A stretch of 64,000 bases of DNA from Terriglobia bacterium (GTDB lineage: Bacteria > Acidobacteriota > Terriglobia > Terriglobales > Acidobacteriaceae). The position numbers and the translations under genes are program-made. Positions 1 to 64,000 of this stretch are shown here, one piece after another. Where the stretch lies: positions 1 to 64,000 of the forward strand of contig JAIQFP010000009.1 in the NCBI GenBank assembly GCA_020073165.1, given 5' to 3'. Every line of letters begins with the position of its first letter. Positions within the stretch are counted from its first letter, which is position 1. The notes below the pieces were generated by a model. The model searched no databases and was not told the origin of the DNA. It was given only the letters and a program-made list of their open reading frames with translations.

Positions 1-76
1 TCCTCCCTCAGGAACCCACGCCAGATCCAACGCGGCCGGAAAGGTCGTGCTTTCACCTGTGCGAGGGTAGGAAGAA

Positions 77-2539
77 ATGTCGAACAAAATCGGACGTTTC
101 GAGATCGTCAGCGAACTTGCGCATGCGGCCATCATCTCCGTCTACAAAGCCACGGATACGGAGAGCGGCCAGACCGTAGCTCTTAAAGCGATCCGGCTGG
201 AACCCCTGGGGGAGCAGGCCCCGGAGATGGTTAAGCGGATCCTGGAAGAAGCGGAAGCCTGCAAAGTCCTCAACAGTCACAATATCGCGGTGATGCACAG
301 CGCGGCGGAGATGGATGGCCAGCTCTGCGTTGCCATGGAATACGTCCAGGGGAACGGGATCGCCACCATGCTGGCCCGGAAAGAGGGCTTCTCCATCTGG
401 GATCTCCAGGATATCGCCCGTCAAAGCTGCCAGGGTCTCGACCACGCCCACGTGCGCAAGGTGGTTCATTACAGTCTGGAGCCGGCCAAGATCATGGTGC
501 AGTGGGACGGCATCGTGAAGATACTCTCGTTTGGAGCTTCTGGAGTAGGAGCGTTCGTCACTCCAGCTTCGGGTAAGACCCCCGCCGTTTTACATTACAT
601 GTCGCCCGAGCAATTGCGCGGCGACCCGGTCGACGCACGCTCGAACTTGTTCAGCCTGGGAGCCATTTTCTATGAGATGGTTACCGAGCGTAAGGCATTT
701 GAGGGAGAAGATCCTGCCCAGGTTCGAGAAGCCATTCTCGAACGAACCCCTACCGCGGTGGACCAGATCAACCGCAAGATTCACCCCGCGCTAAGCGCCG
801 TGATCATGAAAGCCTTGGCCAAGGCGCCGGAGGAGCGGTATCAGTCGGGACAGGAACTGGTCAACGACCTGGAAAAGTGCAAGGAAAACCCAGCGAAGAC
901 CACGCTGGCAACGCCGGGGGTTGCGGTCAAGTCCGAGACTAAGGTCGCTCCCAAGCCGGTTGTGCCGGCCAAGGTTGCTCCGCCGGCGGCCAGGGTTGCA
1001 GCGCCTGCCGTACCCGCGCCAGTTCCGCAGCAGGAAGCAGATACCGAGCCTCCGGCTGCAACCAAGGCGGCCGCAGCGGGTGCGGGATGGGGCGGAGCGG
1101 ATGCGATCTCGCCCGGAGCCAATTCGGCGAGGACCCTCAAACTCGATCCGACGGCGCAGTTCATCAGCAACTGCGTGAAGGCTACGGTCGAAGCCGCGAC
1201 TGACCAAGAGGCCAGGATGTCTGCCGCCACCCTGGAAGAGCCCCAGGTCGAAGCCCCCAAAATTGCATTCGACCCGATGATGGATGAGGGCCGGCAGACC
1301 TCCGCCAAGCCACGGAGCTTCTCCGAGATCGATGAGTTGCCGCCGCTGAAGGAGGTTTACATCGCTCCGGAGCCTGCTCCGCCTGCTGCTGAGATGGAGC
1401 CCGAGCCGGTTGAACCCGTGAAGACGTCCGCGATCAGGACGGTTCGAGCCCCAAAGCCGAGAATCCCGGTCAGCGACGTAGCCAAGAAAGCGGCTAACGA
1501 AATCAAGGGCACACCGCCTAAGCTGTTCCTTTACGCGATCGGCGGAGCTGTAGTGGTGATTCTCCTCATCGTGGCAGGCATTACCTACCATATTCATTCC
1601 GAGGACGCGGACGATGACAACACGCCGGCCCGGTCGGCTCCCGCGGCCACACCCGCTCCGGCAGCGGCAGCGTCAAGTCCAAGCCCGGCAGTTGTACACC
1701 CCACGGCTCCGGCGCAGGTGACGCCAGAACCTCCCGTAGAAACTGCTCCAGAGGTTTCCATCACACCCAAGTACGGCAAAGCCAACAACAAGAAGAAGAA
1801 AACACCGCCACTCGCGGCTCCGGCCATCATTTCCGGAGGACTGAGCGTGGACTCAACTCCCCAGGGGGCGCAGATCCAGGTCGATGGCCAAGATACCAGG
1901 TCGGTTACGCCGTTCAGCCTCACGTGGCTCCCGCCCGGGCAGCATCCGATCGTAATCACCAAACCCGGCTACGCGTCGGAGACCAGAACTATCGATGTGC
2001 TTTCGGGTAGCCGCTCCATGATCAGCGTTCAATTGGGAATACTATCGGCGACGGTGTCCGCGAACAGCGATCCTGCGGGAGCAGCGGTGTGGATCGACGG
2101 CAAGAACACCGGGAAAGTAACACCAGCGCAGATCCCGATCGAGAAGGCGGGAAACCACACCTTCGTTTTCAAGAAGCAGGGATACCTCGACGAAACCACG
2201 ACCGCCAACCTGCAGATCGGTCAGACTTCCCACCTGACAGCAACCCTGCGCCCCCTGGGCAACACTGACGAGATCAAGATCGGGCATAAGTTCGGGAAGC
2301 TTTTCGGCGGCTCCGACACCGCAGGTATGGGCACGGTGAGCGTCAAAACCCAGCCCAAGGGCGCCCAGATTGCGATCAACAACCGCATTCTCGACAAGAT
2401 GTCGCCGGTGGAGTTCTACCTGAACCCGGGAAACTACGAAGTGGATATTACTTTGTCCGGGTTCAAGGGCGTCCACAAGGTGATTACAGTGGAGAAAAAC
2501 GGCAAAGTATCGGTGGAAGAGAATCTGGACCGGGAGTAG
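77..2539 (+). CDS. PEGA-domain Ser/Thr pseudokinase (Hanks-type fold)
   Basis: The protein has 820 aa. Residues about 7-270 have the layout of a eukaryote-type protein kinase: VALK (K37), SPEQ (176-179) and the usual C-lobe are present. The catalytic residues are not. The HRDLKPxN loop reads HYSLEPAK (131-138), DFG is SFG (151-153), the Gly-rich loop has no glycines (ELAHAAIIS) and the subdomain IX Asp is Asn190. A Pro/Ala-rich linker follows, then one membrane segment (about 481-508), a second low-complexity linker and three PEGA domains (about residues 587-820) predicted outside the membrane. The start is preceded by the purine-rich GGTAGGAAGAA. I infer a signalling scaffold or ligand-binding pseudokinase rather than an active enzyme. 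The coding call is certain; loss of catalysis is inferred from motifs. Confidence 0.9.
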   Translation: MSNKIGRFEIVSELAHAAIISVYKATDTESGQTVALKAIRLEPLGEQAPEMVKRILEEAEACKVLNSHNIAVMHSAAEMDGQLCVAMEYVQGNGIATMLARKEGFSIWDLQDIARQSCQGLDHAHVRKVVHYSLEPAKIMVQWDGIVKILSFGASGVGAFVTPASGKTPAVLHYMSPEQLRGDPVDARSNLFSLGAIFYEMVTERKAFEGEDPAQVREAILERTPTAVDQINRKIHPALSAVIMKALAKAPEERYQSGQELVNDLEKCKENPAKTTLATPGVAVKSETKVAPKPVVPAKVAPPAARVAAPAVPAPVPQQEADTEPPAATKAAAAGAGWGGADAISPGANSARTLKLDPTAQFISNCVKATVEAATDQEARMSAATLEEPQVEAPKIAFDPMMDEGRQTSAKPRSFSEIDELPPLKEVYIAPEPAPPAAEMEPEPVEPVKTSAIRTVRAPKPRIPVSDVAKKAANEIKGTPPKLFLYAIGGAVVVILLIVAGITYHIHSEDADDDNTPARSAPAATPAPAAAASSPSPAVVHPTAPAQVTPEPPVETAPEVSITPKYGKANNKKKKTPPLAAPAIISGGLSVDSTPQGAQIQVDGQDTRSVTPFSLTWLPPGQHPIVITKPGYASETRTIDVLSGSRSMISVQLGILSATVSANSDPAGAAVWIDGKNTGKVTPAQIPIEKAGNHTFVFKKQGYLDETTTANLQIGQTSHLTATLRPLGNTDEIKIGHKFGKLFGGSDTAGMGTVSVKTQPKGAQIAINNRILDKMSPVEFYLNPGNYEVDITLSGFKGVHKVITVEKNGKVSVEENLDRE

Positions 2540-2580
2540 TCGTCTTCTCGCGTCCCGCACTCCGATCTCCATGTCCAAAC

Positions 2581-2748
2581 GTCATCCCGAAACGCGGCGC
2601 AGTTCAGCCGCGTGAGGGATCTCGCGTGGATCTCCTTTTATGCTTACCACCAGGGTAAGTTCCAGTCTGTGACAGAGGAACACGGCGTAAGCTGTCGCAC
2701 GCCAGATCCCTCGCCCCGCTGGAGAAAGCGCGGGGCTTCGGGATGACG
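2581..2748. repeat. Large imperfect inverted repeat between genes
   Basis: The left end (GTCATCCCGA, 2581-2590) is matched by TCGGGATGAC near 2747. GAGGGATCT (2614-2622) is matched by AGATCCCTC (2704-2712). Both arms also contain GC-rich mini-hairpins. It fills most of the gap between the pseudokinase and the next convergent gene. A related half-copy (GTCATCCTGAACCGG) lies near 12006. I read it as a dispersed non-coding repeat that could fold at transcript ends; no gene is visible inside. Confidence 0.6.
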
Positions 2749-2802
2749 CCATCGGGGGGGAGGGCCCAGAGCCTAGAGCCCTCGGGAGTAATTTGGCACG
2801 GG

Positions 2803-3207
2803 CTACCAGACGGGCTTGCCGTCCTTGTCGCGGAAGACGTAGGTGTCGGTGCCGACCTTCACCTGGCGGGCAAAGATGGTGTCCACGCCTTCAAACTTCA
2901 CCTTGGAACCGGTGACCTCAATCTCATCGCCCTTGTTGATGACCAGGTCGTAGATCTTCACGAACTTGCTGGTGGCCAGGTGGACTTCAATGGTGCTGCC
3001 ATCGGCCAGCTTGAGCAGCACATGCGAGCCCATGCCGCCGCTGACCGGGCATTGCCGGTCGGTGACTGCCTCGACCGTGCCCTTGAAAACGGCTTCGGTC
3101 GTGGGATCGTACTTGGGCACGCCGGGAATGGATTTCTGGGCTGCGAACGCGGGCGCCAACGCCACCGTCAACGCGAAAATCAGGAACATGACCGACCAGG
3201 TTTTCAT
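2803..3207 (-). CDS. Small secreted protein, DUF5666/OB-fold-like
   Basis: The protein has 134 aa with a clear Sec signal peptide (MKTWSVMFLIFALTVALAPAFA). The mature part is a short beta-rich domain in which a segment of the type FKGTVEAVTD...HVLLKLADGSTIEVHLA...VTGSKVKFEGVDTIFARQVKVG suggests an OB-like or DUF5666-like barrel. This type is common as small exported proteins in acidobacteria. A good ribosome binding site (GGAAGGAGAC) sits just before the ATG. It is convergent with the pseudokinase and divergent from the GT87 gene. I do not know its function. Confidence 0.75.
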   Translation of the reverse strand: MKTWSVMFLIFALTVALAPAFAAQKSIPGVPKYDPTTEAVFKGTVEAVTDRQCPVSGGMGSHVLLKLADGSTIEVHLATSKFVKIYDLVINKGDEIEVTGSKVKFEGVDTIFARQVKVGTDTYVFRDKDGKPVW

Positions 3208-3347
3208 GGTCGTCTCCTTCCCGAGTCCGGTACATCCGGGCCCTGGCCTTCCAGTCTGATTATGGCCCCATTGCTCTCACCCGCCTGTGATACCAGTCAC
3301 CCGCCGGGGTGACCCGTAACCGCTGCTACAATGCGTCCGGCCCGGAC

Positions 3348-4529
3348 ATGAAGAATGCGATGATCCTCGCCGGCGCGGCCATCGCCGTGATTGTCGTGGC
3401 CGTGGTGCTCCTGCCGCTCATCGGCCCCGCCCGCCTGCAGACCACAGACTTCGTCAACTTCTATGTAGGCGCCTCCATCGTGCGCGATGGCCACGGCGCC
3501 CAGCTTTACCAGCGCCCCGTCCAGGACCAGGCCTTTCAGGCCGCGCTCGGGCATCCTTCGCCGCAGTACTTCCTCCACCCCGCCTTCGAGGCCGCCGCGT
3601 TCGTCCCCCTGACTTACCTGGGGATGGAGCGCGCCTTTGCGCTCTGGTCGCTGATCAACGTGGGCCTGCTCAGCCTCCTGCCGCTGGTGCTGACGGGGTG
3701 CATTCCGCTGGTAGATCGCAGACCGTACCTGGCCCTGTCGGGCTTCTGCCTCCTGCCCGCCCTCACCGCGCTCACCCTGGGACAAGACTCGATCCTGCTG
3801 CTCGTCCTGCTGGCCGCGTCCTACGCGCTGGCGCAGAGAAAGAAAGACCTGGCCGCCGGGCTGGTGCTCAGCCTGCTCAGCATCAAGTTCCAATACCTGG
3901 CCATACTCCTGCCCCTGCTGCTGTGGTCGCGCAAATGGCGGACGGCTACCGGCATAGGCACCGGCTGCGCCGCCCTGGCGATGGTGTCAGCCTGGATTAC
4001 GGGATGGTCAGGACAACTGGAGTACGTAGCCTTCCTGCGCGACTTCAACGCCCATTCCGGCTACGGCGCCCTGAATCCCACCCTGATGGTCAATGGCCGC
4101 GGCTTCCTGGCAGGCATGGGGGTCACGGCCCATGCGACCGCCTACGCAGTGCTGGCGAGCGCCCTTCTGGTCGGGCTGGCTGCGGCCTCGGAAGGCGCAC
4201 GCTCGCACGACCGCAGGCTGCAGTGGGCGCTGTCCATCACGGTGGCGCTCAGCGCCGCACCCTACGCCCACTTTCCCGACATGACGGTGCTCCTGCTGCC
4301 CGTGCTCCTCGCCCTGGATCACATCGTAAAAGTTGGGACAGGGACGTTCTCCCGCAAGCTGCTCGCCCTCTGCTGCCTCGCGGTGTTCCTGTGGCCCTTC
4401 GCGCTGCTGGTCCTCGGCGGCCACTACTGGTGGAACAGCCGCATCTACTGGGTCTTTCCCCTGATCGCGCTGTTTGCCGCTACGCTGGCCGCGGAACTCC
4501 ACTCCAACAGATCCAGAGCGCGTGAGTGA
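3348..4529 (+). CDS. GT87-family (DUF2029) membrane glycosyltransferase-like protein
   Basis: The protein has 393 aa and about 9-10 hydrophobic segments, starting with an N-terminal TM (AAIAVIVVAVVLLPLIG). The first extracytoplasmic loop has TDFVNFYVGASIVRDGHGAQLY, the typical 'D(F/L)..Y...' loop of GT-C enzymes of family GT87, which use polyprenyl-phosphate sugars as donors. I chose the ATG at 3348 because a TACAAT -10 box lies at 3327-3332, which excludes the upstream in-frame codons. The neighbour on the other strand is also a GT-C-like membrane protein, so the pair may serve envelope glycan synthesis. The acceptor is unknown. Confidence 0.8.
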   Translation: MKNAMILAGAAIAVIVVAVVLLPLIGPARLQTTDFVNFYVGASIVRDGHGAQLYQRPVQDQAFQAALGHPSPQYFLHPAFEAAAFVPLTYLGMERAFALWSLINVGLLSLLPLVLTGCIPLVDRRPYLALSGFCLLPALTALTLGQDSILLLVLLAASYALAQRKKDLAAGLVLSLLSIKFQYLAILLPLLLWSRKWRTATGIGTGCAALAMVSAWITGWSGQLEYVAFLRDFNAHSGYGALNPTLMVNGRGFLAGMGVTAHATAYAVLASALLVGLAAASEGARSHDRRLQWALSITVALSAAPYAHFPDMTVLLLPVLLALDHIVKVGTGTFSRKLLALCCLAVFLWPFALLVLGGHYWWNSRIYWVFPLIALFAATLAAELHSNRSRARE

Positions 4530-4544
4530 GAACTGGCACCGCTG

Positions 4545-6263
4545 TTAATGCGCCCCGGTCGGCGGCGCAGCATACGGCTCCAGGCGCGGGGCCGCGGTGT
4601 CGGCGTCAACCGTCCACACTTTCCGGTCCTTGAAATATTCCAACAGCTCCCGGTTCTGGCTCTCGCCCATGTCGCGCGCCCAGACGATCTTGGCCCGGTC
4701 AATGTCGGGCTCGTTGGACACCCATTCCCCTTCGGGCTTGTGCTTGTTTCCGTAGTGGACGATGACCAGGTGCAAGCCGGGTGTCCGCTCCAGTAGCTGC
4801 ACCGCCCTGCCGCGATCCAGGTTGCCGCGCGGCCAGTGCGGCTCGATGGGAAGGTGCGCAGCGGCCGCGGTGACCCGCACCAGGATCATGGCCACGCATA
4901 CCGCGAACACCATGCGAACGATCTGCGGCCCGAGGAGAGTGCCTTTCCACCTCCACGTGCGCAGGTGGCGCATGCACTGCACCAGCACCAGGTAGAAGAG
5001 TCCGGTAGCCGGCGCAACGTAATGGGCGAAAGACCAGGTTTCCAGGATCGTCCCCAGGAAAAAGATACCGCTGGCCCACAGAATGAACTGCATCCTGCGG
5101 TCGCGGAGCACCCAGGGAATTGCCAGCAAAGGAATGGTGAGCACGAACCCGACGTAGAACACCCACCATGATTGCATCTTGTAAAGCATGCGCAGCACCA
5201 GTCTGGGAACCGACTGGGTCTGACGAAACTCGTAGGCCTCGTATCCCAAGTAGTAGTCCTGGATATCCGCATGGTGGTAAACCGGAGCTGGACTCATTTT
5301 CTGCCAGATGAAATATGGGGCCACGGCATAAGCGGCGCGGTCTACCTGATAAGGCATACGAAACGCGCTCCCAGTGACGCGCCAGAAGTAGTAGGCCATG
5401 CCGGCCCCGGTGATACCCAGAACAAGAACGACGGGCAGCACGACGCGCAAGACCGCCACCTTGATTGGCGGCCGATGCTTGCCGAGCAGCCACACCAGCA
5501 GGGCGATGGCGACAGGAACACTGAGCACGAATCCTTCGTAGGGCCGGCTGTTGGCAAGAATCACCAGTCCCATGGCCATGAGGAGAGCGTGCCCCAGCTT
5601 CGGTCGCCGCTTTAGCCGCGGGAGCGCGCCCAGGATCAGCGCGCCTCCCAGCGCGGAGATAGCGGTCGTGAAATAGCTATTCGTCCAATAGCTCAGAATT
5701 CCCAACCGCAACGCTGCGATCAGCCCTCCATACAGCGCCCAGCCCGGCGGCATCCATCCCTGAAGCATCCAGGTGAGAGCAGCGCAGGCCCCAGCCGTGA
5801 TCAGCCACACCCCGACCCACGCATTCCGCGCCAGTACCAACCCCGCTGCCAGCACCAATCCCTGCGCCGGTGGGTACATCGACATGTAGGTGGGATGCTG
5901 AATCACATGGAAGGTCTCAAGGTGTACCCACATCGGATGAGGAGGATTGGTCAGCTTTCCTGCCGCGAAGGTCTTGCCTGCCAGCAGGTAGCTGTACTCG
6001 TCATCCCATTGCGGCAGGGGAATACCGATCACGGGAATCAGCGCTGCCCGTACCGTGAGAACGAACAACCCGACAGTGATGACCGCAAGCGTTCTTCTTC
6101 GCGCCAGGCGGGCGAACTGGCGCTCGAGCGCCACGAAGCCGGGATGTTTCGTGGCGTCGGCACGACGTGCTTTGGTCCAGATCATTGCCGAAAAAGCAAC
6201 GATCAACATGCATTCAATGAGGTAGACGAGGAAGTGCGCTAAACGGGCGTATAGTTCGAACAT
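4545..6263 (-). CDS. Multi-pass GT-C-like (ArnT/PMT-type) membrane protein
   Basis: The protein has 572 aa with about 11 predicted TM segments and a soluble C-terminal tail of about 90 aa. The first large loop holds QWDDEYSYLLAGKTFAAGKL and then PTYMSMYPPAQG. A DDE-type acidic motif there is the metal/donor-phosphate site of GT-C glycosyltransferases such as ArnT and PMT. It converges with the GT87 gene with only 15 bp between the stops. The donor is probably a lipid-linked sugar and the acceptor is unknown. The family assignment is by topology and loop motif only. Confidence 0.75.
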   Translation of the reverse strand: MFELYARLAHFLVYLIECMLIVAFSAMIWTKARRADATKHPGFVALERQFARLARRRTLAVITVGLFVLTVRAALIPVIGIPLPQWDDEYSYLLAGKTFAAGKLTNPPHPMWVHLETFHVIQHPTYMSMYPPAQGLVLAAGLVLARNAWVGVWLITAGACAALTWMLQGWMPPGWALYGGLIAALRLGILSYWTNSYFTTAISALGGALILGALPRLKRRPKLGHALLMAMGLVILANSRPYEGFVLSVPVAIALLVWLLGKHRPPIKVAVLRVVLPVVLVLGITGAGMAYYFWRVTGSAFRMPYQVDRAAYAVAPYFIWQKMSPAPVYHHADIQDYYLGYEAYEFRQTQSVPRLVLRMLYKMQSWWVFYVGFVLTIPLLAIPWVLRDRRMQFILWASGIFFLGTILETWSFAHYVAPATGLFYLVLVQCMRHLRTWRWKGTLLGPQIVRMVFAVCVAMILVRVTAAAAHLPIEPHWPRGNLDRGRAVQLLERTPGLHLVIVHYGNKHKPEGEWVSNEPDIDRAKIVWARDMGESQNRELLEYFKDRKVWTVDADTAAPRLEPYAAPPTGAH

Positions 6264-6329
6264 TTTGAGGGCCTAGATGGCGTGGCCGTCGCGGCTTGCC
6301 GGGTGCATGCCAGGTAAATCCCTGGCAAA

Positions 6330-7415
6330 TTACTTCACCACCGGCTCTTTCTCTTTTTCCCGGGTCAGCTTGTCGAGGATTCCGAACGCCACGTCAATCA
6401 ACTCCTGATCGACGGTGCGGTTCTTGGCAATGGCATCCAGCAGCGGCACGGAGATGATCTTGTTGCCGCGCAGCGCTGCCATGCAGCCGAACTCTCCGCG
6501 ATGCACCATGTCGATGGCGCCAATGCCGTAGCGAGTGGCCAGCACGCGATCGAAGGCGCTGGGGGAACCGCCGCGCTGAATGTGTCCCAGGACCACGCTG
6601 CGGGTCTCGAACCCGGTGCGCTTTTCGATCTCGCGTGCCAGCAGGTTGCCGATGCCGCCCAGGCGCACGTGTCCGAATTCGTCCCTGCCCAGATCCTGCA
6701 CGATGGCTTCGCCGTGATTCAGGTCCACTTCGCTGGAAAACTTTGCTCCTTCGGCGGCCACCACAATACTGAAGTACCTTCCGCGCGCGTGCCGCAGGCG
6801 GATGGTTTCCGCCACCTTCTCGATGTCGAAAGGAGTTTCAGGAATCAGGATGACGTCGGCTCCGCCGGCGATGCCGCTGTACATGGCGATCCAGCCGGAG
6901 TCGCGGCCCATGACTTCCACAACCATGACGCGATTGTGGGCCTCAGCGGTGGTGTGCACGCGGTCGATGGCGCTGGTGGCCACGTTGACCGCAGTGTCAA
7001 AGCCGAAGCAGTAATCGGTGCCGGCCAGGTCGTTGTCGATGGTCTTGGGCACGCCTACGACTTTGACTTTTTTCTCGTAGAGTTTCTGCGCGACCGAGAG
7101 CGTGTCGTCGCCGCCGATGGCGATCAGGGCGTCGAGTTCGTATTTCTTGATGGCGGCTATGCACTTGTCGAGTCCGTCGACCTTCTTGGCGGGGTTGGTG
7201 CGCGAGGTGCGCAGGATGGTTCCGCCGCGCGGCAGAATGCCGCCGACACTGGAGAGGTCCAGGGGCATGGTCTTGTCTTCCATCACACCGCGCCAGCCCT
7301 CGAGGAATCCAACAAACTGGTCTTCGTAGTGGAAGCAGCCTTTGCGCACGATGGCGCGAATGACTGCGTTGAGTCCGGGGCAATCGCCTCCGCCGGTCAG
7401 CATGCCGACTCTCAT
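6330..7415 (-). CDS. pfkA: 6-phosphofructokinase, PPi-type active-site signature
   Basis: The protein has 361 aa and the complete phosphofructokinase A fold: TGGGDCPGLN (7-16), GGILPRGGTIL, GGDDT (101-105), PKTIDND (123-129), MGRDSGWIA and GHIQRGGSPSAFDR. It phosphorylates fructose 6-phosphate in glycolysis. In this family residue 104 (Gly in ATP enzymes, Asp in PPi enzymes) and residue 124 (Gly in E. coli, Lys in PPi enzymes) set the phosphoryl donor. Here they are Asp104 and Lys124, so PPi use is predicted, which would make the step reversible. The RBS AGAAGGAG stands just before the ATG. It is divergent from trmJ. Confidence 0.93.
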   Translation of the reverse strand: MRVGMLTGGGDCPGLNAVIRAIVRKGCFHYEDQFVGFLEGWRGVMEDKTMPLDLSSVGGILPRGGTILRTSRTNPAKKVDGLDKCIAAIKKYELDALIAIGGDDTLSVAQKLYEKKVKVVGVPKTIDNDLAGTDYCFGFDTAVNVATSAIDRVHTTAEAHNRVMVVEVMGRDSGWIAMYSGIAGGADVILIPETPFDIEKVAETIRLRHARGRYFSIVVAAEGAKFSSEVDLNHGEAIVQDLGRDEFGHVRLGGIGNLLAREIEKRTGFETRSVVLGHIQRGGSPSAFDRVLATRYGIGAIDMVHRGEFGCMAALRGNKIISVPLLDAIAKNRTVDQELIDVAFGILDKLTREKEKEPVVK

Positions 7416-7561
7416 GGCTGGCTCCTTCTACTACGTATGAATGTGGTTCCGGTCAGCGACTCCGATGAGGGAAACACTTCCGGCCACTTTTGCCTGCGAG
7501 ACGGAACATTTAGCTTACCATTAAAAACCGCGCACTCGTGTGACGCAGAGCATACGGTGCT

Positions 7562-8326
7562 GTGCGTGTCGTAAAATTGGCTGCCTTGCCGGTTCTGTCT
7601 GCATCCCACGGTCTGTGCGTGGTGCTGGTGGCTACGCGCAACCCTCTGAATATCGGCGCGGTTGCCCGCGCCATGAGCAACTTTGGCGTTCTCCGCCTGC
7701 GCGTGGTCAACCCCTATGAGATTGCCTTTCGCGAAGCACGCTCGGCGGTGGGTGCCTCGGCGCTGCTGGCGAGTGCGGAAGAGTACAAGAATGTGGCCGA
7801 CGCCGTGGCCGACTGCACGCTGGTCGTGGGAACCACCGCGGTCGGTCACCGGGAATTGCGGCATCCGCTGAAGCGGTTGGAGGATGGGGCACGCGTGATC
7901 CGCAAGGAAGCGGCATCCAGCCGCGTGGCCCTGTTGTTCGGTTCGGAAAAGCGTGGGCTCTCGAACCAGGACCTCAGCCACTGCCACTGGCTGATGCGCA
8001 TCCCGACACGCGAGGCGCACAGCTCGATGAACCTGGGCCAAGCGGTCGCGGTCTGCCTCTACGAACTGGTGCGCGATGCGAAGGCCAGTGGGCAGGGGAA
8101 GAAACCAAAGCGGGCCACGGCCGGCGAGGTCGAACGGATGACCACGCTGCTGAATGAAGCTCTGTGCCTGAGTGGCTACTTCAAGTCCGACGCGCCAGCT
8201 TCGACGGAAGACAAGGTGCGCCGCCTGGTCCGCCACCTCAACGTGACCGCAGATGATGCCGAACTCTGGCTCGGCCTGCTGCGGCAGATTGTGTGGAGGC
8301 TGCGTTCGGGGAGAGAAGTGGCGTAA
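7562..8326 (+). CDS. trmJ: tRNA/rRNA 2'-O-methyltransferase, TrmJ type (SPOUT)
   Basis: The protein has up to 254 aa. The SPOUT/TrmH fold shows VLVATRNPLNIGAVARAM (motif 1, catalytic Arg/Asn region), LLFGSEKRGLSNQDL (motif 2) and IPTREAHSSMNLGQAVAVCLYEL (motif 3 with the SAM-binding knot). TrmJ methylates the 2'-OH of tRNA position 32, and this C-terminal extension fits TrmJ. The longest start is GTG at 7562. A TAAAAT box at 7572-7577, 8 nt before an in-frame TTG at 7586, suggests that a leaderless transcript could start there instead and give 246 aa. The small basic protein follows after 30 bp. Confidence 0.9.
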   Translation: MRVVKLAALPVLSASHGLCVVLVATRNPLNIGAVARAMSNFGVLRLRVVNPYEIAFREARSAVGASALLASAEEYKNVADAVADCTLVVGTTAVGHRELRHPLKRLEDGARVIRKEAASSRVALLFGSEKRGLSNQDLSHCHWLMRIPTREAHSSMNLGQAVAVCLYELVRDAKASGQGKKPKRATAGEVERMTTLLNEALCLSGYFKSDAPASTEDKVRRLVRHLNVTADDAELWLGLLRQIVWRLRSGREVA

Positions 8327-8356
8327 TGAGGGCTGAACGGATGATAGGATGGCCCC

Positions 8357-8596
8357 ATGCCCAAAACGCTAATGCAGTCTGTGGTCACTCAACTCCAGAA
8401 GGAACGCATGCGGCTGGAAGGTGAATTGCGCCGCGTAACCGCGGCCCTGACTGCCTTCGGGAAAGTCTACATGCAAGGGAGCAAACCTAAACGCGCAACT
8501 CGCAAGAAGCGAACCATCTCGGCTGCCGGACGCAGGAGAATCGTAGCCGCGCAGAAGGCGCGATGGGCGAGGGTCAGGGCAGGGAAGAAGAAATAG
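8357..8596 (+). CDS. Small basic hypothetical protein
   Basis: The protein has 79 aa: an N-terminal helix (VVTQLQKERMRLEGELRRVTAAL), then a very basic tail with RKKRTISAAGRRRIVAAQKARWARVRAGKKK character. The 'ISAAGRRRI.AAQ.ARWA' motif recurs in short acidobacterial proteins of unknown role and looks suited to nucleic acid binding. A TAGGAT -10-like box lies at 8345-8350, only 6 nt before the ATG, so the mRNA is probably leaderless. It follows trmJ closely but seems to have its own promoter. Confidence 0.75.
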   Translation: MPKTLMQSVVTQLQKERMRLEGELRRVTAALTAFGKVYMQGSKPKRATRKKRTISAAGRRRIVAAQKARWARVRAGKKK

Positions 8597-8641
8597 GCAA
8601 GTCCGAACCTTCGCACGCGATCGCGAGCGCAACACGCTCGG

Positions 8642-9562
8642 TTACAGCGGCGGAGCTACGATGGTCTGAGCAGCCCACTCTCTCATGGGACGCAGTTCAC
8701 CACAGTCCAAACACTTCGTCACGGGAAATTGAGCCGCGCAGTAAGGACAGACGGCCTGAGTTTGGAAGGTGTCGAATGCGTTCTTGCACTGCCCGCACAC
8801 CCAATAGTTCCCCACCGGTGGCGCGGCCTGGCACCACGGACAGGCAAACCCGTCGCGACGAGGCAGTTTTGCCAGCCGTGACAGCGCTTGCGCATGTCGC
8901 AGCCCTCCCCAGCAATTCAGGAGAATGAAGAATGAGAGAACACCCAGCCAGATACTCTGTCTCCACAACGCGAACATGATCAATCCAGCCGCGCCGATGA
9001 AACCGATGACCGTGGCCGCCATCAGGCTGCGGGCACGTCCCACGACGAACCACAGCAGCGACCGCAGAATCTGCCCGCCATCCAACGGGTAGATGGGCAG
9101 CATGTTGAAAACCAGCAAACCAGCGTTGATGGCCAACACCGTCCACAGGAACGCGTAGGCGTTGGGCATGGCCGCCGCCCACCCCAACGATCTGCCGAAG
9201 AGGCAGATCATCGCCAGGATCGGAAGCAGCACCACATTCACCAGCGGCCCCGCCGCGATGCTCCACAGCGTAGCGCCGGGTCGCGGTGGCGGATTGACAT
9301 AGGCCACGCCCCCGAGAGGCCACAACACAATGTGATCCGCTTTTCCCCCAACTTGACGGCAGGCCAGCGAGTGGCCGAATTCGTGAATCATCACAATCAG
9401 AAACAGCGCCAAGTATTCCAGCGCATTCCAGGTCACCGACGAATAGCTCTTGAAGCCGCCACTGATCTCAAACACTGCCACCACGAACCACGACCAATGC
9501 AGGAAGACATCAATCCCGGCAAAGCGGAACAGATGGATCGACCCCTGGCGACCGGTAGGCAT
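8642..9562 (-). CDS. Site-2 protease family (M50) metalloprotease with C-terminal zinc-ribbon
   Basis: The protein has 306 aa. Zinc-protease motifs are HEFGH in a membrane segment and [15 protein letters not shown] (N-x-x-P...DGG), which together define M50/S2P intramembrane proteases of the SpoIVFB type. The C-terminal tail holds two CxxC pairs (CPWCQAAPP...[20 protein letters not shown]), a double zinc ribbon. No CBS domains are present. I chose the ATG at 9562 because TATAAA lies 6 nt upstream of it and because an upstream start would leave no room for a promoter. The substrate is unknown, perhaps a membrane-bound anti-sigma or transcription factor. Confidence 0.88.
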
Positions 9563-9685
9563 GTGCGATTTATAACACAGTGCCATTCCGTCACAAGTTG
9601 CGATCGTGGAGCTACCGGGTTGCACGGGGGACTGAGATTCGACACAATACGACGTTGCAGCGTCGGCATCTGCCCTACTGGAACC

Positions 9686-11734
9686 ATGCCCAAACCCGTC
9701 CGCATGCTGATCTGGCTAGCCGTCGCGGTCCTGGGCGCGCTGGCTGTCGCCACCATCGCTTTACACCGCGGTGAGCAGATCAACGCCATGTGGCTGGTGG
9801 TGGCTGCGGTCTGCAGCTATGCGCTCGGGTACCGCTTCTATAGCAAGTTTGTAGCTGCCAGAGTTCTCGCCCTCGATGCCCAACGCGCCACCCCCGCCGA
9901 GCGCCTCGACAATGGCCGCGACTTTGTTCCCACCAACAAGTGGGTAGTCTTCGGACACCACTTCGCTGCTATCGCGGGTCCCGGACCGCTGGTCGGGCCG
10001 GTGCTCGCGGCCCAGTTCGGCTATCTTCCGGGGACGCTCTGGATTCTGGCCGGCGCCGTGTTCGGCGGATGCGTGCAGGACTTCGTGATCCTCCTGTTCT
10101 CGGTGCGCCGCGATGGCAAGTCGCTCACCGAGATGGCACGCGAGGAAATCGGCCGCGTGGGAGGGTTCGTCGCCTACGTCGCGGTGATCAGCATCATCGT
10201 CATCCTGCTCGGGGTCGCGGCCTTGATCGTGGTCAATGCGCTCAAGTCCAGCCCCTGGGGCGCGTTCACCATTGCCATGACCATCCCCATCGCGCTGCTG
10301 ATGGGTGTGTACCTGCGGCGCTTGCGGCCCGGCAAAGTGCTGGAAACCTCCGTTCTCGGATTCATCCTGGTGATGCTGGCGATCTGGGGCGGGCAGTGGG
10401 CATCGCAGACCCCGTCGGTCGCCCAAGTCTTTACCCTGACTGCGCCCACCCTGGCGATTCTCATCATTATTTATGGGTTTGCGGCATCGGCACTTCCAGT
10501 CTGGCTGCTGCTTGCGCCGCGCGATTACCTGAGCACCTTCGTGAAGCTCGGGACGATTGCGCTGCTGGCGGTGGGGATCATCGTGCTCCGTCCCACCCTG
10601 CACATGCCGCCGCTCACCCGATTTATTGATGGTACAGGGCCAGTCTTTGCGGGGAAGATCTTTCCGTTTGCCTTCATCACCATTGCCTGCGGAGCCATCA
10701 GCGGATTTCACGCGCTGATCTCCAGCGGCACTACCCCGAAGCTCATTCGCCGGGAGACGGAGTCGCGCATGGTGGGTTACGGGGCGATGATGGCCGAGTC
10801 CATGGTGGCCATCATGGCGACCATCGCGGCATGCGTGCTGCAGCCGGGAACGTACTTTGCGATCAACAGCCCGGCTGGAGTCGTTGGACAGTCACCGGAA
10901 ACCGCAGCAGCTACCATCAGCAGCTGGGGATTCTCGATCACGGCCGCGGAGATGCATTCGCTGGCCCAGGCAGTAGGCGAACAGACGCTCTACAACCGCA
11001 CCGGGGGCGCGCCCGCGTTCGCCGTCGGCATGGCCCACATCTTCTCCAGCAGCCTGGGTGGGCAGGCAGTCATGGCCATCTGGTATCACTTCGCCATCAT
11101 GTTTGAGGCGCTTTTCATTCTTACCATTCTGGACGCCGGCACCCGGGTGGGCCGCTTCATGGTGCAGGATGCGCTCGGCCACATCTGGCGGCCGCTGGGC
11201 CGCACCAGTTGGTATCCCTCGATTCTGACCACCAGCGCACTGATCGTCGGAGCCTGGGGATACTTCCTCTGGCAGGGCGTAAAAGACCCGTTAGGTGGAA
11301 TTAATTCTTTGTGGCCGCTATTCGGCATCTCCAACCAGTTGCTGGCGACGGTCGCGCTGTGCGTGGCCACCACCATCATTATTAAGATGGGCAAAGCGCG
11401 CTACGCCGCCGTCACGCTGGTGCCGCTGGCGTGGCTGGTTTCGGTGACGTTTACCGCATCGTGGCACAAGATGTTCGATCCCAATCCGCGCATCGGATTC
11501 CTGGCCCACGCCCAGCAACTTGCGACCGCAGGCCCACCCGGCCACGAACTTTCGCGCCTGATCTTCAACGATCGCCTGGACGCGTCTGTGACCGGGGTCC
11601 TAATCGCCATGGTGGCGGCGATTCTGTTGGAGTCCACGCTGGAATGGGCCCGCGTCCTATCCGGCCGAAAACAAGCCAGCGTGAAAGAAGCCCCGTTTGT
11701 TGCCACGCGCTTTGCAGCGGAGGAGCAGGCATGA
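9686..11734 (+). CDS. cstA: Carbon starvation protein A, peptide/pyruvate transporter
   Basis: The protein has 682 aa, close to the roughly 700 aa of E. coli CstA, with about 16-18 TM segments. Typical stretches include [53 protein letters not shown] (in part), and [16 protein letters not shown]. The real start is the ATG at 9686, since the reading frame upstream overlaps the divergent protease gene. CstA/BtsT proteins take up pyruvate or peptides on carbon limitation. The stop overlaps the start of the next gene (ATGA at 11731-11734), so the two are translationally coupled. Confidence 0.93.
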
Positions 11735-11970
11735 ACCCTCGCGGCGAGCACGTGGAGGCAGCTGCCAAACGTCAATGGAAGCCGGGCGTCCTCGCCCGGC
11801 AGGCGAGGGAAGCAGCTGTAGTCTTCCTTTCCACTCTGCGCGAGATCTTCGACGAATCCGCCTACGCGCGCTTCCTCGCCCGCAACCAGGTCGTCTCTTC
11901 CCGTGCCGCCTACGGCGAATTCTTGCGGGAAAACGCCGCCGCCAAAGCGAAGCGCCTGAAGTGCTGCTAA
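11731..11970 (+). CDS. YbdD/YjiX-like small partner of CstA
   Basis: The protein has 79 aa. The C-terminal half, [10 protein letters not shown]...[19 protein letters not shown], keeps the pattern of the DUF466 (YbdD/YjiX) family: a Y-x-x-(F/Y) start, a (Y)xEFxRE core and the terminal Cys-Cys. YbdD is needed with CstA for pyruvate uptake in E. coli. The N-terminal 30 residues are extra and poorly conserved. Its start codon overlaps the cstA stop by four bases, which strongly supports a shared function. The similarity is short, so the family call is moderate; the operon structure is clear. Confidence 0.75.
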
Positions 11971-12117
11971 AGAACTCAGCATCCCACCAAACCAGCTCAT
12001 TGACGTCATCCTGAACCGGCTTCAGCCGGTGAAGGACCCTGCGCGCACCACCTCACTGCTGGGCCTGAATGCTGAATGCCAACAACGGATACCGCCAGCT
12101 GAGTTACACTGCCTGCA

Positions 12118-12621
12118 ATGCGCGTCCTGGGCATTGACTGCGGCACCGAGTACACCGGCTACGGCGTGGTCGAACTCTGCCACGACGGCACGCTGGTCTG
12201 CTGCACCTGCGGCGCCATCAAGCTCTCTGCGCGCGACCCCATGCCGGCCCGCCTGGCTACGATCTTCGACCGTCTCGCCGCGATCATCGAGGAGCACCAC
12301 CCTGACAACGTGGCCATCGAAGACGTCTTCTACGCGCTCAACGTGAAATCGGCGCTTAAGCTAGGCCAGGTTCGGGGCGTGGCCATGCTGGCCGCATCTT
12401 CGGCGGGACTCGACGTGTCCGAATACGCGCCGCTGTCGATCAAGTCTGCCGTGGTGGGATACGGCAAGGCGGAAAAGCAGCAAGTGCAGCACATGGTCAC
12501 GCGGCTGCTGAATCTGGCCGAACCGCCCGAGTCCGCCGACGCGGCCGATGCATTAGCCATTGCTATCTGCCACCTACACACCGCTGCCACGCTGGAGCGC
12601 CAGCGCGCCGTAGGGAAGTAA
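12118..12621 (+). CDS. ruvC: Crossover junction endodeoxyribonuclease RuvC
   Basis: The protein has 167 aa, the usual size. It resolves Holliday junctions with RuvAB in homologous recombination. The RNase H-like active site is complete: D7 (LGIDCGT), E68 (VAIEDVF), D141 and D144 (SADAADALAIA). The segment ALNVKSALKLGQVRGVAM is also typical. A TACACT box at 12105-12110 lies only 7 nt before the ATG and no Shine-Dalgarno is visible, which suggests a leaderless mRNA. The gene stands alone, without ruvA or ruvB here. Confidence 0.95.
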   Translation: MRVLGIDCGTEYTGYGVVELCHDGTLVCCTCGAIKLSARDPMPARLATIFDRLAAIIEEHHPDNVAIEDVFYALNVKSALKLGQVRGVAMLAASSAGLDVSEYAPLSIKSAVVGYGKAEKQQVQHMVTRLLNLAEPPESADAADALAIAICHLHTAATLERQRAVGK

Positions 12622-12714
12622 CGCCGTCCCGCCGGGCCACCCTGCACCGGGCTCAGCTTGTCCGGCCCGCATGGGGACGCACAGTCACCTTATTTTTGGC
12701 ATAATTCCCTGTAC

Positions 12715-13401
12715 ATGTCCTTGAGCAAGTCTTCCAAACTCTGGTTGCGCCGCGCCATCTCGCTTCTGAGTTTTGTGCTGGCCTTTTGTTTAGTTGCCGC
12801 GGCGCAGGAACCCGTCGTTCCCACGGTGGGATTCGATCTGGCCTTTCCGGGATCCCAGCCCGAAAAGTACACCATCCTGATTCCTGCCACCGGCAATGCA
12901 ACCTACTCCTCTGATGGCAAGCTGACCCCCGACTCCGAGAGCGACAATTTCCGCATGGACTTTACGATCTCGGAGGCTACCCGCATCCGCATCTTCGACT
13001 TGGCGAAAGCGGCCCACTATTTTGCGGGAGAGGTCGATTCCAGGAAAAAGGGCCTGGCCTCGACCGGGGTCAAGACCCTGATGTACAGGGACGCGGAGAG
13101 GGATGCGAAGACCACCTACAACTACTCCACCATCCGCGCGGTCCAGGAGCTGACCCAGCTGTTTCAAGAACTGTCCACCACCCTGGAGTTCGGGCGCCGC
13201 CTCCAGTACTACCATCGCTACCAGAAGCTGGCGCTCGACGATGAGTTGAAACGCATGGAGGAGATGGCGAAACAAGACGACCTGCAAGAACTGGGAGCAG
13301 TTGCGCCGGTGCTCAAACAGATTGCCGCTGACCAGTCAGTCATCAACCCGGTACGAGCCCGAGCGCAGCGCTTGTTGGAGCGCACCAGCTCCGGTCGTTA
13401 G
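12715..13401 (+). CDS. Secreted hypothetical protein
   Basis: The protein has 228 aa with an N-terminal signal (WLRRAISLLSFVLAFCLVAAAQ). The mature part begins with a beta-rich segment (VGFDLAFPGSQPEKYTILIP) and ends in helices (YHRYQKLALDDELKRMEEMAKQDDLQELGAVAPVLKQIAAD). I do not recognise a named domain. The ATG at 12715 is chosen because CATAAT at 12700-12705 lies 9 nt upstream and the signal peptide begins here. It lies 93 bp after ruvC, under its own promoter. Confidence 0.7.
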   Translation: MSLSKSSKLWLRRAISLLSFVLAFCLVAAAQEPVVPTVGFDLAFPGSQPEKYTILIPATGNATYSSDGKLTPDSESDNFRMDFTISEATRIRIFDLAKAAHYFAGEVDSRKKGLASTGVKTLMYRDAERDAKTTYNYSTIRAVQELTQLFQELSTTLEFGRRLQYYHRYQKLALDDELKRMEEMAKQDDLQELGAVAPVLKQIAADQSVINPVRARAQRLLERTSSGR

Positions 13402-13660
13402 CCACCTGCCCAGGCAGGCGCAAGGGGCCTGTCCAATTGGAACGGCGGCAAGTGATGTGCAATCAATGTATTACGTTAATCGGTTCCAGAAAGACCGGCA
13501 TTTTCCATGCCTTCGTGTCGCCGCTTGCCGTCCAAGGCCACCGACCAATGAACAACGCCTCACCCGGCCGAATGTAACCGGTGTCGGGATTGAACAGGGC
13601 AACTAACGCAACCCGTTCGTGTTCTAATGAGTTATGGGGAAAAAGTCCCAGGAGACATCT
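13402..13660. other. 259-bp intergenic space without a gene
   Basis: No open frame with coding character is seen. CCTGCCCAGGCAGG near 13405-13418 forms a small hairpin right after the preceding stop and could end that transcript. AGGAGA at about 13650 is the ribosome binding site of the FecR-like gene. Confidence 0.5.
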
Positions 13661-14977
13661 ATGTCTATCGGTAAGCTGGGCACGACGCTGGCGGGCTTGG
13701 CGTGCTTACTGTTGGCGATTCCGTCGTTTGCCGATTCGCAGGTGCGGATCGTGCGTCTGAGCGACATTGAAGGCAACGTACAAATCGACCGCAATACTGG
13801 TCAAGGATACGAAAAGGCAATCCTCAACATGCCGGTCACCCAGGGCACCCGGCTCCGGGCCGACGCCGATGCGCGCGCCGAAGTCGAGTTTGAGGACGGC
13901 AGCGCGGTGCGCATCACTCCTAAAACGGTGATCGAGTTTCCGCAACTCTCGCTGCGCGATTCTGGCGGCAGGGCTTCGGCGATAACCCTGCATGAAGGCA
14001 CTGCGTATCTCAACTTCCTGGGCAGCAAGAACGATGAATTCACCCTCAACTTCGGCCACGAGAAGCTGACGCTGACCCAGGCCGCACATCTGCGCGTGGA
14101 GATGGGTGACACCCAGGCGACGGTGGCGGTGTTCAAGGGCGATGTGAACGTCGAAGGTCCGTCGGGCACGCTGGCGGTGGGAAAGAAGGAATCGGCCACG
14201 TTCGATCTGGCGGACAGTGACAAGTACAAGCTGGCGAAAAACCTCGAGTCCGATCCCTTCGACTCCTGGGACAAGCAGCAGGCGCAGTATCACGACCGCT
14301 ACATGAGCAACTCTTCCTATAGCTCGCCTTACGGCTATGGAGTGAGCGACCTGAATTACTACGGCAGCTACTACGACGTTCCCGGCTACGGCATGATGTG
14401 GCAGCCGTACTTTGCCAGCGCAGCCTGGGACCCGTTCATGAATGGCGCCTGGGTCTACTATCCTGGCTTTGGCTACACCTGGGTCTCGGGATATCCCTGG
14501 GGATGGATGCCGTACTACTACGGTTCCTGGTATTACATGCCCACTTACGGCTGGATGTGGCAGCCGGGCAACCAAGGTTCCTGGGGGGGATGGAACGGCA
14601 AGCCCCGGGTCGTCAATGCGCCGCCGCGCTTCTCGCTTCCCCAGCCTCCGTCAACTCCGGGGAACAAGACGGTGATCGTGACCCGCGGGCCGAACCCGGC
14701 GACAGGAGTCGCCCAGAACCGGATGACCATTCGCAACGACTCTGCCGGACTGGGAATTCCGCGCGGCAGCATTCGCGATCTAGGGAAAGTCTCGCAAACG
14801 GTGAAACAGCAGGGTGCGGTGACCACTACGCTGCACACCGCGCCGGTTGCGACCTCGACGGGAGCGCATCCGACGTCGGCTCCGCGGACGGTAACGCCGT
14901 CTCCGCATGTCGGCCCGCGCATGAGCGCTCCGGCGCCGCACACCGCGCCGCCGCCGCACTCGATTCCGCCTAAGTGA
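13661..14977 (+). CDS. FecR-domain exported protein with Tyr/Trp/Gly-rich region
   Basis: The protein has 438 aa. It has a signal peptide (LAGLACLLLAIPSFA), then a FecR-like beta domain (about 30-180) with VRIVRLSDIEGNVQID, GTRLRADADARAEVEFEDGSAVRI and a later VFKGDVNVEG. Residues about 210-330 are extremely rich in Tyr, Trp, Gly and Pro (YGYG, WQPYF, YYPGFGYTW, WGWMPYYYG), a DUF6600-like aromatic region. The tail is Pro/Thr-rich. The ATG at 13661 has AGGAGA 7 nt upstream. It probably sits in the envelope and may bind a polymer; this is inference. A terminator follows. Confidence 0.82.
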   Translation: MSIGKLGTTLAGLACLLLAIPSFADSQVRIVRLSDIEGNVQIDRNTGQGYEKAILNMPVTQGTRLRADADARAEVEFEDGSAVRITPKTVIEFPQLSLRDSGGRASAITLHEGTAYLNFLGSKNDEFTLNFGHEKLTLTQAAHLRVEMGDTQATVAVFKGDVNVEGPSGTLAVGKKESATFDLADSDKYKLAKNLESDPFDSWDKQQAQYHDRYMSNSSYSSPYGYGVSDLNYYGSYYDVPGYGMMWQPYFASAAWDPFMNGAWVYYPGFGYTWVSGYPWGWMPYYYGSWYYMPTYGWMWQPGNQGSWGGWNGKPRVVNAPPRFSLPQPPSTPGNKTVIVTRGPNPATGVAQNRMTIRNDSAGLGIPRGSIRDLGKVSQTVKQQGAVTTTLHTAPVATSTGAHPTSAPRTVTPSPHVGPRMSAPAPHTAPPPHSIPPK

Positions 14978-14995
14978 GAATCACCACGGCAGCCA

Positions 14996-15027
14996 ACGGG
15001 CGACCCGAGGGTCGCCCGTTTTGCTTT
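14996..15027 (+). terminator. Rho-independent terminator after the FecR-like gene
   Basis: ACGGGCGACC (14996-15005), loop CGAG, then GGTCGCCCGT (15010-15019) form a perfect 10-bp stem followed by TTTGCTTT. It lies 18 bp past the stop codon. Confidence 0.85.
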
Positions 15028-15107
15028 AGTCGCAAGCGTCCAGGCTTGCGGGAGGATGTCCCTGAAGGTGCACTCACGAGCGGCCACGCCCGCGGCGCTT
15101 TCTACCC

Positions 15108-15920
15108 TTACTGAACGTCAGCCACCTTTCCTTTTACGAACGTTACCTTGAGGTCCTTGTACACGTAGATCTGCTTAGCGCCGAGGTTCACGATTTTTCC
15201 GGGCTGGCCAAGGATATTTGTTACTTCTTCCACGCTCTGCCCCAGTTGAATGGTTTGCGGCGGCTGAGGGGCCTCCTGGGCCTGTTCTTGCCCGCCCCCG
15301 CCCTGGTTCTGCTGGCCGGCGTCATTCTGCTGTTGTCCATTGCCACTGTCGTCAATGGTGAAGACCTGGGCGATGGTGTCCTCAATCTGGGATGGGCTGG
15401 CGCTGGCTAACGTGCCCTTGGCAAACTGGAACACGACGTCGGACTTGTAGAAAGTCGGCGGATTGACGTTGTTGCAGGCGTCACAGGCCACAATGCCCAG
15501 GGTCACTTTGTCAGCGGCTGCATTGACCTCGATCCTTGATGGGTAGACCCGTTCTCCGACCTGGAACAGGCGCGTGTCCGACTGCTTGTTCAGGTTGGCC
15601 TTCTTGAACATGGAACCGAGTCCCTTCATCACCAGGTTATTGGGGGAATGGATGGTTCCGTCCTGATATTTGGTGGGAACGATGGTCACATCGCTATAGG
15701 GCACTCCGAGGATTCCGCCTTTTTGAATGACCAGAATGGTGCCCGGTTCCACCACCGCAGGTCCGCTTGAATCGGCCCCCATCTTCACCAGCGTATATTG
15801 GGCTTGCAGTTGATCCTGGAGCGAAGCCGCCGGAGCCCGTTGCGCGCTCGACCCGACAGGTCCGATGCCAACCAGAAGCAGAGCGCACACCACGACCGCG
15901 ATCTTGATGTTTTTCCGCAT
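15108..15920 (-). CDS. Secreted hypothetical protein with Gln/Gly-rich linker
   Basis: The protein has 270 aa with a signal peptide (IKIAVVVCALLLVGIGPVGSSA). It has an N-terminal domain of about 175 aa (QDQLQAQYTLVKMG...), which contains ACDACNN, a possible disulfide or metal site. A low-complexity QQQNDAGQQNQGGGGQEQ linker then leads to a C-terminal 45-aa repeat-like unit (IQLGQSVEEVTNILGQPGKIVNLGAKQIYVYKDLKVTFVKGKV in part) of SmpA/BamE-like 'G.s.eeV...lG.P' type. The ATG at 15920 has GGAGG 8 nt upstream. This architecture recurs in acidobacteria; its function is unknown. Confidence 0.75.
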   Translation of the reverse strand: MRKNIKIAVVVCALLLVGIGPVGSSAQRAPAASLQDQLQAQYTLVKMGADSSGPAVVEPGTILVIQKGGILGVPYSDVTIVPTKYQDGTIHSPNNLVMKGLGSMFKKANLNKQSDTRLFQVGERVYPSRIEVNAAADKVTLGIVACDACNNVNPPTFYKSDVVFQFAKGTLASASPSQIEDTIAQVFTIDDSGNGQQQNDAGQQNQGGGGQEQAQEAPQPPQTIQLGQSVEEVTNILGQPGKIVNLGAKQIYVYKDLKVTFVKGKVADVQ

Positions 15921-16306
15921 CACAATTTCCTCCCACAGAGCTGCTGTGTGTAGTCACTCCGGCGCTGGGGGACACAACCTCAACCCCCCAACCTGCCCCG
16001 GCGGTTCCAAACTCTGGACACTCACTACGCATTGCGCAAGAGCCCGGGAAAAACAGTCATGCCGCTTTCGGAATACCCGAGATTGCCCGGATGAGAGCGG
16101 CAGTGGCGGTCAGGATGCTAGCAGATTCTGAGGGCCGGGTGCACGGCCTTTTTGCGGTTTTCGCAAGGTGGGTGGCGTCGCTCCGCAACCTACCCTTCCG
16201 TCCGTCTGTACCCATAGACAGCTTCCCGGCCAGCGGGGTATATTGCCCGGACGCAAGCGCCTCGCGCCGCGCCCGTGCTCCTTCTCGGCGCGTGAGGAAT
16301 GTCCCC
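15921..16306. promoter_or_regulatory. Divergent intergenic region
   Basis: This 386-bp space separates two divergently read genes and must hold both promoters. TATATT at 16239-16244 is a possible -10 box for the rightward gene. No convincing small gene is seen. Confidence 0.4.
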
Positions 16307-17788
16307 ATGCATCGAAACATCCCAATGAATACATCCCGATTTGTCATGATTGTTCTGGGTTTCGCCGTTTCATTCGCCCAGGCAGTTCCGTCTCGCGCCC
16401 AGAATCCCTTGGTCAAGATCAGCATTGACAAGTTCACTAACTCCGACAGTGTGCACAAAACCGAGGTTGAGCCGGACACTTTTTCCTGGGGATCGACCAT
16501 CGTGAGCGCTTTCCACGTGGGCCGCCGCCCGGGAACCATCGGCTGGGGTAGCGCCGATGTCGGCTTTGCCACTTCTACCGACGGCGGCAACACGTGGAAG
16601 TTTGGTTATCTGCCCGGCCTGACGGTGAACTACAAGAATGGACCTTATTATGGCGCTGCCGATCCCTCGGTGGCTTACGACGCCAAACACGGGGTGTGGA
16701 TGATCTCAACTCTGCCGCTGATAAACCCGATTGGTGACGTAGCCGTGAGCCGCTCCCGCGATGGCATCCACTGGGGAAAACCGATTGTCATTGATAAGAC
16801 CCATGCCGACGACAAGAACTGGACGGTGTGCGATAACACTCCCACCAGCCCCTTCTACGGCAATTGCTACACCGAATGGGACGCAGCGGCCACCAGCGGC
16901 CGGGTGTTGATGAGCACCTCCAGCGACGGCGGAGTGACTTGGGGCCCGGGCAAGCCCTCCGCAGACCAAGCCACCGGCCTCGGCGGGGAGCCCCTGGTAC
17001 AGCCCAACGGGACCGTGGTGGTGCCCTTCCAAGGCTCTGGCATCAACGCCTTTCGGTCCACCGATGGCGGGCAAACCTGGGGACGCAGCGTCACCGTCGC
17101 CGGCATCAGCGAACATCTGGTAGCTGGTGGCCTGCGCGATTTCGATCTGCCCTCCGCGGAAATTGACGGAGCAGGAAACGTCTTCGTGGTCTGGGCGGAT
17201 TGCCGTTTTCGCACCGGATGCAGCTCGAACGATATTGTGATGAGCACCTCCGCCGACGGGCAGACCTGGACCGCGCCCAGCCGCATTCCAATTGATCCCA
17301 CGACCAGCACCGTGGACCACTTTCTTCCCGGCATCGGCGTCGACCACGACACCTCGGGGGACACCGCCCACCTGGCCCTGGTCTATTACTACTATCCGAC
17401 CGCCCGGTGCACGTCTTCTACGTGCCAACTGGACGTTGGCTTTGTGACTTCCGAAGACGGCGGTAAGACCTGGACCGGGGGAAGCCAACTGGCCGGACCG
17501 ATGCAACTGAGCTGGCTTCCGGTGTCGGACCTGGGACCGATGGTGGCGGATTACATCAGCGTTTCCTACACCAACGGAAATGCGTTCGGGGTATTCGCTG
17601 TGGCCAAAGCACCGTCGGGCAGCGTGCTCGACGAAGCCATGTATACGACCAAGAATCCGCTGGCAGCGGCAGCGGGCGAGCCAAGCTTCAGCTCGCAAGG
17701 GGAGAAGCCGGTGCCGGGTGCGAAGTCGGATTACGAGCGCAAGTTGTACTACGACGATGAGGGAAGATACCCGGTTCGGAAAAAGTAG
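16307..17788 (+). CDS. Secreted sialidase-like/BNR-repeat beta-propeller protein
   Basis: The protein has 493 aa. A signal peptide (FVMIVLGFAVSFAQAVPSRA) leads into a propeller with several Asp-box motifs of the S-x-D-x-G-x-x-W type: STDGGNTWKF, SRDGIHWGK, SSDGGVTWGP, STDGGQTWGR, SADGQTWTA and SEDGGKTWTG. These turn motifs occur in sialidases and in many other secreted propellers. I do not see the sialidase FRIP motif and Arg triad clearly, so enzymatic activity is not claimed. I chose the ATG at 16307 (GTGAGGAATGT upstream) because the reading frame before it has no signal. Confidence 0.8.
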   Translation: MHRNIPMNTSRFVMIVLGFAVSFAQAVPSRAQNPLVKISIDKFTNSDSVHKTEVEPDTFSWGSTIVSAFHVGRRPGTIGWGSADVGFATSTDGGNTWKFGYLPGLTVNYKNGPYYGAADPSVAYDAKHGVWMISTLPLINPIGDVAVSRSRDGIHWGKPIVIDKTHADDKNWTVCDNTPTSPFYGNCYTEWDAAATSGRVLMSTSSDGGVTWGPGKPSADQATGLGGEPLVQPNGTVVVPFQGSGINAFRSTDGGQTWGRSVTVAGISEHLVAGGLRDFDLPSAEIDGAGNVFVVWADCRFRTGCSSNDIVMSTSADGQTWTAPSRIPIDPTTSTVDHFLPGIGVDHDTSGDTAHLALVYYYYPTARCTSSTCQLDVGFVTSEDGGKTWTGGSQLAGPMQLSWLPVSDLGPMVADYISVSYTNGNAFGVFAVAKAPSGSVLDEAMYTTKNPLAAAAGEPSFSSQGEKPVPGAKSDYERKLYYDDEGRYPVRKK

Positions 17789-17810
17789 CCGGGTGCCGGG
17801 TAAAGACTTT

Positions 17811-18224
17811 ATGAGTTGGGCATGTCCGCGGTGTGATCGGACTTTTCGGCAGGTCAACCAACGTCACGCGTGCGGGGTCGGCAGCGCTGCTACCTTGCTT
17901 AAAGGCAGGTCACCGGCGCTTACCGATCTCTACCGCAAACTCGAGACCACCGCGAGGGGCTTTGGCGACGTGGAGGTAGTCACGCGTAACCGCTACGCGC
18001 TGTTCCGCACGACACGCATCTTTGCGGACCTGACGGTCATGCGGGATGCGCTGCGCGTGGTGATTCACCTCGGTCGCAAGGCCGGCGCACCCTGCTTCAT
18101 CAAAATCGGGCCAAGCGGCAATCGCGTCTCACACGTCGCCCTTGTCCGGACCGCCGCGGACCTGCGCACGATCATTCCGTTTTTGCGTGAAGCCTTCGAC
18201 CTCGCCGTGAGTGAAGAGTCATAA
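17811..18224 (+). CDS. DUF5655-domain protein with N-terminal Cys/His motif
   Basis: The protein has 137 aa. The N-terminus MSWACPRCDRTFRQVNQRHAC carries CxxC...H-x-C, a likely zinc-binding knuckle. The rest matches the DUF5655 pattern (LTDLYRKLETTARGFGDVEVVTRNRYALFRTTRIFADL..., HLGRKA). This domain is often found alone or fused to nuclease-like modules, and its role is unknown. It starts 22 bp after the sialidase-like stop, so the two may be co-transcribed, though no functional link is evident. Confidence 0.78.
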   Translation: MSWACPRCDRTFRQVNQRHACGVGSAATLLKGRSPALTDLYRKLETTARGFGDVEVVTRNRYALFRTTRIFADLTVMRDALRVVIHLGRKAGAPCFIKIGPSGNRVSHVALVRTAADLRTIIPFLREAFDLAVSEES

Positions 18225-18489
18225 AACTTAATCCTCTATTCACACGTGCACCGCGGCAGTCGGTTCTCAGCAGACACTTGGGCTCACGGTTGCACATTGC
18301 CTTCGGCGAGCTGTACAGAGGCGACGCGTTCCAGGAACTACTTGCCCGCCTTGTTCCTGCCCTGCGTTTTTTGCAGAAAGAAATTGGAACATTGTAAACA
18401 GACTCTCAAGACCGCGATGACAGGGTTGAACTCGGCCTTGTGCTTGTCTACGATTCTTGAATTCTTGACCTGTGGTATACTCCGCGCCG

Positions 18490-18909
18490 ATGCGCGTCCT
18501 GGGCCCCGCGATCGCAATCCCCCTGATCGTCCTTCTGCTTTACTTCCTCTTGCCCGGTATCAAAGAGCAGCCTTGGACAGCATTGCGCATTGCTGGCGCG
18601 ATCGTCGCAGTCATTGCCTACGTCCTTGTGATCACTGCGCGCATACAGTTGGGAAGGTCATTCTCTGTCCGGCCTGAGGCCAACGAGCTCGTCACCCACG
18701 GCCTGTACTCACGAGTCCGCAACCCCATGTACATTTTTGTAGACCTCATGGTCATTGGCTTGATTTTCGCTCTGCACTTGCACTGGCTGCTTGCGATCTT
18801 TGCCATTTTCGTAGTCTTCCAGGTTCGTCAGGCGCAGCGGGAAGCCAAGATCTTACAAGAACATTTCGGACAGGCCTACCTTGAATACCGGAAACGCACC
18901 TGGTTCTGA
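18490..18909 (+). CDS. Isoprenylcysteine carboxyl methyltransferase-like (ICMT/PEMT) membrane protein
   Basis: The protein has 139 aa with four TM segments. The C-terminal SAM-binding motif of the ICMT/PEMT family is visible: VTHGLYSRVRNPMYI, then E at REAKILQEHFGQAYLEYRKRTWF. These bacterial proteins methylate small lipophilic substrates that are mostly unknown. The ATG at 18490 is taken because TATACT (18476-18481) stands 8 nt before it, so a longer version is unlikely. The upstream 265 bp hold no gene I can support. Confidence 0.85.
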   Translation: MRVLGPAIAIPLIVLLLYFLLPGIKEQPWTALRIAGAIVAVIAYVLVITARIQLGRSFSVRPEANELVTHGLYSRVRNPMYIFVDLMVIGLIFALHLHWLLAIFAIFVVFQVRQAQREAKILQEHFGQAYLEYRKRTWF

Positions 18910-19077
18910 TTTCCAGCACGGACCTCACCCGCCCCAACGCCTCACTCCGCCACCTGCGTACCATTCATTGACATCGTGGAAGGCCGCGAGTATCATCCGC
19001 GCCTCGGGGAACAAGGTCTTGGCGAACAAGGTCTAAACAGAGGCTCAGCAACAAGATAACGTCATAGGGAGGACAGC

Positions 19078-19437
19078 ATGCCAAATTCGAATTGGAACCA
19101 TCCCCTGGGACCGTACACCGTCTCAGTCGACACCGTGAGCGGTACGGGCACAATCACGTTCACGTTCGCGAGCGGGAGTTCGGGTCCCCTCGGCACAAAC
19201 GCAACCTATACTCCGCCTCCGGGTACGGTGCCAAATTCCAATGGGGGCAATCTGGGTGCGGCCAACGGAACTGTGAGTAATGTGGGTTGGGACGGCACCA
19301 ATCTGAGCTTTAGCTATTCAGGCTACACGTATTCCAGTGGGGTTAAGGTCCCGGCCGGAACGCAGACCAAGTTCCAGGGAACTATCGCGCTTCCGGGACT
19401 TGCAGCCGTCACCAAGAATTGGACCGCAACCAAGTAG
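19078..19437 (+). CDS. Small Gly/Thr/Ser-rich beta protein, unknown
   Basis: The protein has 119 aa with no signal peptide and no Cys or His pairs. It is rich in Thr, Ser, Gly and Asn, with alternating beta-strand patterns (TVSVDTVSGTGTITFTFASG, SNVGWDGTNLSFSYSGYTYSSGV). A good RBS (GGGAGGAC) is placed 3 nt before the ATG. It converges with the TPR kinase gene. I do not recognise a family; the codon use and RBS support a real gene. Confidence 0.65.
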   Translation: MPNSNWNHPLGPYTVSVDTVSGTGTITFTFASGSSGPLGTNATYTPPPGTVPNSNGGNLGAANGTVSNVGWDGTNLSFSYSGYTYSSGVKVPAGTQTKFQGTIALPGLAAVTKNWTATK

Positions 19438-19514
19438 GCTTGACCTGGCGTCCCTTGTCCCGGCAGAGATGTCTGCTAGGTATCGGAGAACGGTCCCCCT
19501 GGATGCCTGATTCA

Positions 19515-21839
19515 TCACTGAGCCGCAGCCGCCCGGTGTTTGCCCTCCGCGACCAGGGCTTCAAAGCGCGGATCCCCGCGCAGTGCAGTGAGATCCGGAT
19601 CATCGGCAATATGCGCCATGGATGCGGCCAGCAACCCATGCTCGAGCGCATGACGCAGCAGTGTCAGCGCCTCATCTTTCTGCCCTAAGTGAGCAAGAAA
19701 GCACGCGAGATTGTATTCCACCACGGCAGCATCAGGATTGTCGGGCGCGAGGACGCGGCGCTGGATGTCAAGAGTTTCGCGCTCCAGCTTTGTGGCGTCG
19801 GAGTAACGGCCCTCTCCGGACATCAGCGTCGCCAGGCTATCCATGGACTTCAGGGTTTCGGGATGCTCCGGTCCCAGGATACGGCGCTGAATATCGAGGG
19901 TTTGCTGCAGCAGGCTCTCCGCCTCCGGCAGCCGGTTTTCTTCCGATAGGATGAGCGCCAGAAGATTCATGGCTCTCACGGTCTCGGGATGTTCCGCGCC
20001 CAGGATGCGGCGATCCGCCTCAAGCGCCTGTCGCTCCAGACCCTCTGCCTCGGCAAACTTTTGCTCATCAAACAGGGTGCCGGCAAGATTGTGCATCGAA
20101 GCGAGAGTGTCATGGTGCTCTGGCCCAAGCACGCGGCGGCGCATCTCCAGAGTCTCCCGATGCAACTTCTCTGCCTCGGCGAGTTGACCTTCCCGCTCCA
20201 GAGTCGCGGCCAGATCGTTTTGCGTCCTTAGAGTATCCGGATGGTCTGCCCCGAGAACTCTGCGCTGCAGATCCAGGGTATCGCGTTGTAACTTCTCGGC
20301 GTCGGAAAAACGGCCTTCATTCCTGAGAACCCAGGCCAGGTCTCCCATCGAGGTAAGTGTGTCCGGATGTTTTGGACCGAGGGTATGACGGCGAATCTCG
20401 AGCGCCCGGCCGAGCAGGGCTTCCGCTCGGTGATAGAGACCCAGGTCATCGTACACCTCTCCCATGACATCCATCATCTTGGCCTGAAGTTCGGGATCCT
20501 TGGCCAGGCTGACATCAATATCCTTCGACGCCTTGTCCAGGATTTCGCGGGCGGTAACCGTGTTGCCGCGAGACTCGCTTGGGTCCGACACTTTGAACAT
20601 GCCCGTAATGAACTCCGTGACGCGGTTCGCGCGGTCGCGCTCCCGGGTAATTCGCCGCAGTTGAATCGCCTGCATGACGGCAAATCCCGCCAGCAGTACT
20701 ACGAATGCCGCCGCCACTGCGACCCCGGCGCGATGGCGCCGCACATACTTCTGCAGCCGGTAGCTGGTGCTGGCAGGCCGGGCGACGATCGGCTCGTTCC
20801 GCAGGTAGCGCCGGATATCTGCCGCGAATTCCGAAGGCGTTCCATACCGCCGAGCGCGGTCCTTCTCCAGCGCCTTCATCGTGATCCAATCCAGATCACC
20901 CTGCAGCAGGCTGGCTAGCTGGACCGACTGCGAGCCGCGCTTCTGTGCCAGGTCCGTCGAGGTTTCCTTGTCGCTCCCGATCTTGGTACTGGGCAGTGCC
21001 GGATCCTCATCCCGCAAGCGGCGCAGAAAATCATCCATTGTCTGCTTGTGTTTTGCTTCGAGGGGATGGAACCCGGTGAGCAACATGTAGAGCACCGCGC
21101 CGAGCGCGTACACATCCGTGCGGGTATCTACGTCCTGGCCCATGGGATTGGCTTGCTCCGGACTCACAAACCCCGGCGTCCCCACCCATCCGCCCATTCG
21201 CGTGAAGCCGGCTTCCACGTCTGCCTCGGAAGACACAGCCTTGGCCAATCCGAAGTCAATGATGCGGGGTGTGGCCTCTCCATCCTGTTCCACCACCAGG
21301 ATGTTGGGCGGCTTGAGATCACGGTGCATGATCGCCTTCTGATGCGCGTGCTGCACTCCCTCGCAAACTTTGATAAACAGTTCCAGACGTTGACGAATGC
21401 TCAGCTTTTTCCGGTCGCAATATTCCGTGATGGGAAAGCCGGGTACGTATTCCATCACGAAGTAAGGTTGACCATCGGGAGTGGCGCCGGCGTCGAACAC
21501 TTTGGCGATCGAAGGATGATTCATGCTCGCCAAAGCCTGCCGCTCGGAAGCGAAGCGTTGCAGCAGGCCGTCGTCGAAGATTCCGACCCTGATCAGCTTG
21601 AGCGCGACTTCCCGGTCGAGTGGAGCGGTCTGATGGGCCAGCCACACCTGTCCCATGCCGCCTTCGCCCAGCTTCCTTATTAGTTCGTAAGCACCAATGG
21701 ATTTCCCTGGAGGGTTGAGAACCGCCGCCTCAGACTGAGAGGAGGAGAGGTCGAAGCTTGCGTCCGCACCGAGGGTTGGTGCTAAATCGCTCAGGCTGCT
21801 CGATTTGACACTCTTGCCGGCCTCATCAGGTTCGGCCAT
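19515..21839 (-). CDS. Ser/Thr protein kinase with C-terminal tandem TPRs
   Basis: The protein has 774 aa. The kinase domain (about 50-330) is intact: LGEGGMGQVWLA, VALK, HRDLKPPNILV and DFGLAK, then SPEQ. A single TM (GVAVAAAFVVLLAGFAVMQAIQL) lies at about 375-397. At least six TPR units of 42 aa follow, with the motif RR.LG(P/A)EHP(D/E)TL, as in kinesin-light-chain-like TPR_12 repeats. It is probably a membrane kinase with an extracellular or periplasmic protein-binding tail. The RBS is GGAGGGAC before the ATG, with TAGAAT upstream. The gene lies 172 bp downstream of the next kinase on the same strand. Confidence 0.93.
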   Translation of the reverse strand: MAEPDEAGKSVKSSSLSDLAPTLGADASFDLSSSQSEAAVLNPPGKSIGAYELIRKLGEGGMGQVWLAHQTAPLDREVALKLIRVGIFDDGLLQRFASERQALASMNHPSIAKVFDAGATPDGQPYFVMEYVPGFPITEYCDRKKLSIRQRLELFIKVCEGVQHAHQKAIMHRDLKPPNILVVEQDGEATPRIIDFGLAKAVSSEADVEAGFTRMGGWVGTPGFVSPEQANPMGQDVDTRTDVYALGAVLYMLLTGFHPLEAKHKQTMDDFLRRLRDEDPALPSTKIGSDKETSTDLAQKRGSQSVQLASLLQGDLDWITMKALEKDRARRYGTPSEFAADIRRYLRNEPIVARPASTSYRLQKYVRRHRAGVAVAAAFVVLLAGFAVMQAIQLRRITRERDRANRVTEFITGMFKVSDPSESRGNTVTAREILDKASKDIDVSLAKDPELQAKMMDVMGEVYDDLGLYHRAEALLGRALEIRRHTLGPKHPDTLTSMGDLAWVLRNEGRFSDAEKLQRDTLDLQRRVLGADHPDTLRTQNDLAATLEREGQLAEAEKLHRETLEMRRRVLGPEHHDTLASMHNLAGTLFDEQKFAEAEGLERQALEADRRILGAEHPETVRAMNLLALILSEENRLPEAESLLQQTLDIQRRILGPEHPETLKSMDSLATLMSGEGRYSDATKLERETLDIQRRVLAPDNPDAAVVEYNLACFLAHLGQKDEALTLLRHALEHGLLAASMAHIADDPDLTALRGDPRFEALVAEGKHRAAAAQ

Positions 21840-22011
21840 GTCCCTCCGAAGAAGAGACCCTGAATGGGCGCAATTCTAGCACACTCATGCTGGCTCCGAA
21901 TGCTGAGGCCAAGACACATAAACCCAATTCGAAAGGTCCATGATGGACCGCGACAATTAGGGTCACTTCCGTCTGTCCCCGAATTGTCCCAGATATTGCG
22001 CCCGAAGAGCG

Positions 22012-24777
22012 TTAGCCCACCGCGCGTTGCAGGTCAGCCAGAAATTCAGCCGCCGACTGCGGCCTCTGGCCAGACCCGAGGGCAAATGCCCGCTCAAAAA
22101 AACCTTGCGCCGCCGGGGAAACTCCCGGCAGGTTGTCGGCCAGCGGAGTGAACTTCACCGCCGCTCCCGCTCCGAACCAGTCCGCCGGTGTGTGGCCGTC
22201 GAACGGGTAGGCGCCGGCCAACATTTCGTATGCGACCACCGCCAGCGCCCACAGGTCCCAGGCAGCTGCAGGTTCTCCTCCGCGCCATTGCTCCGGAGAC
22301 ATATATCGTAGTGTGCCCATCACAGCGCCGGGGGCGGTGTCGGCTGTGGGTTGCAGGGTTGCCGTGGATAGAAACTTGGCAATCCCGAAGTCCAGGATCT
22401 TGGCTGCCTCCCCGCCATGCCCAGCCACCAGAAAAATATTTTCCGGCTTGAGATCACGGTGCACCAGCTGGCGCTGATGTGCGGCCTGCAAGGCAGAGCA
22501 CGCATCACGCACAACCGCAAGCACGCGCGCGGTCGAGAAGCGCCGCTTTCCCCAAAGTTCTTCGCGCACGGTTCTGCCTTCGAGTAACTCCATCACCAGA
22601 AATGCGCGAGTGTTTGAGACCACGCCAAAATCATGCACGGTGACAACGTTGGGATGGGAAAAACTCGCGGCCACGCGGGCTTCCCGCCGGAAGCGCTCGG
22701 CCGCGTCCGCGCTGCCCACCAGGTCTTCGCGAATCACTTTGACGGCCACCCGGCGCTCGAGCGCTGTGTCGGAGGCCTCGTAGACCGTCCCCATGCCCCC
22801 GCGGCCTAGGCGCCGCTCCAACTGGTAGCGGCCCCCCAGAAGCCGCGGCAGGATCACCGGCACCAGTTGGGAATTTTCCCTGGCGCAGGCTGTGGCCCCG
22901 CTGTCGTAACAGACACCACAGGTCGGGCACTCGGTAAACACATCGCTCCGAGGCCGGGCTGGCGCCGGGGGCTTCTCCAGCAAGAGCGCCAGGCTGGAGG
23001 CTGCCGCCACCAGCAGGTCCATGTCTTCGCGAGTATAGGGTTCTTCGGATCGCTTCACTCCCAGGGCCAGCAGCGCCTCTGTGTGCTCAGCCGAGGTGGC
23101 GATGGGCACAATCAATTCGATCCGGCTTTGGCGGAGAAACGCCGTCTCATCGTGTGGCAGTTGTTCTTTCAGCCATCCCGATCCGGTCTGCGGCATCTCC
23201 AGCGGCTTGCCCAGAAGCCGCACCAGCGACATCAACTTGCTTTGCGCGGGCAGCGGCGCCAGTTCGTATCCCTGCGGAGCGGCCGCCAGGCAGTGGTAGG
23301 CCGGCTCGTGGGGTTGCCGCATCAGCAGGCTGACAAATTCAGGATGCATTGCCGCATCAATGCGCGCGACGGCCCGGGGCGCCACCTGCACAAAATCGCG
23401 CGCTCCACGAACTTCCTCCACCACTTCGCGCAGCAGGCGGTGAGCATCGTACCGTTCGCGAAAAAAGCGCCGGTCCAGCGCCTCCAGCCACTTCTGACGC
23501 TGGGTGTATGCGATGCCCGCCAGCACGGCCAGCCCGCCATAAACCCACCCTCGCGTTGCCAGGACCGCAATCATCGGCCGGTTCCCATGGGCCAGCAGAT
23601 CGAGCAGCAATATCGCGCCCAAAACCGGCACGGCAGAAACCAGCAGGCGCCGGGCCAGCGCATATTGCACTCCGCGGCGGACCAGCAATCCCACATCAAA
23701 CACGCGGTGGCGCAGGATGGCATAGGCAAACGACAAGGGAAACAACAGGTACAAGCACAACAGGAAAGGAAGCAAGGGAGCCAGGGAAGCGATCGTCCGC
23801 CCTCCGCCGACGACAATGATGGTGAGAAACAACCCAATCGCAATCCAGCCGATAATCGTGCCGAGCGTCAATACCCGCAGGCGTCGCCGCTGGCTGACGT
23901 CCTGCAGCCGGCGATAGTTCACCACCATCACCACCAACCCCCCAAGCAGGTAAAGCCCAAACAGCGCAAACCAGGCGGGCACGCTCATTGCGTAACGAGC
24001 TAAAGCCTGAGGGCGTTGATACAGTGACGCATACGATTCAAACCAGCGTGGAACTGCCAGCAGCACGATGGGGCCCCAGACCAGCCCCCATATCCAGCGC
24101 TGCCGGAACAGCGGTTGTGGGAATGCGGCGACAAATGTGAAAAGCATCGCCGGAAGGAAACTGGTGCTCACGATGGTTACCCACAGCATCAGTTGAACCG
24201 GCAAGGGTAAGGCCCTTATTAACGGGGCCATTCCATATACGGGGGGAAATATCGTAATGGCTGTGGTCGCGAGGAACCATCCTCCCAGGCGCGCCAGCGG
24301 GTCCTGCGGCCGTCGAAAGGCAACCACACACGCGAGAATGAGCATGATGAAGTTGCCGGCGGCCAGCAACCAGATGAACCCGGGGCCTTCTTGTCCCGCG
24401 AGGCGCTCAAACCTGACCTCGATGTTGACGCGCTGCCCGTCCCGCTCAATGCCCAGGAGCGCAGGGCGGCCGACCTCAAAGTTCATACCCGCCACGTCCC
24501 ATTCGACGCGCCGGTGGATGGGAACTTCGTTGATTGCTACAACCCGGTCACCGGGATGCAGACCCGCGCGTTCCGCAACGCTGCCAGGCTCCACCGTCCC
24601 CACGATGAGCGAAGGGCTACTGACATCCCAGAGAATTCCGAGCGGTCCAGGCCCGGCGAAGAAGGGCGAGGCGGTGTACATCTGTAGACCGAAGAAGGTC
24701 AGGAACGACGCCGCGACGATGTACATCCACCACGGAGCGCGGAAAAAAGACACAGGCCTCCGGCTGCGAGCACGCAA
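22012..24777 (-). CDS. PDZ - multi-TM - GAF-like - zinc-ribbon - Ser/Thr kinase
   Basis: The protein has 921 aa. In order it has an N-terminal TM, a PDZ domain (about 45-125; [27 protein letters not shown]), about nine TM segments (130-430) ending in [20 protein letters not shown] (seen in sensor kinases), a GAF-like region (about 460-610), a [15 protein letters not shown] zinc-ribbon-like motif (about 616), and an intact kinase domain (about 649-920; [22 protein letters not shown]). The kinase lies at the extreme C-terminus, unlike the usual layout. The start is TTG at 24777, with TATAAT 9 nt upstream (24787-24792). It is probably an envelope sensor kinase. Confidence 0.9.
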
Positions 24778-24831
24778 TGAGGCGCGATTATAACAGGGGT
24801 CAGCAGATCATCGGCGCAGGCCCGCACTCCA

Positions 24832-25584
24832 TCACCCGCGTTCCTTTTTCCCGCTCGCCGCGCTCAGCAATATGGTCTGGCCCACCGCCACTCGTCCTCT
24901 GCGAGTGACCGTGCCATAGATTCCCGCATAGTTCTGGTTCGCGCCCACCACCGCCTTCATCACTTCTGGCGCCGGCGCCGCCGTGTCAGGATCAAGGTTC
25001 ACCATCGAGCAGCGAAGGTCGCGCATCGTGACCGCAATGGCCGGGGCGTCGTCCCCCTCGCCGAATTGGAGCACTCCGCCCACCCACTCGTCCTCCTGGA
25101 AGGGAACCGATCGCAGGGAACGGACCACAACGTTCGGGCGAAATCGTCGCACCTCCAGGCTCCGCCCTGCGAGTCGTCCGATCTCGTGCACCGTATCCAA
25201 GGCGATCACGGAGATGCTCGCTTCATCGAAGATGCCATGCCTCAACTGCATCATCTCGACGGGAGCCCCGTACCGGCGTCCGACGTCTTTGGCCAAGTCC
25301 TGCCCGAAGACAGGCAGCTCTTCGCCATCCGGCGTGCGAATATGCGTAGGAAGGTCTCCCTGAGCACCGTGGTCACGGCGGAGCGGAGCAAACCGGAGCA
25401 GGTCGGGAAGCTTGCTTGCTGTCAGCCACGGCATCCCGCTGCGGTCATCCATCCGCCGGAAAGCCAGGCGTCTGTCACCCTCGAGGCCGTACCAGCCCAA
25501 CTGGGCGAGCTCGAGTGGTTCGCCGCCCATGGACTTCACGGGATACCGAAAGATCGCCTCCACCTGTCCGATTTCTATGTGCAT
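24832..25584 (-). CDS. MOSC-domain protein (mARC-like)
   Basis: The protein has 250 aa: an N-terminal MOSC beta-barrel (VEAIFRYPVKSMGGEPL..., GLEGDRRLAF) and a MOSC domain with DLRCSMVNLDP, whose Cys is the expected molybdenum-cofactor ligand. MOSC proteins bind sulfur-bearing Moco and reduce N-hydroxylated compounds or carry sulfur. No Moco biosynthesis genes are nearby. The ATG at 25584 is chosen because the sequence upstream shows no homology and the MOSC_N fold begins directly here. Confidence 0.88.
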   Translation of the reverse strand: MHIEIGQVEAIFRYPVKSMGGEPLELAQLGWYGLEGDRRLAFRRMDDRSGMPWLTASKLPDLLRFAPLRRDHGAQGDLPTHIRTPDGEELPVFGQDLAKDVGRRYGAPVEMMQLRHGIFDEASISVIALDTVHEIGRLAGRSLEVRRFRPNVVVRSLRSVPFQEDEWVGGVLQFGEGDDAPAIAVTMRDLRCSMVNLDPDTAAPAPEVMKAVVGANQNYAGIYGTVTRRGRVAVGQTILLSAASGKKERG

Positions 25585-25660
25585 GCTCGATCCGAGTCCG
25601 CCCCACAGCGTATCACTGGAACAACCGAGCGCGCTTTGGCGGGTGGCCCAGGTAAGCTTT

Positions 25661-25735
25661 GGGTGCCCCACTCATTCGCGCTCTTTGCGAATAAGTGGGG
25701 CGTCACTACGGCCCTCACTTCACCATGACTCCCGC
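25661..25735. repeat. 75-bp direct repeat, copy A (with remnant of amrB 3' end)
   Basis: The copy is 73/75 identical by eye to 26771-26845, exactly 1,110 bp away. It contains a palindrome (GCCCCAC...TTCGC/GCGAA...GTGGGGC) plus the last 21 nt of the amrB coding sequence, which here has no gene attached. Confidence 0.85.
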
Positions 25736-25740
25736 CGGGT

Positions 25741-26030
25741 GCCCAACCCTTCTCGATTTTCGAAGGGTGGGCGCTGTTTATCCGTCACGCTGACAGTTTT
25801 CGCCAAAATCGCTGCCCGACCGCGTCAGCAAACGTTGATAATCTGTTGCCTTGTGATCGGTATTAAGGGGGCTGGTCCACCTTTGATTCTTTCACTGTTG
25901 CTACTGTCACGACTGAGGCTGCCCCACCTTTCGCGGTTTTCGAAAGGTGGGCATCACGGACCTTGACCGCGAAATCCCAGGGAGACACATCCGAGGCTCC
26001 CACCCTTGCAAAGAACGCAAGGATGGGGCA
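25741..26030. repeat. Cluster of GCCCACC-type palindromes
   Basis: Three imperfect hairpins share a G(C)CCCACC stem: GCCCAACCCTT/AAGGGTGGGC at 25741-25772, GCCCCACCTTTCG/CGAAAGGTGGGC at 25921-25952 and CTCCCACCCTTGC/GCAAGGATGGGG at about 25998-26030. The same stem occurs inside the direct repeats at 25665-25701 and 26775-26811. They resemble REP elements. This 625-bp space holds no gene I can support. Confidence 0.7.
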
Positions 26031-26210
26031 CCCTCATCGGTGGTGGTGATGTCGAGAAAAACAAAGGTGGGCCACCCGCCCCACCCGCCTCTCCCTTGCT
26101 CGGAAGTGTGCGTAACGGGATCTGCTGACGACATCCGCCGATTGAATAAGCTCATAGATTCCGAACCGGGAAGCACGGTAAGTGTCACGGAGTGACCTGA
26201 AGAGGCGCAC

Positions 26211-26711
26211 ATGAACTGGAAAATGTGGTTTCTCTCTTGCTGCTTGTCAGCGGTTCTTCCTCTGGCTGCGGGGGCACAGGCGGCAGCACCAAAGGAAGCA
26301 TCACAATCTAACGACAAGGCACAAAGCGTGGCCGTCCCCGCGCAAGTTGCTGCGCTCCTTCGTCCGATCTTGGATGAAAAACAAAAGGGTGCCCAGCACG
26401 ATGAGAGTCGGCTCAGCAAACTGCTGTACGGCGTAACTCAGAAGCAGGGGCACACTGCCGACGAAGCCCTGGTCGTCCTAATGTGTTTCGATGTTGGAGA
26501 GTCACAAGAAGAGACCGATGCCGTGATTGCTCGCGGCAAGAGGATGCTGCCTCTCCTGAAAAAATATCAGGACAAAAAACCAAAGATTGCTGGCCGCACA
26601 TATCCCGATTCCATGTTGAAGGGTACTTCCAGCAAAGCAGATACTTTCGAGGGTGCTGCTAAGGCCATCAACCACGGCTGGCACAGTACTGCGGACAACC
26701 CAGAGGGGTAG
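26211..26711 (+). CDS. Secreted hypothetical protein between direct repeats
   Basis: The protein has 166 aa with a signal peptide (WFLSCCLSAVLPLAAGAQA). The mature part is mostly helical and acidic/basic (QVAALLRPILDEKQKGAQHDESRLSKLLYGVTQ...), with LMCFDVGESQEETDAVIARGKRMLPLLKKY. No family is recognised. It is the only gene in the 1,035-bp segment between the 75-bp direct repeats, with no sign of a transposase, so it may have been gained together with that segment. A weak RBS (GAAGAGG) stands upstream of the ATG. Confidence 0.65.
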   Translation: MNWKMWFLSCCLSAVLPLAAGAQAAAPKEASQSNDKAQSVAVPAQVAALLRPILDEKQKGAQHDESRLSKLLYGVTQKQGHTADEALVVLMCFDVGESQEETDAVIARGKRMLPLLKKYQDKKPKIAGRTYPDSMLKGTSSKADTFEGAAKAINHGWHSTADNPEG

Positions 26712-26770
26712 AGAGCATTTTCCAGGAGTGGCACGGTGAATATCAACGATAGCGCAGTCAGGCTGGTGGC

Positions 26771-26845
26771 GGGTGCCCCACTCATTCGCGCTCTCTGCGA
26801 ATGAGTGGGGCGTCACTACGGCCCTCACTTCACCATGACTCCCGC
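26771..26845. repeat. 75-bp direct repeat, copy B (overlaps the amrB 3' end)
   Basis: This copy includes the final 21 nt of the amrB gene (26825-26845) plus 54 bp past its stop codon. It is the presumed parental copy, since it carries the functional gene end. Confidence 0.85.
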
Positions 26846-27637
26846 ATACCCCACCACCATATTCCGATCGCCTGACACATCCCCCGACGTGGCGTAGCGC
26901 ACCAGTTCGGCGCGGGTGGCGCCCAGTTGCACGGCGGCGGTCAGCATGGCCACCGTCGGCCCAAAGCCGCACATGCTGATGTCTTCCTTCACCACCACAT
27001 CGAACAGCCCGCGCGCATCCAGCGCCAGGATGCGGTCAATCGCCTTGTGGTCCTTCTCCCGCGTTACCTTGTCGTTCTCGTAATGGTTCATGTCGCTCGA
27101 GGCGATAATCAACACCGCTTCGCTCTGGGCTTCGACCACGTCACCAATGGCTTCCCCCAGCGCCTGCAGCACTTCGAACTGGCCGGTGCCCAGTGCGATC
27201 GGCACAAAGGTGAAATGCGGCCGGCGCGCTTGCAGAAACGGCAACTCGACCTCGACCGCATGTTCGCTGCGGTGGGCAGCCGCATCCTCGGTCAGCAGCG
27301 GGAACTGCTGCTTGAGGGTGTCGGCCAGCTCGGAGTCGATGTTCACTGAACCCAGCGGCGTCTCCCAGGCGCCCGCGCTCATGATGGAGACGGGATGTCC
27401 CATGCCGGTGTGGTTGGGACACATCAGGATGCAACGCCGTGGAATGTGCAGCCGGGCAAAGACCGCGCCGGCCACGTGACCGGAATACATATAGCCGGCA
27501 TGCGGGACTACGCAGCCGACGGCGGAAACCGCTTCCTGCCGGGGTGAGAGGTACGACTGCACATCGGCCAGCAGGACATGGGCATTTTGCGGATAGAAGC
27601 GTCCGGCGACAGCCGGATGGCGTACCGTCGCACTCAT
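26825..27637 (-). CDS. amrB: AmmeMemoRadiSam system protein B (Memo-like)
   Basis: The protein has 270 aa. The Memo fold motifs are VRHPAVAGRFYPQ, VVPHAGYMYSG (metal-binding His), CPNHTGMG, SEHAVEVELPFLQ and SSDMNHYE. Memo-family proteins are structurally like extradiol dioxygenases. In bacteria they often occur with a radical SAM protein and AMMECR1, but neither is seen in this window, so the triad is split here. It sits just upstream of rsmA in the gene order. The ATG start has only a weak RBS. Confidence 0.92.
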   Translation of the reverse strand: MSATVRHPAVAGRFYPQNAHVLLADVQSYLSPRQEAVSAVGCVVPHAGYMYSGHVAGAVFARLHIPRRCILMCPNHTGMGHPVSIMSAGAWETPLGSVNIDSELADTLKQQFPLLTEDAAAHRSEHAVEVELPFLQARRPHFTFVPIALGTGQFEVLQALGEAIGDVVEAQSEAVLIIASSDMNHYENDKVTREKDHKAIDRILALDARGLFDVVVKEDISMCGFGPTVAMLTAAVQLGATRAELVRYATSGDVSGDRNMVVGYAGVMVK

Positions 27638-27680
27638 CAGACACCTCGCTTCCTCGGCGGCGACGCCGGCGAGCCGCGAC

Positions 27681-28544
27681 TTAGTCGCCCGGGCTGGCCG
27701 CCGTCAGGGCGCGGAACAAGGCCGCACTCTTTTCCAGAGATAGGGCTTCCGCGCGCAGGTCGGCCTTCACGCCGGACTTCTCCAGCGCCACGCGCAGAGC
27801 GTCCGGCCGGTACTGCGACTTGAGATTGTTCCAAAGAGTCTTGCGTTTTTGTCCGAACGAGAGCTTGAGGAAGTTGACGAAGTCTCCCTCCGCCACGCGC
27901 AAGCTTTCCACCCGCGGCGCCATGGTAAGGCGAACGACGGTGGACTGCACCTTGGGCGGAGGCGAAAACGCTCCCGGCGGAAGCGTAAACAGGGTCTCGA
28001 CTTTGGCGTAGAGCTGGGTGGTCGCCGAAAGCAGTCCGTACTCGCTGCCTCCCGGAGGCGCCGCCAGACGGTCAGCGACCTCGCGCTGCACCATGATCAC
28101 GATGGTCTCGAAGTATTGGCGATACTCAAACAGCCGCAGCAGGATGTCGGAGGTGATGTAGTAGGGAAGGTTGCCGACGACGCGCACACGCTCCGGTGTG
28201 AACTCCATCCCCGGGCGGGTGCTTCCGGGCTTGGGCCCGAACAGAGTGTCAAAATCAATGGCCAGGATATCGCCTTCGATGATCTCAACGTTCGGCGCCA
28301 GGGTGAACTTCATGCGTAATTGCGCGGCCAGCACCCGGTCCAGTTCGATCGCGATGAGACGGCGCGCCCGCTTGGCCAGCAGGGAAGTGAGCGCGCCCCG
28401 GCCCGGACCGATCTCCAGCACGGCGCTTTGCGAAATATCTCCGAGCGCTTCGACGATGCGCAACGCGGCCGAGTCCTCAACCAGGTAGTGCTGCCCCAGC
28501 TTTGGCTTCGGCCGACTGGGACGCGGGGTAGAGACCTTTGGCAC
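27681..28544 (-). CDS. rsmA: 16S rRNA dimethyladenosine transferase RsmA/KsgA
   Basis: The protein has 287 aa. It dimethylates two adenosines in helix 45 of 16S rRNA during 30S maturation. The SAM site LEIGPGRGALT and catalytic NLPYYIT (N-L-P-Y) are present, together with GQHYL (LGQHYLVED) at the N-terminus and the C-terminal LKLSFGQKRKTLWNNLK (in part). It starts with GTG at 28544, with AGAGGG upstream. It lies 43 bp upstream of amrB on the same strand, so the two may form an operon. Confidence 0.95.
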   Translation of the reverse strand: MPKVSTPRPSRPKPKLGQHYLVEDSAALRIVEALGDISQSAVLEIGPGRGALTSLLAKRARRLIAIELDRVLAAQLRMKFTLAPNVEIIEGDILAIDFDTLFGPKPGSTRPGMEFTPERVRVVGNLPYYITSDILLRLFEYRQYFETIVIMVQREVADRLAAPPGGSEYGLLSATTQLYAKVETLFTLPPGAFSPPPKVQSTVVRLTMAPRVESLRVAEGDFVNFLKLSFGQKRKTLWNNLKSQYRPDALRVALEKSGVKADLRAEALSLEKSAALFRALTAASPGD

Positions 28545-28683
28545 GTTGACCCTCTTTCTTCCCGGCAGTTAAACTGACAAGTTCATCCCGCGAGAGCTGC
28601 TGTGCAGGGGTGCTGCCGTATTCGGCACATCCTTATCATAGCCTGCGCACCAGCCGCCTCGCACCTTGGGAGGAGTGGTCTTG

Positions 28684-30147
28684 ATGCATATTGCTTTCGT
28701 GGCCTCGGAGTGTGTGCCGTTTTCCAAGACTGGCGGGCTGGCGGACGTGGTGGGCGCCCTGCCGCGCGCTCTGGCCGCCATGGGACACCAGGTCAGCGTC
28801 TACCTGCCACGCTACCGCCAGACCAAGCTCAGCGATCCTCAGACGGTGGTGCGCAGCATCACCGTGCCCTTTGACGACCGCTACCGCTTCTGTTCGGTGG
28901 TGAGCGGCGGCAGCCACGCTTCCGGCGTGCACTTTTACTTTGTGGAGTACCCGCCCTACTTCGATCGCGAGGCCCTGTACGGCACCTCCACGGGGGACTA
29001 TCCCGACAATGCCGAACGCTTTGCCCTGTTCTCCCGGGCAGTGCTGGAGGCCACGAAGATTCTGGGGGTTCCGCATGCCTTCCACTGCCACGACTGGCAG
29101 TCGGCCCTGGTGCCCATCCTGCTGCGCACTCAATATGCCGAGGACCCTGCCTTTCGCGATGTGGCCACGGTGTTCACCATCCATAACATGGGATACCAGG
29201 GTCTTTTCCCACCCGACACCCTGCCCCTGTTGACGCTCCCCTGGGACCTGTTCACCATCTCCAAGATGGAGTTCTTCGGCAATGTGAACTTCCTCAAGGG
29301 CGCGCTGGCGTACTCCGATTTCATCACCACAGTCAGCCGCAAATACAGCCAGGAAATCCAGACCACGGAATTCGGCTTCGGCCTGGAAGGCGTGTTGCGC
29401 AACCGGGCCGCGACCGTCACCGGGATTCTCAACGGTGTGGACTACGACGAATGGAGCCCACAAACGGATAAATTTGCTGTCGCCAGGTACTCGCCGGAGG
29501 ACCTCAGCGGCAAAGCCAAGTGCAAGGAAGATCTGCTGGCGGCTTTTGGCGTGACCCATGCCGACCTGCGCCTGCCTGTGATCGGCATCGTCTCGCGCTT
29601 CGCGGCGCAGAAGGGCTTCGACCTCATCGCGCAAGTGATGGACCGGCTGGCGCGGGAGGAGATGATCGTGGTGGCCCTGGGCAATGGCGACAAGCAATAT
29701 GAAGAGATGTTTCTGCGCCTGCAGAAACAATTCCCGCAGAAGATCGCGGTCAAGGTTGCGTACGACAACGCTCTGGCCCACAAGATCGAAGCCGGCAGTG
29801 ACATGTTCCTAATGCCCTCCCGCTACGAACCCTGCGGCCTGAACCAGATCTACAGTCTGAAATACGGCACCGTTCCGGTCGTGCGCGCCACCGGCGGTTT
29901 GGACGATACCATCGAGCCCTGGGACCCGCGCACCGGGAAGGGAACCGGCTTCAAGTTCAGCGAGTACAGTGGCGAAGCGCTGCTGCTCACCATCAAACAG
30001 GCGCTGCAGGCTTTCCGCGACCGGACCTCCTGGCAGGTGCTGATGCGCAACGGCATGGCCAAGGACTTCTCCTGGAACGCCTCGGCCAAGGAATACGTGC
30101 GCATCTACGAGCGGGTGCGGCAGGCACGGGCCGCGGGGGCAGCGTAG
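28684..30147 (+). CDS. glgA: Glycogen synthase (GT5), ADP-glucose type
   Basis: The protein has 487 aa, the usual size of bacterial GlgA. The N-terminal domain shows ECVPFSKTGGLADVVGALP (K-x-G-G-L, ADP-glucose binding) and HCHDWQSALVP. The C-terminal domain shows GIVSRFAAQKGFDL and MPSRYEPCGLNQIYSLKYGTVPVVRATGG (E-x7-E type motif). It extends alpha-1,4-glucan from ADP-glucose. GGAGGA lies about 9 nt before the ATG at 28684. It is divergent from rsmA, and no other glycogen genes are near. Confidence 0.94.
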   Translation: MHIAFVASECVPFSKTGGLADVVGALPRALAAMGHQVSVYLPRYRQTKLSDPQTVVRSITVPFDDRYRFCSVVSGGSHASGVHFYFVEYPPYFDREALYGTSTGDYPDNAERFALFSRAVLEATKILGVPHAFHCHDWQSALVPILLRTQYAEDPAFRDVATVFTIHNMGYQGLFPPDTLPLLTLPWDLFTISKMEFFGNVNFLKGALAYSDFITTVSRKYSQEIQTTEFGFGLEGVLRNRAATVTGILNGVDYDEWSPQTDKFAVARYSPEDLSGKAKCKEDLLAAFGVTHADLRLPVIGIVSRFAAQKGFDLIAQVMDRLAREEMIVVALGNGDKQYEEMFLRLQKQFPQKIAVKVAYDNALAHKIEAGSDMFLMPSRYEPCGLNQIYSLKYGTVPVVRATGGLDDTIEPWDPRTGKGTGFKFSEYSGEALLLTIKQALQAFRDRTSWQVLMRNGMAKDFSWNASAKEYVRIYERVRQARAAGAA

Positions 30148-30169
30148 CCGCCCCTTCGCGGAGGAAAAT

Positions 30170-30272
30170 CTTAAACCGCAGAGAACGCTGAGCCAGGCCG
30201 CGAAGGACGTGGAGAACAGTCACTTGTTCCCAGGGACATCCCTCCGTGCCCTAGCGAACTCTGCGGTTTAAG
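30170..30272. repeat. Palindromic repeat between convergent genes (copy 1)
   Basis: CTTAAACCGCAGAG (30170-30183) is the exact reverse complement of CTCTGCGGTTTAAG (30259-30272). The element fills the space between glgA and the opposing PD40 lipoprotein gene. It belongs to the same family as copies at 32968-33090 and 54422-54540. A bidirectional terminator role is inferred. Confidence 0.75.
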
Positions 30273-30339
30273 GTTTCGGCGCCGCGCTCAGGAGGTCAAG
30301 AACACGGCGCCCACGCCGTCGGAGAAAACAACCCGTTGC

Positions 30340-31422
30340 TTACCGGTGGTGCATGCTCTTAGCGGGATGGTGCTCCAGATGCTGCGCCGCACCCGCTAGT
30401 TCAGAGACGTAGCGATCTATACAGAAGCCATCAAAGAGCGCATTGCTGGTCAGGCGAGTGAAGTTGCTGCCGTCCAGGTTCATGCGGTAAATCTCGTAGC
30501 CGCCGGACCCGCTTGCGGTGTCGTCCCGGTTGGAGTTCAACAGAATCATGTCGCCGAGAATCAGGGGATCGAGGTTGTAACCCTTGTTATCGGTGAGCAT
30601 GGTCACGTTGCTGCCATCCGCGTTCATGATGAATACGTTTTCCACCCTCGACTCTGAGCTATAGTCGACACGGTTGAACACGATCTTGCTTCCATCCTTG
30701 GTAAACGAAGGCATCTCGTCCCAGACGTCGGCCTCGGCCCAAGGGTTGGTAATCATCTGTTGATTGGTGCCATCGGTGTTCATGGTAAAGATGCCGTCAA
30801 ATTCGCCGAGGGTTTCGTTGTAACCCCAGATCTCGACCGCGATCTTGCTGCCATCGGGAGAGAAGGTGGGCGCCCAGGTGTTCTCGGTGCCCACTAGGAG
30901 CGGCAGGACCTGCTCGCCGGTACCGTCCACATTTCTGACCACAATGAACTCGCCGCAAAAGACATCGCAGCCGCGGTAAGAGTTGTACACAACCTTAGTA
31001 CCGTCGGGCGAGAACTGTGGCATCAGGTCCTGGTAGCTATCGTTGGTAACCTGAACCAGGCCAGTGCCGTCGGCGTTGCCCACCCAAATGTCCCATTGCT
31101 CGCTGGGGTGGTCCACGGTGCCGCCCCACAGGTCAAGAAGTACCTTATCGCCCTTCGCGGAAAGGACGATGGACCACATGTGGGCGTTCACCACTTCGCC
31201 GGTGGACGGATCCTTAACCTCGGTCGCGGTGAACACGATATTGTTGCCGGTGGTGACGAACTTCCCCAGCACAGGGATAAACTGGTTAGCGGTGCTCGAT
31301 TCCCTCAGAAAGGCGAAAGCGCTGGTCTGGGACGGGACGATGGGTTTGGACTCGTTTCCGCAACTCACACAGAAAAGCGCAAGAAGAATAAGAACCAGGG
31401 AAGCAAAGAAAACCTTCCGCAT
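30340..31422 (-). CDS. PD40/TolB-like beta-propeller lipoprotein
   Basis: The protein has 360 aa. The signal ends in a lipobox (LLALFCVSCGNES; Cys is the modified residue). Five to six WD40-like PD40 repeats follow, each with a FSPDGTKVVYNS- or FTKDGSKIVFN-type strand and MNTDGTNQQMI-type turns. It probably forms a periplasmic or outer-membrane-anchored propeller, as in TolB. A second, unanchored paralogue lies at 54543-55604. I chose the ATG at 31422 because the signal peptide and GGGAGATCTCC begin here. Confidence 0.85.
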   Translation of the reverse strand: MRKVFFASLVLILLALFCVSCGNESKPIVPSQTSAFAFLRESSTANQFIPVLGKFVTTGNNIVFTATEVKDPSTGEVVNAHMWSIVLSAKGDKVLLDLWGGTVDHPSEQWDIWVGNADGTGLVQVTNDSYQDLMPQFSPDGTKVVYNSYRGCDVFCGEFIVVRNVDGTGEQVLPLLVGTENTWAPTFSPDGSKIAVEIWGYNETLGEFDGIFTMNTDGTNQQMITNPWAEADVWDEMPSFTKDGSKIVFNRVDYSSESRVENVFIMNADGSNVTMLTDNKGYNLDPLILGDMILLNSNRDDTASGSGGYEIYRMNLDGSNFTRLTSNALFDGFCIDRYVSELAGAAQHLEHHPAKSMHHR

Positions 31423-31733
31423 GGAGATCTCCCGGGAGATGAAGATGACATGCCAGCAGAGCGAAGTGGGGGAAATCAAGGGCGGTGGCCCGAACGCACA
31501 CCGCTATTCCTTCGTGCAGGCAAGTGTCCACGGGGGCAGACAGTCCACCTCCACGTACAGCTAACCGAATACACCCGTTGGGGGGAGGGAAGCTAGTACC
31601 AGGCAAGGTCAATCGACCAAGATGCCGGTGACGCATTCCTGATCCGGCACGCCTCCCTATACGGGAAGTCGCCCCTGCCCTGCGTAATCTCGTTCTGGGG
31701 CTGCTAGAATCCGAACATTGCTCCCCCGCTGCC
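31423..31733. promoter_or_regulatory. Divergent intergenic region before dinB
   Basis: TAGAAT at 31705-31710 is a good -10 box for dinB. No supported gene lies in these 311 bp; the reading frames here show no coding pattern. Confidence 0.5.
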
Positions 31734-32978
31734 ATGGTCTTATTCCTCAGAACCATCTTTCACGTTGATATGGACGCGTTCTTTGTGTCGGTGGAAGAGT
31801 TGTTTGATCCTGAGCTGAAGGGGAAGGCTGTCGTCGTCGGGGGGCAGCGGAACGAACGCGGCGTGGTGTCGGCGGCCTCGTATGAAGCCCGCAAGTTCGG
31901 CGTGCACTCGGCCATGCCGCTGCGCACCGCCGCCAAACTCTGTCCCCGGGCCATCTTTGTGGATGGCCATCCCGAGCGGTATCGCGAGTATTCCGAGCGA
32001 GCCTACCGGGTGCTGAGCTCGTTCTCACCGCTGGTGGAGATGGCCTCGATCGATGAAGCCTATCTTGACATGACCGGCACGGAACGGCTGCACGGCCCAC
32101 CCTTGCGCGCCGCCCACAACCTTCACCAGAGGATGAAGTCGGACACCCGGCTGAATTGCTCCATCGGGATCGGAAGCTCGCGGCTGATCGCCAAAGTTTC
32201 CTCAGCGAAGGCCAAGCCCAACGGCGTGCTCTGGGTGGTGCCCGGCCAGGAGGCACGGTTCCTGGCTCCGCTGGATGTGCGCGACATTCCCGGCGTCGGT
32301 AAGGTCACCGAGCAGAACCTGCATGCGCTAGGCATTCAGAGAGTGGGCGATCTCGGCCGCTTCGAAGATTCTTTCCTCGAGCAGCACTTCGGGAAGTGGG
32401 GGCTGGCGCTGGCGGGCAAAGCGCGTGGCGAGGATGCCGGGGGCTGGTTCGACAACGAGGTGGGTGCTGACATCGACGCCAAGTCCATCAGCCACGAGCA
32501 CACCTACAACCAGGACACGGGCAATGCCGAGCAGCTGGAATCCACCCTGATGCGACTCTCCGAAATGGTGGGCCGCCGCCTGCGGGAAAGCGGATTGCAC
32601 GCGCGCACCATCCAGCTCAAGCTACGCTACAAAGATTTCACGACCATCACCCGGGCCCACACCCTGCCAGCACCCACCCAGCTCGATACCGAGATCTTCG
32701 AACAGGCGCGGGCATTGTTCCGCAAGAACTGGCGCAAGGGTGGGGAGGTGCGTCTGTTGGGGGTGCACGCGTCTTCGTTTGAACGGCAGCCGGATCAGGG
32801 AGACCTGCTCGAAGGCGCACGCCGCGAACGCTGGAAGCAGGCGCTCTCCGCGGCCGATCGCCTGCGCGACAAGTTTGGCGAGTCGAGTGTGGCCCTTGCG
32901 AGCGGGATGAAAGGTAGCTTCCGCGAACGCATTCACGAGAACCCCGCAGGACTGCCGGGGAAAACCAGAAAACCTTAA
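31734..32978 (+). CDS. dinB: DNA polymerase IV (Y family)
   Basis: The protein has 414 aa. It is a translesion polymerase. Palm motifs HVDMDAFFVSVEE (metal Asp) and MASIDEAYLDMTG (SIDE, catalytic D/E) are intact, along with the (HhH)2-like DIPGVGKVTEQNLHALGI and the little-finger region with HEHTYNQDTG. I see no obvious clamp-binding motif at the C-terminus. The stop codon lies within a palindromic repeat arm shared with the convergent sulfatase-like gene. No LexA box was recognised upstream. Confidence 0.94.
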   Translation: MVLFLRTIFHVDMDAFFVSVEELFDPELKGKAVVVGGQRNERGVVSAASYEARKFGVHSAMPLRTAAKLCPRAIFVDGHPERYREYSERAYRVLSSFSPLVEMASIDEAYLDMTGTERLHGPPLRAAHNLHQRMKSDTRLNCSIGIGSSRLIAKVSSAKAKPNGVLWVVPGQEARFLAPLDVRDIPGVGKVTEQNLHALGIQRVGDLGRFEDSFLEQHFGKWGLALAGKARGEDAGGWFDNEVGADIDAKSISHEHTYNQDTGNAEQLESTLMRLSEMVGRRLRESGLHARTIQLKLRYKDFTTITRAHTLPAPTQLDTEIFEQARALFRKNWRKGGEVRLLGVHASSFERQPDQGDLLEGARRERWKQALSAADRLRDKFGESSVALASGMKGSFRERIHENPAGLPGKTRKP

Positions 32979-33090
32979 ACCGCGAAGCTCGCGAAAGTCA
33001 CGCAAAGGTCGCGAAGGACTATGCGACCGGCCCTCGATTTTCTATGCGGTCTTTGCGAGTCCTTAACGTCTTTTGCGGTCAAAGGTTTTC
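32968..33090. repeat. Palindromic repeat spanning two convergent stop codons (copy 2)
   Basis: The left arm GAAAACCTTAAACCGCGAA (32968-32986) contains the dinB stop codon. The right arm TTTGCGGTCAAAGGTTTTC (33072-33090) overlaps the stop of the opposing gene (33089-33091). The arms match at 16 of 19 positions. The space between holds more GCGAAG/CTTTGCG units. Confidence 0.75.
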
Positions 33091-35572
33091 AGTGCGAGGC
33101 GGCCAGCAGGGTCCCCACGCCGGGTTTGTAGCCATAGAAATCCGCCACCAAGTGCAGGTACTGAATGATGCGCTCGTCATATTCCTGCTTCAGCGGTGCG
33201 GTAAGCAGGCTGTGCTCGGCGTTGGGATCGCGGCTCAGGTCAAACAGGAAGCTCCGGGCCGGGGAGTCGTAGGTCGCATACAGGAACCTGCCGTTGTCCG
33301 TCAGCAGGCCATATACCGCGCGTTCGTCGGAGGCGAGAAACAGTTCGCTGCGCCGGTAGGGCTCCAGTTCCCGCTTGTCCTCGACGAACAAAGGGTGACC
33401 GTAAAGCGGGTTCGAACGGATCGGCTGGTGCCCCAGCAGGTAATAGAGCGAGGGAGCAATGTCGGTCAGCGCCGACAGGCCGCTGTCGTCGTAGACAAAC
33501 TTGTTGCGCATGCTGACCGGCAGATGCACCAGCAGGGGCACGCGCATGACCTCCGGGTAGATGGAGAGGGAGTGGCTGTAGCGACCGAACTCGCCGGTAG
33601 CGTCGCCGTGGTCGGAGGTCAGAATGATGATGCTCTTGTCATACAAACCGCGCGCTTTGAGATAAGTGAAGAAGTTTCCCATGCATTCGTCCACCTGGTG
33701 GACCTCGTAGGCGATACGGTTGCTGAAGCCGGGACGGATGCGCCAGTTTTCCGACGTCATCCTCGGCATATCGTTGCTGGCGAACTGATGCACGTTCATG
33801 GGTTGGGCATAAAACAGCACCGGGCGGCTCTTGTCAGCGCGTGAATCCAATGTGCTCTCGGTTTGCTGGATGGTGGAACAGACTTCAAACCGGTTCCACA
33901 GCGGCTTGTCGGTGTCGAGCTTGATCAGGTCATCGGTCGGAGACAGTATCTGGCTCAACACGGTGTCGTAACTGACCACCATCTGATAGCCGTCTGCCTT
34001 GGCCAGCTTCTCCAGGCCATTTACTTTGGAGAAAGGCTGCATGTAATGCGCGTGCAACAGTATGGCACCGGACCAGATGGCGGGCTCCGACAGCGTCGTC
34101 CCGGCGTACTGGGTGTAGACGTTGCGAAGCGCGATGCTGTCACGGGCAAAGGCGTCCAGATTGGGCGAGAAGTCCGCCTTCGGATTGTAGGCGCCGAGGT
34201 AATCAGGACGGAGCGAGTCGATCACAAAGATAAAGATGTTCGGGCGCTCCTGGGTCGTGGGAACCAGTTGATCGACCAGGTCCACGTCCGTCTTTGCCTC
34301 GGCGTCGCGGATATTCGTGTATTGCCGCAGGATGCGGCACAGATCGCCGCAGGGTATCTCGCGAGAATTGCCGAGAACGTAGTGCGCCAGTTGGAAAGAA
34401 GAATCCTGGGCGGCGTACTTGTCCAGGGCGCGCGAGACATCGTCATCGGTGGAGCCCAAAGGTTTTGCCCAGAAGATTTCCGACGCTTGCAGCCCCTTAT
34501 AGAAGAAGCCACTCAGCAACAGGACGCCGACGATGGTGACGACCGAGTAGGTTGCACGGCACGGGCGGAGAGAATAGACGCAGATGCTCAGCATCACCCA
34601 GAAGAACAGGGTGAAGGTATGTTGCAGCACCCCGTTCCAGTCGCCGCCGACGATGAGGGTGGGCAGGGCCACTGCCAAGGCGGACAGAACGAGGGCGGTG
34701 ACCAGGGGCAAAAGCTTGATGCGGCGGCCTTCGCTTTGCCCGTGCATCCGGTCAGAACTCACGAACGGCAACACCAGGGACCCAAGGAAAAGGGTCAGCG
34801 CCGCGGCCAGGGAGGCGGCGTAGGCGTGGGCCGGCACACCCTCGAAGGTCAAGGCGCTGTTCAGGAAGCGGACCAGGATCGTCCAGAGAATTGTGAACAC
34901 GAGCAGCCCGGTGAGCGCCAGGCGCAAGCTCTTCGGACGTCGCGTTTGCCGGCCGGCGATGCGGACCAAGTTCAGGGCCGACAGCACGATGATCGCCACC
35001 AAAACGTGCGAAATCACGCTCCAGGTAGTGAGTTCCAGCCGGGCAGAATCGAAACTCCACGAGCGCTTTTCGACATAGGCCCGCACTTCGACGCCTGTGA
35101 CGTAGAGCAACGCGGCGGAGACAGCGACCATGACCGCACTGGAGTAAACGAGCAGCGACCCGCCGTCGTCTTCGTCAGCCTGCGCCGGCCAGTGTTGCCG
35201 GATGTTCAGGGCAGCGGTCAGGGCGAGTGGTGCTAGCGCCGCCAGGCTCCACCAATACGCGGTCGAGTTGTTCTGCAGCGTAGGCATGAAGGGCCGGGCG
35301 ATGACATAAACTCCGGCCACGGCCAACGCGCCGAAGAGCAGAAGGTATCCGCGGCGCTTCTTCATCGGCCAAACCGCGATCGCCACCGCGGTCAGGCCAA
35401 GCCAGTAAAGAAGTCCCTGATGATGCACGAACCACGGCATCCATTCGTAAGCCGGGGCCTTGATCAGCGCAAAATAGGTGTACGGCAGGAACGCCAGCAA
35501 GCAATACAGCGAGGTGAGGACGAGGTACATTCCCCACACCAGCTTCAATAGGGTCAACGACCAAGTCCGCAA
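33089..35572 (-). CDS. Membrane-anchored sulfatase/alkaline-phosphatase-fold protein
   Basis: The protein has 827 aa. The N-terminal half (about 1-430) has roughly 11-12 TM segments. A sulfatase-superfamily domain begins near residue 444: RPNIFIFVIDSLRPDYLGAY with the metal Asp, a nucleophile region GTTLSEPAIWSG (about 490), ILTSDHGDATGEFG and RVPLLVH. No C-x-P-x-R formylglycine motif is seen, so a Thr/Ser nucleophile as in LtaS, OpgB or EptA phosphotransferases fits better than a classical sulfatase. It probably modifies envelope glycans or lipids. It is convergent with dinB. Confidence 0.85.
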   Translation of the reverse strand: MRTWSLTLLKLVWGMYLVLTSLYCLLAFLPYTYFALIKAPAYEWMPWFVHHQGLLYWLGLTAVAIAVWPMKKRRGYLLLFGALAVAGVYVIARPFMPTLQNNSTAYWWSLAALAPLALTAALNIRQHWPAQADEDDGGSLLVYSSAVMVAVSAALLYVTGVEVRAYVEKRSWSFDSARLELTTWSVISHVLVAIIVLSALNLVRIAGRQTRRPKSLRLALTGLLVFTILWTILVRFLNSALTFEGVPAHAYAASLAAALTLFLGSLVLPFVSSDRMHGQSEGRRIKLLPLVTALVLSALAVALPTLIVGGDWNGVLQHTFTLFFWVMLSICVYSLRPCRATYSVVTIVGVLLLSGFFYKGLQASEIFWAKPLGSTDDDVSRALDKYAAQDSSFQLAHYVLGNSREIPCGDLCRILRQYTNIRDAEAKTDVDLVDQLVPTTQERPNIFIFVIDSLRPDYLGAYNPKADFSPNLDAFARDSIALRNVYTQYAGTTLSEPAIWSGAILLHAHYMQPFSKVNGLEKLAKADGYQMVVSYDTVLSQILSPTDDLIKLDTDKPLWNRFEVCSTIQQTESTLDSRADKSRPVLFYAQPMNVHQFASNDMPRMTSENWRIRPGFSNRIAYEVHQVDECMGNFFTYLKARGLYDKSIIILTSDHGDATGEFGRYSHSLSIYPEVMRVPLLVHLPVSMRNKFVYDDSGLSALTDIAPSLYYLLGHQPIRSNPLYGHPLFVEDKRELEPYRRSELFLASDERAVYGLLTDNGRFLYATYDSPARSFLFDLSRDPNAEHSLLTAPLKQEYDERIIQYLHLVADFYGYKPGVGTLLAASH

Positions 35573-35756
35573 GATGAATGATCCTTTGCGAGTTCAGAGT
35601 TGCTGCAGTCGGAGCTATGCCCATGATTGTGGGCCCGGGCGGCCTCTCCGTGCAAGGTACCGGGCGGGCAAGCCCCAAGTCCTGCGATGACTAAAGTACC
35701 CTTCGCCTATTTACTGGGTTGCTGCTACAAAGGGGACTGCGCTGACGATCTGCTGT

Positions 35757-36398
35757 ATGTTTAGCGAAGGGGTATCCCACTTGGAACCAACCAACTCAGC
35801 TATGCCAAAATCGCAAGACCGCGGATCAGTGGCCCCGGCTTCATCGCGCATGTTTCTGTTTGCACGCAATTTCTTCAAGTTTCCTGCCATGCTCGGGTCC
35901 CTGGTGCCCAGTTCGCGCTTCCTGGTCAACGACGTTCTCTCGCAGGTGGATTGGGAGAAGGCGGAGGTAGTGGTGGAGTACGGGCCGGGGGTGGGCACCA
36001 TCACCCAGGAGATCCTGAAACGGATGCGTTCGGATGCCTCGCTGGTGGCGCTGGAGCTGAATCACGAGTTTGTCGGGTTCCTGCAGGAGCAGATCCGGGA
36101 CCCGCGGTTGCACGTGGCGCATGCTTCGGCATGCAAGGTTCGGGATGTGCTTGCTGGCCTGGGGCTGGCGCACGCGGACTATATCATCTCGGGAATTCCC
36201 TATAGCACCATGCCTGATCCGGTCCGGCGGCAGATCCTGGAGGAATCGAGGCAGGCGCTCGATCCCGAGGGCGCTCTGCTGATCTACCAGTTCACCCGCA
36301 CGGTGTTGCCTTACCTGGAATCGAGCTTCGGATCGGTGCAACAGAACTTTCAGCCGTGGAACATATTGCCGGCCCGCATCTTCCATTGCACGCCGTAA
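35757..36398 (+). CDS. PmtA-like phospholipid N-methyltransferase family protein
   Basis: The protein has up to 213 aa. It has the SAM motif VVEYGPGVGTITQEIL, an acidic motif 2 (VALELNHEF) and SGIPYSTMPDPVR, a NPPY-like element of the PmtA/RsmA group. The lead FLFARNFFKFPAMLGSLVPSS is the membrane-binding helix seen in phosphatidylethanolamine methyltransferases of the PmtA type. It may methylate PE to PC or a related lipid. The start is uncertain: ATG at 35757 or at 35802. Confidence 0.8.
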   Translation: MFSEGVSHLEPTNSAMPKSQDRGSVAPASSRMFLFARNFFKFPAMLGSLVPSSRFLVNDVLSQVDWEKAEVVVEYGPGVGTITQEILKRMRSDASLVALELNHEFVGFLQEQIRDPRLHVAHASACKVRDVLAGLGLAHADYIISGIPYSTMPDPVRRQILEESRQALDPEGALLIYQFTRTVLPYLESSFGSVQQNFQPWNILPARIFHCTP

Positions 36399-36488
36399 GT
36401 CGAGCCGCTTCTTTGAAAGCGCGGCTCCTAGCCGCGCCGTAACGGGATAAAGTGATCCCGGCTTCAGCCGCTCGGGGCCTCGGTTCAA

Positions 36489-36565
36489 TCGCGGCGTAAC
36501 CGTTGTTAAAGGCGTTTACACTCACAACCCGGTCAATGAGTGTAATGGCGATGTTACGACAGGAA
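36489..36565. repeat. Paired TGAGTGTAA elements
   Basis: TTACACTCA (36516-36524) and TGAGTGTAA (36537-36545) form a perfect inverted repeat with a 12-nt spacer. The right one continues TGGCGATGTTACGAC, matching copies at 56351, 56722 and, in reverse, 57175-57203. The 222-bp space also has a hairpin AAGCGCGGCTCCTAGCCGCGCC. There is no gene. Confidence 0.6.
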
Positions 36566-36620
36566 CCTGCGGGGATAGCTTACGAGTGGCCGACCATCCG
36601 TCCGGAATCGTCGGCAGGAC

Positions 36621-39600
36621 CTATCCCCGTCGGATCTCCCGTTCGCGTAGCCAGGTGAAGATCACTGGCGTCACGATCAGCACGTGCAACAGCGAAGACA
36701 CCATGCCGCCAAGCACCGGGGTGGCTAGTGGTTTCATGACTTCGGCTCCGGTTTGGCCAGACCACATCAGCGGCAGCAGGCCGGCTACGACTGTGGATAC
36801 CGTCATCACTTTGGGACGCAAACGCAGCAGTGCGCCTTCCATCACCGCTTCGTGCAATCCTTGCACCGTGAGCGTGCCCATTGCCGCTTTCTTGCGGGCC
36901 ACAGCTTCCTCCAGGTAGATCACCATGACCACACCAGTCTGCACCGCAGTGCCGAACAGCGCGATAAAGCCGACCCAGACCGCAACCGAGAAGTTGTAGC
37001 CCAGGATTTTCAGCAGGAAGATGCCACCCGTCAGGGCGAAAGGTACCGCGAGCATGACGTGCAGCGCTTCTTTGAGCGAATCGTAGATCTTATAAAGCAG
37101 GATTGACATGATGGCGAACACTGCGGGGATGACCAGCATCAAGCGGCGACGCGCGCTGAGCTGGTTCTCATATTGCCCGCTCCACTCGATGTAGTAACCA
37201 GGAGGCAGTTTGACCTGGCGGGCTACAACTCGCTGGGCTTCAGTCACGAATGAGCCCACGTCGCGGCCTCTTACGTTCATCAGCACCGAGCCCCGCAGCA
37301 GGCCGTTCTCGCTGCTGATCATCGACGGGCCCATGACGACGCGGATCGAGGCTAATTGGGCCAGCGGAATCTGCGCGCCGTTTGGGGCCGCGACCAGCAC
37401 GTTTCGCAGCGCTTCGGGAGTCTCGCGGAAGTCGCGAGCGTAGCGCACACTGATGGGTAGTCGCTGGCGGCCGTCAATCGCGGTGGTGAGGTTCTTTCCC
37501 CCGATAGCAGTCTCAATCACGTCCTGTACATCGCCCACACTGATTCCGTAACGTGCAGCAGCTGAACGGTCGGTCTTGATCTCAAGGTAAGGCGCGCCGG
37601 TAATGCGCTCGGCGTAGAGATCAACGGAGCCAGGCACGCGCTGCACCACTTGCTCGATTTCACCGGAGAGACGCTCGATCGTGCTCAAGTCCGAGCCGAA
37701 TATCTTGATGCCGACCTGGGTGCGGATGCCAGTCGAGAGCATGTCGATGCGATTGCGAATCGGCTGAGTCCAAATGTTGGTCACGCCGGGCATACGCAGT
37801 TTGGTATCGAGCCGCTGCAGAATGTCTTCTTTCGTGGTTCCAACGGGCCACTGATCGCGTGGCTTGAGCGTGATAATCGTCTCGGTCATGTTGATCGGTG
37901 CGGGATCGGTGGAGGTGTCAGCGCGCCCGATCTTGCCCACCACGTTCTCCACCGCCGGGTCCTGGGCGATGATGCGGTCCTGTTCGCGCAGGATCGCGGT
38001 GGCTTTCGTCAGCGAAATGGCGGGATCGGTGATGGGCATAAACATCGCGGTTTCTTCGTTGAGCGGCGGCATGAACTCAGAACCAATCGTTGTAGCCAGC
38101 GCCATCGCGAAGATAAACAACACAGCAGCGCCGGTCATGGTTGCAATGCGGTGCCTGAGGGCCCAGGTCAACGCGGGTTTGTAAAGCCGCTGCAGGAAAT
38201 GCATCACGGGATTGGCTTCTTCTCGATGCAACTTTCCTCGGATCAGCAATGTGCACAGCACCGGCACCAGGGTGACTGCGATCAGGGTGGAACCCACCAT
38301 GGCAAAAGTCTTGGTGAAGGCCAGTGGGTGGAATAGCTTTCCTTCCATGCCAGTGAGCGCGAACACAGGAATAAAGGCCAGGATGATGATGGTCATGGCG
38401 TAGAAGATCGGGCGCCCGACCAAGCGGGTCGCTTCCAGAGTGATCTGAATGATCTTCGAGCGATACTCGCCATGTTCCGCAGCGTAGGCCTCCGCATGCC
38501 GGATGACGTTTTCGGTCACGACGATGCCTGCGTCCACCAGCACGCCGATCGCGATGGCGATTCCCCCAAGCGACATGATGTTCGAGGAAATCCCGAAGTA
38601 GTGCATGAAAAGGAATGCCGCCGACACCGCCAGCGGCAGAGGCAGGGTGACGATGAGAATGCTGCGGAAATGCCAGAGGAAGATCACGTGGGCGAGCGTC
38701 ACCAGCAGAATCTCCTCGATAAGCGCATGTTTCAGCGTGTCCACTGCATGGTGGATGAGGGTGCTGCGATCATAGAAAGATGTGATGTGGACTCCCGGCG
38801 GCAGGCCCGGCTCCAGGTCTTTGATCTTCTGCTTGACGGCATCAATCACTTGTAATGCGTTTTCGCCGGAGCGGATGACAATCACTCCGCCGACCGCTTC
38901 CTTGCCCTCCCGATCCAGCACACCCCGCCTGAAGTCTGGCCCGAGGTGCACGGTAGCGACATTTCGCAGATAGACGGGGGTGCCACCGTTTGCGGTGAGC
39001 ACGATGCTTTCGATGTCGGCAATCGAGCCGATCAGCCCGATGCCGCGTACAGCCATCTCCGTGTCGTTGACCTCCATAACCTTCGCGCCGACGTTGGTAT
39101 TACTCCGCTGGATGGATTCGAACACCGTGCGCAACGGGACGTTATAGGCCCGCAGCTTCACCGGGTCCACATCCACCTGGTACTCGCGCAGAAAGCCTCC
39201 CACTGTGCCCACTTCGGCGACTCCCGGCACCGAGTTCAGCTGGTAGCGGATGAACCAGTGCTGCAGGGAGTGCAGCGTGCCCGGGTCGTACGGGCCATCG
39301 ACGGTGTACCAGTACACCTGACCGACCCCCGTAGCATCCGGGCCGAGTACGGGTGTGACTCCTTCCGGCAGGATCCCGGAAGAAAGGTTCAGCTTCTCCA
39401 GCACGCGGGCGCGGGCAAAGTACAGGTCCACGTTGTCTTCGAAGATCAGGTTGATCATCGAGAAGCCGAAGGCGGAGGAGGAGCGCACCGTCTTGATGCC
39501 CGCCAGCCCCTGCAGGTTGACGGTGAGGGGATAGGTAATCTGGTCTTCGACTTCTTGCGGACTACGGCCCGCCCAGTCAGTGAAGACGATGACTTGGTTT

Positions 39601-39731
39601 TCGCTGAGGTCCGGGATGGCATCAATCGGCGTGCGCAGCAGCGCCCAGTAACCCCAGGCGGCGAGCACGAGGTATGCCAACAGGACGAGGCCTCGATTCT
39701 TGAGTGAGAATTCGATCATTCGTTGGATCAT
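36621..39731 (-). CDS. cusA: Cu(I)/Ag(I) efflux RND pump, CusA
   Basis: The protein has 1036 aa with 12 TM segments, a member of the HME-RND family. The three Met of the copper site in CusA (M573, M623, M672 in E. coli) have clear counterparts: [18 protein letters not shown] and [10 protein letters not shown]. This points to monovalent Cu/Ag rather than Zn/Co/Cd. The inner-membrane pump drives periplasmic metal export by proton motive force. It starts 12 bp after the cusB stop and is the last gene of the four-gene block. Confidence 0.93.
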
Positions 39732-39743
39732 CGGAGCCTCTCC

Positions 39744-41318
39744 TTATTTTGCGTTCAGGCTGCTGCGGTAGCTGGTGAGTAGTTGCCCGCCCCGGCTCAC
39801 CTCCACCGTGACCGCCCACGTGCCGGGTGTCGGCACCTTGATGCTGCCCGCGTAGTCAGAGCCCTTCCAGCTGAGAACCGCCGCTTCACGCGCTTCAGCC
39901 ATACCCATGGCCGGCATCGCCGGCATGAACAAAGTGACTTGGACTTGAGCATCAGGGACGGGTTTTCCCTCAGCATCCTGTACTGAGACGTGAAGCGTGG
40001 CTTGCGTGCCACCCTGCGGAGTCGTCGGATCACTGCGAAACGACACTTTGAATTGCGCAGATTGGGGAGCGGTCTGCTGATTGAACTCCTTTGACCCGCC
40101 GAACATGCCGCTCATGCTGCCGGTGATGCGGGTCTGGGAGTCGAGCAGGAAGTTGCCTTCGGTTACGATGCGTTCGCCGCCACGCAGGCCAGCCAGTACC
40201 GGGTAATAGCCGTCTGCGACCGTCCCCAACTGAACTTCGTGGGCTTCAAAGACTCCATCGCTCTTGGCCATATACACCAGCTTGCGCTCTCCGGTGTTAA
40301 CAACCGCCGAACGTGGTACAGCCAGCATGCTCTCTCCGGAGGTCACAGCAAACCGGGTTTGCACGAACATCCCGGGACGCAGCCGCATGCCCGGATTCGC
40401 CACCTGGATGCGCGCCGCCGTGGTGCGCGTCTGTGCGTTGACCATGGGTTCAAGGAAGCTGATTCGCCCGCGCAATCTTGTGCCGGGCAGAGACTCTGCG
40501 GTCACGTCCACGGCTTGTCCGACCCGCACTTGGGGCAGATCGGCCTCGTAAATGTCAGCCTTGATCCACACCGTACTCAGGTCGGTCACGGTGTAGAGCA
40601 CATCTCCGGCATTGACGTACTGGCCCTGCGTCACCTTGCGCTCGCTCACGATTCCGCTGGCAGGCGAGTAGATGGTGAGATCGAGCTGTGGCTTGTCGGA
40701 AGTTGCAATGGTGTCGATCTGTTGCGGAGTCAGTCCCCACAGTTCCAGGCGGCGACGGCTGGCCGTGATCAGGTCGTCGGCGCCAGAAAGCGCTTGCGGC
40801 TCCGCGCCGCTACCCAGGCGCCTGCGGTTCTCCAGTGCCAGCTTGTACTCCTCGGCACTGGTAAGCACTTCCGGGCTGTAGATTTCGGCAATCGGCTGGC
40901 CGCGCCGCACCGGTTGCCCGGTGAAATCCGCATGCAGCCTGTCGATGCGCCCACCGATCCGGGCGCTGACGTTGGCGAGCTGAGTTTCTGGCTCCTCCAC
41001 TCGCGCCACAGCCAGTAGTTCGCGACGGATGGTACGCCGCTCGACCACTGTGGTCTGCAGTCCGATGGAGCGCTGCTCGTCTTCCGTAAGTTGCAGACTC
41101 GACACCGGCTCGGATGTGTCGGACGGCGAGGCTGCACTTTGCCCATGTCCGCTGTGCTGCGCCGCCTCACTTTCGGACGAAGGTTCATAAGCAACTTTGT
41201 CGGTCTTGGCCGCGCTGGCCTCGGGATGAATGAGGTGGGACGCGCCGAATAACACGCTGGCTAAGAGAAGACCAAGGACGGTTCCCGCGATGATCAGATA
41301 CTTTTCACGAGTGGTCAT
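39744..41318 (-). CDS. cusB: Efflux periplasmic adaptor CusB with FixH/YtkA-like C-terminal domain
   Basis: The protein has 524 aa. The N-terminal anchor is followed by an HlyD-type adaptor: barrel-sandwich hybrid (VARVEEPETQLANVSARIGGRIDRL) and alpha-hairpin (about 130-230), then a beta-barrel with GMFVQTRFAV. Residues about 440-524 add an Ig-like FixH/YtkA-type domain (DAEGKPVPDAQVQVTLFMPAMPAMGMAE..., VPTPGTWAVTVEVSRGG). The Met-rich MPAMPAMGM could bind copper. It overlaps cusC by 4 nt (41315-41318). Confidence 0.92.
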   Translation of the reverse strand: MTTREKYLIIAGTVLGLLLASVLFGASHLIHPEASAAKTDKVAYEPSSESEAAQHSGHGQSAASPSDTSEPVSSLQLTEDEQRSIGLQTTVVERRTIRRELLAVARVEEPETQLANVSARIGGRIDRLHADFTGQPVRRGQPIAEIYSPEVLTSAEEYKLALENRRRLGSGAEPQALSGADDLITASRRRLELWGLTPQQIDTIATSDKPQLDLTIYSPASGIVSERKVTQGQYVNAGDVLYTVTDLSTVWIKADIYEADLPQVRVGQAVDVTAESLPGTRLRGRISFLEPMVNAQTRTTAARIQVANPGMRLRPGMFVQTRFAVTSGESMLAVPRSAVVNTGERKLVYMAKSDGVFEAHEVQLGTVADGYYPVLAGLRGGERIVTEGNFLLDSQTRITGSMSGMFGGSKEFNQQTAPQSAQFKVSFRSDPTTPQGGTQATLHVSVQDAEGKPVPDAQVQVTLFMPAMPAMGMAEAREAAVLSWKGSDYAGSIKVPTPGTWAVTVEVSRGGQLLTSYRSSLNAK

Positions 41319-42724
41319 TGCTTTACCTCCTGGCGCATTTGCACATTAACGGTCTCCGGTTCAGGGGAATTTGATGAACTGGCTCTGACGGTCCGGGGTA
41401 ACGGCGTGCCGACGGCTCGCTCCAAATCTGCTAGTCGTGTTTCCAGATCCGAGACCGCACGGATATAGTCGAGTTCAACGTCGAGCGTGGTGTTCTGGCT
41501 GTCGAGCAGGTTGAGGTAGTCGGTGCGGTCGGTTTGGTAGGCTGCGACGGTGGCCTTGAGCACCGCTTGGGCTTGCGGACGCAGAGTGTCACGGTACAGG
41601 TCTACCAGCCGATGGGCCACGCGCGCCCGCACCAGGGACTCTTGGATTTCGGCAAAGACTGCGGCACGGCGGCTTTCATAGTCTGCTTTTCCCGCAGCGA
41701 CCATGGCACTGGTCTCGGCAATCTCCGCGTTGTGGCGTCCACGATTCAACCACGGCAGGGTGACGGAAAGCTCCGCCATATAGGTGTTGCGATAGCGGGA
41801 GCCTTCCGGCATGAGCATGTAGCCGCCGCTCAGCGTGTAGTCAGGCTTCAAGGATTTTTCTGCCAGTTGCGTGCGGGTCTCGCTCTGCCGGATCGCCTCG
41901 GAAATGGCGGCCAGTTCCGGCCGGTTTTCGAGGGCCGTTTTCTCCAGATCGAGGAGTCCCGGAAGCGCTAAGGGCGGTGAGTAGTCGCCCACTACATCGA
42001 GCGGTGTGCCAGGATCGCGACCCAGCAAGGTGTTCAGGCGGGCGCAAGCAAGGTCGCCATCCTGCTGCAGCATGACCAGGTGCTCGACCAGGCGAGTGAG
42101 CGCGATCTGCGCTTTCAGCATGTCCGACTGCGGAACCTTGCCGACCACATACTTGATTCGCGCCGACTCCAGCCCCCGGCGTGCGAGCGCGGCTTGTTCG
42201 TCGTGGAAGCGGAGTCCCTCCTGGTTCTGCAGCAGCTCGTAGAAGGCTCTGCGGACCTGGGCGAGCACATCACGCTTTTTCGCCTCGACTTCCGCCTTTG
42301 CGATTTCGACGTCCGCATCTGCTACTTGCGTCCGCAGTTGGCGCTTGCCCCCACCAGGAAGGCTCTGGCTGTACATGAACATGTGCTGCGTCTGGTTGAG
42401 ATCCCAGGGACGGCTGAGCGGGGTTCCCCAGCCGCGGTACATGAACGAGGGGTCATCCAGCGATCCGGCACTGCCTCGACGCGCCTCGACAACGGCGACC
42501 TGTCGCGCAGCAGCGCCGATTTCGAAATTATTGGCGAGAGCGGCTGATTCCAGTTCCGCCAGGGTCAGAGGGATTGTGGGTTGGTGACGGTGTTCCTGCG
42601 AGGCCAGCAGCATGCCCTCGGCGCTGGCGAGAAGATCGGGTTCGGGCGCGGGACGCTGAACGTCCTGTGCGCCTACCACCGCCACAGTCAAAAGTATGAG
42701 TACGCAAACTCTCAAAGCCTTCAT
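41315..42724 (-). CDS. cusC: Outer membrane efflux protein CusC/TolC family
   Basis: The protein has 469 aa with a signal peptide (VCVLILLTVAVVGAQD) and the two-fold helical repeat of TolC proteins (IGAAARQVAVVEARRGSAGSLDDPSFMYRGWG; LLDLEKTALENRPELAAISEAIRQSETRTQLAEKSLKPDYTLSGG in part). It is the outer-membrane channel of the tripartite pump. It shares a 4-nt overlap with the downstream adaptor gene and is preceded by the small Cys-rich gene, so the order is small protein-cusC-cusB-cusA. Confidence 0.92.
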   Translation of the reverse strand: MKALRVCVLILLTVAVVGAQDVQRPAPEPDLLASAEGMLLASQEHRHQPTIPLTLAELESAALANNFEIGAAARQVAVVEARRGSAGSLDDPSFMYRGWGTPLSRPWDLNQTQHMFMYSQSLPGGGKRQLRTQVADADVEIAKAEVEAKKRDVLAQVRRAFYELLQNQEGLRFHDEQAALARRGLESARIKYVVGKVPQSDMLKAQIALTRLVEHLVMLQQDGDLACARLNTLLGRDPGTPLDVVGDYSPPLALPGLLDLEKTALENRPELAAISEAIRQSETRTQLAEKSLKPDYTLSGGYMLMPEGSRYRNTYMAELSVTLPWLNRGRHNAEIAETSAMVAAGKADYESRRAAVFAEIQESLVRARVAHRLVDLYRDTLRPQAQAVLKATVAAYQTDRTDYLNLLDSQNTTLDVELDYIRAVSDLETRLADLERAVGTPLPRTVRASSSNSPEPETVNVQMRQEVKQ

Positions 42725-42830
42725 CGCTATTCTCCACGAAAGAATCAGTGGTCACAGGGGCATTCCGGCAGAACTCCACGCGCATTTGCGCGCGCAGACA
42801 CCGGCGCCGAGTATGAGGAATGAAGGCTTT

Positions 42831-43208
42831 CTAGATTCTCAAAACAGAAGGAGACGAGGGAGGGGCTTCAGCGGGAGGTGATTCACAAAAAGCCAGAGAT
42901 GCCAGCGACGCTGTGAGGACGTCCGGCAGGGAAATGTGAGCGACAATCGGGACCGCCGTAGGGACATGCTCCAGCAATGGGCTTGCTTGCCCCCGGGTCA
43001 GAACCGCTTCCGGCCGGGTGGCCGCCTGACAGCACGGCTGACTGTCGGGCATCACTGAGTACTCACAACGCATCCCCATGGGATCGGAGCATTGTTGCTT
43101 GACTGGCGTCGTCACCAAGCATGGCAGGAGGCAGGCCACGACCGGCGTCACTGCCCAAAGCAGGACAGCACCAACCACAAACGTAATACGAATTCGGCTC
43201 GCAACCAC
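42831..43208 (-). CDS. Small exported Cys/Met-containing protein heading the cus operon
   Basis: The protein has 125 aa with a signal peptide (ITFVVGAVLLWAVTPVVA). The mature N-terminus has several Cys and Met (CLLPC, CSDPMGMRCEY, QPCC), a plausible soft-metal site. The rest is Pro/Ala-rich and the C-terminus has another Cys (FCESPPAEAPP). It lies 106 bp upstream of cusC on the same strand, so a role as a copper chaperone or sensor for the Cus pump is a reasonable inference. I know no named family. Confidence 0.65.
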   Translation of the reverse strand: MVASRIRITFVVGAVLLWAVTPVVACLLPCLVTTPVKQQCSDPMGMRCEYSVMPDSQPCCQAATRPEAVLTRGQASPLLEHVPTAVPIVAHISLPDVLTASLASLAFCESPPAEAPPSSPSVLRI

Positions 43209-43760
43209 TAGTCTAGGCTCCTTGGCTCACCTGCAAACGGGAGGCTTTGTAGAGTGAACTTCGCGCCCACCTAAATCACGATACCGACATGCCAGAACAA
43301 TTTGCTGTGATTCTGATCACACGCAGAAGTACCTTAGTCACGCTGGTGCGGAGGTTATGTCCTTGCTTGTAGTGGGCTTACTTGAGTAGGAGATTGGTTG
43401 TTGTTGTAAGCGATTACACCAACAATCGGGGGTGCGGGTGACGAGCGACCTTTCGGCCCAATCAAGAAGTGCCTCCCGCCCATCCAGTCCTTTACAGGGG
43501 GCCTGGCGGCTGCGGCGTGACCGAATCCAGGCAGATAAACAGCCTGTGCGGTGGTCTAAAGACAGCTTCTCAACGGGGAAAGCCCAGCTTTGTGAGGCCT
43601 TGAACGGGCGCGCCTGAAGGCGCGCCCTATCGAAGCGAGGAAACTCATAGGTGAGTGCTGGCGGCACGGCTGAAACCGAGCCCTCCCGAAAATACGAAAG
43701 CCGGGACTCCCGGAATTGCTTCCAGGCCCGGCTTCGCTTACTTCAACTTGTTGAGGCTTC
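43209..43760. other. 552-bp intergenic space with hairpins
   Basis: No gene with coding character is seen. A perfect palindrome GGGCGCGCC-TGAA-GGCGCGCCC lies at 43606-43627. A second hairpin GAAAGCCGGG/CCCGGCTTCG at about 43696-43736 stands just past the end of the M48 gene and could terminate it. Promoters for the cus operon must lie in the left part, near 43209-43330. Confidence 0.5.
43606..43627. repeat. Perfect 9-bp hairpin with TGAA loop
   Basis: GGGCGCGCC, TGAA, GGCGCGCCC. It is very stable and GC-only, without a T-run, so it is a repeat rather than a typical terminator. Confidence 0.7.
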
Positions 43761-45602
43761 TTAGTTGCTGGAAGCCGTGTTGGCTGCGGTTGTGGGATTG
43801 GCCGTGCTTCCGCCGCTCATCATGCGGGTGAGCCGCGGGAAGAAGGGCGTGACTTCAAACGGCATCTTGTCGCGTGCGGACGTGATCGCCACCGGCGCCG
43901 TCTTGATCAGTTCGACCTGATTCGTCCACGGGTTGAGCTTCACGCGCCCGCCTAGAGGCAGGGCCGCGATCTGGTCCAGTTTGTTGTCGTCCAGGGCCGG
44001 GGCCGACGTCATCAGCAGGTTCATGCGGTCGATCTGTCCCTTGCTGTCGGTGAAGTTGTTGCCCAGGTGGGCGGTGAGCAGTGCGGAAAGCTGCGGCGCC
44101 CGCGTGGCCAGTTCCTTGAGAAACAATCCCGCCGTATCCAGCTTCTGGCTGTAGGGCGAGTTCTTCAGCATTTCCATGGCCTTCTTGTCGGCGGCCACCT
44201 CTTCCTCGGGCACGTGCCGGAAGCCGAAGTTGTTGTAGGTAGATTCATCGGAGAAGAGCATGCGATCGTTAAAGGCAAACTTGCTGCCCAGGTTGTGGCC
44301 CAGCACGATATGCGCCAGTTCGTGCGACAGCACCATGGCCAGGCTGGCTTCGTCGGGCAGCACGTCAATCAAGCCACGGCTGACGATGATGGTGTTGCCC
44401 ACGCTGAAGGTCTCCAGCGGAGAAGTCAGCATGACCCGCGTCCGGATCGGCCGGGGCAGTTCGATGTTGTTGGTGACTTGCAGGTTGTTGACGACGGTCA
44501 GCAGGATCTTGTCGACCTCGCCTTCGGGAGCCAACAGGCCGGCATTCTGCAGGCGCTCGACCACGTTGTCTTCCGCCTGCTGCTGCCATTCCCGTTGCGC
44601 CTGCAGCGGGGAAGCATCGGCCGCAGCGGCGCTTTCGTCCTTCACGGTCGAATCCACCGTGATCGACGTGAGTTCATCTTCCTTGCCGTTCTTCTTCAGG
44701 TCGTAGCCCCAGATGCGGCTCTGCGCCTTGAAGGCCATCTTGTCCTTGGCCCCGTAGCTGAAGTCGCCTTCTTCGCTGTATATGTAAGACGGAACCCAGT
44801 AGCCGGGAATCAGGTTCAGACGCCAGCTATCCATGTGGAAGAAGTAGGCGTTCTTGGGGCGCGGGGCATAAGTGCCGTTTAGCCGCACGATGTTGTAGTC
44901 CTGGTCCTCGACCCAGATGCGGCCCAGGAAGCGGCCTTTGCCGGCATCTTTCTTGGGGGTCACGTCGAACACGATGCAGCGTACGTCGCCCAGGAACTCG
45001 CGGCGGACGTACTTGAAGTCGTAGTGGCCGCGGTCGAAGTCCTCGCGATCGGCGAAGATCATCCAGGAAAAGCCCATGGGCTTGTATTCGAACTTAAACA
45101 GCTTGCTGAAGCCGCCCAACATGCGGCTCTGGAAGCTCGTATCTTTCGAGAGGTAGTCGCGCCGGTCCACGGTCTCGCCCATATCCAGGCGGCCCAGGAA
45201 GTAGTGATCTTCCTTGGGAACCGGGCCGAGCTGCGGGTCGGGCTTCAGGTTTTGGAGATAGGTCTCGACCAGGGGCGTCCGAGTCTTGAGCATCTCCATC
45301 AGCGCATGCTCGCGCACGATGGCGCGGTCCACGACTTGATCCATGGTCGTGGGGGACGCTGCGCTCTGCGTTGGTGAAGCCGTGGGCTGCGCCGGCGCTG
45401 GCTGGGTTGCGGCCACTTGCGGCTGGGTTGCGGCGGGCTGCGCCGAAACTTCCTGCGCCGGGGCGGGATTGGCCGGTTGCGGCGCCTGCGCCGCCGGTTT
45501 CTCCCCCGCGGTCTGGGATGACGATTGGCCCGCCGTTTGCTGTGCCATTGCGCTCAGCGTGATCAGCAGGAAAGCGGTGACCATCCATTTCCAAGTACGC
45601 AT
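43761..45602 (-). CDS. Secreted M48-family metalloprotease with Ala/Pro/Gln-rich N-terminus
   Basis: The protein has 613 aa. A signal peptide (MVTAFLLITLSAMAQ) precedes a low-complexity Ala/Pro/Gln region. Residues about 110-330 resemble an outer-membrane-lipoprotein sorting-type fold (FLGRIWVEDQDYNIVRLNGTY). The C-terminal M48 domain has LSHELAHIVLGHN (about 430) and EEEVAADKKAMEML with the third zinc-ligand Glu. This is the BepA/YfgC-type HExxH arrangement in the periplasm. Good RBS (AGAGAGGAAC). The TonB-like gene lies just upstream, 33 bp away. Confidence 0.88.
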   Translation of the reverse strand: MRTWKWMVTAFLLITLSAMAQQTAGQSSSQTAGEKPAAQAPQPANPAPAQEVSAQPAATQPQVAATQPAPAQPTASPTQSAASPTTMDQVVDRAIVREHALMEMLKTRTPLVETYLQNLKPDPQLGPVPKEDHYFLGRLDMGETVDRRDYLSKDTSFQSRMLGGFSKLFKFEYKPMGFSWMIFADREDFDRGHYDFKYVRREFLGDVRCIVFDVTPKKDAGKGRFLGRIWVEDQDYNIVRLNGTYAPRPKNAYFFHMDSWRLNLIPGYWVPSYIYSEEGDFSYGAKDKMAFKAQSRIWGYDLKKNGKEDELTSITVDSTVKDESAAAADASPLQAQREWQQQAEDNVVERLQNAGLLAPEGEVDKILLTVVNNLQVTNNIELPRPIRTRVMLTSPLETFSVGNTIIVSRGLIDVLPDEASLAMVLSHELAHIVLGHNLGSKFAFNDRMLFSDESTYNNFGFRHVPEEEVAADKKAMEMLKNSPYSQKLDTAGLFLKELATRAPQLSALLTAHLGNNFTDSKGQIDRMNLLMTSAPALDDNKLDQIAALPLGGRVKLNPWTNQVELIKTAPVAITSARDKMPFEVTPFFPRLTRMMSGGSTANPTTAANTASSN

Positions 45603-45635
45603 AACTCTGTTCCTCTCTTTTTCAGTACCCCAATG

Positions 45636-46685
45636 TCAGTACGCCAACTGGAAAACCACATGTACGATTGCGGTCGAATCCACCGGTACGCCATTGCGCA
45701 GAGCGGGTTTGAAACGCATCTTGTTCGCGGCCGCGATGGCGGCCTCATCCAGCCCATGACCCAGGCCCCGCACCACGCGGTTCACGTGCAATTGCCCGCT
45801 CGCGGTGAAACTGACTTCCAATAAGACCTCGCCCTCGAGCTTGAGCTGGCGCGCTTCCTCGGTGTAGACCGGGTTGGGCTTGAAGGTGATCTGCACCGGC
45901 GTAGTAGGCGGCCCACTGTCCAGCTGGGGTTGCGGCTTGGCAACGGCTTGCGCCACCTGCTGGGAACCAAAACCACCGGTCTGCACTCCGCCACCGTAGC
46001 CTCGGCCGTTGCTGCGGCCATCGCCCTGGCCCGGTTGCGCGATTCCGTTGCCGAAGCCCGCGCTGGCAATCGTGCCCTTAATCCCCTTGGATCCACCGGT
46101 CCCGTTGCCTTGGCCGGAGCCTTGGGGCAGATCAAATGATCCTGCACTGGCAATCGTCAGCTTGGCATTGGGCTTGCCCTGTCCGGGGACACCGTTGGGA
46201 TCGCCAAAGCCACCGGTCTGCACCTTCTGGATGGGTGCATTGACCGTGGGAGTGGCCGAACTGCCGAATTCTCCGGTATGGACAACCAGGGCCGGCCGCG
46301 CTCCGCCGGAAACCTGCTTCAGCACGGCAGGTGTGAAATTGTTGACCACGATCTTGGGAGGGGCTACCTCAGCTTCCGGACGCGTGCGGACATCGCGAGG
46401 AACGGTCAGCTTCGCAGTGGGGAATACGGGCGCCGGCGGCAGTAACTTGGCATGGGTTACAGGAGGAGCCTTGGGTGTGAACGGCTTGGGCTGCAGGCTC
46501 GGCATAGGGATAAGCTCGGTGACGTGATATTTCCGCGCCAGTTGCAGCCGATCCGGCCAGATCACCCCGATATTGATCAGAAACAGGAGGAGGAGAATCT
46601 CGAAGCCGTAGCTGGTGGCGAGCGTGCGCCAGTCCATCTTGCGCTCCGGCAGAAGCCCCAACTGAAAGTTGCGGGACGTAGCCAT
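45636..46685 (-). CDS. TonB-family energy-transducer-like protein
   Basis: The protein has 349 aa. An N-terminal TM (TSYGFEILLLLFLINIGVIW) is followed by a Pro/Gly-rich periplasmic linker with repeats of ASAG(F/S)..., VQTGGFG. The C-terminal TonB domain holds VQITFKPNPVYTEEARQLKLEGEVLLEVSFTASGQLHVNRVVRGLGHGLDEAAIAAANKMRF (in part). The ATG at 46685 is used because GGAG lies 7 nt upstream and it is the start of the TM. No ExbB/ExbD is nearby; proteins like this may act with unlinked ExbBD. Confidence 0.85.
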   Translation of the reverse strand: MATSRNFQLGLLPERKMDWRTLATSYGFEILLLLFLINIGVIWPDRLQLARKYHVTELIPMPSLQPKPFTPKAPPVTHAKLLPPAPVFPTAKLTVPRDVRTRPEAEVAPPKIVVNNFTPAVLKQVSGGARPALVVHTGEFGSSATPTVNAPIQKVQTGGFGDPNGVPGQGKPNAKLTIASAGSFDLPQGSGQGNGTGGSKGIKGTIASAGFGNGIAQPGQGDGRSNGRGYGGGVQTGGFGSQQVAQAVAKPQPQLDSGPPTTPVQITFKPNPVYTEEARQLKLEGEVLLEVSFTASGQLHVNRVVRGLGHGLDEAAIAAANKMRFKPALRNGVPVDSTAIVHVVFQLAY

Positions 46686-46902
46686 GCATAAGCTCCAAAG
46701 GAGACCCGAGCCTGGGGAAGGTGCTGCGGGTGGAATCTTTACGTTACGAGAGACAGGTGCAGGGGTAAACGTGCCTGCCGCCGGTGTACTTTGGTAACCC
46801 AAGTTGTGCCTGATGGGGAATCCGCCCGAAAAACGGACAAGAAAACCGCACAAGGCCCTGAACCGCGGAAACCCGGAGGTCGGCCGCTGCTCTATCCGCG
46901 GC

Positions 46903-48339
46903 CTAAGACGCGCCCACGCGCCTTTGCCGTGCAAAGGCATAGAAAACTGGGGCCCCTGCCAGGATCACTAAGGTGCCGAGCGCGGAGTTGCGGAGATTGT
47001 CGGTAAAGGTGTAGTAGAGGAGCACCGCCGATGCGATGACAAACAAAACGGGAACGATGGGATATCCCCACACGCGGTAGGGCCGCGCCGCCTGCGGATC
47101 GCGAGTCCGGAACACGAAAATGGTGCTGCCGGCAATCATGTAGAAGAGCCACTCAGTGAAGATGGCCAGCGAAAACAGTTGGCGAAAGTTCCCGCCCAGC
47201 AGCAGCAAGATGATGGCAAGCACGGCCTGCACGATGATCGCCATCGAAGGCGTGTGAAAGCGGGGATGGACCTCGGCCAAGGCCGAGAAGAAGTAGCGGT
47301 CGCGCGCGACAGCAAAAGGCACGCGCGCCCCGCTCATGGTGGTGCCATTGAGCGTGACCAGCATGGAGATGGCCATGCCTGCGGAGACAATGCTGGCGCC
47401 GAAACTGCCGAGCACCAGCCCGATGGCATCGGAAGCCGGCCTGGGCGAAGCCGCAATCGCAGAGGCGGGCAGGACATATTGCACCGCCGCATTCACCAGC
47501 ATGTAGAGCGCGCCCACCGTGGCCACGCCCAGGATCAGTGCGATGGGAATGTTGCGTTCCGGCTGGCGGACTTCTCCGGCCACCATGTTCAGATCATTCC
47601 AGCCGTCATAGGCCCAGAGCGCCGCCACCAGTGCGGCCATGAAGCCCGCAATCCCACCCTTGGCTGCGCTATAGCTGCCGGCGAAATTGCTCCAGGCGCC
47701 CGAGCTGTAGCCGAATCCGATAACGACGATTCCCAGGATGATCGCTACTTTGAGCACCGTGAACACGAGTTGGAATTCGCCAGCTTTCTTGATGCCAATG
47801 TAATTCAGAAGAGAAATGAGTACGGTTGCGGTGATCGCCACCAATTGCCCATAGCTCACCGCGAACGGGACGGTGAAGATGTCCTTCGAGAAAAATGCAA
47901 AGACCGAAAACGTTCCTAGAATGCGGACCAGCCCGATGGTGACGGTGGCGATGGATGCAGGCTTGGCGATGACGAACCACGTCCAGGCGTACAGAAATCC
48001 GGCCAGGGGACCGTAGGCGTCGCGAACATAAACATATTCGCCACCGGCTTGCGGCTTCATCGCGCCCAGTTCGGCGTAGGTGAGGGCACCGAAGAAAGAG
48101 AGCAGACCACCCGCCAGCCATGCCAGGTACACCAGTTTGGCGGAGCCTACCGATTGCATCATCTCGGCGGGAACCAGGAAGATTCCGCTCCCGATGATGG
48201 TGCCCACAACTACAGCACTGGCATGGCTGACACCTAGGTCGCGTGCGAGCTCGGGGCGGGTGGATGCGCTCCTCTGTGCTGGTTGCAGCATTGAGGCGTC
48301 GAGTATACGTGAAGTCTCGACTGTGCTGGAACGTGCCAA
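46903..48339 (-). CDS. APC-family amino acid permease
   Basis: The protein has 478 aa with 12 TM segments. The APC signature is near the N-terminus (ASAVVVGTIIGSGIFLVPAEMM; GSGIF) and later LTYAELGAMKPQAGGEYVYVRDAYGPLAGFLYAWTWF. It imports or exchanges amino acids. There is no specificity clue beyond the LAT-like overall pattern. It lies 76 bp upstream of the next transporter stop, with a fragment of the 'ACAGAGTT...CTCTGCG' repeat between. There is no RBS of note. Confidence 0.88.
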   Translation of the reverse strand: MARSSTVETSRILDASMLQPAQRSASTRPELARDLGVSHASAVVVGTIIGSGIFLVPAEMMQSVGSAKLVYLAWLAGGLLSFFGALTYAELGAMKPQAGGEYVYVRDAYGPLAGFLYAWTWFVIAKPASIATVTIGLVRILGTFSVFAFFSKDIFTVPFAVSYGQLVAITATVLISLLNYIGIKKAGEFQLVFTVLKVAIILGIVVIGFGYSSGAWSNFAGSYSAAKGGIAGFMAALVAALWAYDGWNDLNMVAGEVRQPERNIPIALILGVATVGALYMLVNAAVQYVLPASAIAASPRPASDAIGLVLGSFGASIVSAGMAISMLVTLNGTTMSGARVPFAVARDRYFFSALAEVHPRFHTPSMAIIVQAVLAIILLLLGGNFRQLFSLAIFTEWLFYMIAGSTIFVFRTRDPQAARPYRVWGYPIVPVLFVIASAVLLYYTFTDNLRNSALGTLVILAGAPVFYAFARQRRVGAS

Positions 48340-48415
48340 GCGAAACCTCTAGCCACAGAGTTGTGCGAAGAAAATCACGGCCTAATCACAGGGCCTTCTC
48401 CGTGTTCTCTGCGAT

Positions 48416-49855
48416 TCAAGATTTTGCGGTTTTCTCCGCGAAGAGAATGCTGACTGCGTATCCCACGGTGAATGTCACCACGGTCCCAATCGCTACCCAC
48501 CATGTCCAGGGCACGCGTGTCCCCAACCACAGGTAGAGCTCGGTGACAAAGCCACACAGCATGCCAAACACGGCGCCGTTCTGGTTCGCCCGCCTCGTCA
48601 GCACTCCCAGCAGAAACACGCCCAGCAACGCGCCGTAAGCTACGGACGCGATCTGCAGTCCGACTTCGACTACGCGCCCCACTTTGTGCAGCGAGAGCAC
48701 GGCCAGCCCAAACAGCACCAGCGCCCAAGCCAACGTTGCCAACCGGGAGAGATGCACGCGCCGCCGCTCATCCACCTGCGGATTGCGGCGCAGATAGAAG
48801 TCGATGATCGAACTGGAAGAGAGAGAGTTGAGGGCCGCACTCAGGTTCGACATAGCAGCCGCCAGGATCGCCGCAATCAGCAGTCCGGAAATTCCATGCG
48901 GCATCTGGCTGACGATGAAGGTGGGGTAAATTCTGTCGGCCTTGCCGAAGTTGGCCGAGGGTGTCCGGTAGAAGGCAAATAGCATGACGCCGACTATCAG
49001 GAAGAGACCAAACTGAAACAGAATCGCGACCCCACTCGACAGCAGCGCTGTCACCGACTGTCGCTGATTTCGGGCGGCCAGCAATCGCTGCACGATGAGT
49101 TGATCGGTGCCGTGGCTGGCGGTGGTCAGAAAGGCTCCACCAATCAGGCCGGCCCAGAAGGTGTAGGGCTTCCACAAGTCCGGGGCGAAATCGAATACGC
49201 GCAGCTTGCCAGCGGTCTCGGCCACGCTGTGGATGGCGGCCCATCCACCGGGGACCAGGTGCAGAATGGTGAACAGTCCCACTACGGTGCCGCCGACGTA
49301 GATGAAGGTTTGCACCACGTCGGTCCAGATCACAGCCGCCAGCCCGCCCTCAAAGGTGTAGATCAGGGTCAGTGTGGTGATGATCGCAATGGACGCAATC
49401 TCGCCGGTCCCCAACGCAATCGCTACCACGATGGAGACGGCATACACGCGCACTCCTTCAGCGGCAGCACGGGTCACCAGGAACAATCCTGCGGTCAGCG
49501 AACGCAGCCGGGGCCCGAAGCGGCGCTCAATCAGCTCATAGGCGGTGAAAAGATCGCCGCGAAAATAGTGCGGCAGCAAGACAAAACTGATGACGACTCT
49601 CCCTACGAGATACCCAAACACGACCTGAAGAAAAGTGAGATTGGTGTCGTAGGCCAGGCCCGGGATGCTGATGATCGTCAGGGTGCTGGTCTCCGCCGCC
49701 ACGATGGACAGCGCAATCGCCCACCAGGGAATGTTGCGGTCGGCCAGGAAGTAATCGCGCAACGAGCGCTGGCGCTTGCGGAAACGCAGCCCGAACAGGG
49801 TAATCCCCGCCAGGTACAGGCCGATGATGGTGAGGTCCAGCTTGTCCAGGCCCAT
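48416..49855 (-). CDS. Sodium:solute symporter (SSS family)
   Basis: The protein has 479 aa with 13 TM segments. Typical are LDLTIIGLYLAGITLFGLRFRKRQRSLRDYFLADRNIPWWAIALSIVAAETSTLT (in part) and GGLAAVIWTDVVQTFIYVGG. It carries sugars, sialic acid or similar solutes with sodium. It is divergent from a BadF-type sugar kinase 238 bp away, so uptake of an amino sugar followed by phosphorylation is plausible. The ATG at 49855 is chosen; an upstream in-frame start lacks support. Confidence 0.88.
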   Translation of the reverse strand: MGLDKLDLTIIGLYLAGITLFGLRFRKRQRSLRDYFLADRNIPWWAIALSIVAAETSTLTIISIPGLAYDTNLTFLQVVFGYLVGRVVISFVLLPHYFRGDLFTAYELIERRFGPRLRSLTAGLFLVTRAAAEGVRVYAVSIVVAIALGTGEIASIAIITTLTLIYTFEGGLAAVIWTDVVQTFIYVGGTVVGLFTILHLVPGGWAAIHSVAETAGKLRVFDFAPDLWKPYTFWAGLIGGAFLTTASHGTDQLIVQRLLAARNQRQSVTALLSSGVAILFQFGLFLIVGVMLFAFYRTPSANFGKADRIYPTFIVSQMPHGISGLLIAAILAAAMSNLSAALNSLSSSSIIDFYLRRNPQVDERRRVHLSRLATLAWALVLFGLAVLSLHKVGRVVEVGLQIASVAYGALLGVFLLGVLTRRANQNGAVFGMLCGFVTELYLWLGTRVPWTWWVAIGTVVTFTVGYAVSILFAEKTAKS

Positions 49856-50001
49856 GGTGAGACACCGCCGCAATCGTGCCAGAAGGCTTCTCCAGAGTAT
49901 CGGGCTTCACGGTGTCTGGCGCTGCGATCTGGGCCTCGGGGTATCTAGCTCATTAATCCGGGGAAAAGCGAGTTCACCACGGAGACACAGAGGGTTTTTT
50001 T

Positions 50002-50042
50002 CAATCGGCAATCGGAAATTGGGAGTCAACAATCAGCGATTC
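50002..50042. repeat. CAATCGG/AAATTGG repeat half
   Basis: This stretch (CAATCGGCAATCGGAAATTGG then CAACAATCAGCGATTCC in part) resembles the arms at 60685-60725. It is a dispersed AT-richer non-coding repeat. Confidence 0.5.
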
Positions 50043-50093
50043 CATGCCGTCCCAGCGAATCGCGCAATGAGACTCTTGTGGTAGAACTACCCC

Positions 50094-51008
50094 GTGGCGA
50101 TCTTTCTCGGGATTGACGGCGGGGGCAGCAAGACTTCATGCGCGGTTGGAGACGAGACTTCACTGCTGGGCAGCGGTACAGCCGGGGGAAGTAACGTCAT
50201 CCGCGTGGGGGAAGGGCAAGCGCGGGAATCTCTCGCGGCTGCGATTCGCCAGGCCTGCACCGTTGCCAATGTGACTCCGGCGCAGGTGCGAAGGGCCTGC
50301 GTGGGCATGGCTGGGGCGGCTCGCCCAGAAGTCAGCGAGATTGTTCGGCGCCTTGTGGCAGAAATTATTCCCGGCGAAATCGAAGTCGTGGGCGACATGG
50401 TGATCGCTTTGGAAGCCGCGATCGGCGGGAACCCGGGTGTGGTTGTGATCGCGGGGACAGGGTCGATCGCCTATGGTCGCGACTCTGCGGGCCAGACCGC
50501 GCGTGCCGGCGGATGGGGATTCGCCATCTCGGACGAGGGCTCGGGACATTGGATCGGGCGATCGGCGATTGCTGCTGTCCTGCGAGCCTTTGATGAAGGG
50601 CAAGCTGAAGGCATGTCCATGGTCGCAGCCATGATGAAATTCTGGCGGTTGGAGACCCGCGAGCAGTTCGTCTTGAGGGCCAACAGTTCGCCTCCGCCTG
50701 ACTTCGCGGCGTTGCTGCCTGTTGTTCTGTCCGCTGCCGATGCGGGTGATCCGTTGGCCCGCACGGCTCTCACCCAGGCTGGCGCCGAGTTGGCAGCCCT
50801 CGCCAAAATCGTTATCCGGCGGCTCTTCCCCGAGACCGATACCGTACCAGTGGCCATGTCCGGCGGTGTGTTTCGCAGTTCCGCGCTGGTGCGCCAGGTT
50901 TTCTACAATAGTCTGCGGTCGGAGTATCCCAAGGCGACGATTAACCCCACCGTCATTGACCCGGTACGGGGTGCGCTGGAGTTGGCACGAAGACGCGCTC
51001 GGTCGTAG
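50094..51008 (+). CDS. BadF/BadG-type ATPase, likely N-acetylglucosamine kinase
   Basis: The protein has 304 aa. ASKHA-fold motifs: FLGIDGGGSKT (phosphate 1), VVIAGTGSIAYG (phosphate 2) and MSGGVFRSS (adenosine). The central GWGFAISDEGSGHWIG is typical of the N-acetylglucosamine kinase group in this family. The start is GTG at 50094, only 6 nt after TAGAAC (50082-50087), so a leaderless transcript is likely. The adjacent divergent SSS transporter fits a role in amino-sugar use or cell-wall recycling. The substrate is not proven. Confidence 0.85.
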   Translation: MAIFLGIDGGGSKTSCAVGDETSLLGSGTAGGSNVIRVGEGQARESLAAAIRQACTVANVTPAQVRRACVGMAGAARPEVSEIVRRLVAEIIPGEIEVVGDMVIALEAAIGGNPGVVVIAGTGSIAYGRDSAGQTARAGGWGFAISDEGSGHWIGRSAIAAVLRAFDEGQAEGMSMVAAMMKFWRLETREQFVLRANSSPPPDFAALLPVVLSAADAGDPLARTALTQAGAELAALAKIVIRRLFPETDTVPVAMSGGVFRSSALVRQVFYNSLRSEYPKATINPTVIDPVRGALELARRRARS

Positions 51009-51045
51009 CTGCAGGAGTACTTCTGGCAGGCCGTGCTGGAGATTC

Positions 51046-51840
51046 ATGCCTTCCGCTGATGCCAAACCGGCTCGAACGACCCCTGAACCAGCTCTGTCCA
51101 TTCCTCTTGATGAGGCCGTCCACAGTACCAACAGCGACGTTATGAAAGCGGCTGCCGCTGATCCAGCGCTTGCGGAAGATCTCGCTCTTGCCCTGCTGAA
51201 ACGCGCCGACATTCCTCCCGAAGTACTCGAACAGCTCAGCAAGAATGGCGGCGCGATGAAGAGCCGCAAGGTGAAGCTGGCACTGGTCGAGCATCCCAAG
51301 ACGCCGCGCCATGTCTCGCTCCCCATGGTGCGTCACTTGTTCACTTTCGACCTAATGCGGGTGGCGCTCGCGCCCGTGGTCCCCGCCGACATAAAAAGGG
51401 CCGCAGACGAGTCGCTCATCAATCGCCTGGAAACGATCTCAATCGGGGAAAGGTTATCTCTCGCACATCGTGCCTCGAGACGTGTTGCCGGAGCGTTGCT
51501 GCTTGATCCTGAGGCCCGCGTGATTCATGCCGCGCTCGAGAACTCGCGTTTGACCGAAGCCGCGGTCGTCCAGGGCCTGACCCGTTACGACACCCCCGCA
51601 GCATTCGTCGAAGGCGTATGCCATCACGCCAAGTGGTCAGTACGTCGCGAAGTTCGCATGGCCCTTCTGCGCAACGAAAAGACACCGCTGGCGCGCGCCC
51701 TGGAATTTGCCCGCGCGCTGCCTGCATCGCTGGTGCGGGAAATTCTCACGGGGTCGCGCCTGCCAGCGAACGTGAAGTCTTATGTCATGACTGAACTGAA
51801 GGGTGCAGGCTCAACCACAAGGAAAGACCGTCGTGTCTGA
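51046..51840 (+). CDS. Helical-repeat hypothetical protein
   Basis: The protein has 264 aa with no signal. It is almost all alpha-helical, with HEAT-like units such as ADPALAEDLALALLKRADIPPEVLEQLSKNG and 'HPKTPRHVSLPMVRHLFTFDLMRVAL'. RREVRMALLRNEKTPLARALEF resembles DUF2336-type repeats. It lies 37 bp after the sugar kinase. The ATG at 51046 begins the coding pattern. The role may be protein-protein binding; the family is not certain. Confidence 0.65.
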   Translation: MPSADAKPARTTPEPALSIPLDEAVHSTNSDVMKAAAADPALAEDLALALLKRADIPPEVLEQLSKNGGAMKSRKVKLALVEHPKTPRHVSLPMVRHLFTFDLMRVALAPVVPADIKRAADESLINRLETISIGERLSLAHRASRRVAGALLLDPEARVIHAALENSRLTEAAVVQGLTRYDTPAAFVEGVCHHAKWSVRREVRMALLRNEKTPLARALEFARALPASLVREILTGSRLPANVKSYVMTELKGAGSTTRKDRRV

Positions 51841-51923
51841 TTGAGATTGACCGCAGGGTCTAAAGCCGGCTCCCTTGGGCACTCCTCGCGGCACCGCTGA
51901 AGCCGTGCCCGTTCTTGGGGGAG

Positions 51924-53735
51924 CTATTCACGCAAATTCTGAGAAGGCAACCCCGACTTGCCTGCCGTCGCGGGTTCTCCCTGCCTCTCATGCAGCAACC
52001 CTACGATGTCCTGATACAGCTTGGTGCGCGTGGCGTAACGCTCGTGGGCTCGCGTGATGTAACGGACGTGGACTTCCACGCCCAAAGTGGTCGGCCGCAG
52101 GTTGATGGCCGGTGCCGCCGAAACGGTATGCATGCGCTCGCGCTGCGTGGCCCGTTTCCACTCTTCCTCCGCCATGCGCGCGTTGGCCTCGGTTGAAGTA
52201 GTGACCAGTTTCTGAATGGCGTCGATGATGGGATAGGGATTCTGCGCGGAAGGCACCAGAATCTGCAACTCGTCCCACAACCACTGCCCGCTGGTGGAGA
52301 AATTGAAGAAGTGCCCCTCGATGGCGTAGCTGTTCACGAAGGCTACCTTGCGTCCCGTGGGATGCCCAGCATCGTTCCAGTTGCCGGTTTCGAGCAGAAC
52401 TGTGCGCAATAGCCCAATTTCAGCGACTTCACCGACCACACCGTTGATTTCCACCCAGTCGCCCACGCGAATGCCGTTGCGTCCCATCAGAGCAAACCAA
52501 CCAAAGAAGGCCACGATGAAGTCTTTTAGCGCCACCGTGAGCCCGGCGCCGGCCAGACCGAGAATGGTCGGCATTTGGCTGGGCATGCCAAACAGCACCA
52601 GCAGGATGAGCAGCACGCCGACCGCCTGCACCACGAATCGCATCACCACGCGCAAGGTCCGCAGCCGCGTGCGGTCCGGGGTGACGTGAGTGAAGAAGCG
52701 GTCAATCAAGCGCGCGCACAGATAGACTCCGAGCACGATCAGCAGAATGAGCAGAGCGGACTGGATGATGCCATGGGTGGCGGCGCGCTGTCGGGATTGC
52801 ACCACCGCGAGCCAGTTGCCGTAGACGTCAGCCAATTCCTGATGGTCCTGGATACGTTTGTCAAGATCGGCAAGGTTCTTTTGACGCTCCGAAAGGCGGC
52901 GCAACGAGGCAATCACTGCCTGGGAGTTGTCCGCTGCGGGGGCCGCTTCCTGGGGTTGGCCGGCGGTGGGTTGTGCCGACGCCGCTTGCTCCGCCGAGTC
53001 ATGGCTTTGCTGGAGCAGGCCGCGCTTGGCGAGCGCTTCATCGCGTGCCTGCTGCAATTGCAGGACTTTGCTGCGTTCCGTGCGCCAGGTGGTAAGGTGC
53101 GCAATGAAATGGCTGGCTGGTGGACCAGCCTCTGCGCCAATCGCGCTGACTTGCGCTTGAGCGCTGTCGCTCTGCTGTTGGGCGGCCTGATACCTGGCGA
53201 ACTGGCGTTGGATGCGGCTCAAGGGATCGGCCCCGGACCGGAGCAAGTCGCCTTTGGCATCCTCCAGTTCGTCCTTATCCAGTTCCAGTTGGGCCTGCAC
53301 CAGGTCGAGTTGCTGCTGGAGATCGGTGTTGGAGCCGTGCCGGCTCGAAGCCTCTTTCTTCAGTTCGTCGATAATGTCCTGGTCTGACTTGACCTGGGCT
53401 TCGGCCCTGCTTGCCCGCGCGTAGAGTTCTTTTGTCTCGGGTGTGGATTCGGGCGGATGAAGAGTGGCCTCGCGCATGGCCTCGGCGAACGCGAGGTCAA
53501 CCGCATGATCAGCGAGCCGCAATGCCTGGCGTGCGAATCGCTGCTCCTCACGGGTGGAAGCCAAGGCCGCCATGCTGCGGGCGGTTTGCACGGGCCGCTC
53601 ATCCACCAGCGGAGCGCGGCGGGATTTGGTCCCCGCAACCGGGGAACCGGAGTCGCGGGTAAAGATCAGGCCAACGATAGCTAACACAACGAGCGCAGAC
53701 AGGCTAAAGACGATGACCCACTGGCGAGTTTTCAT
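51924..53735 (-). CDS. MscS-family mechanosensitive channel with long N-terminal coiled coil
   Basis: The protein has about 603 aa. An N-terminal membrane anchor (IVFSLSALVVLAIVGLIF) leads to about 270 aa of coiled coil with low-complexity Ala/Gln parts, then two to three TM segments and the MscS pore/beta domain: GLAGAGLTVALKDFIVAFFGWFALMGRNGIRVGDWVEI. Channels of this kind release solutes on hypo-osmotic shock. The start is ATG at 53735 or 53747; neither has a strong RBS. The nearby divergent gene is on the opposite strand. Confidence 0.87.
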   Translation of the reverse strand: MKTRQWVIVFSLSALVVLAIVGLIFTRDSGSPVAGTKSRRAPLVDERPVQTARSMAALASTREEQRFARQALRLADHAVDLAFAEAMREATLHPPESTPETKELYARASRAEAQVKSDQDIIDELKKEASSRHGSNTDLQQQLDLVQAQLELDKDELEDAKGDLLRSGADPLSRIQRQFARYQAAQQQSDSAQAQVSAIGAEAGPPASHFIAHLTTWRTERSKVLQLQQARDEALAKRGLLQQSHDSAEQAASAQPTAGQPQEAAPAADNSQAVIASLRRLSERQKNLADLDKRIQDHQELADVYGNWLAVVQSRQRAATHGIIQSALLILLIVLGVYLCARLIDRFFTHVTPDRTRLRTLRVVMRFVVQAVGVLLILLVLFGMPSQMPTILGLAGAGLTVALKDFIVAFFGWFALMGRNGIRVGDWVEINGVVGEVAEIGLLRTVLLETGNWNDAGHPTGRKVAFVNSYAIEGHFFNFSTSGQWLWDELQILVPSAQNPYPIIDAIQKLVTTSTEANARMAEEEWKRATQRERMHTVSAAPAINLRPTTLGVEVHVRYITRAHERYATRTKLYQDIVGLLHERQGEPATAGKSGLPSQNLRE

Positions 53736-53893
53736 CACCCATGGCATGCGGCAGCTGTGGGAACGATTGGTAGCTTCATTATACGAGGCGCTGTGCCCGG
53801 GATGTTGCTCGCCGGTACATTGCACTGTGTGACGGAAGGAAGCACTGCCGTAACCTGCCGGGACCCGGGCTCGCCCACCTACAATCAGTTTGC

Positions 53894-54433
53894 ATGCGCG
53901 AGTATCTCCAGGCTGTGTTGGACGAAGACTGGCACGCGGTCTCGCGCTGGGCACTGGCGTGGTGGATCGCGTTTTATGCGATGTTCCTGCTCTACGCCTT
54001 CACCATGCACGGCGCGTTTCTGTTCATTGATTCTGTCAATCTGATTGTCCACGAAGGCGGCCATTTGTTGTTCGGCTGGTTTGGACCGACCTTGGGCATT
54101 TGGGGCGGAACCATTCTGCAATGGCTGGTGCCGCTGCTATTGGCGGGATACTTCTTCAGCCAGCGTCAGCCGACCGCTTTCACCTTCTGTCTGTTTTTCT
54201 TCTTCGAGAACTGGCTCTACACCGCCACCTACATGGCGGATGCACGGGCTATGGCCCTGCCGCTGGTCACGGCCGGGGACTCGACCTTCGTGGAGCACGA
54301 CTGGCACACCATCTTCTCCAGCCTGGGGGTGCTGCAGTACGACACGACCATCGCGGCGATCGTACGGCTGCTAGGATGGTGTGGGATGGTCGGGACGGTT
54401 GCTTGGCTGGGGCTCTCGCGCAAAAACTCTTAA
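53894..54433 (+). CDS. Small integral membrane protein with HEGGH motif (M50-like?)
   Basis: The protein has 179 aa with about 5 TM segments. LIVHEGGHLLFGWFGPTLGIWGGTILQWLVP carries an HExxH motif within a membrane segment, as in M50B-like metalloproteases, but no NxxPxxxxDG motif follows. It might be a distant relative or a non-peptidase with a metal site. A TACAAT box at 53880-53885 lies 8 nt before the ATG, again suggesting a leaderless mRNA. Its stop codon lies in a palindromic repeat arm (54422-54440). Confidence 0.7.
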   Translation: MREYLQAVLDEDWHAVSRWALAWWIAFYAMFLLYAFTMHGAFLFIDSVNLIVHEGGHLLFGWFGPTLGIWGGTILQWLVPLLLAGYFFSQRQPTAFTFCLFFFFENWLYTATYMADARAMALPLVTAGDSTFVEHDWHTIFSSLGVLQYDTTIAAIVRLLGWCGMVGTVAWLGLSRKNS

Positions 54434-54540
54434 CCGCGAAGAACGCGGAGAACATCCGGAGAGGTCGCAAAGAAAAGCAATGCACTGGCTCCTTCGCGTA
54501 CTTCGCGCGACCTTGGCGGCCTTTGCGGTTAAAGGTTTTC
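54422..54540. repeat. Palindromic repeat spanning two convergent gene ends (copy 3)
   Basis: The left arm AAAACTCTTAACCGCGAAG (54422-54440) contains the stop codon TAA of the upstream gene. The right arm CTTTGCGGTTAAAGGTTTTC (54521-54540) ends 2 nt before the stop codon of the opposing gene. This is the same family as 30170 and 32968. CCTTCGCGTACTTCGCGCG and similar GCGAA units lie between. Confidence 0.75.
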
Positions 54541-54542
54541 CT

Positions 54543-55604
54543 CTACGGCACCCAATCTGCGATGAACACGTTGGTCTCGTGCGGAACCTTGCCATTGCGG
54601 CCGGAAATCCAGACCAGTTTCTTGCCGTCCGGACTGAACATGGGGAAGCCGTCGAAGCCCTCGGTGTAAGTAATTCGCTCCAGATTCTTGCCATCGAGGC
54701 CGACGCCATAAAGCTCGAAATTGCCCATTCCACCGGTCGATCCCACATTGGAAGAGAAGATAATCCGCTTGCCATCCGGGAAGATTGAGGGCGCAAAGCT
54801 AGCGGCGCCGAGATCGGTGATTTGGCGCTTCTCGCTGCCGTCGGCCTTCATCAGCCACAACTCGAGATAGGTGGGGCGAATCAGGTTCTGTTTGAGCAAG
54901 TCTTCGTAGTCAGCGGTCTCCTGACCAGGCTTGGGGTGGTGGGCGCGATAGACGATCCACTTGCGATCCGGCGAGAAGAACGGCCCACCGTCGTATCCCA
55001 GTTCGTGGGTGAGTTGCTTCACGTGCTTGCCGTTGGCGTCCATGGTGTAGATATCGAGGTCACCATTGCGCAGGGAGGTGAAGACGATCTTCTTGCCATC
55101 CTCGGAGATGACGGCTTCTGCGTCGTAGCCCGGCGTGGTAGTGAGTTGCTGCAGGCCGGATCCGTCCGGATTGGCGGTGAAAATGTCGAAGGTGGAATAA
55201 ACACCCCAGACGTAGCCCTTGGAGTAATCGGGCTTGGGCGGACACTCGGCGCTGCCCAGGTGAGTAGAGGCGTAGAGGATTTTCTTTCCATTCGGATAGA
55301 TGTAACTGCAGGTCGTGCGCCCTTTGCCGGTCGAAACCATGCGCACGTCGGAGCCATCGATATTCATGGTGAAAATCTGATCACATTTCAGAGCGTCGCG
55401 GGTGGACTGGAAGATCAGCTTCTTGCCATCGGCGGAGAAATAGGCCTCGGCATTCTGGCCCCCGAAGGTGAGCTGGCGGATATTGCGTAAGTGCTTCTCC
55501 TCGGTGCCTGCGTCTGTGGCCGGTGTGGTCTGGGCAGGGGATTGGCGCAGGAGCACGACGGCCAAGAGTCCGAGCAACACCAAAGGGAAAGATGATTTCT
55601 TCAT
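54543..55604 (-). CDS. Secreted PD40/TolB-like beta-propeller protein
   Basis: The protein has 353 aa with a signal peptide (FPLVLLGLLAVVLLRQSPAQ) but no lipobox. It has six PD40-type blades, each of the form FSADGKKLIFQSTRD, ISEDGKKIVFTSLRNGDLDIYTMDANGKHVKQLT or FSPDGKKLVWISGRNGK. It is paralogous in fold to the lipoprotein at 30340-31422. Such propellers bind protein partners or substrates in the periplasm. No catalytic motif is visible, so no enzyme claim is made. Confidence 0.85.
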   Translation of the reverse strand: MKKSSFPLVLLGLLAVVLLRQSPAQTTPATDAGTEEKHLRNIRQLTFGGQNAEAYFSADGKKLIFQSTRDALKCDQIFTMNIDGSDVRMVSTGKGRTTCSYIYPNGKKILYASTHLGSAECPPKPDYSKGYVWGVYSTFDIFTANPDGSGLQQLTTTPGYDAEAVISEDGKKIVFTSLRNGDLDIYTMDANGKHVKQLTHELGYDGGPFFSPDRKWIVYRAHHPKPGQETADYEDLLKQNLIRPTYLELWLMKADGSEKRQITDLGAASFAPSIFPDGKRIIFSSNVGSTGGMGNFELYGVGLDGKNLERITYTEGFDGFPMFSPDGKKLVWISGRNGKVPHETNVFIADWVP

Positions 55605-55781
55605 GATGGGTTTCCGGAACTCTAAGAAGATACCCGAAGCGGAGTAGCTTGTCGCGGAGGAAAGTCAAAAGCGCAACCGCAAAGGACGCAAAGGAAAGCC
55701 GCCAAGGCTGCAGAGGGATTCTTTGGGGTCTCTGCGCAAGCTTCGGTAAAATTCCCGCATCTCCAGAAAGAGGATGAACCG

Positions 55782-56243
55782 ATGAAACTCAGACTGTTTG
55801 CGATCGTGGTCGTGCTGGCTTTGGCCACTGCGGGGTTTGCCTGGAGGGCCAAAGCCGGATCAGACGAACTGGTCCAGCTTGAGGCCGAGTTCATGAAGGC
55901 CGCGGCTGAAAAGGGCGCGGAGGGATACATGTCTTACTACGCCGAAGACGCGGTCGAACTGCCCAACGGGACAGACATGCTGCGCGGCAAAGAGAGCATC
56001 GCCAAAACCATGGGGTTCCTGGACCAGAAAGACAACCGCCTGACCTGGAAGCCGGTGCACGCTGATATGGCCTCCTCCGGCGACTTGGGCTACACGTATG
56101 GCACGTACGAGTTTCGCTCGAAGGACAAAGACGGCAAACCCACGGTCAGCTACGGTAAGTACGCGACCATCTGGAAAAAGCAGAAGGATGGAAGCTGGAA
56201 GGTGGTGATGGACATGGGGAACTCGTCTCCGATGAAACCGTAG
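55782..56243 (+). CDS. Secreted DUF4440/SnoaL-like (NTF2 fold) protein
   Basis: The protein has 153 aa. A signal peptide (LRLFAIVVVLALATAGFAWRAKA) precedes an NTF2-like domain: LEAEFMKAAAEKGAEGYMSYYAEDAVELPNGTDMLRGKESI and YGKYATIWKKQKDGSWKVVMD. DUF4440 proteins share this fold; most have no assigned reaction. TAAAAT (55746-55751) and AGAGGATGAACC stand upstream of the ATG, giving a short leader with an RBS. Confidence 0.85.
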   Translation: MKLRLFAIVVVLALATAGFAWRAKAGSDELVQLEAEFMKAAAEKGAEGYMSYYAEDAVELPNGTDMLRGKESIAKTMGFLDQKDNRLTWKPVHADMASSGDLGYTYGTYEFRSKDKDGKPTVSYGKYATIWKKQKDGSWKVVMDMGNSSPMKP

Positions 56244-56350
56244 CTGGTCGCTGGTGGCTGGCGCCTGGTTCTCAGTTTTCAATATGAACGAAGGCTCCCA
56301 GCTAAATTGGGGAGGCATCGCCACAGCACTCACGCGCATGGAAAGAGGGG

Positions 56351-56378
56351 TTATGAGTGTAATCGCCTGGTTACGCCA
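56351..56378 (+). repeat. TGAGTGTAATCGCC repeat, copy upstream of the selenoprotein gene
   Basis: TGAGTGTAATCGCCTGGTTACGCC. It shares its first 14 nt exactly with the copy at 56722 and contains the small palindrome GTAA...TTAC. Another copy in reverse orientation is at 57175-57203. Confidence 0.65.
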
Positions 56379-56457
56379 GTTTGATTTAGGGTCTCACTCG
56401 GGCCTTCTGCTCTACACGCGTACGGGTATATGCTGTTGCGCTCGGACTGAGGGCAAC

Positions 56458-56700
56458 ATGGCACGCATCGCTATTCACTACTGCGCTTATTGAATGACAG
56501 GACTGTACGCCGTCCGTGTGGCGGCGCGTCTTCGTCGCGAGGTTCAGGCCGACGTAGAAATGGTTCGAGGCCACTACGGGGAATTCAAGGTTCTCGTGGA
56601 CGGCAACACAGTCATCGACGGCGGGGCGGCGGCATTCCTCGGTGTGCTGCCGTCAGGGAGGAAAATCGTCGCGGCGGTAAGGGATTCCTTGAAACCGTGA
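56458..56700 (+). CDS. Candidate selenoprotein: SelW/Rdx-like thioredoxin-fold protein with in-frame TGA (Sec12)
   Basis: The protein has 80 aa if TGA (56491-56493) is read as selenocysteine. The ATG at 56458 has GAGGG 4 nt upstream. Translation gives ...IHYC-A-Y-U..., a C-x-x-U redox motif at the Rdx-family position, and after the TGA the same frame runs on with ...REVQADVEMV, GEFKVLVDGNTV and LGVLPSGRKIV, the SelW-type strand pattern. A stem of ACA-GGAC with GTCC-(G)-TGT (56497-56519) and loop TGTACGCC lies just downstream and may act as a SECIS. Rdx proteins are small oxidoreductases. SelA/B/D and tRNA-Sec must be elsewhere; none is in this window. Confidence 0.75.
56497..56519 (+). promoter_or_regulatory. 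Putative bacterial SECIS hairpin
   Basis: ACAGGAC pairs with GTCC(G)TGT around the 8-nt loop TGTACGCC, 3-26 nt after the TGA. It is a short stem-loop with a GU in the loop, within the coding region, where bacterial SECIS elements sit. The fold was drawn by eye. Confidence 0.5.
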
Positions 56701-56721
56701 CCCGCCCCGGGTTGGCCGAGT

Positions 56722-56752
56722 CGTGAGTGTAATCGCCTGATTACGACGGTTA
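56722..56752 (+). repeat. TGAGTGTAATCGCC repeat, copy after the selenoprotein gene
   Basis: TGAGTGTAATCGCC followed by TGATTACGACGG. Same family and orientation as the 56351 copy. A small palindrome CTAACCTGTTAG lies near 56781-56792, just before the next gene. Confidence 0.65.
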
Positions 56753-56809
56753 TGCTGCGGCTCCCCCGACCGCTCGCTAAACTAACCTGTTAGGGTGCGA
56801 GGTACAACG

Positions 56810-57172
56810 GTGAAGGCTCTATTATTACGTTCTCTTCTCGTCGCAGTACTTGCTGGCCCTGCCATTAGTTTCGTCAGCAAAGTCGCATCACTCCAGGGTG
56901 GAACGAAATACGACCCGCCTTTGAGCGAAGCCGAATTCCATCAGATGGGAAATATGACAGTAAACGAGATGGAAGCTGCCCTCGCGAAAAGGAGAATTAA
57001 GATGACTCGGTGGGACTGGCTTGAGGATTCTGTTCCCTATTCGTATTTCTGGAAGCAGGTCGCGCATGATGCCATCGTGCCGAGTTCTGGCGTGTTTCTT
57101 GCGTGCGTATGGATCGGCTGGGTGGAAAAAAGACACGCACAGAAGGCTGAAGGCCACCATTTAGTGGCGTAG
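56810..57172 (+). CDS. Small hypothetical membrane or secreted protein
   Basis: The protein has 120 aa from GTG at 56810 (GAGGT about 7 nt upstream); GTG at 56795 would add five residues. An N-terminal hydrophobic segment (ALLLRSLLVAVLAGPAISFV) and a second one near the C-terminus (VFLACVWIGWVEKR) flank a charged region (LSEAEFHQMGNMTVNEMEAALAKRRIKMTRWDWLEDS). I do not know a family. It sits between copies of the TGAGTGTAA repeat, in a stretch with somewhat lower GC than its neighbours. Confidence 0.55.
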   Translation: MKALLLRSLLVAVLAGPAISFVSKVASLQGGTKYDPPLSEAEFHQMGNMTVNEMEAALAKRRIKMTRWDWLEDSVPYSYFWKQVAHDAIVPSSGVFLACVWIGWVEKRHAQKAEGHHLVA

Positions 57173-57174
57173 TT

Positions 57175-57203
57175 GGCGTAACATCGCCATTACGCTCATC
57201 GAG
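57175..57203 (-). repeat. TGAGYGTAATGGC repeat, inverted copy
   Basis: On the minus strand it reads TGAGCGTAATGGCGATGTTACGCC. It is inverted relative to 56351 and 56722, so the module 56351-57203 is flanked by inverted copies. Confidence 0.6.
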
Positions 57204-57276
57204 CTCGAGGGACGATTCCGCGCGGCGGCCGATGCGTCAGCAGATTAGGTTCTTGCCCCAAGACCGCCACCAGCCA

Positions 57277-59103
57277 CTACTTCCTGAAGTGACCCAGAAT
57301 GGCCTCCGCCTGGCTGCGTGTCACTACCGCAGAGAGCGCCCCTACGTCAGCCTGCTTTACCGCCTGCACACTGCCGAAGTGCTCCAGCAGGCGGCGCGTC
57401 GTGCGCTCCCCTACTCCGGGAATGTCGCGCAGCTCGGTGGAGCGGTCGCGCATCTGACGCCGCTTGCGGTGGAAGGTCACAGCGAAGCGGTGGGCCTCAT
57501 CGCGAATCAACTGCACCAGATGCAAAACCGGTGAATGGTGGTCGAGCACGACCGGTTCATTCTCCTGCCCGTGCACGTAAATGATCTCCTCGCGCTTGGC
57601 AATTGCGGCCAGCGGCTGGTTGATGATCTCCAGCGACTCCAGGGCCTCGGCCGCCGCGTGCAACTGGCCAAGGCCGCCGTCGATCAGCACCAGGCTGGGC
57701 ATTTTCTTTTTTTCTTCCTGCAAACGCTTGTAGCGGCGCGTCACCACCTCGCGCATGGAGGCGAAATCGTCCACGCCATCCACGCTCCTGATAATGAATT
57801 TGCGGTAGTCCGACTTTTTCATCTGGCCGTCTTCCCAGACCACCATCGAAGCCACCGTCTCGGCGCCCTGGATGTGCGAGATGTCGAAGCACTCGATGCG
57901 GTGGGGCAACTCGGGCAGGCCCAGCGCGTCCTGCAAGGTTTCCTGAATAGCCTTGGTATTCGGCTTCATCACGCGGAAACGCTGGTCGTAAGACTGCTTG
58001 GCATTGTTGCCCGCCAAATCGATGAGCGAACGCTTGTCGCCACGTTGCGGGACGATGATGTGAACCCGTGCGGGGCGGACACCGGCCAACTGGTCACTCA
58101 GCACCTCCTCCAGTTCCTCCCGATCTTCAAACTCCACGGGCACATAGATATTTCGTGGCACATACGGCTGGCCGATATAGACCTGCTTCAGCAGGGCAGA
58201 GAAGAATTCGCCGGGACTGAACTCATCAACTTCGGCACCAAAGGGCAAGTCTTCCCAGAAAAACTCCCGTCGATCCAGTACCCGCCCGCCACGCATGTGA
58301 AATAGATTCACCGCCAGCATGCCGTTCTCGTAGTGATATCCGAAGACGTCGGCGTCGTCGCCTTCGACTGCGGCGATGCGTTGTTTCTCCTGCAACTGTT
58401 CGACGGTGGAAATCAGGTCGCGGTAGCGCGCGGCGCGCTCGTATTCTTCAGCCTCCGCTGCCGCTCCCATGCGCTCACGCAGCGAGCGAGACAGGTCAGT
58501 GGGCCGCCCCTCCAGGAACAACTTCACGTCGCGCACTGCCTCCTGGTAGATCTCCGGCGTGGTCAGGCCTTCCACGCAAGGTCCTAGGCAGCGTTTGATG
58601 TAGTACTGCAAGCAGGGCCGCGGATGGTAGCGGGTCAGGTCCACCTTGCAGGACGGGACCAGAAAATGGCGGTGGATCAGGTCTACAAGGCGATGCGCCA
58701 GGTTGGCCGGGAAGTAGGGGCCGTAGTACGAACTGCCATCCTTCCGCAGCCGCCGCGTGACATAGACACGCGGGAATCGCTCCCCCAGCGTGAGCTTGAC
58801 GTAGGGATACGTCTTGTCGTCACGCAGGAGGATATTGAAGCGCGGCTGCTTCTGCTTAATCAGGTGGTTTTCGAGTGCCAGCGCCTCTTTATTGTTGGCG
58901 ACGACGATGTAGTCAACATCCACCGCCTCGCGCACCAGGGTGTCGGTCTTGGCATCCTCCCAGCGGCCTTCGCGAAAATAGGAGGAGACCCGGCTGCGCA
59001 AGTTCTTGGCCTTGCCAATGTAAATGACCTCACCCTCGGCGTTCTTGTAGAGATACACGCCGGGTTCGGTGGGCAGGGTGCGGATTTTCTGCGAGAGGTC
59101 CAT
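57277..59103 (-). CDS. uvrC: Excinuclease ABC subunit C
   Basis: The protein has 608 aa, the normal length. It makes both incisions in nucleotide excision repair. The GIY-YIG domain (GVYLYKNAEGEVIYIGKAKNLRSR, Y and R catalytic), Cys-rich region (CLQYYIKRCLGPCVE), UVR motif (EYERAARYRDLISTVEQLQEKQR in part), RNase H-like endonuclease domain (ECFDISHIQGAETVASMV; LVLIDGGLGQL) and C-terminal HhH (DIPGVGERTTRRLLEHFG) are all present. TAGAAT upstream near 59120 on the minus strand could be its promoter. Confidence 0.95.
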   Translation of the reverse strand: MDLSQKIRTLPTEPGVYLYKNAEGEVIYIGKAKNLRSRVSSYFREGRWEDAKTDTLVREAVDVDYIVVANNKEALALENHLIKQKQPRFNILLRDDKTYPYVKLTLGERFPRVYVTRRLRKDGSSYYGPYFPANLAHRLVDLIHRHFLVPSCKVDLTRYHPRPCLQYYIKRCLGPCVEGLTTPEIYQEAVRDVKLFLEGRPTDLSRSLRERMGAAAEAEEYERAARYRDLISTVEQLQEKQRIAAVEGDDADVFGYHYENGMLAVNLFHMRGGRVLDRREFFWEDLPFGAEVDEFSPGEFFSALLKQVYIGQPYVPRNIYVPVEFEDREELEEVLSDQLAGVRPARVHIIVPQRGDKRSLIDLAGNNAKQSYDQRFRVMKPNTKAIQETLQDALGLPELPHRIECFDISHIQGAETVASMVVWEDGQMKKSDYRKFIIRSVDGVDDFASMREVVTRRYKRLQEEKKKMPSLVLIDGGLGQLHAAAEALESLEIINQPLAAIAKREEIIYVHGQENEPVVLDHHSPVLHLVQLIRDEAHRFAVTFHRKRRQMRDRSTELRDIPGVGERTTRRLLEHFGSVQAVKQADVGALSAVVTRSQAEAILGHFRK

Positions 59104-59183
59104 CAGGGGTGTGCTTCTATTCTATTAGAAGTGCAGTTGGAACTTCGGACCCAGTGCAGCGGGCTGAGTTACAATTCCCGAGC

Positions 59184-59395
59184 ATGCGTCAGCGCGCAAC
59201 AATTCGGCTAACCGAGGATCTCGCCGCTTGGCCCCGCGAAGAAGCGGAAGGACCAAGGTGTCGGTAGCCTCCCTCATCCGTGAACATCTGTATCGGGCCA
59301 TGTTTCACTCAAGAAAGCAGGATTTCTTGCGCTACGCCGGCAAGTTGCGCGGCCCTGCCGACTTGTCCTCGCGCACAGGCTTCGGGTGCGTTTAG
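59184..59395 (+). pseudogene. Frameshifted RHH (VapB/CopG-like) antitoxin remnant
   Basis: ATG at 59184 begins MRQRATIRLTEDLAAW, the ribbon-helix-helix beta strand typical of small antitoxins. In another frame the reading continues ...KVSVASLIREHLYRAMFHSRKQDFLRY, then GKLRGPADLSSRTGF and a stop at 59393-59395, as expected for the C-terminus of this family. The frames join if one base is added near 59230-59256, so a 1-nt deletion broke the gene. A TACAAT box (59170-59175) 8 nt before the ATG is still present. No toxin gene (PIN, RelE) follows in the next 230 bp. Confidence 0.7.
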
Positions 59396-59629
59396 GTCTG
59401 GCTCACCATATAAAATTTCCCCACTCCCTATCCTCTTTTCGCCGTACTTTTCCCTCGCATCCCGCTCGACCTGATGTAAACTATTGTCATCCAGTCACTT
59501 GCCAGCTCTTGCACGAAGGTACGATTGGCACCCCTCGTGCTGAAGTACAGTGTGGGACGCGAAAGCGTTTCCCCCCAGGAACTCAAGCTTTAGGAACCCA
59601 AGATGGCCGAGACGAGAGAGGAAGGAACG

Positions 59630-60364
59630 ATGAATCGCACTTCTTTAGCCGTTCTGTTGGCAGCGTGCATGTTGGTCACGGTTGGCTGTGCCAGCAAGAA
59701 CTATGTCCGTCAGGAGACAACGCCGCTCATTAACAAGACCAATGAGCTGGATGATATGACCGCGAAGAATTCCAAGGACATCAAGGATGTCGATGCCCGG
59801 GCGCAGGCTGGCATTCAGCAGGTGCAGGCGAAGGCGGCTGAGGTTGATCAGAAGGCGCTGTCCGCTGGTCAGCAGGCGGCACAGGCCCAGACCCTGGCCG
59901 ACAACGCGGTCCATCGCGTGGACTCGCTGCAGAACACCGTGGCCAACCTGGACAACTATCGCGTGGTGACCGAGACTTCGGTGCACTTCGGCTTTAACAA
60001 AGACAATTTGACCAAGCAAGCCAAGGAAGCGCTGGATCAGCTAGCTACGGATGTACCCAACACCAAGGGTTACATCATTACGGTGGAAGGCGGCACGGAT
60101 TCGGTGGGGAGCCAGGACTACAACTACGGTCTGAGCGAGCGCCGCGCCGATGCGGTGATCCAGTATCTGGCTGCACAGCACAATATACCCGCCCACAAGA
60201 TTTACTTGATCGGGCTGGGCAAGGACAAGCCGGTGGAGTCCAACACGACGTCTGCGGGCCGCGCCAAGAACCGCCGTGTGGACGTGCGGCTGATGACCAA
60301 CACCACCAGTGAGACCCCGGCGCAACCGACCGCCGCCAATCAGCCGGCTCCGCCGACCACATAA
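59630..60364 (+). CDS. OmpA/Pal-type peptidoglycan-associated lipoprotein
   Basis: The protein has 244 aa. The lipobox is MLVTVGCASKN (Cys20 or so). Residues about 35-110 form a coiled coil (AKNSKDIKDVDARAQAGIQQVQAKAAEVDQ...). The C-terminal OmpA domain (VHFGFNKDNLTKQAKEALDQL...; NYGLSERRADAVIQYLAAQ; GLGKDKP; AKNRRVDVRLM) binds diaminopimelate peptidoglycan. Residues RR/D of that domain are kept. GAGGAAGGA stands before the ATG at 59630. A strong terminator follows the stop. Confidence 0.9.
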   Translation: MNRTSLAVLLAACMLVTVGCASKNYVRQETTPLINKTNELDDMTAKNSKDIKDVDARAQAGIQQVQAKAAEVDQKALSAGQQAAQAQTLADNAVHRVDSLQNTVANLDNYRVVTETSVHFGFNKDNLTKQAKEALDQLATDVPNTKGYIITVEGGTDSVGSQDYNYGLSERRADAVIQYLAAQHNIPAHKIYLIGLGKDKPVESNTTSAGRAKNRRVDVRLMTNTTSETPAQPTAANQPAPPTT

Positions 60365-60405
60365 GGTCCGTTTTTCCCTCCTCCCCGGAGGACTTCGCCA
60401 ACACA

Positions 60406-60440
60406 GGCCGTTCCACCCCCATGGAACGGCCTTTTTTTTT
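60406..60440 (+). terminator. Rho-independent terminator after the OmpA-type gene
   Basis: GGCCGTTCC (60406-60414), loop ACCCCCAT, GGAACGGCC (60423-60431), then nine T. Textbook terminator 42 bp past the stop codon. Confidence 0.92.
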
Positions 60441-60538
60441 GGCCCGGACGTCGGACCTCGGCCCATGAGCCGACTTTTCTTCAGAAGAACCGCGAGGGTG
60501 GCGCCCGAAGTCTGAGGTCAGAGGTCCGCCGTCCGCCT

Positions 60539-60568
60539 CAGGCTCCAGGACATGGCTCCTGGAGCCTG
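60539..60568. repeat. Perfect 12-bp hairpin
   Basis: CAGGCTCCAGGA (60539-60550), loop CATGGC, TCCTGGAGCCTG (60557-60568). No T-run. It is a dispersed repeat-like palindrome in the gap between the OmpA-type gene and the TPR gene, which otherwise has no gene. Confidence 0.7.
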
Positions 60569-60684
60569 GGCAGAGGAGCAGTTAGCAAGCTCCGCTTCCC
60601 TTATGGTGGGAATCCTGGAGTCCTGCGTCTGCCGAAGGAATAGACGGGGCTGGAAGTCAAAGGCAATCAGCCGCGTCTGAGTTG

Positions 60685-60725
60685 CAATTGTCGATTGCCA
60701 ATTGACAATTGGAAATCGGCAATTG
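60685..60725. repeat. CAATTG inverted repeat
   Basis: CAATTGTCGATTGCCAATTG (60685-60704) and CAATTGGAAATCGGCAATTG (60706-60725) are inverted copies with 18 of 20 matching positions and a 1-nt spacer. The right end stands just before the TAGAAT promoter of the next gene. Confidence 0.65.
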
Positions 60726-60755
60726 TGAGCGATCCTTCCGCGCTAGAATACGATC

Positions 60756-61337
60756 ATGTGCCGTTGGATTTCTGTGTTGGTTGTTTTGCTATGTCTCGGT
60801 GGATGGACTGCGGCCCAGGTGGAAACGGTGCCTCACACGGACCAGAGTCCGGGACCCAGTCAAGCCCCTCCACGGTCGGATCGTGACAAAGAAGCCGGGG
60901 AGAGTTCCAGCCGCGATACCAGAATCGACTTGAGCCCACCCAAGGACGACGCCAAGAATCATCCCTTCAGCGGTGGGGACGTGGACAACGCCGAAGCCGG
61001 CGCAGCCGGGGATGTGCAGGAGTTTCATCCCTGGAATCCGCACAAAGCGGCGAAGGACGTCGAAGTGGGAGACTTTTATTTCAAACGGAAAAACTACCGT
61101 GCAGCGCTCGACCGTTACCGCGAAGCACTGTACTGGAAGAACGATGACGCCGTGGCCAACTTCCGCATGGCCCAATGCCTGGAAAAAATGGACAAACCCG
61201 AGGAAGCACGGGCGCACTACGAGGAGTATCTGAAAATCTTGCCCGAGGGGCCGTTCTCCGAAGAAGCCAGGAAAGCGCTGGCCGAGTTGAAAGGCCCGGA
61301 AGAAAAGGGTCAGGCGCAGGGTCGACCCAAGCAGTAG
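60756..61337 (+). CDS. Secreted TPR protein (BamD-like fragment type)
   Basis: The protein has 193 aa with a signal peptide (WISVLVVLLCLGGWTAAQ), an acidic/polar linker and two TPR helices: EVGDFYFKRKNYRAALDRYREALYWKNDDAVANFRMAQCLEKMDKPEEARAHYEEYLKILP (in part). It is similar to the C-terminal TPR of BamD/YbgF-type proteins but too short for a firm name. TAGAAT (60744-60749) is only 6 nt before the ATG, so a leaderless mRNA is probable. Confidence 0.78.
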   Translation: MCRWISVLVVLLCLGGWTAAQVETVPHTDQSPGPSQAPPRSDRDKEAGESSSRDTRIDLSPPKDDAKNHPFSGGDVDNAEAGAAGDVQEFHPWNPHKAAKDVEVGDFYFKRKNYRAALDRYREALYWKNDDAVANFRMAQCLEKMDKPEEARAHYEEYLKILPEGPFSEEARKALAELKGPEEKGQAQGRPKQ

Positions 61338-61390
61338 ATGCTGTCGGGAATATTGCTTCCAGCGTCGCCGTGGCTGGCGTGACGGGGCGC

Positions 61391-62005
61391 TTACTTCTCC
61401 ACCCGTATGAAGTCTCCGCTGCTGGCATTCACGGCTACTCTCAGCTTGGCCTCGTCACGGCTCGTGCCGTAGATCACGTGCCAGATGAGTTCATTGGTGG
61501 AGCCGCTCCAGTCGAGCAAATACAGGACGGGCGTATCCGGATTCTTCTCCAGCAGTTTGTCGCCGCCGTGTGCCTGGGCAACTTCGAACGCCTTGTCCGA
61601 GTCCACCTTCAGGAACGCGTTGTCGAAAATCTGGGTGGAAGAATTAGTGGGGCTGTAGGTGTCCTCGATGCCGGGATTGATGCCGCGCGCGGGAGCGTCC
61701 TGCGCATCGGTACCCGACCAGACGTACGGCTTGGCGCCTCGTTGTGCGGGAGAGCCAAAGGAGGCGCGCCAAACCGCGGCCTTTCCATCCTTGCCCTTGG
61801 AGTCGGTCGTGATCTGCGATTCCAGGCGATAGGGCTGCGCGTCCCGGGCCCAGCCGCGGGCTGAGATATAGAGCTTCTGGAAGGCGGTTCGCCCGGTCAC
61901 ATACTCGGGAGGCTTGGGCTGAGGTTTCTCTGAGGGCTTGGTCGGTTCCGACGTGCAACCGGCCATCAACGCGAGCGCAAGCATCGCCATCAGCCGCTTT
62001 CTCAT
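61391..62005 (-). CDS. Lipoprotein of unknown function (PepSY-like C-terminus)
   Basis: The protein has 204 aa from ATG at 62005 (GGAAGG 5 nt upstream; GTG at 62011 is an alternative). The lipobox is ALALMAGCTSEP. After a Pro/Lys-rich linker a domain with VWRASFGSPAQRGAKPYVWSG and a C-terminal PepSY-like strand pair (WHVIYGTSRDEAKLRVAVNASSGDFIRVEK in part) follows. Such proteins are widespread in acidobacteria. No function can be assigned. Confidence 0.72.
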   Translation of the reverse strand: MRKRLMAMLALALMAGCTSEPTKPSEKPQPKPPEYVTGRTAFQKLYISARGWARDAQPYRLESQITTDSKGKDGKAAVWRASFGSPAQRGAKPYVWSGTDAQDAPARGINPGIEDTYSPTNSSTQIFDNAFLKVDSDKAFEVAQAHGGDKLLEKNPDTPVLYLLDWSGSTNELIWHVIYGTSRDEAKLRVAVNASSGDFIRVEK

Positions 62006-62088
62006 GGCCACCTTCCCGTCCTGGTACGGAATTTTGACAACCGGAGATACCGCGGCCCATTCTACTAGATGGAGAGAGGGGGCTGACC

Positions 62089-62592
62089 ATGGATTCGTAT
62101 CTGCAACGGTTGCACGAAGCGATTACCTCGGCGACCCGCGGCATGACGATGGAAGAGCTCACGCGCCATCCGGAAGGGAAGTGGAGCGCGGCGGAGGTGC
62201 TGGAGCATCTCTATCTCACCTACACCGGAACCGTGAAAGGGTTCGAGCGCTGCCTGCAAGAAGGGAAGCCGCTGGCCAGTGCGCCCACGATGAAGCAGCG
62301 GTTCCAGATCGCAGTCGTGACCGGCGCGGGTTATTTTCCTGCCGGTCGGGAAGCGCCGAAGTTGTCTCGGCCCCGGGGCACGCCGGCAGACAAGGTGATA
62401 GCTGACATCGGTCCACAGATCACTGCTATGGACGAAGTAATCTTAAAATGCGAAGCGCGCCACGGGAAGCGGACCCGGCTACTCGATCATCCGGTGCTCG
62501 GCCCCCTCACAGCCAAGCAGTGGCGGAAGTTCCACTGGATCCACGGCTGGCACCACGTGAAGCAGATTCTGCAGCGGCGGAGGACGGGGTAA
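62089..62592 (+). CDS. DinB/DUF1569-fold protein
   Basis: The protein has 167 aa, an all-helical four-helix bundle of the DinB/YfiT type. The metal His pattern is visible: WSAAEVLEHLYLTYTGTVKGF (His in helix 1) and FHWIHGWHHVKQIL (H-x-x-H-x-x-H near the end). GGAGAGAGGGGGCTGACC stands upstream of the ATG. This fold includes thiol-dependent enzymes, but none is specified here. Note it is unrelated to DNA polymerase IV, which shares the historic gene name. Confidence 0.82.
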   Translation: MDSYLQRLHEAITSATRGMTMEELTRHPEGKWSAAEVLEHLYLTYTGTVKGFERCLQEGKPLASAPTMKQRFQIAVVTGAGYFPAGREAPKLSRPRGTPADKVIADIGPQITAMDEVILKCEARHGKRTRLLDHPVLGPLTAKQWRKFHWIHGWHHVKQILQRRRTG

Positions 62593-62694
62593 GAAGCGTT
62601 CCAGGTTTCCGCACCGGCCTGCGTCGTGAATGACATTGACTTGCCTGGAGCCTGCTCCTAAGATTCTCGCGCCGGGAGTGGGAGCCCTGTTCGC

Positions 62695-64000
62695 CTGGTC
62701 GGCCAGACCATCTCGCATTACCGCATCATCGAAAAGCTGGGGGGAGGCGGGATGGGTGTGGTCTATAAGGCTGAGGACACGTCGCTCGGCCGCTTCGTCG
62801 CCTTGAAGTTTCTTCCTGAGGATGTTGCCCAAGATCCACAGTCCCTAGAGCGTTTTCGCCGGGAGGCCCGCGCCGCCTCCTCGCTGAACCATCCCAACAT
62901 CTGCACCATCTACGAAATCTCGGAGCACGAGGGCAAGCGCTTCATTGCCATGGAGTACCTGGACGGGGTCACCTTGAAGCACCGCATTGCCGGGAGTCCC
63001 GTGGAGTCAGAGACGCTCCTCAGCTTGGGCATTGAGATTGCCGACGCCCTTGATGCAGCCCACGCCGAAGGTATCGTCCATCGCGACATCAAGCCGGCAA
63101 ATGTCTTCGTCACCAAGCGCGGACACGCCAAGGTGCTGGACTTCGGCCTGGCCAAGGTCACGCCCCAGCTCGGGTCGGCCAGCCAGGTCGCCGCGGAGAA
63201 CACGCGCTCATTTTCCAAAGTCCCTGAAGAACATCTCACCAGCCCAGGCGCGGCCATGGGAACTGTGGCCTACATGTCGCCGGAGCAGGTGCTGGGCAAA
63301 CCGCTCGATGCGCGCACCGATCTGTTCTCCTTTGGGGTGCTGCTATATGAGATGGCTACGGGACATCTGCCCTTTCGGGGAGAGACCTCGGGAGCCATCT
63401 TCGACGCCATTCTGCATAGCCCTCCAACTTCAGCGGTACGCCTTAACCCGGGGATACCACTTGAACTGGAACACATTATCCACAAAGCTCTGGAGAAGGA
63501 TCGGGAGGTTCGATATCAGCATGCCTCCGAGATGAAGGCTGATCTCACTCGGGCAAAGCGGGACTCGGATTCCGCGCGCATTGCCGGGTTGGAGGTCCGA
63601 GGCTCCGAAATCGCTGCTAGTAAGGGGCACCGATTCTCAAGGAACGTGGTCTGGTTGGCAGTCATTCTTGGCGTGGTGGCGACGGCCGTTCTCCTCTGGC
63701 AGGGCAAGCGCCACGCCACATTCTCCCTTACCTCGGCAAATCCCACGAGCGTCGCGGTCTTGCCCTTTCAGAACGTCGGAGCCGACAAGGACTCCGACTT
63801 TCTGCGCCTCGCCTTGCCCGATGAAATCGCCACTACCTTGAGCTACGTGCGGTCGTTATCGATTCGCCCTTTCGCCACCACCAGCAAGTACGCCTCTGCC
63901 AATTTGGATTTGCAGCAAGCTGGCCGGGAAATGGGCGTGAACGATATCGTGACCGGCCATTACTTGAAAGAAGGCGATCAGTTGGAGATCACCGTAGAAG
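62695..64000 (+). CDS. Ser/Thr protein kinase with C-terminal FlgO/TolB-like domain, partial at window end
   Basis: The coding sequence has 435 codons and runs off the edge. The kinase domain is intact: [44 protein letters not shown] and SPEQ. A TM ([19 protein letters not shown]) follows, then [34 protein letters not shown] (in part), the FlgO/TolB-N-like domain of COG5616. TAA closes the frame at 62659-62661 and no ATG, GTG or TTG lies before [13 protein letters not shown] at 62695 (GGGAG 10 nt upstream) is the likely start. Confidence 0.88.

Follow-up and report, generated by a model that had tools for sequence, protein, structure and literature searches.

A SelW-like gene with an in-frame TGA in a Terriglobia bacterium very probably encodes a selenoprotein

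The window analysed here, a 64,000-nt stretch of a Terriglobia bacterium contig, carries on its forward strand a short gene that almost certainly encodes a stand-alone thioredoxin-fold selenoprotein of the SelW/Rdx family with selenocysteine (Sec) at residue 12. The proposal goes back to a first-pass annotation of the letters alone, and it is borne out on each of the three points on which it could have failed: the genome holds the Sec-decoding machinery, close relatives read on through the TGA, and the frame beyond the TGA is constrained. As judged from sequence, the selenoprotein is very probably real.

Gene structure, family and predicted fold

The start codon at 56458, the TGC-GCT-TAT-TGA run at 56482–56493 and the same-phase frame open to 56698 are all present in the sequence (Table 1), and the ribosome-binding site that had been read ahead of the start corresponds to a GAGGG run. 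With TGA taken as Sec, 56458–56700 translates as MARIAIHYCAYUMTGLYAVRVAARLRREVQADVEMVRGHYGEFKVLVDGNTVIDGGAAAFLGVLPSGRKIVAAVRDSLKP, and the gene ends at a second TGA (56698–56700). Under a plain table 11 reading the region falls into two pieces, a 79-aa ORF from GTG 56254 and a 68-aa ORF from ATG 56494; automatic gene calling under the unmodified bacterial code would split the gene at the TGA.

Table 1 Coordinates of the gene and of features in the segment around it
Feature	Position	Strand	Remarks
selW-like (Rdx) selenoprotein gene, very probable	56458..56700	+	80 aa, U at residue 12, TGA stop
In-frame TGA, very probably for Sec, C-A-Y-U motif	56491..56493	+	TGA in 10/10 relatives; Sec machinery in genome
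GAGGG, ribosome-binding-site-like	56449..56453	+	4 nt before ATG; seen in sequence
Putative bacterial SECIS hairpin	56508..56526	+	CGCCGTC-cgtgt-GGCGGCG; synonymous-site freeze, position
Segment unaligned at this site in G001, a same-genus genome	56231..57276	.	roughly 1 kb
'L' copy of 27-bp repeat, upstream of gene	56349..56381	+	GGTTATGAGTGTAATCGCCTGGTTACG
Second 'L' copy of 27-bp repeat, downstream of gene	56719..56751	+	
125-aa ORF in the same segment	56795..57172	+	hydrophobic N-terminus
Inverted 'R' copy of repeat, beyond 125-aa ORF	57177..57203	-	

The window protein matches Pfam Rdx PF10262 above its cut-off (E 3e-5, 24.6 bits, cut-off 22.6). The two NCBIfam models at E up to 1, NF041051 SelTWH_Campy (E 4.7e-8, 33.2 bits) and TIGR02174 CXXU_selWTH (E 0.18, 12.1 bits), align with it over residues 4–69 and 4–52, but it stays under both curated cut-offs (88 and 34.2). 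The Rdx/SelW call of the first-pass annotation is therefore upheld by the Pfam model and by the predicted fold, and not by the NCBIfam SelWTH models. In the PDB, 2fa8 (Atu0228; E 8.2e-4) is found by a profile that combines the window protein with its 10 relatives. An AlphaFold2 model (pLDDT 87.7, pTM 0.79), built from an 11-row alignment with the TGA entered as Cys, has as its top 21 fold matches the chains of six PDB entries, 2fa8, 2ojl, 2p0g, 2obk, 2oka and 3dex, two of which are titled SelW-related and one a putative Se-binding protein. The predicted fold gives TM 0.80 with 2fa8, 0.81 with 2p0g and 0.83 with 3dex, and for the best chain of each, the SelW-related structures 2fa8, 2ojl, 2p0g and 3dex lie at TM 0.79–0.83, although identity in these fold alignments is only about 21–31%; all four we take to be Cys proteins. 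Mouse SelW (2npb) is matched with TM 0.65 and E 1.5e-3. In the model a strand at residues 4–8 leads into C9-x-x-U12, so that the CxxU is predicted to follow the first β-strand of a small thioredoxin-like fold, the arrangement by which SelW/Rdx proteins are recognised.

Conservation of the TGA, the frame and a putative SECIS hairpin

A scan of genome contigs finds 10 relatives that are 56–87% identical to the window protein, namely eight Acidobacteriota loci, one from Gemmatimonadaceae and one from an Eisenbacteria MAG. In 10/10 of them TGA stands at the Sec codon, where it occupies the second redox site of C-x-x-U within a longer conserved frame, and every one reads on past it. The in-frame TGA thus stands within a conserved coding frame, and its placement, which the first reading had thought unlikely by chance, is not a chance event because the same codon is TGA in all of these relatives. 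In one of them (L011) a further TGA two codons past the matched stretch is probably the stop of that gene. Two of the eight Acidobacteriota loci (L015, L019) are Sec-type paralogues on separate contigs of one MAG, SZAS-9; similarity is gone after codon 64 in L019, perhaps through a frameshift.

Translation could also restart at ATG 56494, directly past the TGA, to give two proteins, the second of which would be the 68-aa ORF of the table 11 list. Where the window protein has M after U, the 10 relatives have V, I or L, so that ATG 56494 lacks conservation as a restart codon; and because the first strand and the CxxU stand before and at the TGA in the predicted fold, neither half alone would hold the whole fold. 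A restart is exceedingly unlikely on these grounds, and a single product read through the TGA is the preferred reading.

The frame downstream of the TGA is under purifying selection, with a median dN/dS of 0.25 (range 0.07–0.63; Nei-Gojobori) over the 79/91 pairs in which it could be computed from a set of 14 sequences (the window, the 10 relatives, L030, L036 and L037); those listed among the other 12 pairs, three in number, all involve L011 and its TGA stop. Within this frame the strongest synonymous-site footprint coincides with the hairpin at 56508–56526. Where a pair of sequences has the same amino acid, the identical codon is used in 397/485 cases (0.82) over codons 18–23 vs 1325/2958 (0.45) over codons 25–78, codons 17–22 show the strongest freeze (0.87) among 71 six-codon windows (median 0.45), and codons 18, 19, 21 and 22 have the same codon in all such pairs. 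The other invariant single codons among those listed are Cys 9 and Tyr 40, and the six-codon windows that start at codon 39 (0.64) and codon 40 (0.62) are also raised.

The hairpin has a 7-bp stem and a 5-nt loop, CGTGT, with G at loop position 2, and is spaced 14 nt (stem) and 21 nt (loop) from the TGA. Bacterial SECIS elements are described as having a guanosine in a small apical loop (PMC1088965). The stem-loop that had been noticed after the TGA is present and conserved, but its folding energy is no better than that of shuffled sequence, with z -0.41 (56491–56535) and 0.20 (56482–56540) in the window and -1.10 to 0.68 in seven folded sequences, none of which falls clearly below its shuffles. 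Stem pair counting finds no two-sided changes and no covariation, with pairing in 94.8% of cells and in 89.6% for a version shifted by -3, and Rfam families give no match in the window at their gathering thresholds. Because energy and covariation yield no signal, we draw the assignment from synonymous-site conservation and position, by which the hairpin fits a putative bacterial SECIS element.

Sec-decoding machinery, relatives and known SelW-like selenoproteins

The search of the genome that the first-pass annotation had called for finds all four Sec-decoding genes: selC, the tRNA-Sec gene (70.3 bits, Rfam cut-off 47; called tRNA-SeC by ARAGORN), and, each above its cut-off, selA (535.3 bits, two joined stretches), selB (370.7 bits) and selD (341.5 bits, two stretches with one in-frame TGA). 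With its TGA as U the selD frame reads MSESKPFRLTESVKAAGUASKLSP..., and this gene (L128, G000 C2:127000-129500) is a selenoprotein candidate too, its TGA lying within KAAGUASK, where SelD proteins presumably have Cys or Sec.

The TGA might instead be an ordinary stop, the gene being a degenerate SelW pseudogene in which a Cys codon has become TGA. A single base change would be enough for this, and a search with the single sequence finds the gene in 0/59 further genomes from the family, one of which is from the own genus. Yet the same TGA in ten of ten relatives, purifying selection past it and Sec-decoding genes in the genome all argue against a pseudogene, which is very improbable, and for a functional Sec codon.

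Across the phylum, selA is above cut-off in 66/71 genomes with a SelW-like match, among which the own genome and a Cys form (G106) are counted, vs 62/78 controls, these being the genomes outside the matches of the class and phylum scans, whose lack of a match is mostly presumed; many genomes in this comparison are incomplete. The matched genomes without selA above cut-off are G437, G485, G558, G616 and G789, in the last of which the gene is split. Since selA is widespread in the phylum, also in genomes taken as gene-free, its co-occurrence with the SelW-like gene is weak evidence.

Scans of whole genomes that take the protein alignment as query find, at E 1e-3, a match in 9/399 genomes of the class and 63/396 of the phylum, the own genome being counted in both; in the class sample one other genome of the same family, G334, has a distant match (CPTU). 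The frames read at 37 loci of these wider scans, at least 3 of which (L028, L029, L035) may coincide with records among the 10 relatives, comprise 36 CxxU and 1 CxxC (L034, CTQC). Another 39 match rows of the phylum scan include 37 with one in-frame TGA (place not given) and 2 (G759, G778) with none. A more distant SelW-like variant, CPTUxNN with GNWFTRSFGAGYP in the C-terminal half, is seen at L033 and L051. Neither viral contigs (25 pattern matches, none confirmed) nor plasmids yield a relative of the gene.

The single Cys form also bears on which residue is inserted. A reading frame alone cannot name it, and a general code change or a suppressor tRNA could make TGA a codon for Trp or Cys; however, the gene's own stop is TGA, the genome has the standard Sec machinery, and the TGA site corresponds to the second redox residue of the CxxC in L034. 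Decoding as Trp or Cys is extremely improbable, and Sec is the residue we favour.

In a tree of 40 of 48 rows (eight duplicate, near-identical or partial rows left out) the window protein falls in a 14-row clade (support 100/100, stem 1.63) that is separate from other SelW-like selenoproteins and in which 14/14 rows are Sec forms; its nearest neighbour is Candidatus Solibacter (L011). The clade has the motif [YF]C[ASTP][YF]U, whereas many distant SelW-like matches read YCxxUNYxP, and its C-terminal half differs from that of other SelW-like selenoproteins. The nearest relatives lie outside the own family, as sampled, and this is compatible with a lateral gain of the gene, a fit rather than a proof. 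Around the 10 relatives, a comparison by eye of the adjacent ORFs, at most two per side and selected with a simple filter on length and GC3, reveals no common neighbour.

In the available parts of earlier surveys, SelW-like proteins are the most abundant selenoprotein family of the Sargasso Sea set (PMC1088965), belong to the most abundant families of GOS with 427 Sec forms vs 56 Cys homologues (PMC2398784), and are among 25 bacterial families in a 2006 genome survey, in which their Cys homologues are very few or absent in Sec-containing organisms and Acidobacteria have 4 selenoproteins in 3 families (PMC1794560). The window gene resembles the bacterial SelW-like selenoproteins of these texts in its CxxU, its TGA-coded Sec, its downstream hairpin and its few Cys homologues. 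A passage of the deep-Sep paper gives the acidobacterium Occallatibacter riparius 3 known selenoproteins, whose names do not appear in that passage (PMC12013277), and the accessible portion of a 2026 review (PMC13188914) does not mention SelW, Rdx or Acidobacteri-. At the level of titles and listings, the literature on selenoproteins with SelW, Rdx, Acidobacteria/Acidobacteriota or horizontal gene transfer holds no paper found on the window's subclade. Bacterial SelW-like selenoproteins are thus already known, and the window gene adds one in a Sec-only subclade.

With the frame, the machinery genes, the TGA conservation, the constraint on frame and hairpin sequence and the predicted fold directly supported, we infer SelB binding, Sec incorporation, redox activity and a redox partner. 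Translation would start at 56458; at the UGA the hairpin, after its 14-nt spacer, would recruit SelB with Sec-tRNA-Sec, which would be made by SelA with selenophosphate from SelD, and Sec would be put in at residue 12 before translation ends at the second UGA. The protein would act as a small thiol/selenol oxidoreductase with C9-x-x-U12 as its redox centre and glutathione or thioredoxin as its probable partner.

A variable segment and its repeats

The gene lies in a segment that is replaced in the same-genus genome G001, where flanks aligning at 82% and 84% enclose 127 other bases instead of 56231–57276. The exact empty site is unreadable because most of these 127 bases can be aligned at 71% to a different intergenic repeat in the window. 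Within the L copies lies a 28-bp direct repeat (56354–56381 and 56724–56751) on the two flanks of the selenoprotein gene, and an inverted copy of it (57174–57199) follows the 125-aa ORF. For this ORF Pfam gives no match at E 0.01. Two observations in the segment weigh against the selenoprotein reading: a search for sigma-70-like promoters found none, and one terminator-like hairpin (56357–56376, +) lies upstream of the gene within an L repeat. Terminator-like sites in 56230–57280 number 4 vs 0.8 expected from shuffles. A further R copy stands elsewhere in the window (36532–36558, +), with no partner there at the threshold used.

The repeat core pattern (both versions, up to two mismatches) has 19 matches in the own genome vs 0 for a reversed control, and occurs in 20/80 searched genomes, of which 18 belong to the own family, the reversed control having one match each in 3/80. 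The exact core GAGTGTAATNGC is present at 10/94 loci examined, all from the own genome or G001. In a repeat-end scan of 36 loci, 7 have one or two ORFs enclosed by ends that face outward and lie no more than 1.8 kb apart, and two of these 7 are the same place; most of the remaining loci show a single end, and many were 3-kb cuts. Elsewhere in the own genome the L/R repeat borders single genes (G000 C20:59369-62743, L092; C27:39035-39972, L093; C18:20399-20896, L125), and the genes beside or between ends include CAAX-protease-like, PEMT/ICMT-like, DUF2934 and DUF1579-like (below cut-off) genes and unknowns. In some cases R and L ends lie directly side by side, as R–L junctions.

The roughly 1-kb segment and the repeat suggest a mobile cassette. 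Tentatively, and with some doubt, we propose that the selenoprotein gene is cargo of a small transposase-free cassette with 27-bp L/R ends that carries other single genes in the family. The repeat system may be integron-like, its ends acting as attC sites; as single-stranded DNA one 58-nt R–L junction has a strong fold (z -5.24), but three single ends of the window are less outstanding (z -0.86, -2.01, -2.30), and the isolated gene units (L and R, or L without R) are unlike attC sites, which are arranged head-to-tail. It may also be transposon-like, against which stand the lack of a transposase in five cargo proteins scanned outside the window and of a target duplication by eye, or may be a set of old repeats. 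The flanks of 9/10 relatives (L013 left out) share no common inverted repeat, a comparison that is blind to this repeat because the same settings found none in the two window flanks. No description of the repeat system was found in a partial literature search, which is not evidence that none exists.

The gene and its relatives add a well-supported Sec-only SelW-like subclade, spread over Acidobacteriota and two other phyla, that shows a clear synonymous-site footprint at its putative SECIS element. If the tentative cassette reading is true, it would account for the patchy spread of the gene and the absence of common neighbours; Sec-decoding bacteria would then exchange selenoprotein genes in much the way that integron cassettes are exchanged, and such genes would have a concrete route between bacteria able to decode Sec.
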